NCBI RefSeq assembly: GCF_000165395.2
Contig: NC_010575.1
Span: 2,031,001 to 2,095,000 of the forward strand
Direction: 5' to 3'
DNA: 64,000 nucleotides
Source of the DNA: Babesia bovis T2Bo
Taxonomy: Eukaryota; Apicomplexa; Aconoidasida; Piroplasmida; Babesiidae
Shown here: one piece after another, positions 1-64,000 of the stretch
Numbering within the stretch: the first letter of the stretch is position 1
Layout: the number at the start of each line of letters is the position of its first letter
The notes under the pieces: generated by a model
What the model was told of the DNA's origin: nothing
Seen by the model: the letters and a program-made list of their open reading frames with translations, nothing else
Databases searched by the model: none
Program-made: the position numbers and the translations under genes

Positions 1-1
1 C

Positions 2-163
2 ACAATGGGAGTTGATAAGGTGTTTGATCTCACGAAGCGCATGTTGCCATGCAAGCCGATACTGTTCGACTTAGCTCACATCCACAACAACCCTCCTACC
101 ATTGGTTCGAAATCTGGAATTATTGGCGGTGTGAAAAACATCATTCGATCCTTCTGGAAGTGA
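2..163 (+). CDS. SRP68: SRP68 C-terminal end (partial)
   Basis: Only the last 53 codons of a gene entering from the left are present, ending at TGA 161-163. SRP68 is the large scaffold subunit of the signal recognition particle, which binds SRP RNA together with SRP72 and targets nascent secretory proteins to the ER. The visible tail has the pattern PCKPILFDLA, then an HNNPP segment, then KSGIIGGVKNIIRSFWK. This matches the way animal SRP68 ends (a PCKP.FFDLA motif, then a short KSGLTGY..GIFG-like helix). The rest of the protein lies outside the window, so the call rests on this short conserved tail alone. Confidence 0.6.
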   Translation, partial: TMGVDKVFDLTKRMLPCKPILFDLAHIHNNPPTIGSKSGIIGGVKNIIRSFWK

Positions 164-407
164 ATTCATCGCTAATGTTTTTTGCTATGTAATGATATTG
201 GTATAATAACTAGTTATGTACAACACCGCATTACTGTATAGTATTTAGTCAGTGCAATGTATTAAGAAGGCTTTTTAGTATGACTGATAAGTAACACGGT
301 CTCCTGGATCTATATTCATACAGTACTCGTCCCATTTTTTACAATATCGTAATATAACACTCTACCGAGTAACGCCCTCTCTAAAACATTATAAAATGGG
401 TTATAAA
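164..407. other. Short convergent intergenic spacer
   Basis: This 244-bp AT-rich spacer lies between the stop codons of SRP68 (+) and NAC alpha (-), so it should hold both 3' ends. No ORF, repeat or RNA gene was recognised. Confidence 0.7.
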
Positions 408-1031
408 TCAAGTTGAGAGATCTAGGATAGTTTCTACTATATCTCCCTTATTCTTAATCAAAGCAACCTTCGCCTGTTCTCTAGTACATCCAACCTGGGA
501 TACAACCAGGTCAATATCACTGGAGTTAACACCATCACTGTCGCTAAGACCACACACGTGCTCAACATCGTCATCCACCTTCATATTATCATCGGGGGAG
601 TCAGAAGGACGCTCGCCAGAGTCACTGATTCCACCTTTAGCGGCATCCGCTGCCTGTAGAGCAGCAGAGAGTTGAGATAGTCTCTGAGCAGCCTCCAAAG
701 CAGAATTCTGTCCCATGTCTTCAACCTTAGCTTCACCGAAGATGATGTAGGTATCGGAGTTAGGGAGCTTGTACACATCAGGCTTGTTAACAACAAAGAA
801 AACCTGCTTGGACTTCTTGATGCATACTTTTGTTATACCTTCCACGGGTTTAAGGCCAAGTTTACCTAGCAACTTGCGAGATTTCCTCTCGTTTTTGTTC
901 TGTCTTCCTTTCGACGAACTTCCATCGGCCCCCTTGGATTCCTCGATGTCTGAGTCACCTTCACTGGAGACTTCGTCTTCGCTATCGTCTACCTGGTCGG
1001 CCAACAAAGAGTCAACACGGTCCTTTGCCAT
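408..1031 (-). CDS. NACA: Nascent polypeptide-associated complex alpha subunit
   Basis: A 207-residue protein. The alpha subunit pairs with the beta subunit (BTF3) as a ribosome-associated chaperone that shields nascent chains in the cytosol. The N-terminal third is acidic and Ser-rich. The NAC domain follows (residues about 60-120) with the family pattern [20 protein letters not shown] and a [12 protein letters not shown] segment. A C-terminal UBA-like domain ([16 protein letters not shown] then [10 protein letters not shown]) closes the protein, as in all NAC alpha subunits. The ATG at 1031 is used; the frame stays open for seven more codons but only from a TTG. It is a single exon, slightly shorter than the human form. 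Confidence 0.95.
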
Positions 1032-1377
1032 TGTTATATTAGCAGATTTCAATTAGGAACTAATGTAGCAATTACGTCTATAGTAATTGATTCCCACATC
1101 AAATGGGGTACCAGTGCCATACAAATACCCCGTCTACAATACTGGACACATTTATGTTTAATTATTTATACGTCTTATTCCGTATTTATCATATATCAGT
1201 ACATTGATTGGACGCTAATCCATTATGATGTGTTGACCACTGTCTAACCCTATTCAAAGCTGCATCCCGTCGTTACACATATAACCTATTGATTAAAATA
1301 TTGATTACAATATTGATTCATTAATACACAATTATTGCGCATCCGCGATTACAGTTAGTCAGCTCAATTTTGGATGG
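1032..1377. other. Intergenic spacer
   Basis: This 346-bp AT-rich spacer separates two minus-strand genes. It should hold the NAC alpha promoter and the 3' end of the upstream coiled-coil gene. No recognisable element was found. Confidence 0.6.
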
Positions 1378-2046
1378 TCAATCCATCATGTGTTGTTGCG
1401 ATTTAGCTTGAGACTTAGCGTTACATCTGTATACACCAGATATTAGCAGTTTACGATCACATGGTAACATTTCTATCTCTTCCTCAGCCATTTCTTCAGC
1501 GTTCCTCTTCTGAATCGCTATGAGTTTTTTACTCAGTTCTTGCTCCCTTCTTTGTAGTTCTTCAGTTGATTGTTTCCATATTCTATTTAAGAATTGTTCT
1601 TTACGCTTTTCACGTATAATATTCCTTCTTGCGATATATGCCTCTTCATCTTCGAGTGTACTGGAAGGGTCTGTCGAAAATTGTATACCGTTATATGGTG
1701 ACTTCTGTACCGGTTTACCACGGGTTAACTGCAAAAATGATAGCAATAGGCTTCTTGTTTCATGTAATATAGCAAGCTGTTGGTTAATAGCCGACGCTCT
1801 TATCTCTAATTCATTCATAGACTCGGGTTTAACATAGTTGGCTGTTAATTGCGTCAATCTGCAGAACAGTTGCCTTCTTTGTATTCTCTGTTTTATATTA
1901 TCACGTTTGATAGACGTTCTTGTTTCATGAACTATTTTGCGAACTCTTTCTGCCACGAAGGGGTAGAGCGCCGACACTCCCTGAGGCTCAAATTGATACC
2001 TTCGCCCATGATACCTCTTTGGTTTTTGTAAAGATTCCAGTGCCAT
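1378..2046 (-). CDS. Unrecognised basic coiled-coil protein
   Basis: A 222-residue single-exon protein with a proper ATG at 2046. I do not recognise the family. The N-terminus is basic (KPKRYHGRRYQFEPQG). A basic helical stretch with IKRDNIKQRIQRRQL follows, and residues about 140-200 form a long charged helix (AYIARRNIIREKRKEQFLNR then an EELQRREQELSKKL run) likely to be a coiled coil. There is no signal peptide or membrane segment. The Arg-rich start could be a weak organelle presequence or a nucleic-acid-binding patch. It is divergent from the RsmE-like gene, sharing a 401-bp upstream region. Confidence 0.7.
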   Translation of the reverse strand: MALESLQKPKRYHGRRYQFEPQGVSALYPFVAERVRKIVHETRTSIKRDNIKQRIQRRQLFCRLTQLTANYVKPESMNELEIRASAINQQLAILHETRSLLLSFLQLTRGKPVQKSPYNGIQFSTDPSSTLEDEEAYIARRNIIREKRKEQFLNRIWKQSTEELQRREQELSKKLIAIQKRNAEEMAEEEIEMLPCDRKLLISGVYRCNAKSQAKSQQHMMD

Positions 2047-2447
2047 TTTATATGCAACGAATAAAATTAATTTTAGTCTTTATTATATTATGGTGTAATT
2101 AATCTCGAGCTTTATATGATTCCACACAAATAAACAACAGATAAAGTGAAATCAATTCCATGTGTATTTAATGAATGATAGGATCATTTAGTCATAATAT
2201 TTAAATGTGTAATATCTTTAGTGTACTATCGCATTCAGCTGCATGTTAGTTATTGATCTTATACTATACCTACATATTTTGTAAAAGTTCTATCGAGCTC
2301 GTTATGATTATATCGGTTAATTTGTATTTTCGATTGTGATTTGTTAAGTGCCAATAAAGCATAACACATATAACATAGCGTCGGTTTATCTAATGTGACA
2401 AAGTCATGCTTTGTATTAGATTATTTAATGCCCACTAAATCTACAAA
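2047..2447. promoter_or_regulatory. Shared divergent upstream region
   Basis: A 401-bp AT-rich interval between two ATGs facing opposite ways (2046 minus, 2448 plus). By position it must contain both promoters and 5' UTRs. No specific motif could be assigned by eye. Confidence 0.5.
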
Positions 2448-3315
2448 ATGAACCTGTTATTGTTGAAACCAGAGGAGTTGCACCATGATGAGGAGGGTAT
2501 ATATGTAGACGTTACTGATAAGCGCAAAGTATCGCATATAAAATATGTGCTTAAAGCAACAGTTGGCAAGCAGATTAGGTGTGGTATAGTGAGTTCCACG
2601 ATTGATGTTGGTACTATCACATGTTTGTCACCACAAGCTATTACTGTACGACTGTCCGACAAGTTTTTAAGGTATTCCATTAGTTGATATATCTTACGTC
2701 TTTCAGTGATGTACCTCCCGAGCGCCCATTGATTGACCTAGTCGTTGGTATACCTCGCCCTCGTTCCTTGGATAAGCTTCTTCAGGTAGTAGTATAATAT
2801 TGTATTCCAACAGTGTACAGTACAGTGCTAGTATGGGCGTTGGTCGTATTTTGCTTGTATGTTCCTCGAGGGTTGAGTTAGATTACCTGAAGTCGCATCA
2901 GCTAGAAATGCAAAACATAGAGGAGTCCCTGTTGCTTGGCATGGAGCAGGGTGTAACAACATACATGCCCGAAGTTCAGATACACCGCTCTTTAGGCTCC
3001 TTGCAACGTTCATTAGAGAAGGAGCCAATGGCAACACGTCTCATCGCACATCCCGGAACTGAAGATACCCTTGGATCATTGGGTATTACATCGCATCTAT
3101 CCGGTCCAATCCTTGTGGCAATAGGTCCAGAAGGCGGTTGGCTTGACCATGAAGTTGATTTTTACGCCAGTCTTGGATTTCGCAAATTCAACATTGGTGA
3201 GCGTATACTGAGGGCTGAGGTAGCAGCAGTCGCTATCATATCCCAGCTACAGTTACTACTAAACGACAAGGTTCTCCGACAAGGTCGAGACAGAGCAACA
3301 AGGGACCAATTGTAA
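2448..3315 (+). CDS. RsmE-like 16S rRNA m3U methyltransferase
   Basis: Three exons: 2448-2671, 2707-2785 and 2821-3315, split by two introns of exactly 35 nt (GT-AG), giving 265 residues. RsmE methylates a uridine (U1498 in E. coli) in small-subunit rRNA, so in a eukaryote the likely substrate is organellar rRNA. The N-terminal PUA-like part includes HIKYVLKATVGKQIRCG. The SPOUT-class C-terminal half carries the family hallmarks ILVAIGPEGGW, then LGFRKFNIGERILRAEVA, the SAM-binding trefoil knot. Reading frame is continuous only with both introns removed. No clear targeting peptide is seen, so the organelle is not determined. Confidence 0.88.
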
Positions 3316-3401
3316 TATTAGTATGATATTCCATTTATATGGACCTTTTTAGACATATAGATACCGATTGCACCATCCCAACTATTGATACTGAAAACAC
3401 T

Positions 3402-3418
3402 TATATATATATATATAT
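3402..3418. repeat. (TA)n dinucleotide microsatellite
   Basis: An uninterrupted TA run of about 8.5 units in the 137-bp spacer between convergent genes. It is probably length-variable between isolates. Confidence 0.9.
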
Positions 3419-3452
3419 TGCGTTAACACTAATTGAATAATCAGGTGCTAAT

Positions 3453-6400
3453 TCATTCACCCGGAGGGAGGTAGTCTACAGCAGCATCACAGAAGCTTGA
3501 AAGTGCTTTTGCGATAAGCTGTCTTGTAGTGCCCTCTCTTGATGATTCGTATAGTTTGGTTAGCTGTATGGACACCACTCCATAACCCATAAGCTTCAGT
3601 TGGCGTTGCCTCAGTAAGGCTCGAGAGCGTGGCTTACCGTGTGGTATGAAGCAGTCACTGAAGCTGAGCACATCTATAAGATGTCGTTCAAGTGGGAATG
3701 CCACACTGGCTTTGTAAACATTCTGTATCGTATGTACGGTTTTATGTGGTATTTTCATTTGTATCAGGCATTCCGACAGCATGTTGTCGTAATCCAGCTC
3801 TATAGCTCGCTTCTTACGACCGCCCTGTGAGATGGTATAAAGATCGTCCCTTTGGTAATCAAGCCATTCTTGCAGGGTTGTAATTACATCTGGATTGATA
3901 TTCCACTTTGTTAAGTTACTGATAGATTCATGCTCATCCTGGGAATTAGTCGCTACTAGTTCATTTGGATACATTTCATTGTTTCCAGGCATCAAACAGT
4001 GCATCACGTGTAGCGCCACTTGTTGTGCCTGCAGCATGTCTGTAGGTAGCTCATCAAAAGTGGGCACATACTTGTTTAGCATTTGTACAAGAATTTCATC
4101 CTCTCCTAGTACTACACAGGACCACATTAAGGATATCATCGATTCCGGATTGGCGTCATCCATGTCAATGGCAACTTTCAGAACCTTCCTAACCCAAGGA
4201 AGATGCAGGTTAGCTTCTGTCAATGCATAAACCGCCTTGGACAGCGTGGTGGCGTTGGCATCATTTTGATTCATACCAGCCACGGTATCGCACATGGCTA
4301 TTACTGAGTCGTCCATGTAGCCCATCTTAATTAAGTTGTGTACGGTTTCAACCACGTCCAGGTCATGACACGAAGATAGACTTGCCACCACTCCGTGCAT
4401 AGCACGCATGAATTCAGTACTCTTGGAGAGCTCAGCCGAAAGAATAGCCAATTTACGTGGTGGCAAGCCAGCACATGCCTTTATGTATTCTTGGATAACC
4501 TTATTTTTATGGTCACCAGATACGTTATTATTCATTAATCGATTCAAGCATGACGCCATATGTTTCGCCAGGGTCCTTACAGCAGAGTCACCCTTTGACC
4601 CTCCAATGCCCATGGCAGCTAGACACTCGAAGAACAAGGATATATGTTCAATATTGTAGCACCTCCACCTGGACACACGTCGTTCAATTTGGTCCACCAT
4701 GGCTGATGCCAGTTTGTCCAGAGCACTCATGAGGGTAGGGTCAGATTGTTTCTTCAAGGTGGTAGCAACCTGAAGCAGTAGAAGGCAATCTTCAGCGTAC
4801 ATTTTATGAGCACCGGTTGAAACAGTTTCTATTAATTTCTTTAATAGTAAAGGAGGTACCTGTGATGCTTCCATGAGACCCATTAGTATCTCAACTACAT
4901 TTTCAGGAAGCATTAGGTACACCTTACTCTCGATTACCTTGCACAGCTGGCTGTAAAACCGCTCATCGGACACTGCAATGAAGCCTCGAGTGATCTTAGC
5001 TAGTTGTAGTGGCGTGAATTCGTTTAACATCAACTGAGCACGGTTACGCATCTTCTTGAATAACGTTTTGTGCTCCTCTGCCATGTGGGCGAATGCAGCT
5101 ACTGCAGCAGATATATCCCTAGTAGTCATTTCATCTACGTGGTGCAATAATGCCGAAGCAAGATCCTCGAATAGATCGGTATCCTCTATATCCGCGTTGA
5201 GGTATGCCCACGCAATGGTGGATATATCCCTGCATCTGAGGTGGGCTATATGTGACCTAACCAGTGGCGATACCGTACACAGGAATAGTTCATGGTCAGC
5301 CTCGCGTAACTTAGATAACGCCCACGTCAGGTGTACCACATCCCCAATGTTAGTGCCACTAGCCTTGGATTCTATTATAAGCCTTATCTTCCGGAATAAC
5401 GCTTTATCACTGAATCCCAGGGATGCATATGCCCACGCTATACCACACAGCTGCTGCATCGCAAAATCGTCAATTACAGCTAACACCGCAGCACTCAATT
5501 GACTGAATATCACCGGGTTGCGCACATTTAACCTAGCCAACGCCGTGGCCACGCATGTTATATCCAATGGTGTCCTGAAGTGAGTTACCTTTTCCTGGAC
5601 AGTCCCTAGGAGCATATCACGAAGGTCGATGCCAGCAGTGCTCATGGTGGCCAACTTAGATACCGCAAATAAGCTACTGGCAAGCTCACTGGTACCCAGT
5701 TCTTTTACGTGCTTCTGCATTGTAACCAGGAGAGAGTCCATCCACTGCGGGTGGATCCTAAGTTTTACAATAGACCACAGGACATTAGTCACGCCTTGTG
5801 GGTCCAAAGTGGCTATATGAGCCTCAACTGCCGATAGAAGCTGGGCAAAGGTATTGTTGCCAGTTAAGGTATACCTCGAGTAGGATGTAGTATGTCTAGC
5901 AATTCTGTGCAGAGCAGTGGCGGCATTCACTGCATTCAACTTTGTTACTTTATCTTGTATAGCAGCAAGCACTTGTGAAGAGGATTTACACTTCAAGATA
6001 GACTGTTGCAGCACGATGTGACCTGGATCCATATTTAGCCACGTTTCTGGCTCCAGCTTTGTTTCAGCAGCAATAACCGCTGCCGGGGAGGCGGCATCAA
6101 TGACACCAGCTGGTTGCGTTGGCATTATGCTTTCCAGAACACTGCGTTCAGAATCAGTAAGCAGACGACCAATCATAGCTTCTGGCGATACGCTTTCCTT
6201 CAGTCGCAACTCCTTTGTGGATAACGTGTCTGTTTCAAGAGCAGGTTCCATCCCCGTATCTATTGGCACGGCCTCATAGTACGCATCTCCCTTCAGATGC
6301 AAATCGTTTACTAATTGGTCTCCAGGTGCTACATTGGACAACGAATTTAGTGTATTGCTTTTTGGAATGCGATGCGATGGGACAGTCATTGGTTCTAGTT

Positions 6401-6968
6401 TATGCGATTCAGTTACGGTGACATTTTCTGGTGCTGAAGCACTACGTTTTGTGCTAGACCTAAAAGTGTCCAGATCAATTAGTCTAGACTCGTTAGACTC
6501 TATAGAGTCAAGTGATTCAACGCTCTTCTTTGCCTTGGCTATTGACTTTTGTGAATCTATACGTGTTTTATGACGAAAGTGCATATTCCACTTGGATTCA
6601 ATGTCATTCAATTGCTGCCACACCGGCTTGGCTGAATACATATCTTGTTCCTGTACGTTAGTTGCGCTAAATCTACTTTTTGCCTTGTATTGCTTTAATG
6701 TTCCCGATGGCTTTATAGTGGCCTCAAATGATGTCGCTTCGTGGTCCAGGGACTCATCGTTACACTGTTTCACAAAATCATCGTGCGATACTGAAGTGGT
6801 TAAATATCGCCCACGGTTTTTTATGAACATCAAGCGTAGAGGACGTGAGATATACATATCGTTTTGAGCGCCAAGGTGTCCAATTACATAAGGTGTACCA
6901 ATCAATGTTTCTGAAGCCAATACGGCTCTACTCAGCCGAGTTGCACGGCTGTGGTATACAAGCCTCAT
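3453..6968 (-). CDS. RAP-domain protein, probably mitochondrial
   Basis: A 1171-residue single-exon protein. The last about 70 residues form a RAP domain (HGKPRSRALLRQRQLKLMGY followed by a V..I..T/KLYESS segment), an RNA-binding module expanded in apicomplexans. The middle (about residues 330-760) is a run of helical repeats with IAWAYASLGF and ISTIAWAYLNADI type motifs, as in FASTK/octotricopeptide-like proteins that process or stabilise organellar RNA. The chosen ATG at 6968 gives an Arg-rich, Ser/Thr-rich start (MRLVYHSRATRLSRAVLASE) fitting a mitochondrial presequence. The frame is open for 40 codons upstream, but only to a GTG touching the neighbour's stop codon. Confidence 0.9.
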   Translation of the reverse strand: MRLVYHSRATRLSRAVLASETLIGTPYVIGHLGAQNDMYISRPLRLMFIKNRGRYLTTSVSHDDFVKQCNDESLDHEATSFEATIKPSGTLKQYKAKSRFSATNVQEQDMYSAKPVWQQLNDIESKWNMHFRHKTRIDSQKSIAKAKKSVESLDSIESNESRLIDLDTFRSSTKRSASAPENVTVTESHKLEPMTVPSHRIPKSNTLNSLSNVAPGDQLVNDLHLKGDAYYEAVPIDTGMEPALETDTLSTKELRLKESVSPEAMIGRLLTDSERSVLESIMPTQPAGVIDAASPAAVIAAETKLEPETWLNMDPGHIVLQQSILKCKSSSQVLAAIQDKVTKLNAVNAATALHRIARHTTSYSRYTLTGNNTFAQLLSAVEAHIATLDPQGVTNVLWSIVKLRIHPQWMDSLLVTMQKHVKELGTSELASSLFAVSKLATMSTAGIDLRDMLLGTVQEKVTHFRTPLDITCVATALARLNVRNPVIFSQLSAAVLAVIDDFAMQQLCGIAWAYASLGFSDKALFRKIRLIIESKASGTNIGDVVHLTWALSKLREADHELFLCTVSPLVRSHIAHLRCRDISTIAWAYLNADIEDTDLFEDLASALLHHVDEMTTRDISAAVAAFAHMAEEHKTLFKKMRNRAQLMLNEFTPLQLAKITRGFIAVSDERFYSQLCKVIESKVYLMLPENVVEILMGLMEASQVPPLLLKKLIETVSTGAHKMYAEDCLLLLQVATTLKKQSDPTLMSALDKLASAMVDQIERRVSRWRCYNIEHISLFFECLAAMGIGGSKGDSAVRTLAKHMASCLNRLMNNNVSGDHKNKVIQEYIKACAGLPPRKLAILSAELSKSTEFMRAMHGVVASLSSCHDLDVVETVHNLIKMGYMDDSVIAMCDTVAGMNQNDANATTLSKAVYALTEANLHLPWVRKVLKVAIDMDDANPESMISLMWSCVVLGEDEILVQMLNKYVPTFDELPTDMLQAQQVALHVMHCLMPGNNEMYPNELVATNSQDEHESISNLTKWNINPDVITTLQEWLDYQRDDLYTISQGGRKKRAIELDYDNMLSECLIQMKIPHKTVHTIQNVYKASVAFPLERHLIDVLSFSDCFIPHGKPRSRALLRQRQLKLMGYGVVSIQLTKLYESSREGTTRQLIAKALSSFCDAAVDYLPPGE

Positions 6969-7087
6969 GATGTAGAAAAATACTGTAACAACGCATTTAC
7001 GGAAAAGGCTTATTTTAGTCCCATGAAAAAAACTGTAGGTGTTCAAGCCCAAGTAGACCTTAACTAGCAAACCAAAACACAACACCA

Positions 7088-7771
7088 CTACTTCAAAGGT
7101 AAACGGCGCTTTAATTCCTCTATCTTCTGCTCCAGGGTAACATCATAGGGCATCCGCGGGTACGCGGGACCGTACTTTTTACGCATCAGCAACCAACGTG
7201 TGAAATCCTCAATTTCAAAAGCTTCCATGCGCTCTACATCAACTCCCTGTGAGGTAAGGTATTCAAACATATCACGTCTAGGTGGATAATGTGGTACCTC
7301 TCCTCTGACATACAGTGGCCACCAGCCGTGTTTATCGTTTTCTAGTGACTTACAAAACTGCTCAACCGTATCTGCGGTTAAGTTGTTACTGGTTGACACA
7401 GTTGTTTCATCCAGTTCATCTCCAGCATCGGTTTTCACAGAGGAATAATAACGACCGCTTGTACTTAGACACCTTCTATTAAACACAGCGCCAGACAATA
7501 GCGTATCCAGCAATGATATAGGTGTAGCTCGAGTATTTAATGGGCACATATAACTATCCGTTTGTGCGAAGTAACGGCATTGTGTAACACAAGCACTGAT
7601 GCATCTCCCCCTAAGTACCGATGATATATTACGCCTAAATCTAGCTCTACGAGTTACTGTAAAATACATATCATTGATGTGTACGTATATACTGGAATAT
7701 AATGGATTCCTAAAGGGATGCACTATATATAGGAACGATCCTTGACTCCATTCTATAGCTGTAGCAGACAT
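7088..7771 (-). CDS. Unrecognised protein, probable mitochondrial
   Basis: Up to 227 residues from the ATG at 7771. A second in-frame ATG at 7669 would give a 193-residue form starting MYFTVTRRARFRRNISSVLR, a much better mitochondrial presequence, so the true start may be there. The C-terminal 90 residues look folded and conserved (GWWPLYVRGEVPHYPPRRD, then FTRWLLMRKKYGPAYPRMP) and end in a charged helix. I do not recognise the family; a mitochondrial ribosome or respiratory-complex accessory subunit is possible. It lies directly upstream of the RAP-domain gene on the same strand. Confidence 0.7.
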   Translation of the reverse strand: MSATAIEWSQGSFLYIVHPFRNPLYSSIYVHINDMYFTVTRRARFRRNISSVLRGRCISACVTQCRYFAQTDSYMCPLNTRATPISLLDTLLSGAVFNRRCLSTSGRYYSSVKTDAGDELDETTVSTSNNLTADTVEQFCKSLENDKHGWWPLYVRGEVPHYPPRRDMFEYLTSQGVDVERMEAFEIEDFTRWLLMRKKYGPAYPRMPYDVTLEQKIEELKRRLPLK

Positions 7772-7831
7772 AGATAGTAATATGTTTTACGACAGTTAAA
7801 ACCACTGGATGATACATAATGCTTGATATGA

Positions 7832-8400
7832 ATGAAGCGTGCTTTTAACGAAGAGCCTTCCAAAAGGCAACATCCCGAGGGTATGTTACATATACGTACA
7901 TACACATTTATCCAGACACAATCGTTATACCCAAGGCGAAGACACTTTTACCTGAAGAACTCGATCTAGTCTCGTTGCATAGAGATATAAGCCAATATTG
8001 GCGCAATGCATCATCGGTAGAAGATGGTTACGACTTTATTTCATTAGGTCTACCAACGCCGGGACGCCCTGAAGAATCAGAGGCTGTATGTGATGACGAG
8101 GAGGATGACCGTCTGTTCCAGAAGCTATTAGCATCTGTAGAACTGAGTTACATCCCACAGGAACTCATACAAATTGACTATACCCAGCCGCGAGGCCAGG
8201 AGTCGATCAATGACATGCCGGATGGCAAGCAATCAATTCGCCGTATAGAGGAGGTGATGGAACGCGAAGCCAACGAAGTTGACCCCGAGGACACTGAGAT
8301 GCCTACTGTCAGACAGAGTCTGCCGATAGATGACGATGCCATGGATGTTGACTTGGCAGACTACCACTACTCATTCTGTGAAGAAGATGATGGTTATTAA
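7832..8400 (+). CDS. Unrecognised small acidic protein
   Basis: Two exons, 7832-7880 and 7916-8400, with a 35-nt GT-AG intron, giving 177 residues. The first exon encodes MKRAFNEEPSKRQHPE, a basic start resembling a nuclear localisation signal. The rest is strongly acidic (CDDEEDDRLFQKLLASVEL; a tail with DDDAMDVDLADYHYSFCEED). No domain is recognised, and there is no membrane segment or signal peptide. It could be a small nuclear or splicing-associated protein, but that is only a guess from composition. Its ATG is 60 bp from the ATG of the divergent gene on the left if that gene uses its longest form. Confidence 0.75.
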
Positions 8401-8485
8401 TAGCTGACAAGCACTTGGCAAAGCACAGTGCATCCACTAGGGAGAATATACTAATTTCTAAGTAATATCGCAATAAATTATAACT

Positions 8486-11400
8486 TCATTTTGTGAGTTT
8501 TAGCAGTGTTACCATGCGGTCTACCAATGGTTGAACCCCCGAACGGTCACCAGACATCATATGTTCAAGCTGTTCCAGTATTGACTGAAATTCAGTATCG
8601 TCCTGGATCCACTCTATAGAGCCCAGTGTGGAGGAAACTGTACCGTAGGCATATATGGCCAAGGTAGGATATGGGTGACAGAGGAACCATAACATTGTTT
8701 TCAGCGCGGTATGGGTGACGTGATTAGTATTACCGTGTTCATACAGAGCATGTAGACACTTGAAAATGGCCTTGAGATAATTGTAGTTTGCTGACTGCCG
8801 CGCCTCGGTGGATAACATGTCCACCAGCTGATCGCTGGTGTCCATAACCCTGTGAGATACAAAGTATCTTGTCGCTGATGCTACATTTATGCATGCCTTT
8901 GAGTTATTTCCCGTGATACTAGTTTGGTAATACTCAGTAACGTATAACAATACCATGTCACGTAACCGTAGAACACGGCCAGTAGATGACTTAACCATTT
9001 CTTCACCATGCTGCTTGAGGAAGTCTACAATAACATTATCCAGTGTATCCTCGTTCCATAACTGTTGGTTTGACCCAACGGATAATAGGTTCACTAAGGA
9101 GTGCACCAACAACTCGGAAAACCTAGGCGCATATAGTAAATACATGAATTGCGATGTGCATAATGGCGACAGTGAGTACCCTGGGATCCTGAGAGACACA
9201 TGTGAAGAGGTTCTAATATACGTATCGTCGTCATTATCAGCAGACTCCAGTAACTCATCGATGTTAAACGATTGTGCTACATGCCAGTTAATATTAGTAG
9301 CAATTACCGACATTAACTTATGTTCCTGTAAAACTCCTAATGAATACACATGATCATCTTTTTGTGCACTGGTTTCTTCAGTAAGCACCGATTCGGTAGA
9401 TACTTTTTCAGTTGTAACACCCACAACTTTTTCAGGTTCCGGCTTTGCTTGAGAAGAACAGTGGCTCCTGTCAGCCTGTAATGCTAGTTCTGGAGCAGAA
9501 TCATGTGGCGTCATGACCTTGCGATTTCCCACAGCATCGCTTGTAATGTCTTCTAGTGAACTTTCCTTTCCTGGCGACCGTAAACGGTCTATACTGCTAT
9601 TAAGATCAACTGGTGCATTGGGATACACCGCGGTACGCGCTATACCGTATTCGTACTTTGTCCCATAGAATACACGTTTCCATATCCAACAGGGATCGAT
9701 TCTGAGTCCAGAGTCAAACAAATGAGCAAATAAAAACGTAGACCGTGCTCGAGTATTATCCAGTGGCTCGAGGCATACCTTGATTAAACAGGTAGCCATC
9801 CGGTATATATGCTCAGGCTTTATATGTTTGAGCAACTTGTTTCCCGGATTGTTTAAGATCGTAAGTAGATAACATATAGTCTCTATTGTTACCTCACGTA
9901 CCCAGGAACCAACGTCACCACGACTGTCAATTTCATAGTCCGATGAACCGTACTCCAAGGCTTCAATCAACATCTCTGTTGTATCCGAGGATATATCAAT
10001 CTCCAAAGTACTCTCCAATACATGTAATAACGATATCATGACATGCTGCCGTATTTGTGCGTCCCTAAATTCAGCCATGGAGTAATTCGTTAGAATTTCC
10101 CTAGAGAGTACTTGGATCAATTGCTCCCCGAATTCTTTGGACAATGATATTGGACACGCTGATAGCGACAGTGCGTAGCCACGCATAGCAGCTACATGTC
10201 CTTGTTTATCCACGAGGGAATCTATTAGGTACTGCACCAAGCGGCGTGATTCCATTATATCAGTGTTACATAGGTATATAAGCAGTGGTCTAAGAGCCTC
10301 AACGGCAGCTACCTGGACCTCAACAGTAAAGCTACGTATAGAGTCCTTAAGTATCGTTACGTAGTACCTCAAATCGTCGATATCCAGATGCAGGCTTTTC
10401 GTTGCCAGTGCTAAATTGCAAATTGACCTTACAAGTTCACATATCGATTGCCTGAATATGACACCGCCCTTTATCCTAAACATGTGCTGGCGTTCGAATA
10501 TTACGGGTACCTGCTTAATACGGTCAAACGGATCCTGTAACAATTCACCACAAGCAACCAGCCCATCGAGTATATGGGACAATGTACAAAGCGACCCGTG
10601 GATAATAGCCGGATTCTTTGTGCCAACGCATTCCAGGCAATGGTCTACAATCTCGATATATACAGGTATACCGTTACGCGTAGCCACCTGGCCATATGGC
10701 GTATTTACCAATGCTAGGCATATCCGAGCAATGGCTCGCGCAGCATACCTTCTAGTGGTCATGTCAGGGTGGTGTAACTTAGTACGTAGCAAATGGTCGA
10801 CCATAGATAATGTATAGAACCCATATCTAGCAATACGCTCAGACAGATCTACGAAAGCGTGCCTTCGGTTAGCCACAGAGAAGTAATCCATGATAACTAT
10901 TAAATCCAAGCCATGCGCTACATCACCAATACGGCCCACGAGTTCCTGGAATGCTGCGCAAGCGGCTCTACGACAGTTAATCGATATGTCGAATAACGAC
11001 ATGTTGACAAGTGACTTGCTGATGGAAACTATATGCTCTGGGAGTATGGCACTCTTGGGATAATGGCGAACAACCGCCCAGCATATATAACAAGAAGCGT
11101 CACGCACTCCACAACCTGCAGAGCCCTTACCACGCCACAGATCAAAGTCCAATGTCAACACCACGCAGTCCAGCACCTGGCCAAGCATGTTCGGATGCAG
11201 GATGCCGCCACGAAGTATCTCTGCGATAGCGAGGCAACCGCCATGGACAGCAGATTCACCCTTGACGAAACAACGCTGCACCCAGTCATACTGCTGCTGT
11301 ATCACATCTAATATATACTCTATAATCTGTTCATTCAGGTACATTGGCAGCTTAGTGGATATCCTGCCAATGGATTTCGCTGAGGCCCAGCGTACACGAA

Positions 11401-12808
11401 TATCACGGTCGACCAATGATATTAACAACTGCTCGACAATGCTCTCCACTCGAGGGTCCATTTCAAATTCAGCAACATCGTCCATGATAACTTCCGCGGT
11501 ATCAGCGGTCGATATCATTTTACGCAACTTACGACGATACCTTTGCGTCTGTGCTGATGGCGGCAGAATATGCAGAGCCAAACGCCCTATGCAGCCAGCT
11601 TTAAGCCTACGGCATGCGGATGATCCAGCAATATCGGAATCCAATAAGCAACGTGTTAATAACCCAAGATGAGGCGCAATGTCTTGACGTAACATGTGCT
11701 TCAACATCTGCTTAAGCACTGTAAGCACACCGATTTGTGCATGTTCATCTTTGGATAGTGCCACTGAATGGTTGTTAGCAAACATCACAGCACTATCCAT
11801 GATACCATCTTGTTTTGTGGGTGGAATCTCCCGAGAGACTAATGGTTTGTCAGTATTACCTGAAATCATTGGGGAGCTGTCAATGATAGACGCATTGTTA
11901 TGCAAATCTACAGTGGCTTCACTCTGTATCTCTGATCCAGGAGATAGTACATACGAGCAGTATGATAAGAATTCATGCAAACTATACTGACCAATATCAG
12001 GCCTGCCATAGAACGTAGACAACAGTATTCCGCAGGCGTCCCTGGCCTTGGATGATATAATTACGTAATGTATCGCCACCGATAGTATGCGCCTGACTAA
12101 CGTATTACTACCGCCACTCTCATCGCGCCATATAGTGTCCAACTCAAACGGTGTATAGACCAATAGTGATAACCATGACAAAAAAACATACTCAACACAC
12201 CACCGGCGATTTTCATAGCGCGAATGTGGCGACCTCTGTTCATGGGCACGTAACAGCTCGATTACTGAAATAACGGGAACTAGATAGCGCACTGCATTTG
12301 GGGCATATGCGAAACAACGACGTAGACCAACAACTTTAGCGACGTTGTATATATGATAACATATAAACTCCAGTCCTAACATGGAGTTGATGTTGTTAGC
12401 ACCTAGCACTATATCTGATAACACAGTATCCGATAATTGAATTAATTGCTCCAATATCGAAAATGCTTCACCTACGAGCAACTCCACATTGGAAAACATC
12501 AACCTTGGATTGTGCATATACTGCTCCAGAATACGTTCAAACTGGACTGTAGTATCGCTTAAAGTAGCTAATGCGTCTTCCTCCGTCTCTTTGGAGGCTA
12601 CATTCGATATTGATGATGACGCAACGTCGGCATCAGTGCCATCGGAAACATGATGTGCTGCCTCAGCGCCAACATCACACACTAATGATTTATCGGTACC
12701 AGGAAAGATTACAAGCCTTCCATGATGCCGTTGAAGCGATAGTAGACGCACAGACTCTTCGCCGTGCGAAAACTGTACCAACACGTGCTCAACATGGTCA
12801 AATGTCAT
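8486..12808 (-). CDS. TBCD: Tubulin-folding cofactor D (TBCD)
   Basis: A 1440-residue single-exon HEAT-repeat protein. TBCD captures beta-tubulin and works with cofactors A, B, C and E and Arl2 to assemble alpha/beta heterodimers. Diagnostic stretches include RWASAKSIGRISTKLP, HGGCLAIAEILRGGIL, VRDASCYICWAVVRHY, INCRRAACAAFQELVGRIG and DYFSVANRRHAFVDLSERIA, all in the order known from animal and yeast TBCD. The total length is longer than human TBCD (about 1190). The extra length comes partly from a polar low-complexity insertion near 9360-9620 (Ser/Glu-rich) and one near 11740-11940. Start ATG at 12808, no upstream in-frame ATG. Confidence 0.92.
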   Translation of the reverse strand: MTFDHVEHVLVQFSHGEESVRLLSLQRHHGRLVIFPGTDKSLVCDVGAEAAHHVSDGTDADVASSSISNVASKETEEDALATLSDTTVQFERILEQYMHNPRLMFSNVELLVGEAFSILEQLIQLSDTVLSDIVLGANNINSMLGLEFICYHIYNVAKVVGLRRCFAYAPNAVRYLVPVISVIELLRAHEQRSPHSRYENRRWCVEYVFLSWLSLLVYTPFELDTIWRDESGGSNTLVRRILSVAIHYVIISSKARDACGILLSTFYGRPDIGQYSLHEFLSYCSYVLSPGSEIQSEATVDLHNNASIIDSSPMISGNTDKPLVSREIPPTKQDGIMDSAVMFANNHSVALSKDEHAQIGVLTVLKQMLKHMLRQDIAPHLGLLTRCLLDSDIAGSSACRRLKAGCIGRLALHILPPSAQTQRYRRKLRKMISTADTAEVIMDDVAEFEMDPRVESIVEQLLISLVDRDIRVRWASAKSIGRISTKLPMYLNEQIIEYILDVIQQQYDWVQRCFVKGESAVHGGCLAIAEILRGGILHPNMLGQVLDCVVLTLDFDLWRGKGSAGCGVRDASCYICWAVVRHYPKSAILPEHIVSISKSLVNMSLFDISINCRRAACAAFQELVGRIGDVAHGLDLIVIMDYFSVANRRHAFVDLSERIARYGFYTLSMVDHLLRTKLHHPDMTTRRYAARAIARICLALVNTPYGQVATRNGIPVYIEIVDHCLECVGTKNPAIIHGSLCTLSHILDGLVACGELLQDPFDRIKQVPVIFERQHMFRIKGGVIFRQSICELVRSICNLALATKSLHLDIDDLRYYVTILKDSIRSFTVEVQVAAVEALRPLLIYLCNTDIMESRRLVQYLIDSLVDKQGHVAAMRGYALSLSACPISLSKEFGEQLIQVLSREILTNYSMAEFRDAQIRQHVMISLLHVLESTLEIDISSDTTEMLIEALEYGSSDYEIDSRGDVGSWVREVTIETICYLLTILNNPGNKLLKHIKPEHIYRMATCLIKVCLEPLDNTRARSTFLFAHLFDSGLRIDPCWIWKRVFYGTKYEYGIARTAVYPNAPVDLNSSIDRLRSPGKESSLEDITSDAVGNRKVMTPHDSAPELALQADRSHCSSQAKPEPEKVVGVTTEKVSTESVLTEETSAQKDDHVYSLGVLQEHKLMSVIATNINWHVAQSFNIDELLESADNDDDTYIRTSSHVSLRIPGYSLSPLCTSQFMYLLYAPRFSELLVHSLVNLLSVGSNQQLWNEDTLDNVIVDFLKQHGEEMVKSSTGRVLRLRDMVLLYVTEYYQTSITGNNSKACINVASATRYFVSHRVMDTSDQLVDMLSTEARQSANYNYLKAIFKCLHALYEHGNTNHVTHTALKTMLWFLCHPYPTLAIYAYGTVSSTLGSIEWIQDDTEFQSILEQLEHMMSGDRSGVQPLVDRMVTLLKLTK

Positions 12809-13008
12809 TGTAACCTAATAAAGACACGTGGTATTATATAATAGGCACACATACTACATTATTGTGAATGTACAACCCAGGAAGACGCGTCTACCTCATA
12901 GTGTTGAATAGGAAACCATATAACGATCAGAAGCAACGGCCGTCCTCTGGTGTACATACACAAAGCTAAGGTAATAAGTAATCAAATGTTAACACATATA
13001 ATTTGAAT
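12809..13008. other. Short intergenic spacer
   Basis: This 200-bp spacer between NSE1 (upstream) and TBCD on the minus strand contains the TBCD promoter region. Nothing specific was recognised. Confidence 0.6.
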
Positions 13009-14026
13009 TTAGTTCGACTCAGCTATGTCATGAGCGCATTTTCGACAGTGACGTATCTCGTCGTCAACACGTGTGCTGCAGAGTAGGTGGACGGCTCCGG
13101 TACACGATCGGCAGCTTTTGACCTGTAAAATATGTATCCCATCGATGTGTATCGTTAATGAATATGACGATTGTAACCTACCGAGTGCAATATTGGTTCA
13201 CCGCAACTGCTGCAAATAGGATGATTTGATAGGTCGTAGTTATCAATGAATTCCTAGATTTTATGTATCGCACTCATGTTACCTACAACATAAAATCGAA
13301 CTCCAGGAACTATACAATCACGGCCGTCCACAAATTGAAGCCAACCTTCCTTTTCAAACCGATTGACTAAATGATATAAATACTTGACTATCAACCAACC
13401 CAATGACATCTGGGTTTTTTCGTCACCCATATTGTGTTTTTTGCAAATGGATTTCCAAGAGACTTCACCGTCCTGAATGTCGATCGGGAGTCTGTCAACT
13501 AGGACATATATTTACATCGCCCATGTACTAACATGATGTAAGCACTTGTTCCATCGCATCTATGATATATGAGATCACTGAGAATAGGCATACCCATATA
13601 AATAGATACCTCAGAAGGCGTGAATACATGTTCAAACACACGGCTTGTGTTTTCCGAACGCGATTCATTACGAGTTCCTGAAGAAGCAGGTACACGAGCT
13701 CTAGTGGTCGTAGTATGGAAGGACTCAAGGTCCTTCAGTGAAAAATATGATACGCCTTCAACATTAACTCGCTGATTAGTATGGACAAAAACGACCAAGA
13801 CACACCTTCAGCATAAAGCCTAACTCAGACAAGCAATCATTGACTTCCTTGATGAAACCCTTATTAGAACCATAGTCATGACCTGTTCCTCGAGATATAC
13901 CACGAACTAACGCGGACAAATCGTCCATAGACAGGTACTGCCATATATACACATCTAACAAAGGACACACACCTTTTTGGCAAGTAAGTGCTGAACAAAC
14001 AGCTGGATTCCAGCCTCAGAAGCCAT
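13009..14026 (-). CDS. NSE1: SMC5/6 complex subunit NSE1 (RING-like)
   Basis: Six exons on the minus strand: 14026-13973, 13937-13806, 13771-13546, 13498-13287, 13253-13182 and 13122-13009; introns of 35, 34, 47, 33 and 59 nt; 269 residues, close to human NSE1 (266). NSE1 is the winged-helix/variant-RING subunit that pairs with NSE3 and acts as a ubiquitin ligase in the SMC5/6 DNA-repair complex. The N-terminus (IQLFVQHLLAKK, FIKEVNDCLSELGFMLK) and a second winged helix (GWLIVKYLYHLVNRFEKEGW) fit the family. The C-terminus has C-x2-C-x9-C-x2-C-x4-H-x2-C-x11-C-x2-C, the NSE1-type RING. The 47-nt third intron is the least certain junction. Confidence 0.85.
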
Positions 14027-14031
14027 ATTAA

Positions 14032-16107
14032 TTAGGGTACAATTAGTTTCCGCGATATGAATTCTATATTTCGCAAGGAAGTTTCGGCTTTTAGCCGATG
14101 AAGAAGGTGCTCAGTAGCCTCGAGGATGTCCCATACTACAAAATATTAAATAGACACTAGTCATCTTACCATACACAGAATCAAATCTGTATAGTTCCTG
14201 GTTAGCCCAGTATATAGCCGCTGTCTGCAGGAAGTATATATATTAACCGGAGAACATACCTGGATAGTCTGGATAGTGGCAGATTCACCCTCAAACAAGT
14301 CCTCAAATAAATCTAACCAGTACGCAGTTATCAAGTAGACTATACCCTCAACGTCAATGCGTATCTGGTCGTCAGAGTACCAAACATTACCCAACGGAAT
14401 GCGAACGTGGTCAATCCAACCAGAGCCATACTTGCGAACCATACGCTTAGTCACATATGGCTGGATGCCCTCACAAAAGGAATGGAATATTAGCAACACG
14501 TACTCCAATAGTTGAGATTGCGATAGTTCCTGTAAAAACGGACGAGTACGACGGTCACGAGCGGATACCAACGGTGGTTGAACTTCACAAAAGATTTCAG
14601 CACGGTCACATCGAAATTGCATTATACGACTCTGGAATAGTAAACGCTTTTTCTCTATACCACTCGGTATTGACGATCGTAGATATATACGCTCGTCAGG
14701 GCTGAAAACCTTAGCGAAACGCTCATTGCCAATGCCCCAATCTAGGTATAGTAAAAAGTCGTCACCTAACCTAGACGACACGCGACTCTTGTTGGCCATT
14801 GCAAACTTCAAAAAATGACGTGGGCTCTTTAAGTAGAATTCATTACCCACAGTAGAGCCGCCGACTGCAGGTTCACACGATTCTGCACTTTGAATACTTT
14901 CAGCTCTGGTTGATCCCACGTCAACTGACTCTGCACCATTCCAGTGATACTCCAAAAGCTCGCGAAGCACATCGACTACTGCATATTTACTGCGATCAGC
15001 AGGGATCCCGCTGCCTTGGACTGAGGTAACACGGCTAAAGTCATGAAACCAGCGTGAGTCCACAGGCATGGAAGCAAGGTCTATAAGCTTACTAGGTACC
15101 GATGGAGATATAGCACGAGCTGCCCAAATGTCAATGTTTGGAGGTGAAACGTTATACACATGAAATACCAAAGTAGCAGCGTTTAGTGTCTCAACATGCT
15201 TAGATATACAATAGGTACCATTTGAGTGGACTCCACTGGCGCCCATAGATCCTATAGACGGCTGATCCCAACTAAAAGTCAAGGTTCCACTCTCACCCAT
15301 AATGCCATAAATGCACCGACCACTGGTACCGCCAAAAAATCCATTACTACGCACACCGAACTCAGTTACGCAGTTTGGAGCAAGGTCCTCACTAGGGTAC
15401 TCAACCCAGTGGCCATCGTCAAGACGAGTGCCATTAGGAGATAAATCTAATTTTAAATGTTTACCACAGAGATTTACGATCCGGATTAAAAGCGAACGAT
15501 TTGTTTTCCTAAGACTGGGCAGCCATAAGTTACTCCCCTGCGTCCACGTAAAGTCATCAGGAAGTGCTTCATACTGATCGAAAGCCTGTATACCACCAGT
15601 AGGTAATTTAGCTAGGTTACCGCCATTGTGGCGCTTCAACAGTTCTTCTAAGCATTCCTTCAGGCCTTTAATGTATAAGCTGCCGTCGGATGTCTCCTGG
15701 ACACGAATTAAAAATGTCTTGCAAAAACGATTGCCAGTTGAGTTATCCAATTGATTGTGATGTACCTTGAAGATAACGGGACATGTAGTGTCGACGTTAG
15801 CGGTACTGCCAGTATCAAGTTGCGATTCCGGTACAAACACACCACTAAACACCTCTCCGCTGCTAGAACGGTCAAGACGCAGCGATAATATGTAACGAAC
15901 ACGGTTCAGTATCACACCATAGTTCAGTAAAAAGCGTAAACCGTTAAATGTGCGAGTAAACACACATGATAAAGTTACATCGCCACCAGGCAATAAGCGC
16001 TCTGGTAACCACGTTGTCCATGAACCATGGCGAATATTATGAAAATGACGGTGTAACACTACACTCGTCTCGTTACATAGACGAAGCTCTATTACCCTAG
16101 AGCCCAT
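14032..16107 (-). CDS. Double aegerolysin-like / Swt1-type HEPN protein
   Basis: Three exons: 16107-14260, 14224-14170 and 14135-14032; introns of 35 and 34 nt; 668 residues. Two beta-sandwich-like segments share a layout resembling aegerolysin/crystal-protein folds: residues about 3-90 (ELRLCNETSVV, HGSWTTWLPERLLPGG) and about 205-290 (DGHWVEYPSEDLAPN, GGTSGRCIYG, FSWDQPSIGS). The C-terminal about 110 residues resemble the Swt1-like HEPN domain (VTKRMVRKYGSGWIDHV, YLITAYWLDLFEDLFE, YWANQELYRFDSVYVW). The usual HEPN R...H pair is absent: the expected WAHQ reads WANQ (Asn624). No signal peptide is seen. Function unknown; the domain assignments are pattern-based and tentative. The stop lies 5 bp from the NSE1 ATG. 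Confidence 0.65.
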
Positions 16108-16144
16108 TACACTAACATTATTAACATGGCGATATTGCACGTCA

Positions 16145-18219
16145 CTATGAAATAGACCTAATTAAACTCAAATCCAGCTCAAGGACAGTCACTGTGGTAA
16201 TATATATAAAATGTTTACTAATTTACCTGGGACATATATGTGGAACCGATGTACCACGTCAGGGTGAACCACACCCATTACACCCAAAGTGGCACCAGAT
16301 ACTGCTGAGCTCACAAGCTTTACACACCGACCTGGCATAAAGGCGTTGTCTAACATAAAGATAAATTAAAAACATACACCTACCATCAAAAGGCTCTAAA
16401 CGATACATGTGACGCCACTTCTCTGGAATTGGAATCTTAGACTCCCCTAGCTCCCAACGCTGATACTCACTGTAGAAGCCTAATTCGTTAAGCAGGGTTT
16501 CAGAGGCACCCTGAACTTCCTGAAACAGATGTTAGTTCAATCAAACGTCGCATGGAAACGTGTGATCAATATGATACAAACGTACCTCCAATCCAGCAGT
16601 TGAGCTGTTGGCATAGCCACAAGCAATATTGCAATTATTAACAGCTTGGACATCACTCTCATCAGATTGCCATACCACATCACCAACTTCAAATACCTGA
16701 ATCGGTAAACTGGCACTCCTGAGGTTAGATATGGTGTTTAGTATACCAGGCAGCAGTGATACACGACATGCTTCCAAATCTGATACCTTGGCATTTTTCA
16801 ATAGAACTGGACGTTTAGAACCTAATTTATCGGGTTTTATCCAACCCATGCGATCGTACATGTTAACAAGGGAGTCGAGAATAGGCATCAAAGTCTCCTT
16901 GTAACCACAACTAGATAGAACATCACGCACAGTACGCTTTAGGTATGTGAGTGGACGTAATCCACCACAATTAAATGATTCCTTAGCTATACGGTTGTAT
17001 CCATATGCTATAGCAATATCCTCGCCAAGGTCACAGGCATGTTGAATATCAGGACGGTTTATAGACACTACGGCCTCGACGCTGTCGGTCTCAGGACAAT
17101 GGCGCCCCTTAACCATCATGCGCTTTAGCAGTGAACAAACCTGTTGGCCATCGAGTGAAGGGACGCCAACAAGTGACCTGAAGTATGACATATCCCCGTG
17201 AAGAACACGCTCTGTTAAGTCAGGAGAGATAACCGTATTGTCGATGTACTTAGTATAGAATGGCTCCACAGTAAAAGGATGCTCACAATACTGTGAAAAA
17301 CAATAAACAACCATGTTTAAGCATATGCTCCCTTTAACACGATCTGTAGCAGTGACCTCAATGAGTATGTTGCGTGTATCCAGTGTTACCTTCGTAGCGT
17401 CCGAGTTAGTAATAGGAGGCCACGAACATACTTTGCCACTTGAATCGCGAAGCACAGGATACCGATCACAGTTTTCAAGGATCTTCAAATATGGCTGTGC
17501 AATGATTATTAAGTATATCATAGCATACCTTAAGATGACTGTTACCCTCACTGTATATGCGCATTAATTCTGAGGCTGAGTATTCACGATTACCATCGCT
17601 GAGAGGTGCAAATACTATATCATCCGGTTTCTCCAAAGAGTATACCAACGGCTCCGATATACAGTCCATGTCGTGAGTGCCAATGGCAGCCAGTGTCCTC
17701 TTACGACATAGATTCTGATGTAATTTGGTTTGTAATTCAATCAAGCTGTCATATCTCTGCTGAGTTAACTTGACACCACGCAAACAAGCGGCGAATATAT
17801 ACGGTCTTGTGAATTTCGACTGCAGCAATCAGCAAGGATGTTATTTGACCCACCTCTGGAACTGCCTCGATGTACGCAGTATCACGAGGTGTATCGACAC
17901 TGTATTTAACCTCGGGAAATCCTGAATCATTCTTGTATGCCAACAGAGCAGTGACCAATCCTTCCAGACATAAGAGATCGTAACTGCAAGGAATATAAAA
18001 AGATGAATACGACATACCGATTAGCAGGAATCTCAATCTTAACGACCTCGACTCCCTTTTCATCAATCAAGCACTCTTCATACTCAAGACCGAAGCTGAA
18101 GCATAGTTCATCAAGCTCCTCGAGACCTGTGACACATCAACACACTAATGGGAAAACACACTTAAATTGCCACCAAGGCGGCTTAGAAGCTCGACTTTAG
18201 GTACTGTAATAGTAGGCAT
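16145..18219 (-). CDS. PheRS-beta: Cytosolic phenylalanyl-tRNA synthetase beta subunit
   Basis: Eight exons: 18219-18162, 18126-18018, 17983-17854, 17819-17529, 17494-16586, 16519-16384, 16349-16227 and 16191-16145; introns of 35, 34, 34, 34, 66, 34 and 35 nt; 600 residues, the usual eukaryotic length. It forms the alpha2-beta2 enzyme charging tRNA-Phe. The start MPTITVPKVELLSRLGG, then LEELDELCFSFGLEYEE, aligns with the animal cytosolic form. B3/B4 editing and B5 regions follow (RPYIFAACLRGVKLTQ; INRPDIQHACDLGEDIAIAY; GYNRI), and the tail GVVHPDVVHRFHIYVP is diagnostic. An in-frame ATG 49 codons upstream (18366) is less likely as start because the conserved N-terminus begins at 18219. Confidence 0.93.
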
Positions 18220-18758
18220 TGTTAAAATATGAAATGTAACGGTAATACTTTGAATTAGGCGTATTAGATGGGGAATTGTTAACATCAAGGGAAGGAAGGC
18301 ATTATCAATTAAAGTATAGAAGTTATATGTTGTATATTTCCTCAATTCATAAAAGGTTAGTGCCATTCCAGGGGCGAGTATTGCTCATTAATGTTTGAAG
18401 AAGCTTTAGTGTTAGATTCCGTTCGTGCAAATTGCTCTGATACCTATAAAAGCCTTGTATCATGGTAATATTTGATTTTATTGACATCTTAAGGGTGAAT
18501 CTGGTGGAATGTAGCTTCAGTGAGAGATTTCCTAATCGTGTTCATTAACTAGCAACTGTCCTATAGCTCCATTAATTACTATAGCGCCCTTGTACAAAGT
18601 TTCATATAATCAACTGGGAAGACACTAGACAACATGGCCGAATCACATAAGTATTTATTCTACAGACTATTTGTAGACAACACAGTATATTCACTTTAAC
18701 TACGTAACACAGATGTACGAAAATAAATAGGATCATTTTAAATTAGCAACTGTGATAG
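18220..18758. promoter_or_regulatory. Intergenic region upstream of PheRS beta
   Basis: A 539-bp AT-rich interval containing the promoter of PheRS beta and the 3' end of the AP2 gene, both on the minus strand. No RNA gene or repeat was recognised. Confidence 0.5.
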
Positions 18759-20480
18759 TTATACCTTATCGCTACGACGGAGTGCCATCATTTCGTGACG
18801 TAACTCAATAGCCTTTCTACGAGCCTCCTCATAACCAAGCTTAATGGAACTGAAGCCCTGGGTCTTACGTTTGTTACCCTTCATATACACAACACGCCAT
18901 AAGTGGCGATTCGCATCATACCATACACCACTGACCTTCTCACCCGTTAGAGTAGAACCCGCTGCATTCTTCTTCTTACTGGCCTTCGGAGTGGTATACT
19001 GAGTGCGGCACTCATGACTCGAAATTGGAGATGCCGTCAACGTTGGAACGAAACGACCTAACTCATTGCGAGATTGAACCTCAACTTCACGACCAATGTC
19101 ACTCTTAGATGCAACAACGTTCTTACGCTGCATTAGAGAATTGTCAATCTCGGCAGTTAAACTGTTGTCATAAGGTGAGTCCTCATAACTAGTCTGAACA
19201 TAGTACTCAGGAGCCGGGTGCATCTCACGATTAGTGTTGTAATCTGGTAATACCGAGCAGTGGCGCTTGGAGTACTCAAAACTGGCGCCAGCAATTGTCT
19301 CATACGATGCACTAGGAACTGTGTTGACGGCATTGTAACCATTAACTGCAACAGAACGAACGTCAGTGTGCCAATATAAAGGTTGCTGAATAGGTAGACA
19401 AGGTACCCGCTCGTCCTTAGGCGATGAACCGTTCTTCAAACGATCCACCACAGTGTGCAATCGACGAACAAGGTTCTGTAATTGCGATGAACCTGATACT
19501 GGGAAACTCTCAGTAGAAGGCTCCATGTCAGAAGTTATCACGGGGCAACCAGACAAATGACAATTACCACCTAGAGGCCTAGATAAATTGCAACCACAAT
19601 TCGAACGATTCGTCTCTGAACCAACGTAAACACAGTAATTAGACGGAGGACAAAAACGCTTGTAATAACCAGAAGCACCTGACATACGAGGTGTTAAAAA
19701 TGTGTCAGAGTCCTCTGAATACGCCTCAACATGATGCGCAATGGGTACAATAGGCGATATATTTAAAGAACGGGCGCTTGCATTATCGAGCGCCAAATTG
19801 AGAGAAGGAGTAGCCAGTGTTGAATTGTTAGATACATACGCCGTGCCACAACTGCTGTCATCTCTGTAACCTCGATCAACCGGTTGATACAGCTGACTTG
19901 ATGATCGCATATACTCATCTAAACTAGGTGTCGGTTCGTGGTAATTGGTTGGATGCACAACCTGCTTGCCGATAGAAGTGTATGATCCATGAGGTGCTAC
20001 ATTGTCTACACGAACATGTGAATCCGCGGTACTCTTCAGGCGGATAACCGGACGACCCTGGTCTGCATTTCCATCGTCAAGAGTTTGATCAGGCGTTCCA
20101 CGTAAGAAACCACTTGGAACTGTACCACCCTGATAACCATACAACTCAAAGCCGTCAGTGGGAAATTCAGTGTCGGGTATATAGGTAGTATCACCTGATG
20201 TGTCGACAGTCTCAGCATCAACGAAACATTCGTCATATAACTTGAATCGAGATGTCTCCGTGAAAGGTGTCTGATCAGCACAGCCAACGTCATAACCAAT
20301 GTAACCATCAGTCAACGATGAACGGCGAGTACCACAATCAGTGAAGGAGTCCATGGACGAACTCTGACGTCCACTGACGCACTGAGAACCGTCCACATCA
20401 CGAAATTCATCAAGCGGTAAGGAAGTAGTACGGTCGCCATAGGTCATGTAGGAAAGATTAACAGTCACATTTGACGACAT
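18759..20480 (-). CDS. ApiAP2 transcription factor, single C-terminal AP2 domain
   Basis: A 573-residue single-exon protein. One AP2 DNA-binding domain sits near the C-terminus (residues about 515-570): SGVWYDANRHLWRVVYMKG, then KTQGFSSIKLGYEEARRKA, with the usual three-strand plus helix order. The preceding about 500 residues are low-complexity, Ser/Thr/Tyr/Asp-rich and probably disordered, with a short Cys-rich stretch (SNCGCNLSRPLGGNCHLSGC). A basic ASKKKNAAG segment just before AP2 may be a nuclear signal. ApiAP2 proteins are the main sequence-specific regulators in apicomplexans. The ATG at 20480 is chosen; the frame extends 14 codons upstream only to a TTG. Confidence 0.93.
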   Translation of the reverse strand: MSSNVTVNLSYMTYGDRTTSLPLDEFRDVDGSQCVSGRQSSSMDSFTDCGTRRSSLTDGYIGYDVGCADQTPFTETSRFKLYDECFVDAETVDTSGDTTYIPDTEFPTDGFELYGYQGGTVPSGFLRGTPDQTLDDGNADQGRPVIRLKSTADSHVRVDNVAPHGSYTSIGKQVVHPTNYHEPTPSLDEYMRSSSQLYQPVDRGYRDDSSCGTAYVSNNSTLATPSLNLALDNASARSLNISPIVPIAHHVEAYSEDSDTFLTPRMSGASGYYKRFCPPSNYCVYVGSETNRSNCGCNLSRPLGGNCHLSGCPVITSDMEPSTESFPVSGSSQLQNLVRRLHTVVDRLKNGSSPKDERVPCLPIQQPLYWHTDVRSVAVNGYNAVNTVPSASYETIAGASFEYSKRHCSVLPDYNTNREMHPAPEYYVQTSYEDSPYDNSLTAEIDNSLMQRKNVVASKSDIGREVEVQSRNELGRFVPTLTASPISSHECRTQYTTPKASKKKNAAGSTLTGEKVSGVWYDANRHLWRVVYMKGNKRKTQGFSSIKLGYEEARRKAIELRHEMMALRRSDKV

Positions 20481-20539
20481 AACTGAATCGGAGCTGATAT
20501 ACTTTACCAGAATATAAGCCAAATGCGATACTCATATAT

Positions 20540-20772
20540 TCAAATAAATCCAATAATGGCAATTAACAAACAGCAAACCAAGCCAGCATCAGTAAATGCC
20601 TTCAGTGGTAGCAGCGATTGATTTGGATACCATAGATAGTATATTCCCTTTGATTTAAGGAACAACAACCCTCTAATTTCGTCTACAATCTCAGCGAAGG
20701 TGTATGGCGCTGGATGTTTATTGCAGACTAAAGAAAGAATCAGTGACAAACACTTAATAAAATATTGTACAT
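20540..20772 (-). CDS. Possible small membrane protein (uncertain)
   Basis: A 188-nt open segment (20540-20727) encodes CNKHPAPYTFAEIVDEIRGL, then a tail ending in a hydrophobic segment (TDAGLVCCLLIAIIGFI) before TGA. Joined by a 26-nt intron-like gap (20728-20753, GT-AG with a pyrimidine-rich end) it reads upstream into hydrophobic sequence (VYVVVGIIFPGLSYYLMYN) that would be another membrane helix. The nearest ATG (20770-20772) gives 68 residues; a better 5' exon may exist further upstream but none was found. Family not recognised. It lies 60 bp upstream of the AP2 gene on the same strand. Confidence 0.35.
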
Positions 20773-22313
20773 GAGATAGTAAGACAATCCTGGGAAAATG
20801 ATGCCAACAACAACATAAACTGCGATCCAGAAAATTTATAATCCGGTGAATTATTTGAATATTATCACCGAAATTATATGATAAATAATATCACAGTGGA
20901 TGTTATAACTGGTAACACAAATTCTCGAACCTTCTGTATTAATCTTCAACTAAACAAGTCCTTACAATATGATTAATAACCACCGAAAAATTGGGGATAT
21001 AAGTTGACGAAGATAGTTGTCCTTGTTAAAAAATATTTCCAAGTGCAGAGAATAAAGTTGGATACTTTAAAACAATATTCAAGTATCCAGCTATCACGGG
21101 AAAAATAAAAATATTTTTAAACAAGGAGTCAAGCGATTGTATTCATACAAGGTGAATAAAAATGATGTCCAATGCAAACTAAATAGCAGAAGAATCAGTT
21201 GACTATGGTACATAACAATAGACAAAATATCCGCATGTAACTGTAAGGAATACGGCTGTCTTTTAAATCGAAGAGGACATTGAATAAACCACTAATGAGT
21301 CTTTATTCGCCAGTATGTCCACTAAAAATGACGCAAAGATGAACACCAGAGTGCGAGAATGATCCGAATGTGACCCTATAGGAATAACGGCAAGGCACGT
21401 TATACACTCCTATTATCACACTTCTGCGAGCATAATAGCCTTAAACATCCATATACAATAATAGAACATCCTGTCAATATATTTCTGAATGCTGAAAACT
21501 AAACATGAAACAAAAATACGAAATGTGTAAGCTGAGACTTAAGAAGACACTCTGAGCAATATTGAGCCAAGATGAACAGGTCAAAATAAACAATAAAACC
21601 AAATATGAAAATATGCAAAAGGTACCTAGAATATAGACTTGATACCTACGGTATTTGCGATATATTGACCGGACAAAAGTACTTGCTGTCCTCCACTCCC
21701 CCTATACCAGGACGGCCCTACCTGTCGTGCTGTCACCGGACACGACCGCACATATGACGGGCAAAACGACATTGTTATACCATTATTTTACCATTTTATA
21801 CAGTACAACATATGTAGATTATATCGGTGGCAAGCTGACCATATGTAACCAACAAATAAGTGAAATATACCAACCTCAATCTCAGGTACCACTTATCAGT
21901 AGAATGAGCAATATATAACGAACTGAGGGTGTGTCAGACGTGAAACTTTGCCATATATTGCAGTATGTAGGTACAAATGATACTTCAATTAGAATTTTAA
22001 AATGTGTATTGATTTAATATATGAAACTGCATAAATTTCTTTGCCGTGTCTGGGGAGAACTACCAAAGCATTGTCTCCCTAATAATGAGTAAATAGCTTT
22101 GTTAGCCTAAATAATACTCTAAGTGATGATATATATATGCTTTATGAAGGTGCTAATATCTATAGGATACATATATAGAACTGTTATCAATGTGTATCAT
22201 GGACAGCATGTGTATGAACAAAATTGTGTCTAAATATGTGAGCCATCATTTATAACACTTGTAAAGTTGCTAGCGTATATAAAGAATTATTAATAGCATA
22301 TGTTTCCAGTGTT
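20773..22313. other. Gene-poor AT-rich region with GC-rich island
   Basis: About 1.5 kb without a convincing coding exon on either strand, unusually long for this window. Most of it is strongly AT-rich. Between about 21665 and 21775 composition rises to roughly 53 percent GC and contains an inverted repeat (GTCGTG at 21724-21729, CACGAC at 21741-21746) and repeated ACCGGA words. No tRNA or familiar structural RNA was recognised. A plus-strand open frame across the island starts only at TTG. Confidence 0.5.
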
Positions 22314-24617
22314 TTAATTTGCTTCTCTTGTCAATAATATTCGGTTGGCAGCAGCAGTTGATTTATCAGTCAAAACCGTAGATCCTTCAGAATGTTCATT
22401 AGTGCATAGCTTATCTATCTTGAAGCCTATGATAGAAGCACATGGCAATGGCTCTGAAGTAGTAGAGTCTGTTATCCCGGCGTCCTCAACCAGATATTCA
22501 GCCAATGGACTGCCAGATATATCAATTTCGCTGTATAATCTAGTTTATTTATTAAAACAACATACGATAGTTCTAGTGGTATATGCGTAGTTCCTGTAAT
22601 GACTTCTCTTGTCAAAGGATTCCCAGAGAGATCGATACTATACATGATGTTGGTCAATGAAATGAACTAACCGTGAAAGAAATGGCAAGTTACGCAATGA
22701 TTCTAACACCTTAGATAAATGAAGAAATTGATTTTCCGACAAATCAACAGAACGAAGATTTAGCAACATGCATAACCCAAAATCAACTAATGACCTATAA
22801 GTGATATTGCCTTCGTAGCATAAACCCACGTATCAGATAGTAGATTTCCTTTAAGATTTATGCTCTCAAACATAACATGAGGTTGCAATATACGATATGG
22901 TAGATTACTAATGCCAAGGTTACTCAAGTCAGCATACGAAGAATTGTTGGAAGAATCCAAATTTTGCGTAACAGCATCATATGACTTTAAAGCGGAACAA
23001 ATAGTAGGATGCATGTTTGTCCCATAACCAAGGTAACCGGACAGCTCAGTTGATTTTTCATAACATCCAATGTACTTCGATATTTTAGACCTGTGAACAA
23101 TTATGCTAGCATATTGACCACCTACAGAGCGAGCCTTAAGTACTTAGAAGAGTCCAGGGTATCTAATTCCTTTAACATTGTCAGCTGATCCTCCAGTACC
23201 AACTCATTAACACCCTGACCTATGGATACAATGCGCTTTGTCCCGGGAAGTAATATCGGATTGCGTAACAAGTCAGTGGTTTCATCCCACCCATATAATG
23301 TGTCCATTCGGCTACGGAAAGATTTCAATGATGCCAAGTCAATTTGAAATTCATTGTTTTGATGAAGCTCCATACTGTAACGTAAACCTAATAGATGCGG
23401 AACATTTTCATGAGAATTGAGATTATGACCATCCACGTTGCACTTAGGCATGCTCCTGAGGCGAGAATAAAATGAATCAATAGACCCTCTTTTCATAGTC
23501 ACCACAATAAAAGGGGATGCGTGCATCAACGCATCTTGGTTGACAGGATAACTCAATTTGAAACGCCATGCGTACTCACGTAAATTAGCATTCTTGATCC
23601 TAAAGAAGCTTATATATCATAGATTATGACCTACTTAGATATTACTGGTGACGAATCAATTGGACTCCAGACGCCATCTAGTTTAGAGCGTGAATCTGTG
23701 TATAGATAATAGAATCTACAACCACACAAACCTTTGGAAGTGCCTGCTATAATATAGCTCTCACTTGGGCTTAAGTTCACGGGTTCATTAAAATAGAATA
23801 AAATACTCCCACTCTTACTACAATAATAGCAATTAACTACATAATAAGGTAAAGCATTGCGACGATATAATAACCAGTCAAAGTGTTCCCAAACACACTG
23901 GTCGTTGGGATCCGTGTATATCCCTTCACGGATAACTTTCAACTCAGACGCCAACGAACCCTGAGTTTCGCTCAAATGACTACGGTGATACCAGGCCGAA
24001 CTGTTTGAAAAGTCTTTATCAATCAGCTTTGAAAACTCTGAATAACACAATCTATCCGTAGGTGAATCATTGTCACTAGATATATCACTTTCCAACAACT
24101 TGAGATAATGACGAACGTAATTCACGTGACCCCAACCATGGAAATTACGACCGTCCTTGTTGAACAATAACATACATAGCGATAATTCTTTGTTCAATAA
24201 GTCAATTAGACCATCAGGGCGCAAACTAAACAACATAGTCAAAACCCACAATCGATGCTGCCAAACAGCAAAAGATTTTGGAGAATTCTTTAATATACTC
24301 ATAAGCATATTCAGCTCAGAAAACAATAATGTCTTTAGATGCTCCCTATCTGAACGGTGTCTTAAGAAGTAATTCTTACGATAATGCCATGATGGATAAA
24401 ACTCTGGCATGAAATCAATAATGTCAGTCGATAAAGCAAACATGCGATCTGCCTCGCTTTCATCATTGAATATACTGGAATCGGATGTCTCATCGTCGCT
24501 ATTACGAACACTAGATACAAATGAATCCAACAACTTGAAGCCCTTGGATAACTTCAAGGTATAAGCCTCCTTCTCCTCAGGAGTCTTGTAAACGTCTTCC
24601 TTACGAATCCCATGCAT
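22314..24617 (-). CDS. RABGGTA: Rab geranylgeranyltransferase alpha subunit with LRRs
   Basis: Six exons: 24617-23635, 23599-23126, 23090-22830, 22794-22672, 22637-22566 and 22530-22314; introns 35, 35, 35, 34 and 35 nt; 709 residues. It acts with the beta subunit and REP to attach geranylgeranyl groups to Rab GTPases. The N-terminal half has prenyltransferase-alpha repeats (FYPSWHYRKNYFLRH, AVWQHRLWVLTML, SAWYHRSHLSE, CVWEHFDWLLYRR). A middle region may correspond to the Ig-like insert of the mammalian subunit. The C-terminus has leucine-rich repeats (LSNLGISNLPYRIL, LRSVDLSENQFLHL, IDLSGNPLT, IDISGSPLAEYL). The frame joins only with all five short introns removed, so these segments form one gene rather than several. 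Confidence 0.9.
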
Positions 24618-25443
24618 TTTAGTAATAATCCATGATATATAACCTTTTTATATCACAGAAGTAATGCAACCATAACAAAATTTAGACCGTCGCAAGAGGA
24701 AGCAATATTTACTACGTTACTATTACGAATAAGAACAAATTATGCCATACCACTATGGAATATTCCACGAAATGCAAATATCCACTGGATGACACGATAG
24801 TTCAATTCTATGTGTATCAACACAAGATGATTTTCTGTCCTAAAGAAGATAATAAAAGGAACTATGTAACACCACTGCTACATTTGAGCGGCATAGAAGC
24901 AGTTACAGCACGCTAATTAACGAGGTAACTCCAATATGGAACACTTTTGTACAATCAATAAAAAGCGTAAACTATCACAAACAGGTTATTTAATCGTTCA
25001 ACCAGATTATAAGTGCAATACCAGGTGACACTATCAGTTACACATCAAAGGAAGGAAAAACATATATAGCACACATCTGAAAAATAATCGAACAAGCATA
25101 CCTGTAATAATTCAAGGAGCTAAATAGTCTCAAAAATATAAGTATATATGAATTAGATTCTATAGTGTCAACTGTATTTAACATTAAGGCCGTGGAACTC
25201 CAGCTACACATAAATTCTATCATTAAATACTAACTCTAGTTAGTTCATATAAATAATTTTTTAATTGGATAAAAAATACGTCAAACACAGAAATAAGTAA
25301 CTAGTTTTCCAGACATTGTCGCGATGATCGAATAACCAAGGAACAGGTTGAACAGTAAGAATACGCTTAGTGATATGCATTAAAGCATACACTTGCAATA
25401 TGAAATCGGAATCATTGGGAGTGTGTCGCAACAAGTGTCGATC
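24618..25443. promoter_or_regulatory. Divergent intergenic region
   Basis: This 826-bp AT-rich interval separates the divergent RabGGTase alpha and Sec7 ARF-GEF genes and should hold both promoters. Only short open frames without coding character are present (for example 25038-25223 minus). Nothing else was recognised. Confidence 0.5.
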
Positions 25444-28400
25444 ATGGATATATCTGACAGAGTAAGGGCACTCTCAGAGGAGCCCAGACGCATAGAGGTC
25501 GTCAAACTGGAGGCTTACCACGTATTGTCTGCTGTAAAGGACTATCTCAGGAACAATGCTTACACTTCTAGCTTAGTCCCCGTACTAGGATCAGATAATA
25601 GCGCTGGAAAGGCATTGCAAGATGTATCCCTTACCAGATGCTTCAAGCAACTTATCATGAAAGGCGTACCTACGGAAGACATCTTTTTAGATATCGCAAA
25701 CTTGAAACCCTTCTTAGATGTCATGAAAATGTGTGATACCAAACAAAGTAAGCTTATCATATTGTGCGCCGAAGCCATCTCAAAGTTCACGCATTGCGAA
25801 AACTTAAAGTTTGGCCATAAAAACGCACCAAAGGTACTGAACACAGTTTTTGAAGAAATTATGGCATTGTTCACCACAAACATAGAACCAAAGGATGATC
25901 TTCTTACGCTGAAAATATTGAAGACTTTACACGATATACTCTGTTGCAAAGGAGGTAACTTGATCACCAATGAGAATATATGCATCATGCTAAAGATGAT
26001 AGTTACTCTGCTTACAGCTAGACATCGCAATGTTAGCATAAGGAAGCTTATACATGATGAGGTTGTTAACCTTCTTCATGCGGCCTTGGGGCATTATGAC
26101 CAAAATACGCTGAAGCTTCACAATATGAAAGCACTGTCTAGAAGAGTTAGTAGCACATTCATCTTCATCAGCATGATGTTATCTCAAACAATAACGCAAC
26201 ATCCATTCACATTCCATGCGGAAGATTCATTCCTCTCCCACGAAGATAAGGAAACGGTAAAGAGGTTCAGACATGACTTTGCTGTGCTGTCACAGAATGT
26301 AACGTCGTTCTCGTCATTATGGCATGAATTCTGTAATGATGTATGCATAGTAGGGTTGGAAACGTTGAATAAAACAATGGAATTCGGCTCATTAAACAAA
26401 CGGCAATTTGTTGTGGTACTACCGATAGTGCAAGTTTTCATGGCTAACTCTATATATCGCATGTGCTTCACAGATTCCTTGAGTCTATATTCACTTGTGC
26501 TAAGAACATTGAAGAATATGCTCTTCTTTTTCAGGACACATATGAAAGCGCAAATGGAAGCGCAGCTGACACATATCATCAACTCAGTGATTATTCACCG
26601 CAATGCCACTAAAAGTGTATCTGTAAAGACGGATATCATGGAAATGAGTATGGAATTTATTGTTGATATGTGCCACAACACACAACTAATCATGGAATTA
26701 TATGCTAATTACGATTGTGATGTTAGGTGCGCAAATATGGCCGATGTATTAATCAGGGGTATCATCTCATGCCTTGTGCCTTATTATGACCTGGAAAATA
26801 ATACCTACCATGGAGACAATCATAAACATAGGCACAACAACTTTAAGGCCAACCACAAACGTAAAACTGGATCTAGTAGCGCTAAGACACCAAGTGAAAA
26901 CAATACTTCAATGAATGTCGAATACATGGCAATTTCCGGAATACAAGGTGTCTTGCGTGCTTTGGAAAGCAGCAAAATGGAAATAAGCGTGGAAAATGGT
27001 CAACTTCAACACTTTGGTAAACTAAAACTGTGGAAGGATACATTACGAAGGGCGGCTGAAGTATTCAATACCACTAAACTAGGAGATGACTGGATACCGC
27101 TAGTAAAGGACCTAGGCCTCTTACCGCAGTATCATGAACCAAAGGATGTGGCCAATTTTTTGAAATGCATACCAGATCTAGATTTGAAAAAGGTGGGGGA
27201 ATATCTTGGCACGCATAAAAACCCAGTGTTCATGGACCAAGTCAGGATTGAGTTTGCAAAGTTACACAGTTTTAAAGGATTACCTATTGTTATGGCGATA
27301 AGACTGTTTCTATCTTCCTTCAGGCTACCAGGCGAATCACAACAAATTGAAAGGATAATAGAAGTCTTTGCTACTACATATTTTGAAGCTCAGGCCGTTG
27401 TACAAGATACAGCTGAAGAAAATCGTGCTGATGTAAACTCGGATGAAGATAATGTTATACCCGATAGCAAAATACCAAGATGGATTATACAGGAAAATGT
27501 TTTTTGGCAGCTGAACTTTACATCTTATGGTGTAACCAATCTAGGAACCATTAATGATCACATCGAAGCTGATGATGAAACACCATTCCAACGCTTCACA
27601 AGGCAGTTCATGAAAAATGAAATCGATAACATACTCTCCAGTGAGAGGAACAGTCTTATTACAGAAGCCATAAAGGATCCGTCCATAGTCGCTGCAATGC
27701 AACTAACTCACATAGATCCGACACAACTGGATGAAGAATTCAAATCGTTGAAATATAAAGAAATGGGTCCTGCGGAAAATGAAATTAAACCGGGGTTCGC
27801 CTATGTATCAAATTCGGATGTCATATTCGTTTTGTCGTACTCCATCATTATGCTCAACACCGACTTGCATAACACACAAATAAAGAAAAAAATGAAACTT
27901 GAAGACTTTGTCCGGAATAATAAAGGCATAAACAGTGGTAAGAACTTGCCATTCGAATTCCTTGAGGACATATACACTGCCATCAAACACCATGAAATCA
28001 AATTGCATAAAGGAACTGAGCAACAACTATGTGATGTAGTCAAATATGACGAATTCTTTTGGGTGGATCACGTACTACAGAAGCAAAGACTCATGAGCAG
28101 CTTTATTACCGACTTGAAAACTTTCGGTTGGGAAATAAAAACAAGCTTGCTTCAATTACTCTGTAAAAACCAATTGTGCAAGGCCCTTAACATGGCATTC
28201 CAACATGCGCATTCAGTATCTAACTTGAAGACATATGTACGGTTATCATGGTTGTTCCTAAATGTCGCATTGAAGTTTGGATTGAATGATGAGGTCAATA
28301 AGATTTTCCAGATGTCTAGCATTCATATCGATGATACTATCGGGTACAAGTGCCAGTTGTCTTTGTCATTCATCCTGACGGTGCTAGCATCGGCTTCTAA

Positions 28401-30714
28401 TGTGTTCGATGCTGACTCGTGGTCTAAGGTAATGGATATGGTAATAAAGTTGTATTATCTAAACTTGTTGCCGCCATCATTCGCTGCACTAGATATAGAT
28501 ACACAGGTATATGGAAATTTCGCCACTCTAACAGATGCGCTGGTGCAGCCGACTATAAGGTTTAAACGTAACATGGATGCCAGAAGGGGTGCCAGCTGGC
28601 TAGGTGGGTGGACCAACTTTATCACCTTTGCCAAACCCACGACAAACGCTATTGTCGACAGCGGTGACGGACTCGACTGTGACATTGATGATTTCACAAA
28701 TATTAACAACAGTGAAAGACAGCAGTTTCTATTCCTTTTCGATGTTCAATCATCAAGTGATTCCACAGTGGACAACCCGTACTTTGATGTACAGCTTTTG
28801 AGACGTGGTGTGAAACCTATAGCATCCCAAGAAGATGAAGAAGCGATTAGAGAGGTCACTAATGCATTTAGCTCCGAAACTGATAAAGAGGAACTGCTAC
28901 CACAAGTATTGTCATATATGAACTTGAGGCTGGCATTCCTCAATATATACAATATTCATAGGTTGTTCACAGGGGCTACCACTAACATTGATAGTGAGAA
29001 TTACATGGTTTTCATCAAGGTTGTACTATCACGTATTGTGCAGTCCGTAAGCAAAGAAAAGGAATCTAGTGATGCTCCAAGGGTTACCACCTCCAACGTG
29101 TCAACACCAAATACGGGATCACCAACGAATAAAGCAGAATATGCAATGTCTTTGGAGGGCGCACTACTAGATCCCTGTCCTAAAGAAATGAAAAACTTCA
29201 ATAACAAGGTAGAGCCTACATTCTGTCTTGGAATGTTCACCAAAATAACTACTGTAGTCCTGGAGCAAACAAAACTTGCATTAAAGGTCAAGGGGCGTCT
29301 CGAAAAGGAGATGGATCTAAAATTAAGAGTCACCATTATCGCACTTGTTAAATATATTCACGCATTGGCATCATGTTTGATTCTGCCTGAAGCACTTGAT
29401 TCTATTCCAAAGCCAGAAGATATCCTATGCACATTTGGTATCCTCGATGACGGTACTATGATATACGCAAAGGTGGTAAATGAAGAATGGGCGAAGTATC
29501 CCATCCTTTCTGATGACGGATTCGCCAAGGCAGTTAAGGTAGACCCAATCCTGACATCATATCTTTGTATTGTTATATTAAAATTTGTGTACTGGTTAAC
29601 ACAGAACGCATCTGAAACTGGAGTTGTTTTCTGCAGTCTAAATGAAATAAAGGATACCGATAATGAGGAAAAGGAAATTGAATGTAAATTGAAGTGGTCT
29701 GATATGTGCTTATGGATTGGTGCATGGCTCTTACAGTTACTTGTGCATTTTGATAATAGAATCTTCCAGAACCACGTGGAACCCACTGTAAAGGTACTCT
29801 CAACCGTTGCCGCAACGCCAATTGTTGCGCAGAATGATTATTTCTTCAGAGTGCTTATGGCAGCATTGCAAAGAATAACTAACAATAAAATGCCTTTCGC
29901 AGTGGAAGGAACGATTATCCAGCCAGCACCAGCAAGAACCAGGAGGGTTATTTACGCTGTTGGTGAAATGTTACCAACCATCATGACCAATGCAAAAGCG
30001 GTCGCTGCTGACAATGTTCATGTAGTAGCTAGGTCACTTATCCAAACCCTGGTATTCATGACAACGACCAACACAGATGCCCAATTGGCATCCGAAGATG
30101 AATATAACCAAGGGGTACAGGCTATTCAAATGTTGAACGAGCTGAGATCGTTTGGCTCCGATGGACCATTAAAGGAAGCATACTGGTTGTATGTTGTCCA
30201 TGCACTCACAATTGTATGTACCATCGCACCCCAACGTATATACATAGAAGCTATGAAGTCACTCACTAAGATGTTGCTCAAGGAAACAGGTCCTGAAGGA
30301 CAATGTGCCAAGATTATACAAGTAGCACGCATATTCGACTATATTCTATCGCCAATACTTACACACAATTTCCACTACCCTTTGCCATATTCTTCTCTAG
30401 CATTGCCTGTCAATAACATCAAACCGAAAGTAACCAAAGGACGTGTTAACGACTGGGATATTCCCGGTGCATTTATGGATCGCACATCAGACTCTGTGGA
30501 AGATGCTGAATGGATGGAGAAGTTTGTTCAAGGTTTCATAACATCGCATAAAAATGTCGATATAGATGATGTCAACACGAGGAAAGCAGAAATGACAAGC
30601 TTAATATGCCAATATATGTTAGCTCAGCTGCCAAAGTTGAGCTCTATGACCTTGGATGAAGCTGATATCGGGGTAGTAAAGGCCATGTCGAGTAACCTGG
30701 AGTACCTACTATAG
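25444..30714 (+). CDS. Large Sec7-domain ARF guanine-nucleotide exchange factor
   Basis: A 1756-residue single-exon protein of the BIG/GBF size class. It exchanges GDP for GTP on ARF GTPases at Golgi membranes to drive coat recruitment. The Sec7 domain spans about residues 580-855: LGTHKNPVFMDQVRIEFAKL, the FRLPGESQQIERI loop with catalytic Glu631, and SYSIIMLNTDLHN. A long helical N-terminal region (DCB/HUS-like) and about 900 downstream residues (HDS-like) flank it, with an inserted polar loop around residues 455-500. Residues Y799, S800, D807 and M817 match the brefeldin-A-sensitive set. The ATG at 25444 is used because the upstream open frame begins at TTG. Confidence 0.93.
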   Translation: MDISDRVRALSEEPRRIEVVKLEAYHVLSAVKDYLRNNAYTSSLVPVLGSDNSAGKALQDVSLTRCFKQLIMKGVPTEDIFLDIANLKPFLDVMKMCDTKQSKLIILCAEAISKFTHCENLKFGHKNAPKVLNTVFEEIMALFTTNIEPKDDLLTLKILKTLHDILCCKGGNLITNENICIMLKMIVTLLTARHRNVSIRKLIHDEVVNLLHAALGHYDQNTLKLHNMKALSRRVSSTFIFISMMLSQTITQHPFTFHAEDSFLSHEDKETVKRFRHDFAVLSQNVTSFSSLWHEFCNDVCIVGLETLNKTMEFGSLNKRQFVVVLPIVQVFMANSIYRMCFTDSLSLYSLVLRTLKNMLFFFRTHMKAQMEAQLTHIINSVIIHRNATKSVSVKTDIMEMSMEFIVDMCHNTQLIMELYANYDCDVRCANMADVLIRGIISCLVPYYDLENNTYHGDNHKHRHNNFKANHKRKTGSSSAKTPSENNTSMNVEYMAISGIQGVLRALESSKMEISVENGQLQHFGKLKLWKDTLRRAAEVFNTTKLGDDWIPLVKDLGLLPQYHEPKDVANFLKCIPDLDLKKVGEYLGTHKNPVFMDQVRIEFAKLHSFKGLPIVMAIRLFLSSFRLPGESQQIERIIEVFATTYFEAQAVVQDTAEENRADVNSDEDNVIPDSKIPRWIIQENVFWQLNFTSYGVTNLGTINDHIEADDETPFQRFTRQFMKNEIDNILSSERNSLITEAIKDPSIVAAMQLTHIDPTQLDEEFKSLKYKEMGPAENEIKPGFAYVSNSDVIFVLSYSIIMLNTDLHNTQIKKKMKLEDFVRNNKGINSGKNLPFEFLEDIYTAIKHHEIKLHKGTEQQLCDVVKYDEFFWVDHVLQKQRLMSSFITDLKTFGWEIKTSLLQLLCKNQLCKALNMAFQHAHSVSNLKTYVRLSWLFLNVALKFGLNDEVNKIFQMSSIHIDDTIGYKCQLSLSFILTVLASASNVFDADSWSKVMDMVIKLYYLNLLPPSFAALDIDTQVYGNFATLTDALVQPTIRFKRNMDARRGASWLGGWTNFITFAKPTTNAIVDSGDGLDCDIDDFTNINNSERQQFLFLFDVQSSSDSTVDNPYFDVQLLRRGVKPIASQEDEEAIREVTNAFSSETDKEELLPQVLSYMNLRLAFLNIYNIHRLFTGATTNIDSENYMVFIKVVLSRIVQSVSKEKESSDAPRVTTSNVSTPNTGSPTNKAEYAMSLEGALLDPCPKEMKNFNNKVEPTFCLGMFTKITTVVLEQTKLALKVKGRLEKEMDLKLRVTIIALVKYIHALASCLILPEALDSIPKPEDILCTFGILDDGTMIYAKVVNEEWAKYPILSDDGFAKAVKVDPILTSYLCIVILKFVYWLTQNASETGVVFCSLNEIKDTDNEEKEIECKLKWSDMCLWIGAWLLQLLVHFDNRIFQNHVEPTVKVLSTVAATPIVAQNDYFFRVLMAALQRITNNKMPFAVEGTIIQPAPARTRRVIYAVGEMLPTIMTNAKAVAADNVHVVARSLIQTLVFMTTTNTDAQLASEDEYNQGVQAIQMLNELRSFGSDGPLKEAYWLYVVHALTIVCTIAPQRIYIEAMKSLTKMLLKETGPEGQCAKIIQVARIFDYILSPILTHNFHYPLPYSSLALPVNNIKPKVTKGRVNDWDIPGAFMDRTSDSVEDAEWMEKFVQGFITSHKNVDIDDVNTRKAEMTSLICQYMLAQLPKLSSMTLDEADIGVVKAMSSNLEYLL

Positions 30715-30737
30715 TGAGTTTGACCGTTAATGATTTA

Positions 30738-31217
30738 ATGTTATGCAGCTCGTCTGATGAGGATACATGTTCGGAAACTTGTGTGAAGCGGTTAATTACA
30801 GTAACGAACTATATACTTAACGTAATCATACCAAGCAACGGAGGAGATTACACTGATGCAACAAGTGATACATATTTGGAATCACTAAAGAACTTTTTGC
30901 TGGTGCTTCTCACTGCACCCGAACTTAAATCGGCAGACGATAAATGTATGGAGCATTTTAAAAACGATAAGGAATTGAGAATCTCACTGGACATTGTCAG
31001 GGACTCTGTTGACATGTCATCTGCAAGCCCAGGTGAGTATGTTCTGGCGTCACTGCTGGCACATACATTTGCTACTTCCGATTTCCTTAAGGAGTTGTTC
31101 CTTGATATATTGAAGGTAGTGTTTCCTGCAATGCCGCCAGCATCAACACAAACTGAAGAATCTGGCGAAGAAGCGACAGAAGATGAACAAGAAGAAGAGA
31201 AGGCCGACGAAAAATGA
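30738..31217 (+). CDS. Unrecognised acidic protein abutting the ARF-GEF gene
   Basis: A 159-residue open frame from ATG 30738, 23 bp after the ARF-GEF stop and in a different frame. Its frame is already open from 30696, so the two overlap. The sequence is helical (VKRLITVTNYILNVIIP, LESLKNFLLVLLTAPEL, FLKELFLDILKVVFPAMP) and ends in a very acidic tail (Glu/Asp/Lys). I do not recognise it as a separate family. It may be an independent small gene, or the true C-terminus of the ARF-GEF joined through an unrecognised splice or a sequence indel. Confidence 0.55.
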   Translation: MLCSSSDEDTCSETCVKRLITVTNYILNVIIPSNGGDYTDATSDTYLESLKNFLLVLLTAPELKSADDKCMEHFKNDKELRISLDIVRDSVDMSSASPGEYVLASLLAHTFATSDFLKELFLDILKVVFPAMPPASTQTEESGEEATEDEQEEEKADEK

Positions 31218-31580
31218 AAGCAACACTCGTAAATATACTAGGCATATGTTATTTGTATGTATCATTAATGGATGTAATTACCAAGTCTAATGTTTTGACT
31301 CTGGTGTGTAAGAATTAGATAATTATTCCAACGAATTTAGTAAATATATATTACTTGTCAATCTGTCTGCTTCTTTAAGAAGTGTATTAGGTGACTATAT
31401 TTCGTAAAAGCATATAAAGACGTCTCATATATTGAACAAGTGATTGCACTGACTTTTGTGTTTTTTTGATATGAACATTTTGTTTACTTCATAGTGAATT
31501 AACTTATAGTTGTATATATACAACAGTTATATATTAACTTCCGCTGAGTATGATCTATATAGGAATCATAGGCATATAAA
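31218..31580. promoter_or_regulatory. Intergenic region upstream of EF-Ts
   Basis: A 363-bp AT-rich spacer between two plus-strand genes. By position it holds the EF-Ts promoter; no motif or RNA was recognised. Confidence 0.5.
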
Positions 31581-32756
31581 ATGATAGTTCGACATTTATT
31601 GCGGAATAACTTCAGGGTAGCATCTTGGCCATTCTGCCTCAGAGGGTTGTCATTCTCGTATACTACCGGTTCATTACAACCACAACAACAGACAGAAGCT
31701 ATAAAACAACTTAGAAGAGTAACGAGAAGCGGAATCGTAGAATGTAAACAAGCGTTGGACAAATTTAATTGGGTATGTTAATGTTCGGTGTTTTTTGTTA
31801 TATTCACTTAGACTAGAATCTAAATATATAATGAATTATACATAAATATACTACAGGACCTAGATGCTGCCATTCAACATATTAGACGCATACAACAGGA
31901 ATCTGAATATGACATCGACCTGAACAAGCAGCTATTTGGTACGTTTATACATATTTGAAGATCACTAGGTTCAGGTAAAATCGCATTATTTGATGATATA
32001 AAACCAGATACATACTCCACTATTATTGAATTGTCATGTAATTGTGATTTTGTCACCACAAGTAGGGAGTTTGGACAATTATCGTATCAACTTACCAACC
32101 GAATTCAGCAGGCTATTGATTCCGATGATATATCCATTGTACTAAGTGACACGTACGGGATAAATATCATCGATGTTGATAAAGTAAATGACTTGATATA
32201 TGAAAATGATACAACAATCGGACAAAAGCTACAGACAGTTTCGGCCGAATATAAACGCAAAGTACTCCTTACAAACATTATTTTGTACAGAAGTATGCAA
32301 AATGTAGATCATACAGGTGTATATTTACATCATAAAATGCATCATGGGAATTGCATTACAGGCGATCGCCTGGGAATAGTTACGATCCGTTGTGAATCCG
32401 ATAATGAAAATATTTCGCGAAATATTGAAAGGCCAATAGCACAAATTGCAAGATGTTTAGCATTACAGGTAGTCGCCAACCCAGTTACAGAGAAAGCATC
32501 TTTACTCCCTGGTGAAAATGAGTTAATAATGGATATCAAGGATATACTCGCTGAAGAATGGCTTCAACCAGATGTCGTTAAGAATCAAGTCAATGAAATT
32601 TGTCAATCAGCTAACGTTATGGTTCCCAAATTCGCAGAGAATATAACTGTCGGTGATACATTACGCGCCATTCAGGAGTCTACGCAATGCCCAACGCTCA
32701 TCGTTAAGAACGCATTATGTATGAAAATTGGTAGCAAACCAATATTGTACAAATGA
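31581..32756 (+). CDS. EF-Ts: Organellar elongation factor Ts
   Basis: Three exons: 31581-31772, 31857-31938 and 31975-32756; introns of 84 and 36 nt; 351 residues. EF-Ts recycles EF-Tu by GDP-GTP exchange in bacterial-type translation. The UBA-like start IKQLRRVTRSGIVECKQALD, then DLDAAIQHIRRIQQ, is the family N-terminal signature. IIELSCNCDFVTTSREF corresponds to the bacterial E.NCETDFVA motif, with variation. The leader MIVRHLLRNNFRVASWPF is basic and hydrophobic, fitting import into the mitochondrion or apicoplast; which one cannot be decided here. A second acceptor 6 nt upstream (ending at 31968) would add two residues in frame. Confidence 0.9.
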
Positions 32757-33645
32757 TAGTGTTAACATAAAATACAATTAGCGTTCCACACTATATGTAA
32801 ATAGATAGTAACGTGTAACAGCGTTCTCTCGACAAAAGATACGTCTGAGAACGGTAATACACCAACAGATAAATAGCGTGTTGAATAAGGTACAAAATAT
32901 GTTCAATTGCTGCAAACAATACTTCAACATTATTACACATAGCTATGAAAAGGAAGCAGAAGTGTTTAACCGTGTGATGTTGTGAAAAGAGTGTAGTTTC
33001 ACCTTCTTAGTAAATAATAGTTTGTGTAATGATACGGATGTTATCACTAATGAATCATGTTTTACGTGGTAATGTTTCTTTTTCTTCAAATATTTCATCC
33101 ATCATCCATTACATTTATTACATGGAAGACTGAAATGCATTATTCGCATCCCAATATGAGAGATGGTTGAATTAAACACGCAACATTAGCATATCATTGC
33201 CAAATAATGGTGCAATGTAGGTAATTCGGTTTTTATGACTATACAAACAGTATTTATATAGTCGATATTGAAGACTGGAGTCATTCCAATATTACCCAAC
33301 TAAATGTACAGTTAAATTGTACGGGGAAATGCTTGTTGTGGTATTCTAAAATATAGAAACGAAATTCATGTGTTTGGTAATATTATGTTATGTCATCTTA
33401 TAACAAAGGAGGAATTTCGAACAATATTAACGATTTCAACCAACATTTAATCTCTTGTTTATAGGGCGTGAAATCAGTATACCATTCAAGCTGTAAGACT
33501 ATTATTATAAAGAGAGCTGCTGTAGTTTAGTTTTAAATAAATTTACATTGGCGTGAGGATCCGTCGGATAACCCTATATGCGGAAGTGTAAATAGCTTGA
33601 AAAAATTACTATATCTATTTTGGTATACAAACTGTGGTTGGGCTG
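32757..33645. other. AT-rich intergenic region
   Basis: About 0.9 kb after the EF-Ts gene, very AT-rich, with no convincing open frame on either strand and no recognised RNA gene or repeat. Confidence 0.5.
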
Positions 33646-33931
33646 ATGGGTGCCCAGATCTCAGATCCTGTTTATTCTGAGTTCCCAATTTCTTGTGTGG
33701 CGAAATACTTTTTGTATTAGTCTTAGTTATATTAATTTATATACATTGTCTTGCTTCTCTTTTCTGAGAGGTACTCTTGTCAGTACGTTTAACAAATCTA
33801 CTGTAAATCTTGATTCATCATTTTTTATCTCGACTTTCACTGAAGTGTTGCACAATAAGTCACTATTGGCAACTTTACTGTATGTCAAACACGAATATGA
33901 ATTAATATTTCAATTAGGAGGAAAACAATAG
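33646..33931 (+). CDS. Weak candidate two-exon ORF
   Basis: An ATG at 33646 opens MGAQISDPVYSEFPISCVAK, whose Met-Gly start would suit N-myristoylation. A 55-nt intron-like stretch beginning with GTATTAG and ending in a pyrimidine-rich TCTGAG would join it to an open frame ending FQLGGKQ at a TAG (33929-33931). Codon character is poor and the family is unrecognised. It may also be the first exons of a longer gene including the open frames at 33991-34236 and 34367-34594, but no clean junction could be found. Confidence 0.25.
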
Positions 33932-33990
33932 TCAACATTCTACTGAACATTATAGGGCAAGATTGTTCTTCTCTAAATTTTTATAATTTT

Positions 33991-34594
33991 TTGTTATTAT
34001 TGTTTAACAAGGTCTTATTTGCGTTGATTAGTAGAAAATGCAATTCCGGATTGTTTGAAATTACCAATACGCCATGTAGATATTTGATTGTATCTAGCTA
34101 TGTATACAACTGTACAAAGAATTCTTGTGGGTTTATTCCTCAACATCTAAATAGTTTTAAAATAACTCTACCAGTTCTTACTAAAGTTGCCAATGAATGT
34201 AGGTTTACCTTTTGTTTACATGGAATCATTGTCTAATCATTATTCCGCAACGGAATTTATTGTTCGTACAACATTTATTATCCACATAAATCCAAGCCGC
34301 CTAATTTTCCATTCGAAGTCGCTATGTATTGTTTAGAAACACAACATATGCATATTATTATCAGTAATGAGCACGTCTTTAGTACGTTATATAATAAATT
34401 GTTTACTTAATCGTCACATAATTAGTACATATGCACCACAGCTTCATATTTACAGTAGGCAAGCACGTTATTTTCTAAAATGCAACAAGAATTGGTATAT
34501 GTGTCAATACTATGTTACGTTTTATGTTATCTACAAGTATAATTCGCCACTAGTAAGCGATAGATTGGCTGTCTCACTCCCAATCAAACACTAG
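33991..34594 (+). other. Two short unassigned open frames
   Basis: Open frames at 33991-34236 (81 codons, Cys-containing, CNSGLFEITNTPCRYLIV then NCTKNSCGF) and 34367-34594 (75 codons from a true ATG, ending SDRLAVSLPIKH). Both are AT-rich plus-strand frames placed before the convergent phosphomannose isomerase gene. They could be exons of an unrecognised rapidly evolving gene or chance frames. No known family, signal peptide or membrane segment is evident. Confidence 0.25.
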
Positions 34595-34689
34595 TCAGTC
34601 CAGGCAAGTATACGGTGCAATGTGTCTATGTCTTATATATTGGATAAAGATATACATATTGTACACTAATATAGGGTTCCGCAGTTGTT

Positions 34690-36084
34690 TTAACATCGAT
34701 GAATCCACTTCTCCGTACCAAGGTAGAGAACAAAGTCTGTGGTGCCTTTGTTAATCACATCCAAAGTGAACCCTGAGGAAATGAAGAAACAGTCACCTAA
34801 AATAAATGGCAAGCGAACATAGGTTGACCCTTTATTTGAATCGAGTACAGATCGTCCATAAATTTCTACGTGTGAGTTTGTTTCCATAACTACGCACAAG
34901 AAAGGTTGGTGGCCATTGTCGAAAAGATGAGTCACTTGGCTGTTGGCTTTAACTACGAATTTCCACACTTCGAAACTACATGTAGGGTGTTCTGGACTAT
35001 ATCGTACAACACTGGGTGAAATACATATGGGATTTACATGGGCAACTGCTTGTGGGAATTGACCCCCTTTGGAAACTTCTACGTTTATTAAATCAAGGAA
35101 CGTATCTATGTCAGTCTTTTTGGAAGTCAGACCACATCGGATGACGTTATCACTATTATTCATTAATTCAACACAATTGCCGGAAATATAACTATGTAAA
35201 GTATTGGGCGGTATGAAAAACGCTTCTCCTGATTCTATTTCGAGACAATTTAGCAAAAACGCGAACGATATGGAAACATCAACTCCATAGTTGCTGTTAA
35301 GAATCAGGAATATTTCCTCAGAAAGATCACATTTATTGGGTGATGCCTTAACGGCTTCGACAAGTAAGGGTATTTCCTGTATAACACTGGTGTCCAGCAG
35401 GATTCTTTTGCAAATTTGCATATATAACTCACCAACATTCTCGTTCGTTTCAACTGAGATACTGGATAATATATCGTTGCCTAACATTTTGGCAAAAGGC
35501 GGATAACGTTGCGCATATGTTTTGATTTGTTCCAGGGGTCTTAAACCGCACAAAGCCCTAAACCTACAAAGAGCAACACTCATTTCTGGTTTAGCTTGGT
35601 TATCGCTAATGCCAGGATGATTTTTCATATACAGTTGCAAAGCACTTTCAGGGTCTGGATGTAGTTGTAGGCTAAGTGGTTTGGCAATTGACAGCACCTT
35701 CATTAGGATTTTACATCCTTCAAGTCCCTTAGACGAAGTACCAGTTGCCAATTTTCTATATAACATAGATAGCCTGATATCGCCTTCGACATTATCGCCT
35801 GGACTCTTCGTGTCAGACAGGGCTTCCTCGAAGGAAATTCCATAGTTTCCATGATCGTCCTTGTTTATCACCCCGGAAATGACTCTACAAGGTGCAGAAT
35901 CATGATCTCCAATCCACAATTCAGCATATGGCAAGTTTTCAAGTTCATTGTCAGTAGAATTTACAGTAGATGCACATCCGTGTATATATAACTTTCGAAC
36001 CAATGAAAGCTTCCCATTTACACCCCAGTCATAATTACGGACTACAGGTATAATCTTGTTGACGTTCTCTATAGTATCTTCCAT
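34690..36084 (-). CDS. PMI: Phosphomannose isomerase, type I
   Basis: A 464-residue single-exon enzyme. It interconverts fructose-6-phosphate and mannose-6-phosphate using a bound zinc, feeding GDP-mannose for GPI anchors and other glycans in the cytosol. Visible family motifs: RNYDWGVNGKLSLV at the N-terminus, YAELWIGDHDSAPC, SLQLHPDPESA (zinc ligands Gln and His), NQAKPEMSVAL (ligand Glu), and ALCGLRP. Later comes FFIPPNTLHSYISGNCVELM with the fourth ligand His and the sugar-binding loop, then DNVIRCGLTSKKTD. All zinc ligands are kept, so it should be active. Start ATG at 36084. Confidence 0.95.
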   Translation of the reverse strand: MEDTIENVNKIIPVVRNYDWGVNGKLSLVRKLYIHGCASTVNSTDNELENLPYAELWIGDHDSAPCRVISGVINKDDHGNYGISFEEALSDTKSPGDNVEGDIRLSMLYRKLATGTSSKGLEGCKILMKVLSIAKPLSLQLHPDPESALQLYMKNHPGISDNQAKPEMSVALCRFRALCGLRPLEQIKTYAQRYPPFAKMLGNDILSSISVETNENVGELYMQICKRILLDTSVIQEIPLLVEAVKASPNKCDLSEEIFLILNSNYGVDVSISFAFLLNCLEIESGEAFFIPPNTLHSYISGNCVELMNNSDNVIRCGLTSKKTDIDTFLDLINVEVSKGGQFPQAVAHVNPICISPSVVRYSPEHPTCSFEVWKFVVKANSQVTHLFDNGHQPFLCVVMETNSHVEIYGRSVLDSNKGSTYVRLPFILGDCFFISSGFTLDVINKGTTDFVLYLGTEKWIHRC

Positions 36085-36445
36085 AATTATATCAAACGCT
36101 GCTCATTCATCATTAAATATATTTATTTTTGCACAGTGATGATTCTACAGTCATCAGAGAAAAATCATCTCCAGTATTTTGCTGAAAATATTATTGCTTT
36201 AAAATCTACTTAAAATCCAAAGTGTGCGTGTACATTAGGCATCCTGCTCTTTTTGATAGTATACAACGTTGTCAGTACCTTAGATGGTAGGGCTATGATG
36301 TCAATAGAATCTAAGTGACTGAACGTACTATAGTATCATATAGAGTAATATTATGTAAACATGATGCTGTGGTTAGACAAGTCGATTGGGTAGATCTACA
36401 ATTGGTTTATTTATCTTTTGTCAACAACTTGAGTAAGTGTGCAGG
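36085..36445. promoter_or_regulatory. Divergent promoter region PMI / DYRK kinase
   Basis: A 361-bp AT-rich interval between two divergent ATGs. A GTAAGT...CAG pair immediately before the kinase ATG (36433-36444) has splice-like ends but is far too short for an intron. Nothing else was recognised. Confidence 0.45.
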
Positions 36446-38527
36446 ATGGATATATCAGAGACACACATATCTGCGGCAAAACCGTCCTCTAGCACTCAGG
36501 AAATGACATCAAAGTTGCCTCGTTACACTTATTATTTGTCTAATTACGAATACTTGGAGCCGTCGCTAAATCCAAACTGTTCTGTGGATGGTGACAAAAG
36601 TCATGGGACTTCACCGAAGTTCGGTATCGATAGCGCTTATGATGATATTCTATCAAATTTAGATGACTCTCAGGGTTTGTCGTCTAGTTTAAATTGTACA
36701 ATCAGCAACTTAGGGTTCTTTCGGAACTCTGGTAAGGACAATTATCCTGCATCGGGACCAGTGGACGATCATGTGATAACATCTTCCGCACAATTCTCTG
36801 ATAATGGTGTTGACACCTCCTTTTTGAAAGAATCTCCAGAGGTGGAAAAAATATGCTCTGTCGATGCCGACGATGAGTTGGTTTCTGCTTCGGTTGCGGA
36901 TGATGGCAATAGCTTCTATTCGGATTCTACCAATCGTTTTGACGACCAAAACACGTTGCAAACATCTTTGTTTGTTGATCAGCCGCTCGCAGATAGACGC
37001 CAGCGATGGATGAGTAAATATTGTTCAGGAAATGTTGAAGTGTTCCGTAAGAACCAGAAGGAACTTATGGATGAAATTGCAACTAATTTAGCCAATGAAG
37101 ACGGATTGTCGGAATTTCCAATGAAATGCATATTTGTTTGGGGCGAAACTGGCTCTGATGGAAAGTTTGACCCGCTTTATATTCGAGAGGGTGATGTCAT
37201 TGTTAATAGGTACCGTATCACTGCTGTATTGGGTAGTACCCCTTTTTCAGTTGTTGTTAAAGCACTCGATGGACAACTTAATGAGGAACTGTGCATTAAG
37301 ATTAGTATGCCGGAGGCTGTGAATCAGGCTATTGATGAAATCAATATGTTAAAAGCGCTTAACTCCCCGAAAAATGGTGAGAGGGCGGCAATTGTTGAAA
37401 TAAAGGATTATTTCTACTTCAGAGGCTGCATTTTTACAATATTGGAACTCTTGGGTGCCAATTTGTATGAAGCTACCCGTGACCTATACAATACACAGGT
37501 ACTACACGAAACACCCTTTGCGGCAAAAGACGTAGAACAATTTGTAAACAGAGACCGACAGGGTTGGACTCTGCGGGCACTATCATACATAGCTCGTGAT
37601 GTACTTGTGTCTTTGAAGTTTTTGCATGGCATTGGTATAATCAATTGTGATTTAAAGCCCGAGAATATTGTGTTAAATAAAGGATCTACTTCGCCATTTG
37701 TCAAATTGGTTGATTTCGGTTCAAGTTGTTATATGCAGGAGCGTTTGAGCGATTACGTTCAGAGTCGTTCATACCGGGCTCCCGAGGTTATTATGGGATT
37801 GCCGTACGACACTCAGATCGATATGTGGAGTTTGGGTTGCGTGCTTTGTGAGCTATACATTAAGCGGATTTTATTCCCAAGTGATAATAACTCTACATTA
37901 ATGGCATCTATGATAAGCTTACTTGGCGTCCCTCCAGTATATTTGTTGGAGCACAAAATGAACAGTGCTTATATGGTTCTACCAACCGGCAATGTTGCTG
38001 ACCTCAGCGTCAACACTGAATTGTTGAAAGGGCGCCAAAAAACTATGGCTCCGGATTATCAATCTAGTATGAGGTGCAACATGTCAGTCAGCAGCTCTTC
38101 CGTAGGTTCTATAATCACCTCACACCGCGGATTGAAAAAGGATGGTAACATCACAGCTGACTGCGACTCTTTAATGGACACAAGGAGCGATTTCCCGGAG
38201 GATGATAATAGCTTTGTCACACCGACCAAATATTCCATTACGCAAGATGGAATGATGGCGCGACGAGATCATAACAGCCATTTGAAACACAGCGATAGTG
38301 GCATTAAGCTTGGACTATGTGATAGTCGCACGAACACAAAATGCGTCCGCATAATAGAGCCAACTCGATGCTCCATTGAAGAGATGCTTGGAACTTCTGA
38401 ATCGGCTGAATTGTCTACCTTTGGTGATTTCATCAAGGGGTTGTTACAGTATGATCCCCTAGAGCGTCTAACCGCAGAGAGCGCCTTGAATCACAAATTC
38501 ATTTTAGACTACTGTAACACTGATTGA
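36446..38527 (+). CDS. DYRK/HIPK-type protein kinase with altered motifs
   Basis: A 693-residue single-exon protein. The first about 250 residues are polar and Ser/Asp-rich. The kinase domain (about 255-690) is CMGC, nearest DYRK: LVDFGSSCYMQERLSDYVQS, then RSYRAPEVIMGLPYDTQIDM and WSLGCVLCELY. The ATP lysine is present (CIKIS, Lys285) and so is the catalytic Asp402. Two key motifs are altered: the glycine loop reads LGSTPFSVVVKA and the usual HCD reads NCDLKPEN. Only one Tyr of the DYRK YxY loop is kept. A polar insertion of about 110 residues sits between the kinase LLGVPP motif and the final helices. Possible substrates are unknown. Confidence 0.88.
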   Translation: MDISETHISAAKPSSSTQEMTSKLPRYTYYLSNYEYLEPSLNPNCSVDGDKSHGTSPKFGIDSAYDDILSNLDDSQGLSSSLNCTISNLGFFRNSGKDNYPASGPVDDHVITSSAQFSDNGVDTSFLKESPEVEKICSVDADDELVSASVADDGNSFYSDSTNRFDDQNTLQTSLFVDQPLADRRQRWMSKYCSGNVEVFRKNQKELMDEIATNLANEDGLSEFPMKCIFVWGETGSDGKFDPLYIREGDVIVNRYRITAVLGSTPFSVVVKALDGQLNEELCIKISMPEAVNQAIDEINMLKALNSPKNGERAAIVEIKDYFYFRGCIFTILELLGANLYEATRDLYNTQVLHETPFAAKDVEQFVNRDRQGWTLRALSYIARDVLVSLKFLHGIGIINCDLKPENIVLNKGSTSPFVKLVDFGSSCYMQERLSDYVQSRSYRAPEVIMGLPYDTQIDMWSLGCVLCELYIKRILFPSDNNSTLMASMISLLGVPPVYLLEHKMNSAYMVLPTGNVADLSVNTELLKGRQKTMAPDYQSSMRCNMSVSSSSVGSIITSHRGLKKDGNITADCDSLMDTRSDFPEDDNSFVTPTKYSITQDGMMARRDHNSHLKHSDSGIKLGLCDSRTNTKCVRIIEPTRCSIEEMLGTSESAELSTFGDFIKGLLQYDPLERLTAESALNHKFILDYCNTD

Positions 38528-38635
38528 TTATTCTACCTTTTAGTTGTTATTCGTTTTGTCTTTATTCCATTGTAGTGTGTATGATGCTTATGAGCCTGGG
38601 TGAAACGAAAACACAAGATGTAATCTACCTTCGCC

Positions 38636-40564
38636 ATGGAAAATGAGCTAACAACGATATATCTACCGTATGAGGACTATTTGAATGCTTGTAAGGGTGA
38701 ATTAAGGAGAGTATTAGTCGGATGGAACGTCCCTTCATTAAAGTCAATTGTCGTTGTGACATCGTATTCCTCTTCCCAGGTAAATGAAGCCTATAATAAC
38801 GTTACACATTGCAGTTATACACATTAAATTGGGCTCTACGAGAATTGTCTAAGGCACCTTATATGCAGAACACCTTCCATAGACATGGGCATTTATCTGT
38901 TTTGGACATTTCATTACACAGAGGTGGAGATCAAGTGGTTTTAAAAAGGTATGGTATACTGCCTAATAGACAAATCTATGCAGCTCGTTTTCTAATGATT
39001 CCAATGTACAATTGGTGAGGTACCGTAGAAACGACTTTAAAGTGGTTTCTTACGATGAGTTGTATACGGTCCTTAAAAACAAATACAAGCATTCTAACGC
39101 TGGTGACAATGGCGAACAAGATGAATCAAACATTTGCAGCTACTTTATCGTTGGTTGCGCTTTGGTCGAGTGTTTAGACGACATGATTTACAACACTTTG
39201 ACAACCACTGGGCGTTTGAGGAAAAGTGACTCTGGAACACGTCATTCTGTGGCAGATAATCACAACTACAGTTATTTCAAGTTCAAAAATATGTTGTACA
39301 CCGCGATAGTACAGGCGGTGGTTTACTTATCGGTAACTGCTCAGTCGATTCTTTCGGGATGTATGAAACTATATCATCCAAGACTTCGGCGGTTTATACA
39401 CCACTTGACTGTGGTTACTCTGTTGCATACCAAATTGTCGCAAATTGCAGAGTGGGATAAATTGTATAAGCTCATGGAACATCAAACAGGTTGGTTTTGC
39501 GTATTATCGGTCAATGGACTCATAGACATGATTGAGTATGTACGTCTCAAGCACCAAGTTCGCCAAAGCGTGTGGTCAGTATCAATTGATGCGGTATTTG
39601 GCATTATTGAGTTTTTGTTTTTTCGCCATCTAATAATTTATGGTGTAAATGTATTACGCCTGTATTCTCGTGCATTATACATATCAGGTGTGAAGTAGGT
39701 TTAACTATTAATTCGGGCTTAACATATAACATCAGATACGTATCATATAACTTTGCCATGAGAATCGGAAAGTACTGTAAATTGAATGATGAAGTGGCTG
39801 TGTTTCTTTCTAGGCTAATTATTAGTATGCTCATGGTATGGCGTACAATTATACCGAAGCTGGAGCAAAATTTTTACCTTCTAACTAAACTGTTTGAGTA
39901 TGCCGCTCTGTTTGGTGTGACATACCAGATGGCTATCCTACTGGATATTGTGAGCGTCGAGACACTCCACACGACCTATGCTCACTGCATATTGCTGTAC
40001 ATCACAAAGTGGATGCAGCGCTACAAGTTTTCGCTTTTACAGTTGTTTAAGTATGTCAGATCGTTTATTTAATTTAACCTTTTCAGGGGTAAGAAGTGGA
40101 ATGAACTGAAGCAGGCGTTGGATTCCAATGAATATACACGAGAGCAGTTATTCCTGGGCACTGTGATCTTTACCTTGATACTACTTATCTACCCAACTAT
40201 ATGGGTGTTTTATTGTATCACTTTGGTGGTATATTTGCCTGTATTCTTCATGCGTGCAGTGGTCAAGTGTTTAATCCAGGTGATGACAAAGATTCCCTTT
40301 TACTACCTTATTTATAATTTAATATTCCCGAGCAGCTACAAAGAATCGATATACTTTGCTCATAAGTTTTGCTGGGATAAATCAAAAAAGGTAATAGAAG
40401 GGACAGAAGAAAGGACAACCAAGAACAGCAATACAATTGTCCTCAAGGATTCCCACGAATTTGAGATAGAGTGCCCACCTTTCTCTACTAGCACGCTATT
40501 ACAACCGCTTATACACACTATAAAGTCTTGCAAGGGATATCTATACTTTTGGCGCGTTATTTGA
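38636..40564 (+). CDS. PIGQ: PIG-Q / GPI1, GPI-GlcNAc transferase subunit
   Basis: Five exons: 38636-38779, 38815-38948, 38984-39694, 39736-40050 and 40087-40564; introns of 35, 35, 41 and 36 nt; 593 residues. GPI1/PIG-Q is a membrane subunit of the ER enzyme that adds GlcNAc to phosphatidylinositol, the first step of GPI-anchor synthesis. The diagnostic block is GKKWNELKQALDSNEYTREQ then LFLGTVIFTLILLIYPTIWV, matching the W.VLR.R.DSC.Y...QLLLGT.LFT segment of the family. Several hydrophobic segments precede it (from about residue 220). N-terminal exons 1-2 are more divergent. It is followed 85 bp downstream by dihydroorotase. Confidence 0.88.
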
Positions 40565-40649
40565 TGCGACCACTTAACCAAGTGTGTGGTACACAAACGA
40601 AGTCTAATATAATTCTTTTTGATAGATTTAGCACTTCTAGTCTATTAAA

Positions 40650-41867
40650 ATGCAGATTCCTTTAGCAGATGATCTCCACTGCCATTTACGGCAGGGTGAG
40701 TTGATGTCACTTGTTACACCCTTGATTAGACACGGTGGTTGGTACGTCAATTCGTCGTTTTGTACATCATTCCCAGCAATCGCGTGCTTGTTATGCCGAA
40801 TACTAATCCACCGATAACAAACTGTGCTCAAGCTGGTGAATATAGGCGCCAGCTAATGCAAATAGAACCCAGAGTTACATACTTAATGACACTCTATCTG
40901 TCGCCAGAGGTATCTACAGATGACATAAGGTTAAATGCCAAGGCAAATCATGTTCAAGGGGTATGCATAACATTATATGCCTATATTTACATTGTAGATA
41001 AAATGTTATCCAGTTGGTATGACTACTAATTCCGAGCATGGTTTCAATGTAAGCTCCGATAGAGTAAATTGATAATGTTTAGTCCTTGGAGGAGTATTAT
41101 CCGTTATTTGCCGAAATGGAGCGATTAGGTCTATCATTGCATATTCATGGTGAACAACCTGGTTCCAACCCTTTACGATCCGAAGCTAAATTTGTACAAA
41201 ACATAATATCGGTATGTTGAGGTCATATAGCGTAAAATCGCTGGTAATATATATAATTAATGTACAGGTTGCAATGGCGTTTCCTAAATTAAAGGTGGTT
41301 GCCGAACACGTATCCACTAAGGAGAGCTTGGAGGCAGTATTACGAGTACCGAATTTGGCTGCAAGCATAACACCTCACCATCTTCAAATTGTAACCGAAG
41401 ACGTGTTGAATATCACCAGTGGTGTTACTCAGGCGAACATTTTGGATCATGTAAAGAATCCATATTTGTATTGCAAGCCAATTGCTCAAAGTGCTGAGAA
41501 TAGGGACGCTCTATTGCAGGCTATCAGGACACGTAGTCCTAAGATATTTTTAGGATCTGATTCAGCGCCGCACACAATCGCTGCTAAAAACTCCGACAAA
41601 CCACCTGCTGGTATATTCACCCAGCCATACATTATGGGTTACCTGGCTACTATTTTCAAAAGGCTGGATTGTGAAGACTACCTTGAGGCATTCGTGTGCC
41701 GTAATGGTGCTGAGTTTCTAGATCTACCTGCTAAAAATATCGAGTATATGGAGATCACGGATGAGACTATAATTGTCCCAGATACTGTCGGAGGTGTGCT
41801 CAAGCCGTTCCTAGCCGGCGAGGAGATAACTAAAATATGCATAGTAACCACTGGAGATGCAAAGTAA
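40650..41867 (+). CDS. pyrC: Dihydroorotase (bacterial pyrC type)
   Basis: Five exons: 40650-40741, 40777-40960, 40998-41048, 41083-41211 and 41268-41867; introns of 35, 37, 34 and 56 nt; 351 residues, near the E. coli length (348). It closes carbamoyl-aspartate to dihydroorotate in de novo pyrimidine synthesis. The metal and catalytic set is complete: DDLHCHLR (His10, His12), IKCYP (Lys94, carbamylated in the family), LHIHGE (His131), AEHVS (His166) and LGSDSAPH (Asp250). VLVMPNTNPPITN and GMTTNSEHG are also typical. Piroplasms depend on pyrimidine synthesis, so the gene is expected. Confidence 0.95.
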
Positions 41868-41953
41868 AACCATTTACACTGCTCTAGTCAGATATCACGC
41901 AATTGAATCGCAATCTAGTCACATATTTGTTTCGAAGTTGTAGAGCATGCCGT

Positions 41954-44900
41954 TCATTTGAGGGCTTTTAGATACTCATAGAATGCAAACACAGAGGTGT
42001 CGTCAGTAAACTGCTGCGAATAGTAGAAAGTAGATGCGAGATGCGATGCAAACATCGAACGCATATAACGATCTGGTAGCCGTACCATAATGTCCTCTAT
42101 TGGCACAAGCTTCTGCAACGACTGCGGTATAGCTTTGGAAAGGACAGCCCTTACCAGAACAGTGTCCTCCCATAATGAATTAGAGTCTATAATGTCCTTC
42201 TTGAGTCGTATAATCTTGGTTGATAGAACGTCAGTAAGGTCGCAGCGTGGCATCCCTATGCGTAGCCCTTCATTCCACAGTGCATGGAATTCCCTGCGCG
42301 CATTCTTCTTTATGATGTCGAGAATTTCATTGATGTAGTCTTTACGGAATTGCGGGAATTCCCCACCCTCCTTGACGGTCATCATTTCGTCAAAGGTATC
42401 GTCATCTAGTACCAAGGCTGCTAGCACCTCGAAACTACTGCTGGTGACACCACCCTTGTTAGTGGATGCGTCCTTAAACAAGATAACTCCTTTGTTTTCC
42501 AGAATTCTTCTTGCATCCTGAGTTATGAACACATTGGCACCCTCTACAATGAACTTGTATATGCACTTGCCCTTTTCGTCAAACAGCCTATTAACGTTGA
42601 ATGGCGTTATAGAAGAAGGCCTTCCACCACAAGGGTTGAATAAATCTGATGGGCAGGCACCCAAATGAAACTCGTCCCTGAACTTATGCCCACGCTTAAC
42701 CTTTGTGCCATCTGGTAGAACCATATCTACTGCGTCTTCAGGTACCTTGAAACCCTTATCAGAAAGCAGTGCTTCATTATAGTGCATAGCACTAGTGGGC
42801 AGACCCTTTAATCTATTTGCTGCCAGCCGTTGTAGTTCATTGATATCCAGTCCCTCTGGGTCGTGAAGCACACCACTTTTGTCAATTACGGTTAAGGTCT
42901 TTGTTTTAGAGCATAAAAGTGCATTACTTCCAAGGTCTCCGTCAGGGCCACCCGTCAAGAATCTTGTAACTTCCTCTTCATTAAGGTGGAATATATTGAG
43001 CAGTTCGTGGATGTAAGCCTCTATGCTGGCAGTTGTCATACCGTACGTATCATGTGGTATACCTCCCATAACAGGTTCCTTACCTGTAGTGAACGACCTC
43101 CAGAAAGGGAATCCGCGTAGCTTAGCATGGTTAGCTGCCCAGTCCATAAGCCTTCCTGTGCCCGTGTGCTCATCAGGTCCCAGGAAGTATATTTCATCCT
43201 GATGCAAGTGGTCAACCATCTGAGCGCATGGCATCATAACATCTAGCAATCCATCCACATAGCACATAAAGCTGTTCCTTGTGTATATCTGAGCAAGGTC
43301 TGCGTTTGGTGCCTTGTCCAGGAGGATTACACCTTTACTTCCTCCCTCGGGTATATCCTTATTCTTGAGACTTTGGGTATAAGAAAGATTATATGCCTCA
43401 TCGAAAACCTGGAGCTTATTACGCGTGAAAGCTTCATGGGAGAATGATTGTACAACCCTGATACCACCACGTGAGATTTCACTGAACCTTATGTGGAAAC
43501 CCCTGAAGAACGGACCCATTAACATGACTATACCATATGGTGTCTCTGGGTAGTCATTTTTGGATAGGAAAGAGGGATCGAGCCTGAACGCAAAACTTGA
43601 TTTCTCCGTAACGAAGAAGTTCGTACGCAAAGTTGAGCTATTGAACGTAAGGAACAATGACAATATCTTTGCGTGAACCTGGTTATCCAAGGTTTTAATA
43701 GTTTCCTTCAATGCATTGCTATCAGGGTCAGTATTGGTTCCATTTGGGTTTATATCTGGATTGTGCAGTATGCAGAAGTTTTTGTGCAACTGCTTAAGGA
43801 TAGGTATATTTTCTTGAACAGCTTCAAAGATTTGATTTGGTAGGTATGACGGAATCATCAACTTCGAACGTATATCGTACAACTCGGATGGAGCCATTTG
43901 CTCCCTTGTAGCCAAACGTTCAATCAGGGCCATATGTGGGCCGACACTACCACTAAAGTGTTCCACAAAAATGGATGCACAGTATGCATAAGCCATTTCT
44001 GAACCGTTTAGCAACCTTTCCGTAAGTATGCTGAGGTAATGACTATGTGGCAAAATACCACAAAGCCTTATAGCCGTCATGATGGAATGGGCTCTATCCA
44101 GTAATGACAAATCGGGGTTATCAAGTTCGGTAGACGGAAGGCTAGTGATAAAGGCTGTGATGATGCAAACGTTGTTTGATAAAGGATCCACATACTTCGA
44201 CTTTGAATAGCAACCATAGTAAGTGACACAATCACCAAATCTTGAATAGAAATCACTTTGTACATAGTCCTGTCTAAATGCTACATCAATGCGGAACGTA
44301 TTGAATTCTCGGGGTTCACCATTCATAACAAGACCTATACCGCCATCTGACATTACAATTTGCTTGTTTAGTTTGTAGAATATATCCTCTGTAATAGTAT
44401 TCCTCTTATTTTTGTAAAAGTCTTTATCTAGTAGTTTGCTCAGCCTTAATTCACCGGGTTCCGGATTATTCTCAGCGAAATTAGGTAACTGGAAAAAGTA
44501 GATGCGCAATCTCTCGAATAGATTCGCAGGGTCATCGAACATAGAGTTGGTTGATCTGAAGCATTGCATTCTCCATACTGGCCTTGTAACATCACCAAAA
44601 TGCAGGAATCTTTGTTCTACAGTTTTCTCAACTGCATATATTTGTGATAGCTTATGGTTCAGCAGCGATGCTCTCGTAATGATAAACACCCTGCCATCAT
44701 GTACTTGTTCAATGAGGGGAAAGTAGTCGGACCCAGAGTTTTCGTGTAGAATTTTAGCTGTAAGCACCGACACCATATTGTTCGCAATCATTTTTGCATT
44801 TGATGTGCTGAAGTAGTATTCGTTCAGGCCAAGTTTGTTGTAGTATTGATCCATTGTCTGATTGATCGTGTCATCGCTAAATGTCTTTAGGTCCTTCACG

Positions 44901-45031
44901 ATTTTGTAGACTTCCTGGAATTGGGTTGCGTACCTATCACTTAGAGGCACATCGTGAGTTTCATCACTACCCACTACTCCAGAAAGTCCATCATCGTGGA
45001 GGTAGTTGTCCAGGTTTGCATCAATAGCCAT
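41954..45031 (-). CDS. GDH: Large NAD-dependent glutamate dehydrogenase
   Basis: A 1025-residue single-exon enzyme of the large (about 115-kDa) class. It oxidatively deaminates glutamate to 2-oxoglutarate and ammonia. Motifs in the core: RGGIRVVQSFSHEAFTRNKL, EGGSKGVILLDKAPN (substrate lysine), YFLGPDEHTGTGRLMDWAA, FTTGKEPVMGGIPHDTYGMT, GGPDGDLGSNALL (nucleotide-binding region) and EGANVFITQDARRILE followed by DASTNKGGV. The N-terminal 450 residues are the divergent regulatory part typical of this class. No clear organelle presequence is visible at the ATG at 45031. The gene converges on dihydroorotase with an 86-bp gap. Confidence 0.95.
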   Translation of the reverse strand: MAIDANLDNYLHDDGLSGVVGSDETHDVPLSDRYATQFQEVYKIVKDLKTFSDDTINQTMDQYYNKLGLNEYYFSTSNAKMIANNMVSVLTAKILHENSGSDYFPLIEQVHDGRVFIITRASLLNHKLSQIYAVEKTVEQRFLHFGDVTRPVWRMQCFRSTNSMFDDPANLFERLRIYFFQLPNFAENNPEPGELRLSKLLDKDFYKNKRNTITEDIFYKLNKQIVMSDGGIGLVMNGEPREFNTFRIDVAFRQDYVQSDFYSRFGDCVTYYGCYSKSKYVDPLSNNVCIITAFITSLPSTELDNPDLSLLDRAHSIMTAIRLCGILPHSHYLSILTERLLNGSEMAYAYCASIFVEHFSGSVGPHMALIERLATREQMAPSELYDIRSKLMIPSYLPNQIFEAVQENIPILKQLHKNFCILHNPDINPNGTNTDPDSNALKETIKTLDNQVHAKILSLFLTFNSSTLRTNFFVTEKSSFAFRLDPSFLSKNDYPETPYGIVMLMGPFFRGFHIRFSEISRGGIRVVQSFSHEAFTRNKLQVFDEAYNLSYTQSLKNKDIPEGGSKGVILLDKAPNADLAQIYTRNSFMCYVDGLLDVMMPCAQMVDHLHQDEIYFLGPDEHTGTGRLMDWAANHAKLRGFPFWRSFTTGKEPVMGGIPHDTYGMTTASIEAYIHELLNIFHLNEEEVTRFLTGGPDGDLGSNALLCSKTKTLTVIDKSGVLHDPEGLDINELQRLAANRLKGLPTSAMHYNEALLSDKGFKVPEDAVDMVLPDGTKVKRGHKFRDEFHLGACPSDLFNPCGGRPSSITPFNVNRLFDEKGKCIYKFIVEGANVFITQDARRILENKGVILFKDASTNKGGVTSSSFEVLAALVLDDDTFDEMMTVKEGGEFPQFRKDYINEILDIIKKNARREFHALWNEGLRIGMPRCDLTDVLSTKIIRLKKDIIDSNSLWEDTVLVRAVLSKAIPQSLQKLVPIEDIMVRLPDRYMRSMFASHLASTFYYSQQFTDDTSVFAFYEYLKALK

Positions 45032-46069
45032 GATGACGCAGGATTCTATTCAATGTGGAAAGAAATCCGAATATGTGTGCCCTTTCGGGCTTGTTTAATC
45101 CTCACAAAGAGGAGTGTGAGCAGAAAGGTAAATATCAAGAATATTTCTAATGGTTGAAGATGTGTTGGCGCGAATAGATGCGCATCGACTCAAGCTCTAG
45201 ACCCCCATTAGTATAAATGTAAGACACACATTCCCCTCAAGAGTGATATTTATCACATTTTTACCTTAAAAACTCATATAGCAGCTATAGTTTATATTCA
45301 AAGTAATATTTCAATATCGGCATAATTGTCTGGCCCATATTATATGAAGCCTTTTTTGATAGACAATCATGTCTTTTCTTTTGGATCTAGTATGATAGTA
45401 CTGTTGCTTACATATTTATTGCGTGGCGAATTGTCTTACGCGCTTAGACCGCGTATACTTGGTTAGGATTGATGTGTAGCGGAATACTACTTACATAAAG
45501 AATGTTGCCATTGGTGATTTACACATTGGCTTATTATATAAAAAGATTAATATGCTATATATAAGGCAGCAAATTTTGTCATTGACCTTTCGTTTTTTCT
45601 TACATATTGTTTATTCTAAGTTATATAGGATATTAAATATAGTAGGAAACTTTTTATCGTCTCTTTTGCCTAAGCTATATGATTATATTGGTAGATATAA
45701 TATATGACACCTCTATATGAAAGTTTTTATATATATCAACATTCTCTTTTTTTTGACTCATTATTGGTCTTCACTTCGTTTCTCCACACACTTTATATGG
45801 CATTTATTAATGGAATCATACAATAATAATATAAACATTATATAGTATGAGATAAAATATTTATATTCCATGATTTATTTGTAATTCTGTTCTCCAAGGA
45901 TGTCTCGCGTTATTGTAGTTCTATAACCTTCTTATTGGATTCTTGTTTAATATCGCATTATATCTATCGACTTTACAAAAATGTTTATCGACTGCTTAAA
46001 TTAAATGGATAGCATCGGTTCGGTTAAAATGATCATAGGATTTTGTAACACCATTTGACTTCATGTTCG
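45032..46069. promoter_or_regulatory. AT-rich divergent region GDH / TRAPPC11
   Basis: A 1.04-kb interval between divergent ATGs, most of it very AT-rich with T-rich and TA-rich low-complexity stretches from about 45240 to 46000. No convincing ORF, RNA gene or clear repeat unit was found. Both promoters must lie here. Confidence 0.5.
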
Positions 46070-49000
46070 ATGATGGAATGCGTACCTTCTCATTTTATGA
46101 CGGCACCTGTGCCGTGTGCCGCGCTATCAACTCATTTACTTTCGCATGAGAAGCTAAAGGAGTGCATTTTAATTTCTGGTCGCAATGCCAATGACAACCA
46201 GAATCGTCTTAACATTGTGTTAAGTCAGACAATTGATGTAAATTGCGATGGCGAGGATCTTCCACAATGGCAGATGCCGATTGCATCGAGTGGAGATTGG
46301 CTTCTTATGCAGCGTAATTTGTCGCCATGTGTAGTTTGCGTTCGTGACTGGCAGCATTTTGTAGTGGATGGAAACTACAACAGTCCAAGGGCAGAGGATT
46401 CCTCGGTGGAATCATGTGTGTCGTCATCGCCGAATACACCCGAAAGTTTTGCAAAAGTAGACACTGTGAGACATCTTAATGGAAATAACCGTGATGAGCT
46501 ACTTTACGGTGACCTGAAGCAATTGTCGGACCTGATAAAGTCGGATGTTGATCGTTGTATTGCTACTTATCGCCGCAATTTATTGGATAAAAGTCCGGTT
46601 TCGGGTAAGATAATGTTTTTGATTTTACTTCGTGAGGGAACTAAGAATGCACAGAAGGCTGTTAATGGGTTGAAGAACTTGAATCCAAGTGAAGTAGCGG
46701 CTATATGCGTAACTAGCGGTGAGAAAGACATAGAAAGCAAGGTATCGAAGCTTGAGACTCTGATTTACGACAACTGTATTTCCTACTATGAGCGGCGCAT
46801 CCACATGTTACAGAAAACTCTGTCTAAGGTCAAGCATAGTACAGGTTCAGATGTAGACGAGACCAGTGAGATCAATACCGCTATGATGTACTTTAAATTA
46901 GCTTACTTCCAGCAATTTATTGGCAATTTGAAGGAGAGTGTACAATGTTTATCGCAAGCATGGAATCACGTGGTTCCTGCAGCTATAGTTAACCCTTGTG
47001 AGGACTATGCCACGGTGGCGCTCTATATATCACTTCAGCTTGTAAGCGTTCATTTTCTCAACTCCAATATCGTAGATGCACTTACAACTGCTTTTGAGGC
47101 TGGATCTTTTTTTAAACGTATTTTATTCAAGCCCGATTCAGAGCCCTTGTACCATAACATTTGTTATCTGTTGTATCATTCAGTGGCTCTCCATCTAGAG
47201 CGTGCCAACGATTACAAGGAGTTGAAGGAAAATGACCATTTAAAGCACCATGCTGCTAACTTTGGTAAATGGGCCATTCAGCATTTGCTTAAATTGCGTA
47301 TATCGCTGATGTCAGGTGACTATAACTCATATCCTCGCAAGGTATTTGCCAATTTGTTATTTCGTGGTGACGATGATTTCGGGCATCTATATGAATCATT
47401 TAGTGAGGAATCCAATACAGGCACCGTAGAACAGCGACTGCACAATCTGGAGTCAATCACTGAGCAACTATTGGTCCGTCTTATGGATATAGTGTCAACA
47501 TGGAGTTGGTACAACTCTCTGCTTCAGGTAACTGAGCTGTTGGGTGACTCACTGTTATATTCATCAAGCTTCGATGACGCGTTCTTTATATACAATAATG
47601 TAGCTGAATCATTGGTCAATGGAACTCCACTGGATGCTGAATATCTGTTGAAACGGTGTTCGTCGTTAATTATAGCTGAGTCATTAAAGACCACAACTAC
47701 ATCTCGGTCAGCCCGAAGTATGGATTCTGAATCCGATGAAGAATCCATCCAGCTTCCCAATTACCACAGGTGTGCCATTACCATGCTATTGGCTGAACGT
47801 GCTCATTGTCGTATTTGGTGGTTCATATATCGTCGTATATTAATCAAGATATTAGTGAGCATTGACTTTATATTAGGTGTACCGCTTGATATCCCAAGTA
47901 CGTTACGATCACAGGGTAGTATTCCGTCAGTAATTTGGCAGAGACTATCGAATTGCGAGCCACGATACTTGACTGGAGGCCTTGGATATAGTATAGAACT
48001 TGATAAACGTGATTACGCGATGATTTTATTGAAAGGTATAATGACATTATGTTCCACCGGTGATGTTAATGTTGACTTTGCTTCGTTATGCCATCGCCTG
48101 TTTATGAATTCTCCATTGCGCGATGTCACCACGTCAGTACTGTTAAGCAAATACCACACTCCCTTCTATATGATAGGCCAGGTTAATCGAAAGGAGGATA
48201 GCATATCCACTCAGCTTCAGCTGGTTGTAACATTCCATGTTGATTTGCCCTTCGCTATAGATATCAATAAAGTCAGCATTTGCACATCCATTGGCACATT
48301 CCTTTTTGACATTGTGAAAACCGTTGAAACACCCAGTCAAGTAGAGCTTTACATAAAGGCTTCCGGGTGTAGCGAAGATGCTGTTTCTCAAGGTAGTGAT
48401 ATCCAAAATTCTCAAGAATATGATCGATATAACGAATTTCAGCAAGACTATCCGAGTAATACATCCCATATCATGGGATCAATGCTTCAAGGGGAAGGCG
48501 ATACCACTGGCTTTGCTGAAGCCAGACACCTCGAGGGTGATAGAAGAGTCATTTTGGCTATAACGTGCCCTCCTGTTAACAACCAGTTCATGATAAATTG
48601 CTTTAGCCTGCTTGGTGTCAAGCTGCACTGGATAAAGCCGCTGTATGAAGGTGCATTTCTGGATATCGCTTGTATAATACCATCCTTGGTAAATCAAACG
48701 GCGGGCATTACTCGTTTAGATGAACCCCTATTCGAAGCTGACTCAGTGAAGGATACATTCAGGCTATTGCATAACGTTGGATATGTTGGTTCATCGAGCT
48801 CATTCTTGAAATCCGAAGAGACACTATCAATGACTATGGCAGATCCCAGTAGTGTTGCGCTCCGTAGCTCCATGTGTGAGACCATTATGGAACTGACAGC
48901 TCTGTCACCGATACCATACGGTTTGCGTGACTGGGATAACAGCGACACGGACACCTATTCTTGGGGTGCATATCGCATGTTTGTAAATCGCATATACTTT

Positions 49001-50516
49001 AAAGTTTTTCTTGGCAGCATTGTTGAGGGCCACGTCGCTCCTGTATCCTGTGTATTGTTGTACAACAAGCAGATTATAGGGTCTGATAACTTGGGTCGAA
49101 TTCGATTTTCTGTGGACGTCTCTTGCAGTGCTAGCTCTCATATATTCTATGCGCTCTGTCGTGACGATGCTAGCAACTGTGGTATCATGCGCCAATGCGT
49201 GAATAACCAATTTGTTTTTAGTTTGAATGAGTTTGCTGATGCTCAATCATTTGAGATAGCTCCTAGGTTGGACTCTCTCGGTGTTTCTGAGGTTGATGCC
49301 GTTGTACCAACACTGTTTGCTGACTCTCCGGATTTCAACTGCAGTATAAATGAGGATATGAACAATTTCTTGGAATTGGCTAAACGTGACTGTAACATTG
49401 GCATCGTTTACATTTACGGGTTGCTTAAGGTCCTGTCTCACGGTCAGACCAACGTGCAGTTTAGTTTAAAGATGCAGCCTATGCTAGGTCACACTTTGAA
49501 GGCTGTGGAATCAGAGCTACTTGTAGTCACTGACGTATCACAAATTCAGGTACACGAACCTATCAGTATGGCTCTTGGAGAGGAACATGTATATGACAGC
49601 ACCAATGGTAGCCATATCCGTATGCTCAACGTCCAGTTGGTCAACAAGAGCCCTCTGCAATACGATATCGACACTGTCCGATTAGTTTACAATGATGAAC
49701 TTGACATTGGTATGTCTATTGTATCTATCATATCATATGTATTAGAAAATGAGAGTCTTTATGGATTCTGCCGACTATTGGAATATTATCAGGAGCTGCA
49801 ATTTATGCATATGTGCCCTGAATCTGCCAATTCAGTGGAGGCTCAATGTATACATTCGGTAGTACACCCGGAAGCCTTCCCATTCGACCGTTTACAGACA
49901 TGCTTCTTGGATGTTATCACTGTAAGCGATATTACACAGCATTCATTACGATCCAGTGTAACATTGTAATATCTAACTCTAAGGAAGCCGCTGAAGTACA
50001 TATATCAATTAAGCACGCAAGTACTGTGTTTTTAGGCCAACCTTTCGAGGTGATTGCCAATATTACTAACACAACATCGCATACCCTGGTAGGTTTTGTA
50101 CGGTATATCTATATTGGTACCATGGATATTCTAGCATTCATGTACTAGAATCAATGGTACATTGGTATAAATATTTCCCTGTGTGTAAAATATTTGTATT
50201 ACACATCGTAATAATATACTTTCAGGACTATATAGTAAGCATTAAAAGCAGGGAAAACAAGGACGGTGTGTTCTCAATTGCAGGCGCGCGAGTAGCCGAG
50301 ATGATTGCGCTTCCTATGTCTACGCGGTGTGTTCGTTGGATGCTAGTGCCAAATAAGTAGGTCCTCAAAGTCTCAAATATATTTTACAGGTGTGGTCATC
50401 AAATGATACCGCGAGTCGATGTTTACCAGAAGAGAAGGCTGACCCTTCCATGTGACAACTTCTCTTCAGCGCCGTCGATCGTATACGTAACACCGCAGGC
50501 CGTTGACAATAGATAA
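46070..50516 (+). CDS. TRAPPC11: TRAPPC11-like TRAPP complex subunit
   Basis: Four exons: 46070-49921, 49957-50088, 50226-50356 and 50390-50516; introns of 35, 137 and 33 nt; 1413 residues. TRAPPC11 (foie gras) is a subunit of TRAPP complexes that activate Rab GTPases for ER-Golgi traffic. Residues about 230-360 match the foie-gras region: CISYYERRIHMLQKTL, then MMYFKLAYFQQFIGNLKESV, then CLSQAWNHV. The C-terminal exons encode a beta-rich segment (AAEVHISIKHASTVFLGQPF) like the terminal Ig-like part of the family. Two polar insertions occur. ATG 46070 is chosen; the frame opens five codons earlier only at TTG. Overall similarity is low outside these blocks. Confidence 0.75.
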
Positions 50517-50957
50517 CTCAGTGCTTAAAAGGGTAGTAGACATTCGATAGTATATTTGTGGTACATTCTATTAGTGTACATGTGATTCACAGACGGCACA
50601 CACATGATTCCCTGGATATTTGCAGTTATATTTAAGAGTAATAACAATCCATTAAGTTCCAATCGCCGATACGCGTGTCATTGTCATTTATAAAAAGCAG
50701 TGGGCCCCCAATTGCAGTTGCACTTAATTTGCAAGGGAGACAGTCTCATACACACACCCACGTATGGGAGCACGACAACATTACCCCCGTAGATTTGGTG
50801 CGTACACACAAAACATTTCTGTTGAATTGTTTTTTATTTTGCTTATTTACTTCATTTTTGTGCAAAGGAACGGTTGCCCTGGTGAATATCACGGGGTTTA
50901 GTTGCACGGGTAAAGTTTCACTGTAATATAGCACCTGTCTAGTCTTTTATTTTTAAA
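50517..50957 (+). promoter_or_regulatory. Upstream region of a probably highly expressed gene
   Basis: A 441-bp interval before the polytopic membrane-protein gene, with a CACACACACCCACG stretch (50750-50763) and T-rich sequence just before the AAAATGG start context. A short open frame at 50675-50926 has no coding character. No specific promoter motif could be confirmed. Confidence 0.4.
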
Positions 50958-52073
50958 ATGGCAGCTTTCAGCAAGGCTACTGGCATTTACAGCGCCAAGC
51001 TCGGCCTCTACATGTACGCCGTTGCTCTTCAGATGATCATTGGTTACTTCATGATCCTTTGCTCACCAAACAAGTTGAACATTGGTGGTCTTGTTCGCGC
51101 TCGTAGCGTTGAGGACATTCAGAACGTCGGATTCGATGTTATTCAGGGTGCTGGTGTTGTACACATTCTTTTCGCAGTGCTCACTTTTGCTCTTCTCATT
51201 TTGGCACACTTCGTTACTAGCTGCTTCAAGATTCCCATGCTTATTGTTACCATTGTGCAGACAGCCTACTGCTCATTCACTGCTGGTGTTTGCGCACTCT
51301 ACCTCCAGCGTGGTTACGACAACATTACTCAGACCATTCAACTCCTTGCCAAGCAGGCTATCGGCACTGTTGTTCCTTCTTTGAACCAGTTGTTGGTTGA
51401 CAACCGTAACATGCTTTACGGTATTGGTATTTTGGCTGTTATTGCTACTTCCTTCTTGCAGAAGGCTCAGGTTGTCAAGGGAACTGACAGCAGTACTCAG
51501 GTTATGGTTGTAATTCCCTGTGTTAGTCTTGGTTTGGGTATTGCCTTTGCCCTTACTGCTCCTTGCAGGGACTACAGGACCTTCACTCTTGGTTTCTTCT
51601 GGGCTTTGGCTTGCATTATTGGTGATGTCATCAGCTCTGTCAGCAGATTCTTCTGCTTCAAGCCATTCAAGTTGTTCATGTTGGCTGTTTACGCTGGTAT
51701 TTGTTTGTTGTCTGTTATTACCATTGGTGTTTGCTCCAAGATTTACAGCAATGGTAAGATTGACCTTTCTGGTTACCTCGATGTTGTACACGGTACCATC
51801 AAGGCTGCTGCTGACAAGGCTAGTGAGCAGATTAAATACGACGATGTTGACAGGTACATTGGCAAAATCACTACCCGTTACACCGATGAGGAACTCAACG
51901 TATTCATGGGTAACGGTATTTTCCTTTTGGTTGTTGTGATGCTTTCTATTGTTTGCCTTCTTTTCGGCGTTCTTGCTCTCTTCTACTCTATCTTCAGGTT
52001 CTTTGACAGGAGCCGTGACTCTGACGAGGCCAATGTTGGCAGCGACAAGGCAGTCAAGGTCGTCGTCAGCTAA
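50958..52073 (+). CDS. Polytopic membrane protein, strongly biased codons
   Basis: A 371-residue single-exon protein with about eight predicted membrane helices (near residues 14-36, 66-88, 92-112, 150-167, 182-202, 208-226, 236-260 and 325-350) and a loop of about 65 residues between the last two (SGYLDVVHGTIKAAADKASE). The C-terminal tail is short, charged and cytosolic-looking. No family is recognised; it could be a lineage-specific piroplasm membrane protein. Codon use differs from all neighbours (nearly only AAG for Lys, many GTT, GCT, CTT, GGT, TTC), which suggests high expression. The start context AAAATGG is strong. Only 74 bp separate it from the next gene. Confidence 0.85.
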   Translation: MAAFSKATGIYSAKLGLYMYAVALQMIIGYFMILCSPNKLNIGGLVRARSVEDIQNVGFDVIQGAGVVHILFAVLTFALLILAHFVTSCFKIPMLIVTIVQTAYCSFTAGVCALYLQRGYDNITQTIQLLAKQAIGTVVPSLNQLLVDNRNMLYGIGILAVIATSFLQKAQVVKGTDSSTQVMVVIPCVSLGLGIAFALTAPCRDYRTFTLGFFWALACIIGDVISSVSRFFCFKPFKLFMLAVYAGICLLSVITIGVCSKIYSNGKIDLSGYLDVVHGTIKAAADKASEQIKYDDVDRYIGKITTRYTDEELNVFMGNGIFLLVVVMLSIVCLLFGVLALFYSIFRFFDRSRDSDEANVGSDKAVKVVVS

Positions 52074-52147
52074 ACTGAAAACATAACATCAATTTAATTG
52101 TAGTGTGTAACCCATGTGTGTAGCTGTTAAAATGTGTTTCATAAACA

Positions 52148-54787
52148 ATGTCGGATGACGACATTAAGGGTGAAGTATTTATTATTGGTAAATATCGTGG
52201 TAAAACTTTTGAGGAGGTATATCGCACGGACGCGGGATACGTTTCATGGGCTAAGCAGATAGACACACCTACTGGGCAGCTCTTTCGTTTCCGCTTATAC
52301 ATACATAATCGTGAATCTAATACAAGTGGGAATGCAGCACCGTCTTTTACAACTGCTGCTGTAAAACCGTTTAATCCATCTCAGCCACTTCCCAGTGTGC
52401 GTCCATCTGTTAGTAACAGCTCAACGGCTCCTAAGGAATCACTAGGACGTTGCTTAGATGCAAAATGGCGTCGTCTAACAGATCGTCGTGAGGATGACTG
52501 TGATAAAAATGACGAGTTCGAATTACACCGTTGGCGAGCCAAACGTGCCAATACCGCTAAAGGCGATTTTAATGAGTTGACCACTTTACAGGATATTCTT
52601 AAGGTAACCGTTGACAATGACAAGCCGAATGAGAAGGCTATTACACTCTCGGATACATCCCCTGAGTCTGTATCAACTATGGTCTCCATTTTCGACAATT
52701 CTAGAAAAAGCAGGGTAATTGTCAGTTCTGGTAGCGTCAGATCATCTGCTAGTGGCAGCCCGGTTCAAGTTGAATATAAGTCACCTTCTGGTGAAAGTTC
52801 ATTTTCCTTGGACAACAGCAGTACTGAGTTGCTTGAGGACATTAAGGACCTAGAGGAATCGGGTGCATTCAAGGATTTTCCATCTAGTTTTATTACTGAA
52901 GCTACTGGATTAACGGCATCTTCAGGTCTAGCAGATACAGAAGCTACGTCTTCTTCCGGTATACCAGATTCAAATGACACTAATGATGGAAGCTCTACTC
53001 TACGTATTGAGGGCATGCTCGCTCTGGTATTATATTCTGACTCCGAATTTTACATAGCATACCAAAAACCATCTGCCAATGGTCTTCCATCATGGACATC
53101 CGTTGTTCCTCCGGAACTATTCCAGTTTTTGGCATCTCTACAATGTGGAATGCGTAGTGTGAAGGATCAGCGTCACTCATATTTAATATTTCACGCTAAC
53201 CAATATGACGTCGTATTGAAGGCACTGCGCAAGGCACTAAGTAAGAAAAAGTGTCCAGTGGACCCTATTCCCAACTTTATTCTTCGTTCATTTTCTGAGT
53301 TCGATAGGTATGCCCGGAAAATCAACCTGCCTGAGAAGACGCAAGACTCACTTTCTGGCCATTTGTGCCCGTATACATCTAATAACTTGGATAATGTCCA
53401 TACCTTGGTTGGTGATGAGCTATACAACCAATTGAAGCCATTTCAACGCGAGGGCGTTAATTACGGTATACGTCGAAACGGACGTGTGTTGATTGGCGAT
53501 GAAATGGGTTTGGGTAAAACACTTCAAGCTCTTGCTATATCGGCTTTCTACAGGATAAACTGGCCCTTATTGATTATATGCCCATCATCCCTACGTTTCC
53601 AATGGCGTGAGCAATGTCTCCGTTGGTTGCCTCATTTAGTAAAATCTGATGATATTTGCATGATCATGACTGGTAAAACGGAGTACACTGATGAAACAAA
53701 GATTGTGATCACATCATACGATCTATGTGTGAGTAACCGTAGATTGCGGCATGGGTTTGAGACGATCATCTGTGATGAATCTCATTACCTAAAGAACCAA
53801 AATGCCAAGCGCACTCAGTTTATCACTCCACTGCTTAAGGAGGCAACTCGTGTCATATTACTATCGGGAACACCATCGTTGAATAACCCGGCTGAGCTAT
53901 ATGAGCAGCTCTCGTGCCTCATTCCTTCGTTTTGTTCGTCCAGTACGTTTGTTGAGCGATATTGCGAAAAGCGACTACACTGGTTTACCAAACGTATGAC
54001 CTATTCCGGCTCTCAGCATGCCTCGGAGTTGCATATGTTTCTCGTAAAGACTGTTATGATACGTCGTCTGAAGGAAAATGTGCTAAACGAGCTACCTCCG
54101 AAAATCCGCTCCAAGGTGCCTATCTACATCGCACCTGATATATTACGCGGCTTAAGTAAAACGGGACCGGCAATCATCAACAGCAAGCCTAATTTCAATG
54201 CCCCGAATACTCAAGAGGTGTTTAGGAAGACTGGTGAGGCTAAGGTCAAGGGTGTATGTGACTACGTTTTACACCTAATTAAAAGCTCGGTGAAGTTTAT
54301 TATCTTTGCGCACCACATGTTCATGATGGATGCCATTGAACAGGTTCTTAAAGCGCAGCACTGCTGTTACATGCGTATTGACGGTTCCACTAATGCGCAA
54401 CAGCGTGAATCGCGTGTTACTGAGTTTCAGAACAATAGTAAGTGCCGTGTAGCCTTGCTATCACTGACTGCCTGTGGTGTTGGTCTTAACTTAACGTCAT
54501 CTTCTACTGTAGTATTCGCTGAATTACATTGGGTACCAGGTCAGATGATCCAGGCAGAGGATCGTGCCCATCGTATGGGCACCAAGCACCGTATTATTAA
54601 CATTCACTATTTGATTGCTGAGGGGTCCATTGAAGAGACTATGTGGCGAGTTGTAAGCCGCAAGTGGGAGACCGTCACTGCTACACTGAACGGCGAGGTA
54701 TCTAACCTCGCGATGACCAAAGAGTCTGAGAAGGCATTTATTAATGAAATGGCAGCTCAGTATAAAATTACTGAATTACTAAAGTAG
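52148..54787 (+). CDS. SMARCAL1/ZRANB3-like annealing helicase
   Basis: An 879-residue single-exon SNF2-family ATPase. The helicase core (about residues 425-860) has LKPFQREGVNYGIRRNGRVL, Walker A GDEMGLGKT, motif II DESHYLKN, motif III LLSGTPSLNNPAELYE, and the C-lobe FAHHMFMMDAIEQVL, SLTACGVGLNLTSSSTVVF and QAEDRAHRMGTK. This closely fits SMARCAL1/ZRANB3, which rewind ssDNA at stalled forks. Residues about 290-370 resemble a HARP-like module. The first about 45 residues (EVFIIGKYRGKTFEEVYR, DAGYVSWA) resemble the small domain found at the C-terminus of exonuclease X. A disordered Ser-rich linker lies between. Confidence 0.88.
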   Translation: MSDDDIKGEVFIIGKYRGKTFEEVYRTDAGYVSWAKQIDTPTGQLFRFRLYIHNRESNTSGNAAPSFTTAAVKPFNPSQPLPSVRPSVSNSSTAPKESLGRCLDAKWRRLTDRREDDCDKNDEFELHRWRAKRANTAKGDFNELTTLQDILKVTVDNDKPNEKAITLSDTSPESVSTMVSIFDNSRKSRVIVSSGSVRSSASGSPVQVEYKSPSGESSFSLDNSSTELLEDIKDLEESGAFKDFPSSFITEATGLTASSGLADTEATSSSGIPDSNDTNDGSSTLRIEGMLALVLYSDSEFYIAYQKPSANGLPSWTSVVPPELFQFLASLQCGMRSVKDQRHSYLIFHANQYDVVLKALRKALSKKKCPVDPIPNFILRSFSEFDRYARKINLPEKTQDSLSGHLCPYTSNNLDNVHTLVGDELYNQLKPFQREGVNYGIRRNGRVLIGDEMGLGKTLQALAISAFYRINWPLLIICPSSLRFQWREQCLRWLPHLVKSDDICMIMTGKTEYTDETKIVITSYDLCVSNRRLRHGFETIICDESHYLKNQNAKRTQFITPLLKEATRVILLSGTPSLNNPAELYEQLSCLIPSFCSSSTFVERYCEKRLHWFTKRMTYSGSQHASELHMFLVKTVMIRRLKENVLNELPPKIRSKVPIYIAPDILRGLSKTGPAIINSKPNFNAPNTQEVFRKTGEAKVKGVCDYVLHLIKSSVKFIIFAHHMFMMDAIEQVLKAQHCCYMRIDGSTNAQQRESRVTEFQNNSKCRVALLSLTACGVGLNLTSSSTVVFAELHWVPGQMIQAEDRAHRMGTKHRIINIHYLIAEGSIEETMWRVVSRKWETVTATLNGEVSNLAMTKESEKAFINEMAAQYKITELLK

Positions 54788-54977
54788 CGCCATGTAACAT
54801 TATCTAATGCGTTAATACATACACTAATGTATTTTAGTTCCTTGATTATCTAATCACTTTATAAAGGGCAATCTCTAGTTATAATGTCTAACAGATTGCA
54901 TATATGGATAGAGAATGCCTAATCTACTGTTCAATACACTTTAAGTTACCATCTAGTCTACGTTAAGATGTCTAAAT

Positions 54978-57900
54978 TTACCCCGTGTTATCAGGTAGGT
55001 TCGACTCTCCTAAACCCATTTGCCGTGGCAAGGGCAGGGGTCGGGCAGTTACCATCTCTTGCGGCAATAATTCGTGTACGTTCTCGAATGTTAGTTCATT
55101 GGGGTCTATACCAAGCCTGTCCAGCATGTGCAGGAAACGCTTGTTGCGTTTAAGCTTACGCAGCTTTAGTTGAGCATCGTGTATACGCCTGTTAATGCTA
55201 CGTTTATCAATTCCTATTTCTGCATTGTCTATGCCTTCTGGGAAATAGGTATACGGCTTCAGTCGTGGACGAGTCCTACCTTGCCTTAGGAGAGTAGCCA
55301 ACTCATCCATAGATTCACTTTCATCAGCATTTATTTTACAGGTTTCTAGTTCATCTGGTGATAAATGTTTCCTAGCCATACGTCCTATGGTTTTCCTAGT
55401 TTTATCAGAATTGGTAACACTCTTTGCGATAGACTTTAATTTCCTAATTTCATCGTCTGTCATCTTCTTCGGTGTTTCATGAATTTCATCAAATCTATCC
55501 ACTTGTGGACTCACTGATCGTGTGGTATTACTATGACCCATGCTATCTAGATTGGTCACCGGGTTGTCAGGAGAACCATTTGATGACAAATGAGTATCCT
55601 CGGGTAATGGTCTCGGCTGTAACTTCGTCATCATATATAGACGTGTAACTGGATCCAAATTACGTTTCCTATGTTTGTATACATGACGTGTTGTTTTGTG
55701 TATCGTCTTTATTTTAGGGGCCTCTTCTTTAGCTTGTTCTGTAGACTCGCCTGTGGCATTCCGTACCTCCTGTAGGAGGTCAGATATATACTCTTCCGTG
55801 CTTGGTGTGATATATAATTGCCGAACAGGTTCCAGGCGACCTGTGGGCGGTTTGTAGTCCATGTTCCAGGTAGAACTGTCGGTATCCATAGACACCATCT
55901 CTGTGTGACCTTGGGTTTTGTTTGGACTGATGAACTTTGAAAGCCGTCCACTAAAGTCATCGTTTGGGCTGGAATCCTCCGAATAATCATCATAATCTGA
56001 AAATGATTCATCCGATAAGTCCTCATAGTCAGACATGTCTTCTTCCGAGCTATATTCCTCTAAATTGTCTACATCCGATATGACTTCATCCGACATACCT
56101 TCTTCATCCGATAGGTCTTCATAGTCAGACATCTCTTCTGGATAGTCTGTTTCTATTATTGGTGCCTGGAAATGGTCATCCACAAGTGCATCTGGAGTTG
56201 TATCTATGCAGTCATCCAAATTGCTTAAATCGTCATCAGGCTGTAAACTAACACCCAGTGTATTTATGGGTTCTGCCATTTTGTTTTTCGGCAGCTTTCG
56301 TTTGGACAGTGTATCTAGACATATGGCCATAGGGTCGCCACCAGCCTCTTCACACAGTTTGTCGAACATGGCTGGCCACTTGGTGATATCATCCTTTACC
56401 ATGGCGCATGCACCCCTTAGGGCACTTTTATCGTCATCCACTAATTTACGTGACGATGCAAATGGATTAAAGCCTTCCGATGCACGTATCATCGATGCCA
56501 ACTCATCAGCATCGCTGTCGTTATATGACTCCAACTCGGCGATTACCTTATCGGGATAGGACATATCAGTTCTAGACACTGGTTGCTCAGAGCTCGGTGC
56601 CAGTTCTTCCACATCTTCAATGGTTGCAGTACGTGATTCTGTATCCTTTATGCGGCTGGTATTGCTCGGTGGAGCATGGAAACGCTCCCATAGAGCCTCT
56701 ATGAGCTCACCACGTCGTTCCGGGCTGGATAGATCCTCTATCATAGCACCTTTGAAGTCGAAGCTCTCTCCCTGTACATCTCTTAATGCAGCTTGTACTT
56801 CACTGTTCATGCTTTTGAAGTATTGACCAGGGTCATCCTTATCAAATGGCGTGTAAACCTGTGGTTGCCATGTTCCAGGATCTCCATAACGATATATAGT
56901 TCGTTCTGGTGGTGGTGGCTCTATACATTCCTTGTTCAACTCAGCTATTTCCAAGGCTAACCGATTATATTCCTGTGTTGCCTGCCTCAACTTCCACTGT
57001 GGCATGTTATCAGCATCTTCCAGTACGCTATCCTTTTGCTTCTCCAGTTCAGCAACTCTTTTGCGATTTTGCAGGTACTTGACATATTCCACTGACGCAT
57101 TTCTACCGCACCCAAGTTCCGATAATAGGTCATCATAACCACCTATAACCTTCATGCGCTCTAGGTCTCGTGTATTTAACCTGCTTAACAGTGGCTCATG
57201 ATGCAATGGACTATATAGGGCCTGTTGTTCTGGCGTTTCCTGCCCTGTTACGCACCGTTTATACATCTCTTCTTGCAGTGAATTCTCACTTATTTGTATC
57301 CTGTTACGCACTAGATCTACACTTTTTATATAAAGTGTATTTATGTATGTGCCTATCCTGAACGGTTGCCTGGCCACACCCGTGAACTTTCGTGGTAACT
57401 TCCGATCATTCACGTGGAGAAATGCATCCACAGTGGCCCCTATATCCACGTAGTATCCAAACGGTGAACGCCTTCTTATAACCCCTGAGACGGTATCCTC
57501 TACACTATAGGAATGCAACGGTCTTCTTTCAATAGGAGCACCCGTGACACTTTCTAGCTTTGGTAAATCAAGAAGCGACAGCCTAATATAACCAGAGTCA
57601 GGATCTATGGATTTTACTATAACAATAATATCCTCACCAGACGACACGCTGTGATCCACTCGATCTATCCACCCCTCACTCATATCACGTGCGTGAAGTA
57701 CTCCATAAGAGGTAGCGCCTACATCTACCAATGCGTATGTTGGGAACGCCACGGCAACACGCCCTTTTATGCGCTCGCCAACTCTAAACAGCACTGGGTC
57801 TAATCTCCGTCTATGCCTCGTCATCTTCCATTTTTGTCTTCTATGCTCCGGTCTACCATATTTATCAACAGATCTCTCTGCATAGAGCTCTAGATCGTGC

Positions 57901-58187
57901 TCAACCATAGCCTTTACTACTCTTTTGCTCAGCAGATGTGCCTGTAAAGGGCATTTCGGTGGCCTTGGCGGCTCCGCCTCGAATCCGACATATTCGTTTT
58001 CCAGTTGGTCGACTGCATATCTCGTTAAAGGCCTGGCATCAGCTGCTAGAGTATACTGTAAACGACAATGGTTGTTCCAAGGCTTTATAACGTTATATCC
58101 AGGTAACATTTGGTTTCCATTACGTGAGCCATGTCCAACGAAGGCATACACCGTGCCCGTTATTAACGTCCAACCGATATGCCACAT
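54978..58187 (-). CDS. S1-domain protein with acidic repeats, possibly apicoplast
   Basis: A 1069-residue single-exon protein. The first about 20 residues (MWHIGWTLITGTVYAFVGHG) look like a signal peptide followed by a Ser/Asn/Arg-containing stretch, the bipartite layout used for apicoplast import. Two S1 RNA-binding domains follow: about residues 135-210 (GERIKGRVAVAFPTYALVDV) and about 225-305 (DTVSGVIRRRSPFGYYVDIG). Then come a coiled-coil region, a long disordered segment, an acidic Ser/Asp/Glu block with a repeated MSDYEDLSDE unit, and a basic C-terminus (KLRKLKRNKRFLHMLDRLGI). It resembles plastid S1-type ribosome factors in layout only. Exact family not recognised. Confidence 0.75.
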   Translation of the reverse strand: MWHIGWTLITGTVYAFVGHGSRNGNQMLPGYNVIKPWNNHCRLQYTLAADARPLTRYAVDQLENEYVGFEAEPPRPPKCPLQAHLLSKRVVKAMVEHDLELYAERSVDKYGRPEHRRQKWKMTRHRRRLDPVLFRVGERIKGRVAVAFPTYALVDVGATSYGVLHARDMSEGWIDRVDHSVSSGEDIIVIVKSIDPDSGYIRLSLLDLPKLESVTGAPIERRPLHSYSVEDTVSGVIRRRSPFGYYVDIGATVDAFLHVNDRKLPRKFTGVARQPFRIGTYINTLYIKSVDLVRNRIQISENSLQEEMYKRCVTGQETPEQQALYSPLHHEPLLSRLNTRDLERMKVIGGYDDLLSELGCGRNASVEYVKYLQNRKRVAELEKQKDSVLEDADNMPQWKLRQATQEYNRLALEIAELNKECIEPPPPERTIYRYGDPGTWQPQVYTPFDKDDPGQYFKSMNSEVQAALRDVQGESFDFKGAMIEDLSSPERRGELIEALWERFHAPPSNTSRIKDTESRTATIEDVEELAPSSEQPVSRTDMSYPDKVIAELESYNDSDADELASMIRASEGFNPFASSRKLVDDDKSALRGACAMVKDDITKWPAMFDKLCEEAGGDPMAICLDTLSKRKLPKNKMAEPINTLGVSLQPDDDLSNLDDCIDTTPDALVDDHFQAPIIETDYPEEMSDYEDLSDEEGMSDEVISDVDNLEEYSSEEDMSDYEDLSDESFSDYDDYSEDSSPNDDFSGRLSKFISPNKTQGHTEMVSMDTDSSTWNMDYKPPTGRLEPVRQLYITPSTEEYISDLLQEVRNATGESTEQAKEEAPKIKTIHKTTRHVYKHRKRNLDPVTRLYMMTKLQPRPLPEDTHLSSNGSPDNPVTNLDSMGHSNTTRSVSPQVDRFDEIHETPKKMTDDEIRKLKSIAKSVTNSDKTRKTIGRMARKHLSPDELETCKINADESESMDELATLLRQGRTRPRLKPYTYFPEGIDNAEIGIDKRSINRRIHDAQLKLRKLKRNKRFLHMLDRLGIDPNELTFENVHELLPQEMVTARPLPLPRQMGLGESNLPDNTG
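56007..56132 (-). repeat. Acidic coding repeat MSDYEDLSDE
   Basis: Within the S1-domain gene the ten-residue unit MSDYEDLSDE occurs twice, at 56103-56132 and 56007-56036, 96 nt apart, with related Ser/Asp/Glu units between and after. This forms a strongly acidic low-complexity block of about 60 residues. Confidence 0.8.
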
Positions 58188-58307
58188 TGGTAAATACTAC
58201 TGTAGGGCAATAGAGTCATACTACGCCGAAAACAGCGGGGAGTAATATCCCAGGTTCCGAGAGAGATGTGTTGCGTTAAGATACCCAGAGTTGTTTAACG
58301 TGCAGTC

Positions 58308-58949
58308 TTACTCCTCGTCAAGCGTGATTAACGACCTATCAACTAGGTGTATCACTCCATTATGGCATCGCAAGTTCCAACGCAATACTCGTGCTCCATT
58401 GACCATTGTATAGTCTGTCTTTACCCTAATATCACCACCGTTCTCTACGGAGAGACTTAGTCCATTCACTGCATTCAATGACGTCGGTGCCTCCCTGGGT
58501 TCGTTGAAAGTAAGCCAAGGCTGCATAGGTGACCCCGTTATATCGCGGTGTAACCATAAATCACGAGTAAAATGGGACCTCACGAAGTAGGACAGACGAT
58601 CGGTATTCTGATTGTCCAGATTCTGCATAATACTCGACATGAAGTCATCTATTGGTATGAATCCAGTGAAAGGACCCGGTAATGAAAACTCATGTCCCAG
58701 GGCGTAACCTGGAAATGATATAATATACAATAGACACCTACCGTGATATGTCTCTGGATCAAATAACGACCCAAATAATCGAGTAAAAGGGTTGGCTTTA
58801 CACAGGTTCACTACAGTCTGCCTGGAGTACCGATGTTCAAAACACCAGTACACTTTGCGATTTATTACTTCGGGATCCCTACTGACGTGCCGTAACCTTC
58901 CGGGGTTGATTGGCCTTGGACCCCAATTCAAAGGCCTACGTCGATACAT
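58308..58949 (-). CDS. Fasciclin (FAS1)-like domain protein
   Basis: A 213-residue single-exon protein. The C-terminal half fits the FAS1 fold: NGLSLSVENGGDIRVKTDY, then the H2-type ending ARVLRWNLRCHNGVIHLVDR with SLI, the most conserved FAS1 motif. FAS1 domains are usually extracellular or membrane-anchored adhesion modules, but no signal peptide is seen at this start (MYRRRPLNWGPRPINPGR). A 75-codon open stretch in another frame lies directly upstream (58930-59155 minus) and might hold a missing 5' exon, though no clean junction was found. Apicoplast or surface location cannot be judged. Confidence 0.7.
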   Translation of the reverse strand: MYRRRPLNWGPRPINPGRLRHVSRDPEVINRKVYWCFEHRYSRQTVVNLCKANPFTRLFGSLFDPETYHGRCLLYIISFPGYALGHEFSLPGPFTGFIPIDDFMSSIMQNLDNQNTDRLSYFVRSHFTRDLWLHRDITGSPMQPWLTFNEPREAPTSLNAVNGLSLSVENGGDIRVKTDYTMVNGARVLRWNLRCHNGVIHLVDRSLITLDEE

Positions 58950-59213
58950 ATGACCGTATCGGCATTTCTATTGACAATGAAATCGGTACTAGACCATAGA
59001 TTCCATGGGGAGGTGTGTACAGATATATCAACGAATAACCCATTATCGCCTACACATTTTGGCATACATGACCCGATCCACTCAAGAGTGTATATAAATA
59101 ACGGACTATAATAGCACTCAGGGATATAACTATGTATACATAACCTGCAGTGATACGATTAGACGTCACACCAATTTTGGTGTAACAAGGTTTATAGTTA
59201 CCCAGCTGTATGC

Positions 59214-59640
59214 TCACACCAAGAGGCGCTCAATGTGATCCTTGGCTTCAACAATCTGCTGGTTAAGGGGCGACCCTTCGCGGCTGATAATGGCGCAAGA
59301 AACCACGGGGCGCGATACTCCGCAAGCCCTTCCGAGAGCTATTTTGCTTTTGACGAATATGTATGGTATATTTTTGTCCTCGCATACGAGAGGCAGGTGC
59401 AATATGATCTCCAGGGGCTCGGCATCAGCAGCGAGCACAACGATTTCAGCAAGGCCACGGTTTAGAGACTTTGTTGCTGCAAACTGATTAAGATATACAT
59501 ACACACTGGTACCTACCTTCATTAGCTCCTTTCTTGAGCTGTTTGTAATTACACGCCTGCTGAACCAAGTCCAACAACACACTGTTCATCTCTTCGGTGG
59601 CCAGTGGGAAAGCCTTCGAGGTATTGTCTTCACCCGTCAT
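59214..59640 (-). CDS. SNU13: Snu13 / 15.5K box C/D and U4 snRNP protein
   Basis: Two exons, 59640-59517 and 59476-59214, with a 40-nt intron, giving 128 residues, exactly the human length. Snu13 binds kink-turns in U4 snRNA and box C/D snoRNAs, serving both splicing and rRNA modification in the nucleus. It is an L7Ae-family protein: [59 protein letters not shown] and [15 protein letters not shown] are near-identical to eukaryotic Snu13, and it ends ERLLV. The intron interrupts the conserved GANEATK motif and joining restores it exactly. Confidence 0.97.
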
Positions 59641-60358
59641 CGATTACACAATGTAAAAATAACACCAACTTCACAGAGATAATGTATTCGTTTCGCGCCG
59701 ATGGATGCAATCGGGCTTTGATTAAGGTTATGGCACTCGGGATACCCGATGCATATAAAATCGAGACAGAGTTAACACAACAACGTATATACTTAACAAA
59801 CTAGACAGTGTATATACATAATAATATCCATAGAACCCGGGAAAGTCGATGATGTCCACGAGAGATGCAACAGCGCGTAGCACACCCCAAGTATGAAGAT
59901 TCGATTTACTAATACGTACTATGCCGTGAGAATAGGGTTACACTAGTCCCACCAATGTATATATAACGACAAAAATGTCCATATGAACGGGAAAGTGAAG
60001 GACATTAACGATGGAATCCTTCTCCACCCCATACTTTCATGAGGCCTGTTAACGTAAGGCAGCTCTGCGCGCTACTTGAATATACAACAAAACATTACAC
60101 CTCACTTTATAACGTAGTTACACCTTCACTATATGCTTTTGGTTGTTGGTTATGCCCCTAATTTTTAAGAAACACAATATTCATTCTCTGCGGCCGTAGA
60201 TGTGCCACTGTAGTACATCATTTTTCATCGTCGGACCATTCCTGCATCGCAGCACATTTTCGCACATTGGATTGATTGTACGGAATCTGTGATTTGTTAT
60301 TGGAATACACTGCTAATAAGATTTTGCCTTAGTGAAGAGTATACTTTAGTGTGTCATC
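59641..60358. promoter_or_regulatory. Divergent promoter region Snu13 / SAM synthetase
   Basis: A 718-bp interval between divergent ATGs. It contains an imperfect duplicated block: about 59809-59895 and 59955-60045 share the order TGTATATA, a TCCATA word, GAAC.CGGGAAAGT and a downstream ACCCC or CACCCC. This may be an old tandem duplication of regulatory sequence. No RNA gene was recognised. Confidence 0.45.
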
Positions 60359-61677
60359 ATGGAGGTCATTACAGCAGATACTGTGGACAAGAATAACTTT
60401 CTGTTTACCTCTGAGAGCGTAAATGAGGGACACCCGGATAAAATATGTGACCAGATTTCAGATGCAATTCTTGATGCTTGTCTTAGGCAGGATCCTGAGA
60501 GTAAGGTTGCTTGCGAAGTATGTGCAATAAAGAACCTTGTTATGGTCTTTGGGGAAATCACAACCAATGCTGTTGTGGACTACCAGGCCGTTGTGCGCCA
60601 GGTGTTAACTGATATCGGATACACATCTAACGAACTAGGTAAGGTGGATTTCGTTGGTATATATCCCATATAGGTTTTGACGCCTCCACTGTGGAAATCA
60701 TGGTGAGGCTGGCTCAGCAGGCTCCCGAAATAGCTAGTGCCGTGCACCTTGGTCGTAAGCTTGAAGAGACCGCTGCTGGTGACCAGGGCATCATGTTTGG
60801 TTACGCTTCTGATGAAACACCTGAATTGATGCCCTTATCGCATGCTCTTGCTACTAGGCTCGGCAAGCGTTTGACAAAGGTCCGCAAAACTAAGGTTATG
60901 CCATATCTTCGTCCTGATGGCAAGACTCAGATAACTGTTGAGTACAGGGTGGAGCCTAATGGTCACTTGGAGCCTGTTCGCGTCCATACCGTGCTTATTT
61001 CAACTCAACACGATCCTGATGTAAGTTTCAATTGTTTAACACATAATATATAGGTATCGCTCGATACACTACGCGAGGACTTAATGGAGCATGTCGTAAA
61101 GCCGACGGTACCCTCCAAGTTTCTAGACAAGGATACCGTGTACTTGTTTAACCCTTCGGGTAAATGGGTACATGGAGGTCCAGCCTGCGATTCTGGTCTT
61201 ACCGGCAGAAAAATAGTGGTTGACACTTATGGCGGCTGGGGAGCTCACGGCGGTGGTTGTTTTTCCGGTAAAGATGCTACCAAGGTAGATCGTTCCGGGG
61301 CGTATTACTGTCGTTTAGTGGCCAAGTCGTTAGTCGCCAACGGATTCTGTCGGCGGGTACTACTACAGGTGGCATATTCCATCGCGGTCGCGAACCCACT
61401 ATCGCTGCACATCAACTCCTTTGGCACATGTGCCGAAGGCTTCGACGACAACAAGTTAAAGGAAATTGTTTTCCGCAATTTTGACTTCCGTGTTGGTTGC
61501 ATAATCAAGCAGCTCGACCTTACGCGGCCAATATTCTCAAAGACCAGCTGCTATGGCCACTTTGGGCGCCATGGTGACGAGTACACCTGGGAGCGATGCA
61601 TAGACCTATCTCATGAAACACCTCCCGGTAGCAAGGTCCGCAGTCCCTGGTGTGACTGTAACTTCCTTATAAAGTGA
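60359..61677 (+). CDS. metK: S-adenosylmethionine synthetase
   Basis: Three exons: 60359-60638, 60674-61020 and 61054-61677; introns of 35 and 33 nt; 416 residues. It makes S-adenosylmethionine from methionine and ATP in the cytosol. Family motifs are intact: [20 protein letters not shown] at the N-terminus with the ATP-site His, [59 protein letters not shown], then [13 protein letters not shown] and the P-loop-like [16 protein letters not shown]. The product supplies the methyl donor used by, for example, the RsmE-like enzyme in this window. Confidence 0.97.
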
Positions 61678-61761
61678 TGTGAATGTCATTTGTTGATATG
61701 TATGCCGTTTATATTCAGCTGTTGGGCTCCAGGTTAGTATTTCGCACTTAATACCTATATA

Positions 61762-63604
61762 ATGGAAAAAGCTGCTGACTCCGGTGAGTCAGACGCTGAA
61801 GCTAATGACGATCATGGCACACACCCGAGTCGCGGGTACACGCTTGACCCGGGATTCGACGCCAACAGCGGCGAGTGCATCGCATACCTAGCCATATTAG
61901 TACACATAGTCTGTATTCTCTATGCCATTGGATTTGTAAAGGGCGTTAATGGCTTACAGCCCGCGTGGCTGCGTAAAAGTGCCTCTCGTTCACTCGGATT
62001 ATATCAGGGATGTAATAAACATCCCAGGGCACATAGTATACTAGTTCCTCGTACCTCTAATGCTACTCATCGGTCCATATTAGACTTTCTGGGTCTCCTG
62101 AATGCCAAAAGACGCTCTGTAACTGAAAATTCACTTATATGGTCGTACCTTGAGAGCCGTCTTCGCAATATAGTAATGCAGGTACCTAATGACGATTTGC
62201 CAAAGTTGTCTGGTATGTTAAAATATAACAGTTTCGTTCACTTGATGGACGATAACAATTTGATCTCACAGATCGAGCAATTACTCAAACGACGCAATGA
62301 CTCCATGTTGTTATTTGGAGAACCAATAGTTGTAAAGGACAACCTGGCAATACGTGATGTACCATATAGCAATGGTAAGTCAGAGTCCTATGGAATATAC
62401 GTTATAGGATCGAATCTGTTGCAAGGATATGCTCCCAGTTATACCGCAAGGGCGGTAGAGCTTCTACAACATCATGGTGCCCTGTTAATCGGCAAGACTG
62501 CAATGGACGAATTTGGGGTTGGAGCGTCAACTGATGCAGCATTGAACCCATATTCAAGCAAGCATGTGGCAGGAGGGTCGTCGGGAGGTTCGGCGACCGC
62601 CGTAGCAGGCGGTATTGTAAATATTGCAATAGGTACCGATACTGGCGGCTCAATACGTTTGCCAGCTGCGTACTGCGGCTGTATAGGCTACCGACCTTCA
62701 TATGGGTTAATTAGCAGACAAGGATTGAGTGAGCTGGCCGGTAGATTCGATACCGTGGGCATATGCACGAGGAACGTAGATGATTGTATAAAGACACTAT
62801 TGTGTATAATCGATGAAATAACGCAGGATTGCACCGACTCGAAGGCGTCAAGCAAAGTGATTCTTGACCTGAAGTCAATGCTGCACAATAAGGATACACT
62901 AAAGCAGTTGAAAGTAGCGTCCTTGGATACCGAGATCCTGGTGTCCAAAGGACTCCTAGACCCCGAAATGGCTGACAATATTCGCAAAGTAGAGCTTAAT
63001 TTGAGCAAGCTCGGGGTAAATGTAGTGAAAGTACCACCACCAGAACTGGCTAAAATAGCAAGATCATATCACATATACGTTGCGGCACAAATGGCAAGTA
63101 ACCTGCAAAGATTTGCCGATATGCAGTATCACACGCAACAGCAACACATGTCAACAGAGGACATGATGTCACAAATGTACCCAGACACCCGTGCCAGGAT
63201 GCAAGGAGGTATGTTTGATCTAGAGCTCTATACGTGTTACAGGAGTCGACATTTTACAGCAAGGATATGACCACGAAAATATTTTTAAAGAAACCAGAGA
63301 TTACATACATGGATGGATGAATAAACACAGCATATTCACAGATTTAAGTATAATGCTGTCACCCACCAGCGCGCATCAAGCACCTTTGAAACGTAAAACA
63401 CAGCGAGATTGTATCAAAGAAGACTTGTACACTACACTGGCACCGTTCATAGGTGCCTGCGCCATAGCTATACCCACCGGAATGGGCAAAGATGGACTAC
63501 CGCTCAGTGCACAATTCACCTCGGCACGATTCCAGGACGCATTGCTGCTAGAAGCGGCGCGCGCTTACCTTGACCATGCGGGCAACTTAATACCAACAAA
63601 TTGA
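61762..63604 (+). CDS. GatA: Glu-tRNA(Gln) amidotransferase subunit A (amidase)
   Basis: Two exons, 61762-63208 and 63243-63604, with a 34-nt intron, giving 602 residues. GatA releases ammonia from glutamine and, with GatB, converts Glu-tRNA(Gln) to Gln-tRNA(Gln); in apicomplexans this serves the apicoplast. The amidase Ser-cisSer-Lys triad is present: VVKDNLAIRDV (Lys), VAGGSSGGSATAVAGG (cis-Ser) and IGTDTGGSIRLPAAYCG (nucleophile Ser). A hydrophobic segment near residues 40-60 (CIAYLAILVHIVCILYAIGF) lies behind a 38-residue acidic start and is followed by a basic stretch, consistent with a recessed signal anchor plus transit peptide. Confidence 0.92.
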
Positions 63605-64000
63605 TAATGAAGTAAAGCACGATACTGTATCTACCCTTGCTAAGAAGTGGTGTGTATTCTATAAAGCACTACCCAAGAAACAGCGTCTAGCCCATATTTA
63701 AGCATTATTTAATTTAATATATAACGTAATGATATTCGTAGCTATAAACCACTACGTGGTACTATAGGGCCATTGTATACCAGACGTAGTACCTGTACCC
63801 TCATAAATAATGATGACAGCATTCCACGAATTATATTGAATGTTTAATTATAGATTGACACTAATTTTACAGAGTTATATCATTGGAAGACACAGGCATA
63901 TTTACGCTTTGGAACACTATTTGTGGAGCGCTACTGTGTAACTGTTTTCTCAGCGGATTGAACAACCAATGACAAGGAATTAGTCTTAACGGGAAATATG
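63605..64000. other. Terminal intergenic sequence
   Basis: This 396-bp AT-rich sequence lies downstream of GatA to the window edge. No ORF, RNA gene or repeat was recognised. Confidence 0.6.

Follow-up and report, generated by a model that had tools for sequence, protein, structure and literature searches.

A Babesia bovis gene with the aegerolysin-HEPN architecture of PfAegerolysin: a corrected gene model and a proposed role at the inner membrane complex

The window analysed here, a 64,000-nucleotide stretch of the Babesia bovis T2Bo genome, carries on its minus strand, at 14032-16107, an intact three-exon gene whose product, obtained by joining the exons by script, has 668 residues (coding length 2007 nt, ending at 14032). 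Exon 1 (14260..16107) starts with an ATG at 16107 and is an open frame encoding residues 1-616. Intron 1 (14225..14259; 35 nt, GT...AG) separates it from exon 2 (14170..14224), which encodes residues 617-634 plus one base and holds the motif WANQ, and intron 2 (14136..14169; 34 nt, GT...AG) is followed by exon 3 (14032..14135), which encodes the end of a HEPN domain, the final 34 residues, and the stop. A first-pass annotation, made from the DNA letters of this window, had given the same coordinates and the same length, and the spliced product of 2007 nt reproduces both exactly. Directly upstream on the same strand (16541-17551) lies part of a phenylalanyl-tRNA synthetase beta gene with several exons, in which the B5 and core-domain matches are above cut-off and the B3/4 match is below it. 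The next same-strand gene downstream (product MASEAGIQLF...) has its apparent ATG at 14026-14024, 5 nt past the aegerolysin-HEPN stop codon, and the 152 residues encoded by its first exons, as joined by eye, gave no Pfam match at E 1.

Three protein searches returned P0001-P0004 as the sole relatives, two of the searches scoring only 7998 candidates that shared most words and the third 22 candidates; since so few candidates were covered, the lack of Theileria, Plasmodium and Toxoplasma members reflects a limit of the search and is not evidence of absence. In the B. bovis genome itself (8.23 Mb), the protein query and the HEPN_Swt1 profile each gave one match. The ATG of the B. bovis product aligns with the starts of P0002, P0003 and P0004, the alignment of the spliced product with P0002 and P0004 is gap-free at the intron 1 junction, and the string YWANQE is invariant in all four aligned sequences. 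P0001 is the database B. bovis protein A7APN0 (653 residues), which is identical to our product over residues 1-634 and then departs. Because P0001 reads through intron 2, and because the spliced 34-residue tail is identical at 23 of 34 positions both to P0002 and to P0004, in each case gap-free, the HEPN domain is probably incomplete at its end in the database model. The tail of the B. ovata protein P0003 also diverges in the alignment. P0001 carries no precomputed PF18731 label, and the missing HEPN end may be a cause of this; it is not the whole reason, as P0003, likewise cut short, has the label. What is new in this work is the corrected B. bovis gene model, judged by comparison with relatives: it would supply the last 34 residues that the database protein probably lacks, and with them the terminal part of the domain through which the Plasmodium protein binds VPS13.

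Two aegerolysin-like domains were placed towards the N-terminus, both on the minus strand: domain 1 at 15736..16107 (residues about 1-124) and domain 2 at 15148..15501 (residues about 203-320), the latter with WDQPSIGS at 15247-15270. The second matches PDB entry 4jox both as a single sequence (phmmer, E 2.5e-6 at residues 208-300) and in a profile search (E 8.2e-9, profile positions 205-323), and 4jox is counted as an aegerolysin in the available text of PMC9505663. Domain 2 is thus aegerolysin-like, as judged by similarity to a solved aegerolysin, which bears out the first-pass description of this segment as resembling crystal-protein and aegerolysin-like folds. It lies outside the Pfam family as curated: Aegerolysin PF06355 found no match at E 10 in the product or in its aligned relatives, and its search of the B. 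bovis genome found none, being equally silent in every control genome. For domain 1 there was neither a Pfam match nor an aegerolysin match by sequence among PDB entries. The internal repeat between the two domains is not significant, with 74 of 1000 column shuffles reaching the observed score and an hhalign P of 0.41 in the expected register. The aegerolysin-like nature of the first segment is therefore weakly supported by our own searches, and the pair is stated in print for the family.

Each motif quoted in the first-pass annotation occurs once in the product: HGSWTTWLPERLLP at residues 27-40, DGHWVEYPSEDLAP at 231-244, WDQPSIGS at 280-287, YGSGWIDHV at 560-568, WLDLFEDLF at 597-605 and WANQ at 622-625. 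A twofold G-x-W...P...L-x-P layout had been proposed from the first two of these. Both segments are present, and their glycines, tryptophans and first prolines (G28, W30, P35; G232, W234, P238) are invariant in all four aligned sequences, as are W280, Q282, P283, G286 and S287; P40 and P244, the prolines that close the L-x-P element, are not invariant, and this part of the layout is therefore not conserved. The middle region (14518..15099, minus strand; residues 337-530) gave no Pfam match and no convincing PDB match, the profile search offering only designed repeat proteins there (E 0.02). Within it, residues 337-420 are the least conserved (26/84, 32/83 and 27/80 identical), and identity is higher over residues 421-530 (54/110 to 68/109). 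A figure legend in PMC13036008 names an unknown domain in the Plasmodium protein, the available text giving no position for it.

The C-terminal segment, described in the first-pass annotation as resembling a Swt1-like HEPN domain, is supported as such by sequence. It spans residues 541-647 (14098..14487, minus strand), is interrupted by both introns, and matches Pfam HEPN_Swt1 (PF18731) with 30.4 bits (E 5.2e-7; profile positions 3-112 of 115) when searched as a piece alone, above the 27.5 cut-off; within the whole protein the score is 26.2 bits (E 1e-5), slightly below it. All four aligned sequences match the profile at E 10 or better, the best at 3.9e-8. Of the two profile searches proposed in the first-pass annotation, that for HEPN_Swt1 therefore succeeded, while that for the aegerolysin profile found no match. 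The HEPN domain is the most conserved of the compared segments (73-75 of 104 residues). In a predicted orthologue model this region is mostly helical (pLDDT about 50-70), and the weak fold matches of the model include 4nqf, a HEPN domain protein, and Csm6. The likeness to Swt1 and to bacterial Swt1/Abi2-like HEPN proteins covers nearly the full profile; the B. bovis product differs from Swt1-type proteins in that the Pfam search found no PIN domain and that the Rx4-6H motif is not conserved. An NCBIfam search added one spurious match only (E 0.11). The HEPN region contains no Rx4-6H string in the B. bovis product or in P0004, three in P0002 and one in P0003, and the domain thus has no RNase motif conserved across the four aligned sequences.

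PfAegerolysin of P. falciparum (PF3D7_1364000), presumably the same gene as MAL13P1.321, to judge from the shared architecture and from gene nomenclature, resembles the B. bovis product at both ends: an N-terminal aegerolysin pair, of which the second is clear and the first weak in B. bovis, and a C-terminal HEPN domain of the Swt1 group without the catalytic motif. The first-pass annotation had put this combination forward as undescribed and uncharacterised. We reject that reading, as the architecture was described in 2013 by Anantharaman et al. (PMC3710099), whose available sections call it conserved throughout Apicomplexa and call the HEPN domain inactive, and the P. falciparum member was studied experimentally in 2026 by Guillen-Samander et al. 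(PMC13036008). From the architecture and the printed statement of its conservation, we infer that the B. bovis gene is a member of the apicomplexan PfAegerolysin family. In the available text of PMC13036008, where PF3D7_1364000 was given the name PfAegerolysin, this protein consistently ranked first by enrichment near the C-terminus of PfVPS13L1, a bridge-like lipid transfer protein, and it localises to the inner membrane complex (IMC). The PfVPS13L1 PH domain is brought in through HEPN-L, the HEPN-like domain of PfAegerolysin, and two point mutations abolish this recruitment. With E740 and Q777 as its published interface residues, the P. falciparum protein must be longer than the 668 residues of B. 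bovis; as a tentative guess, Q625 may be the B. bovis counterpart of Q777. Among the papers listed by our literature searches there was no further one on the gene beyond PMC3710099 and PMC13036008; Plasmodium, Apicomplexa, Babesia and HEPN do not occur in PMC9505663. The term HEPN is also absent from PMC13298984, a 2026 report on Toxoplasma VPS13, which is likewise outside the six papers matched for aegerolysin and Toxoplasma together.

Based on these findings, we consider it likely that the B. bovis product is a cytosolic, peripheral membrane protein of the IMC, with the aegerolysin pair on the IMC and a catalytically dead HEPN domain that docks a VPS13-type lipid bridge. The two N-terminal domains would hold the protein on the growing IMC membrane, while the HEPN-like domain, as shown in P. 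falciparum and by extension in Babesia, would bind the PH domain at the bridge's receiving end, so that lipids could flow from the ER into new daughter-cell membranes. The HEPN domain would then serve as a protein-protein dock and not as an RNase, and the aegerolysin pair as a membrane-side docking platform and not as a pore. A crude hydropathy scan is consistent with such a location, with no hydrophobic N-terminus and no likely transmembrane helix (best 19-residue mean 1.05). The gene would be the piroplasm version of a malaria-parasite protein that links a lipid bridge to forming daughter-cell membranes, and the same role in Babesia, if it proves true, would make it more likely that growing the IMC through a lipid bridge is an ancestral apicomplexan trait. 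A point against this proposal comes from Toxoplasma, where a VPS13 at the ER-IMC contact is reported to have a different IMC partner, TgDAT1 (PMC13298984, available sections).

The partner comparison looked for a VPS13 with VAB, ATG2-C and PH regions. The VPS13_N profile (cut-off 80) matched the B. bovis genome at C3:399963-400484 with 118 bits and at C1:475735-476424 with 80.1 bits; a third match, of 11.9 bits, is far below cut-off. By profile similarity B. bovis appears to have two VPS13-type genes, either of which is a candidate counterpart of PfVPS13L1. The C3 open frame, which ends near C3:389,860, has 3543 residues, and 2946 of these gave a VPS13_VAB match of E 5.9e-4 (18.9 bits, below the 22.6 cut-off); the same profile run over the genome found no match and was equally silent in the controls. 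Within its last 800 residues this frame matches VPS13A (9yg5; E 6.9e-17, positions 539-689), which leaves about 110 residues after the match, the expected place of a PH domain. The match of the C1 frame to VPS13A is weaker (E 0.0035). No PH domain was matched by sequence. The C1 frame comprises 4832 residues in the genome search and ends near C1:461,970; its examined part (L006:1166-9901) gave nothing in Pfam below E 0.07.

Two points count against a host-directed effector, in which the aegerolysin pair would aid passage through the vacuole membrane while the HEPN domain, itself inactive, would bind host RNAs: the early exit of Babesia from its vacuole after invasion, and the hydropathy scan of the B. 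bovis protein, which found neither a hydrophobic N-terminus nor a TM-like stretch. Such a role was proposed for the Plasmodium member in PMC3710099, as far as its available sections go, from the architecture and blood-stage expression, and it is further weakened by the later localisation of the P. falciparum protein to the IMC, where it has a VPS13 partner (PMC13036008); we regard it as very unlikely here. We see similarly little prospect for a protein that still binds or cuts parasite RNA through its HEPN domain, as in Swt1. The name of the Pfam family speaks for it, as do the R-x4-H strings of P0002 and P0003, one of which stands at the same aligned place in both; at that place, however, the B. 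bovis product and P0004 have N for H, and in the low-confidence orthologue model the place precedes a short strand, whereas the HEPN RNase motif sits at the end of helix 3 according to the available text of PMC3710099, in which the HEPN of this family is called inactive. A nucleic-acid role, raised in the first-pass annotation, is thus not favoured, given that Rx4-6H is not conserved in the four sequences and that the P. falciparum domain binds a PH domain.

A true pore former, with the aegerolysin pair inserted in the IMC membrane, possibly alongside a MACPF protein, to form a pore that helps lipid delivery, is somewhat less remote, although we still hold it to be improbable. The available text of PMC13036008 describes the aegerolysin domains as pore-forming and suggests that they are coordinated with the delivery of lipids. 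MACPF-matching pieces do exist in B. bovis, 14 of them, all above cut-off, a count of pieces and not of genes. Apicomplexan MACPF proteins are secreted, and the B. bovis aegerolysin-HEPN protein has no evident secretion signal in the crude hydropathy scan, so that the membrane would separate one from the other. Moreover, the aegerolysin OlyA6 requires a MACPF partner for cytolysis and has no such activity alone (PMC10366546, available sections), and in binary pairs the aegerolysin is described as the membrane-side part that recruits the larger partner (PMC9505663, likewise). For these two reasons we prefer the docking reading over the term pore-forming.

The docking platform may be carried one step further. 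In the mushroom system pleurotolysin B is recruited by a dimer of OlyA6, as reported in the accessible part of PMC10366546, and for this reason we tentatively raise the possibility, which we think doubtful, that the tandem aegerolysin domains mimic a membrane-bound aegerolysin dimer: a lipid-reading dimer on the daughter membrane would recruit a VPS13 bridge in place of a pore protein. In binary aegerolysin pairs the larger partner is a pore protein, whereas in Babesia it would be the lipid bridge; if so, Apicomplexa would have turned the two-part docking logic of a toxin inward. Aegerolysins of the Cry34Ab1 and ostreolysin types (4jox, 6myi), the first of which domain 2 matches, are small, single-domain proteins, whereas in B. 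bovis the unit shares a chain with a HEPN domain, in a protein with no evident secretion signal.

Elsewhere in the window, the plus-strand open frames at 46070-49969 (1299 residues) and 50958-52073 (371 residues) gave no Pfam match at E 0.01, and a single minus-strand open frame of 1440 residues at 8486-12808 encodes Tubulin-specific chaperone D.
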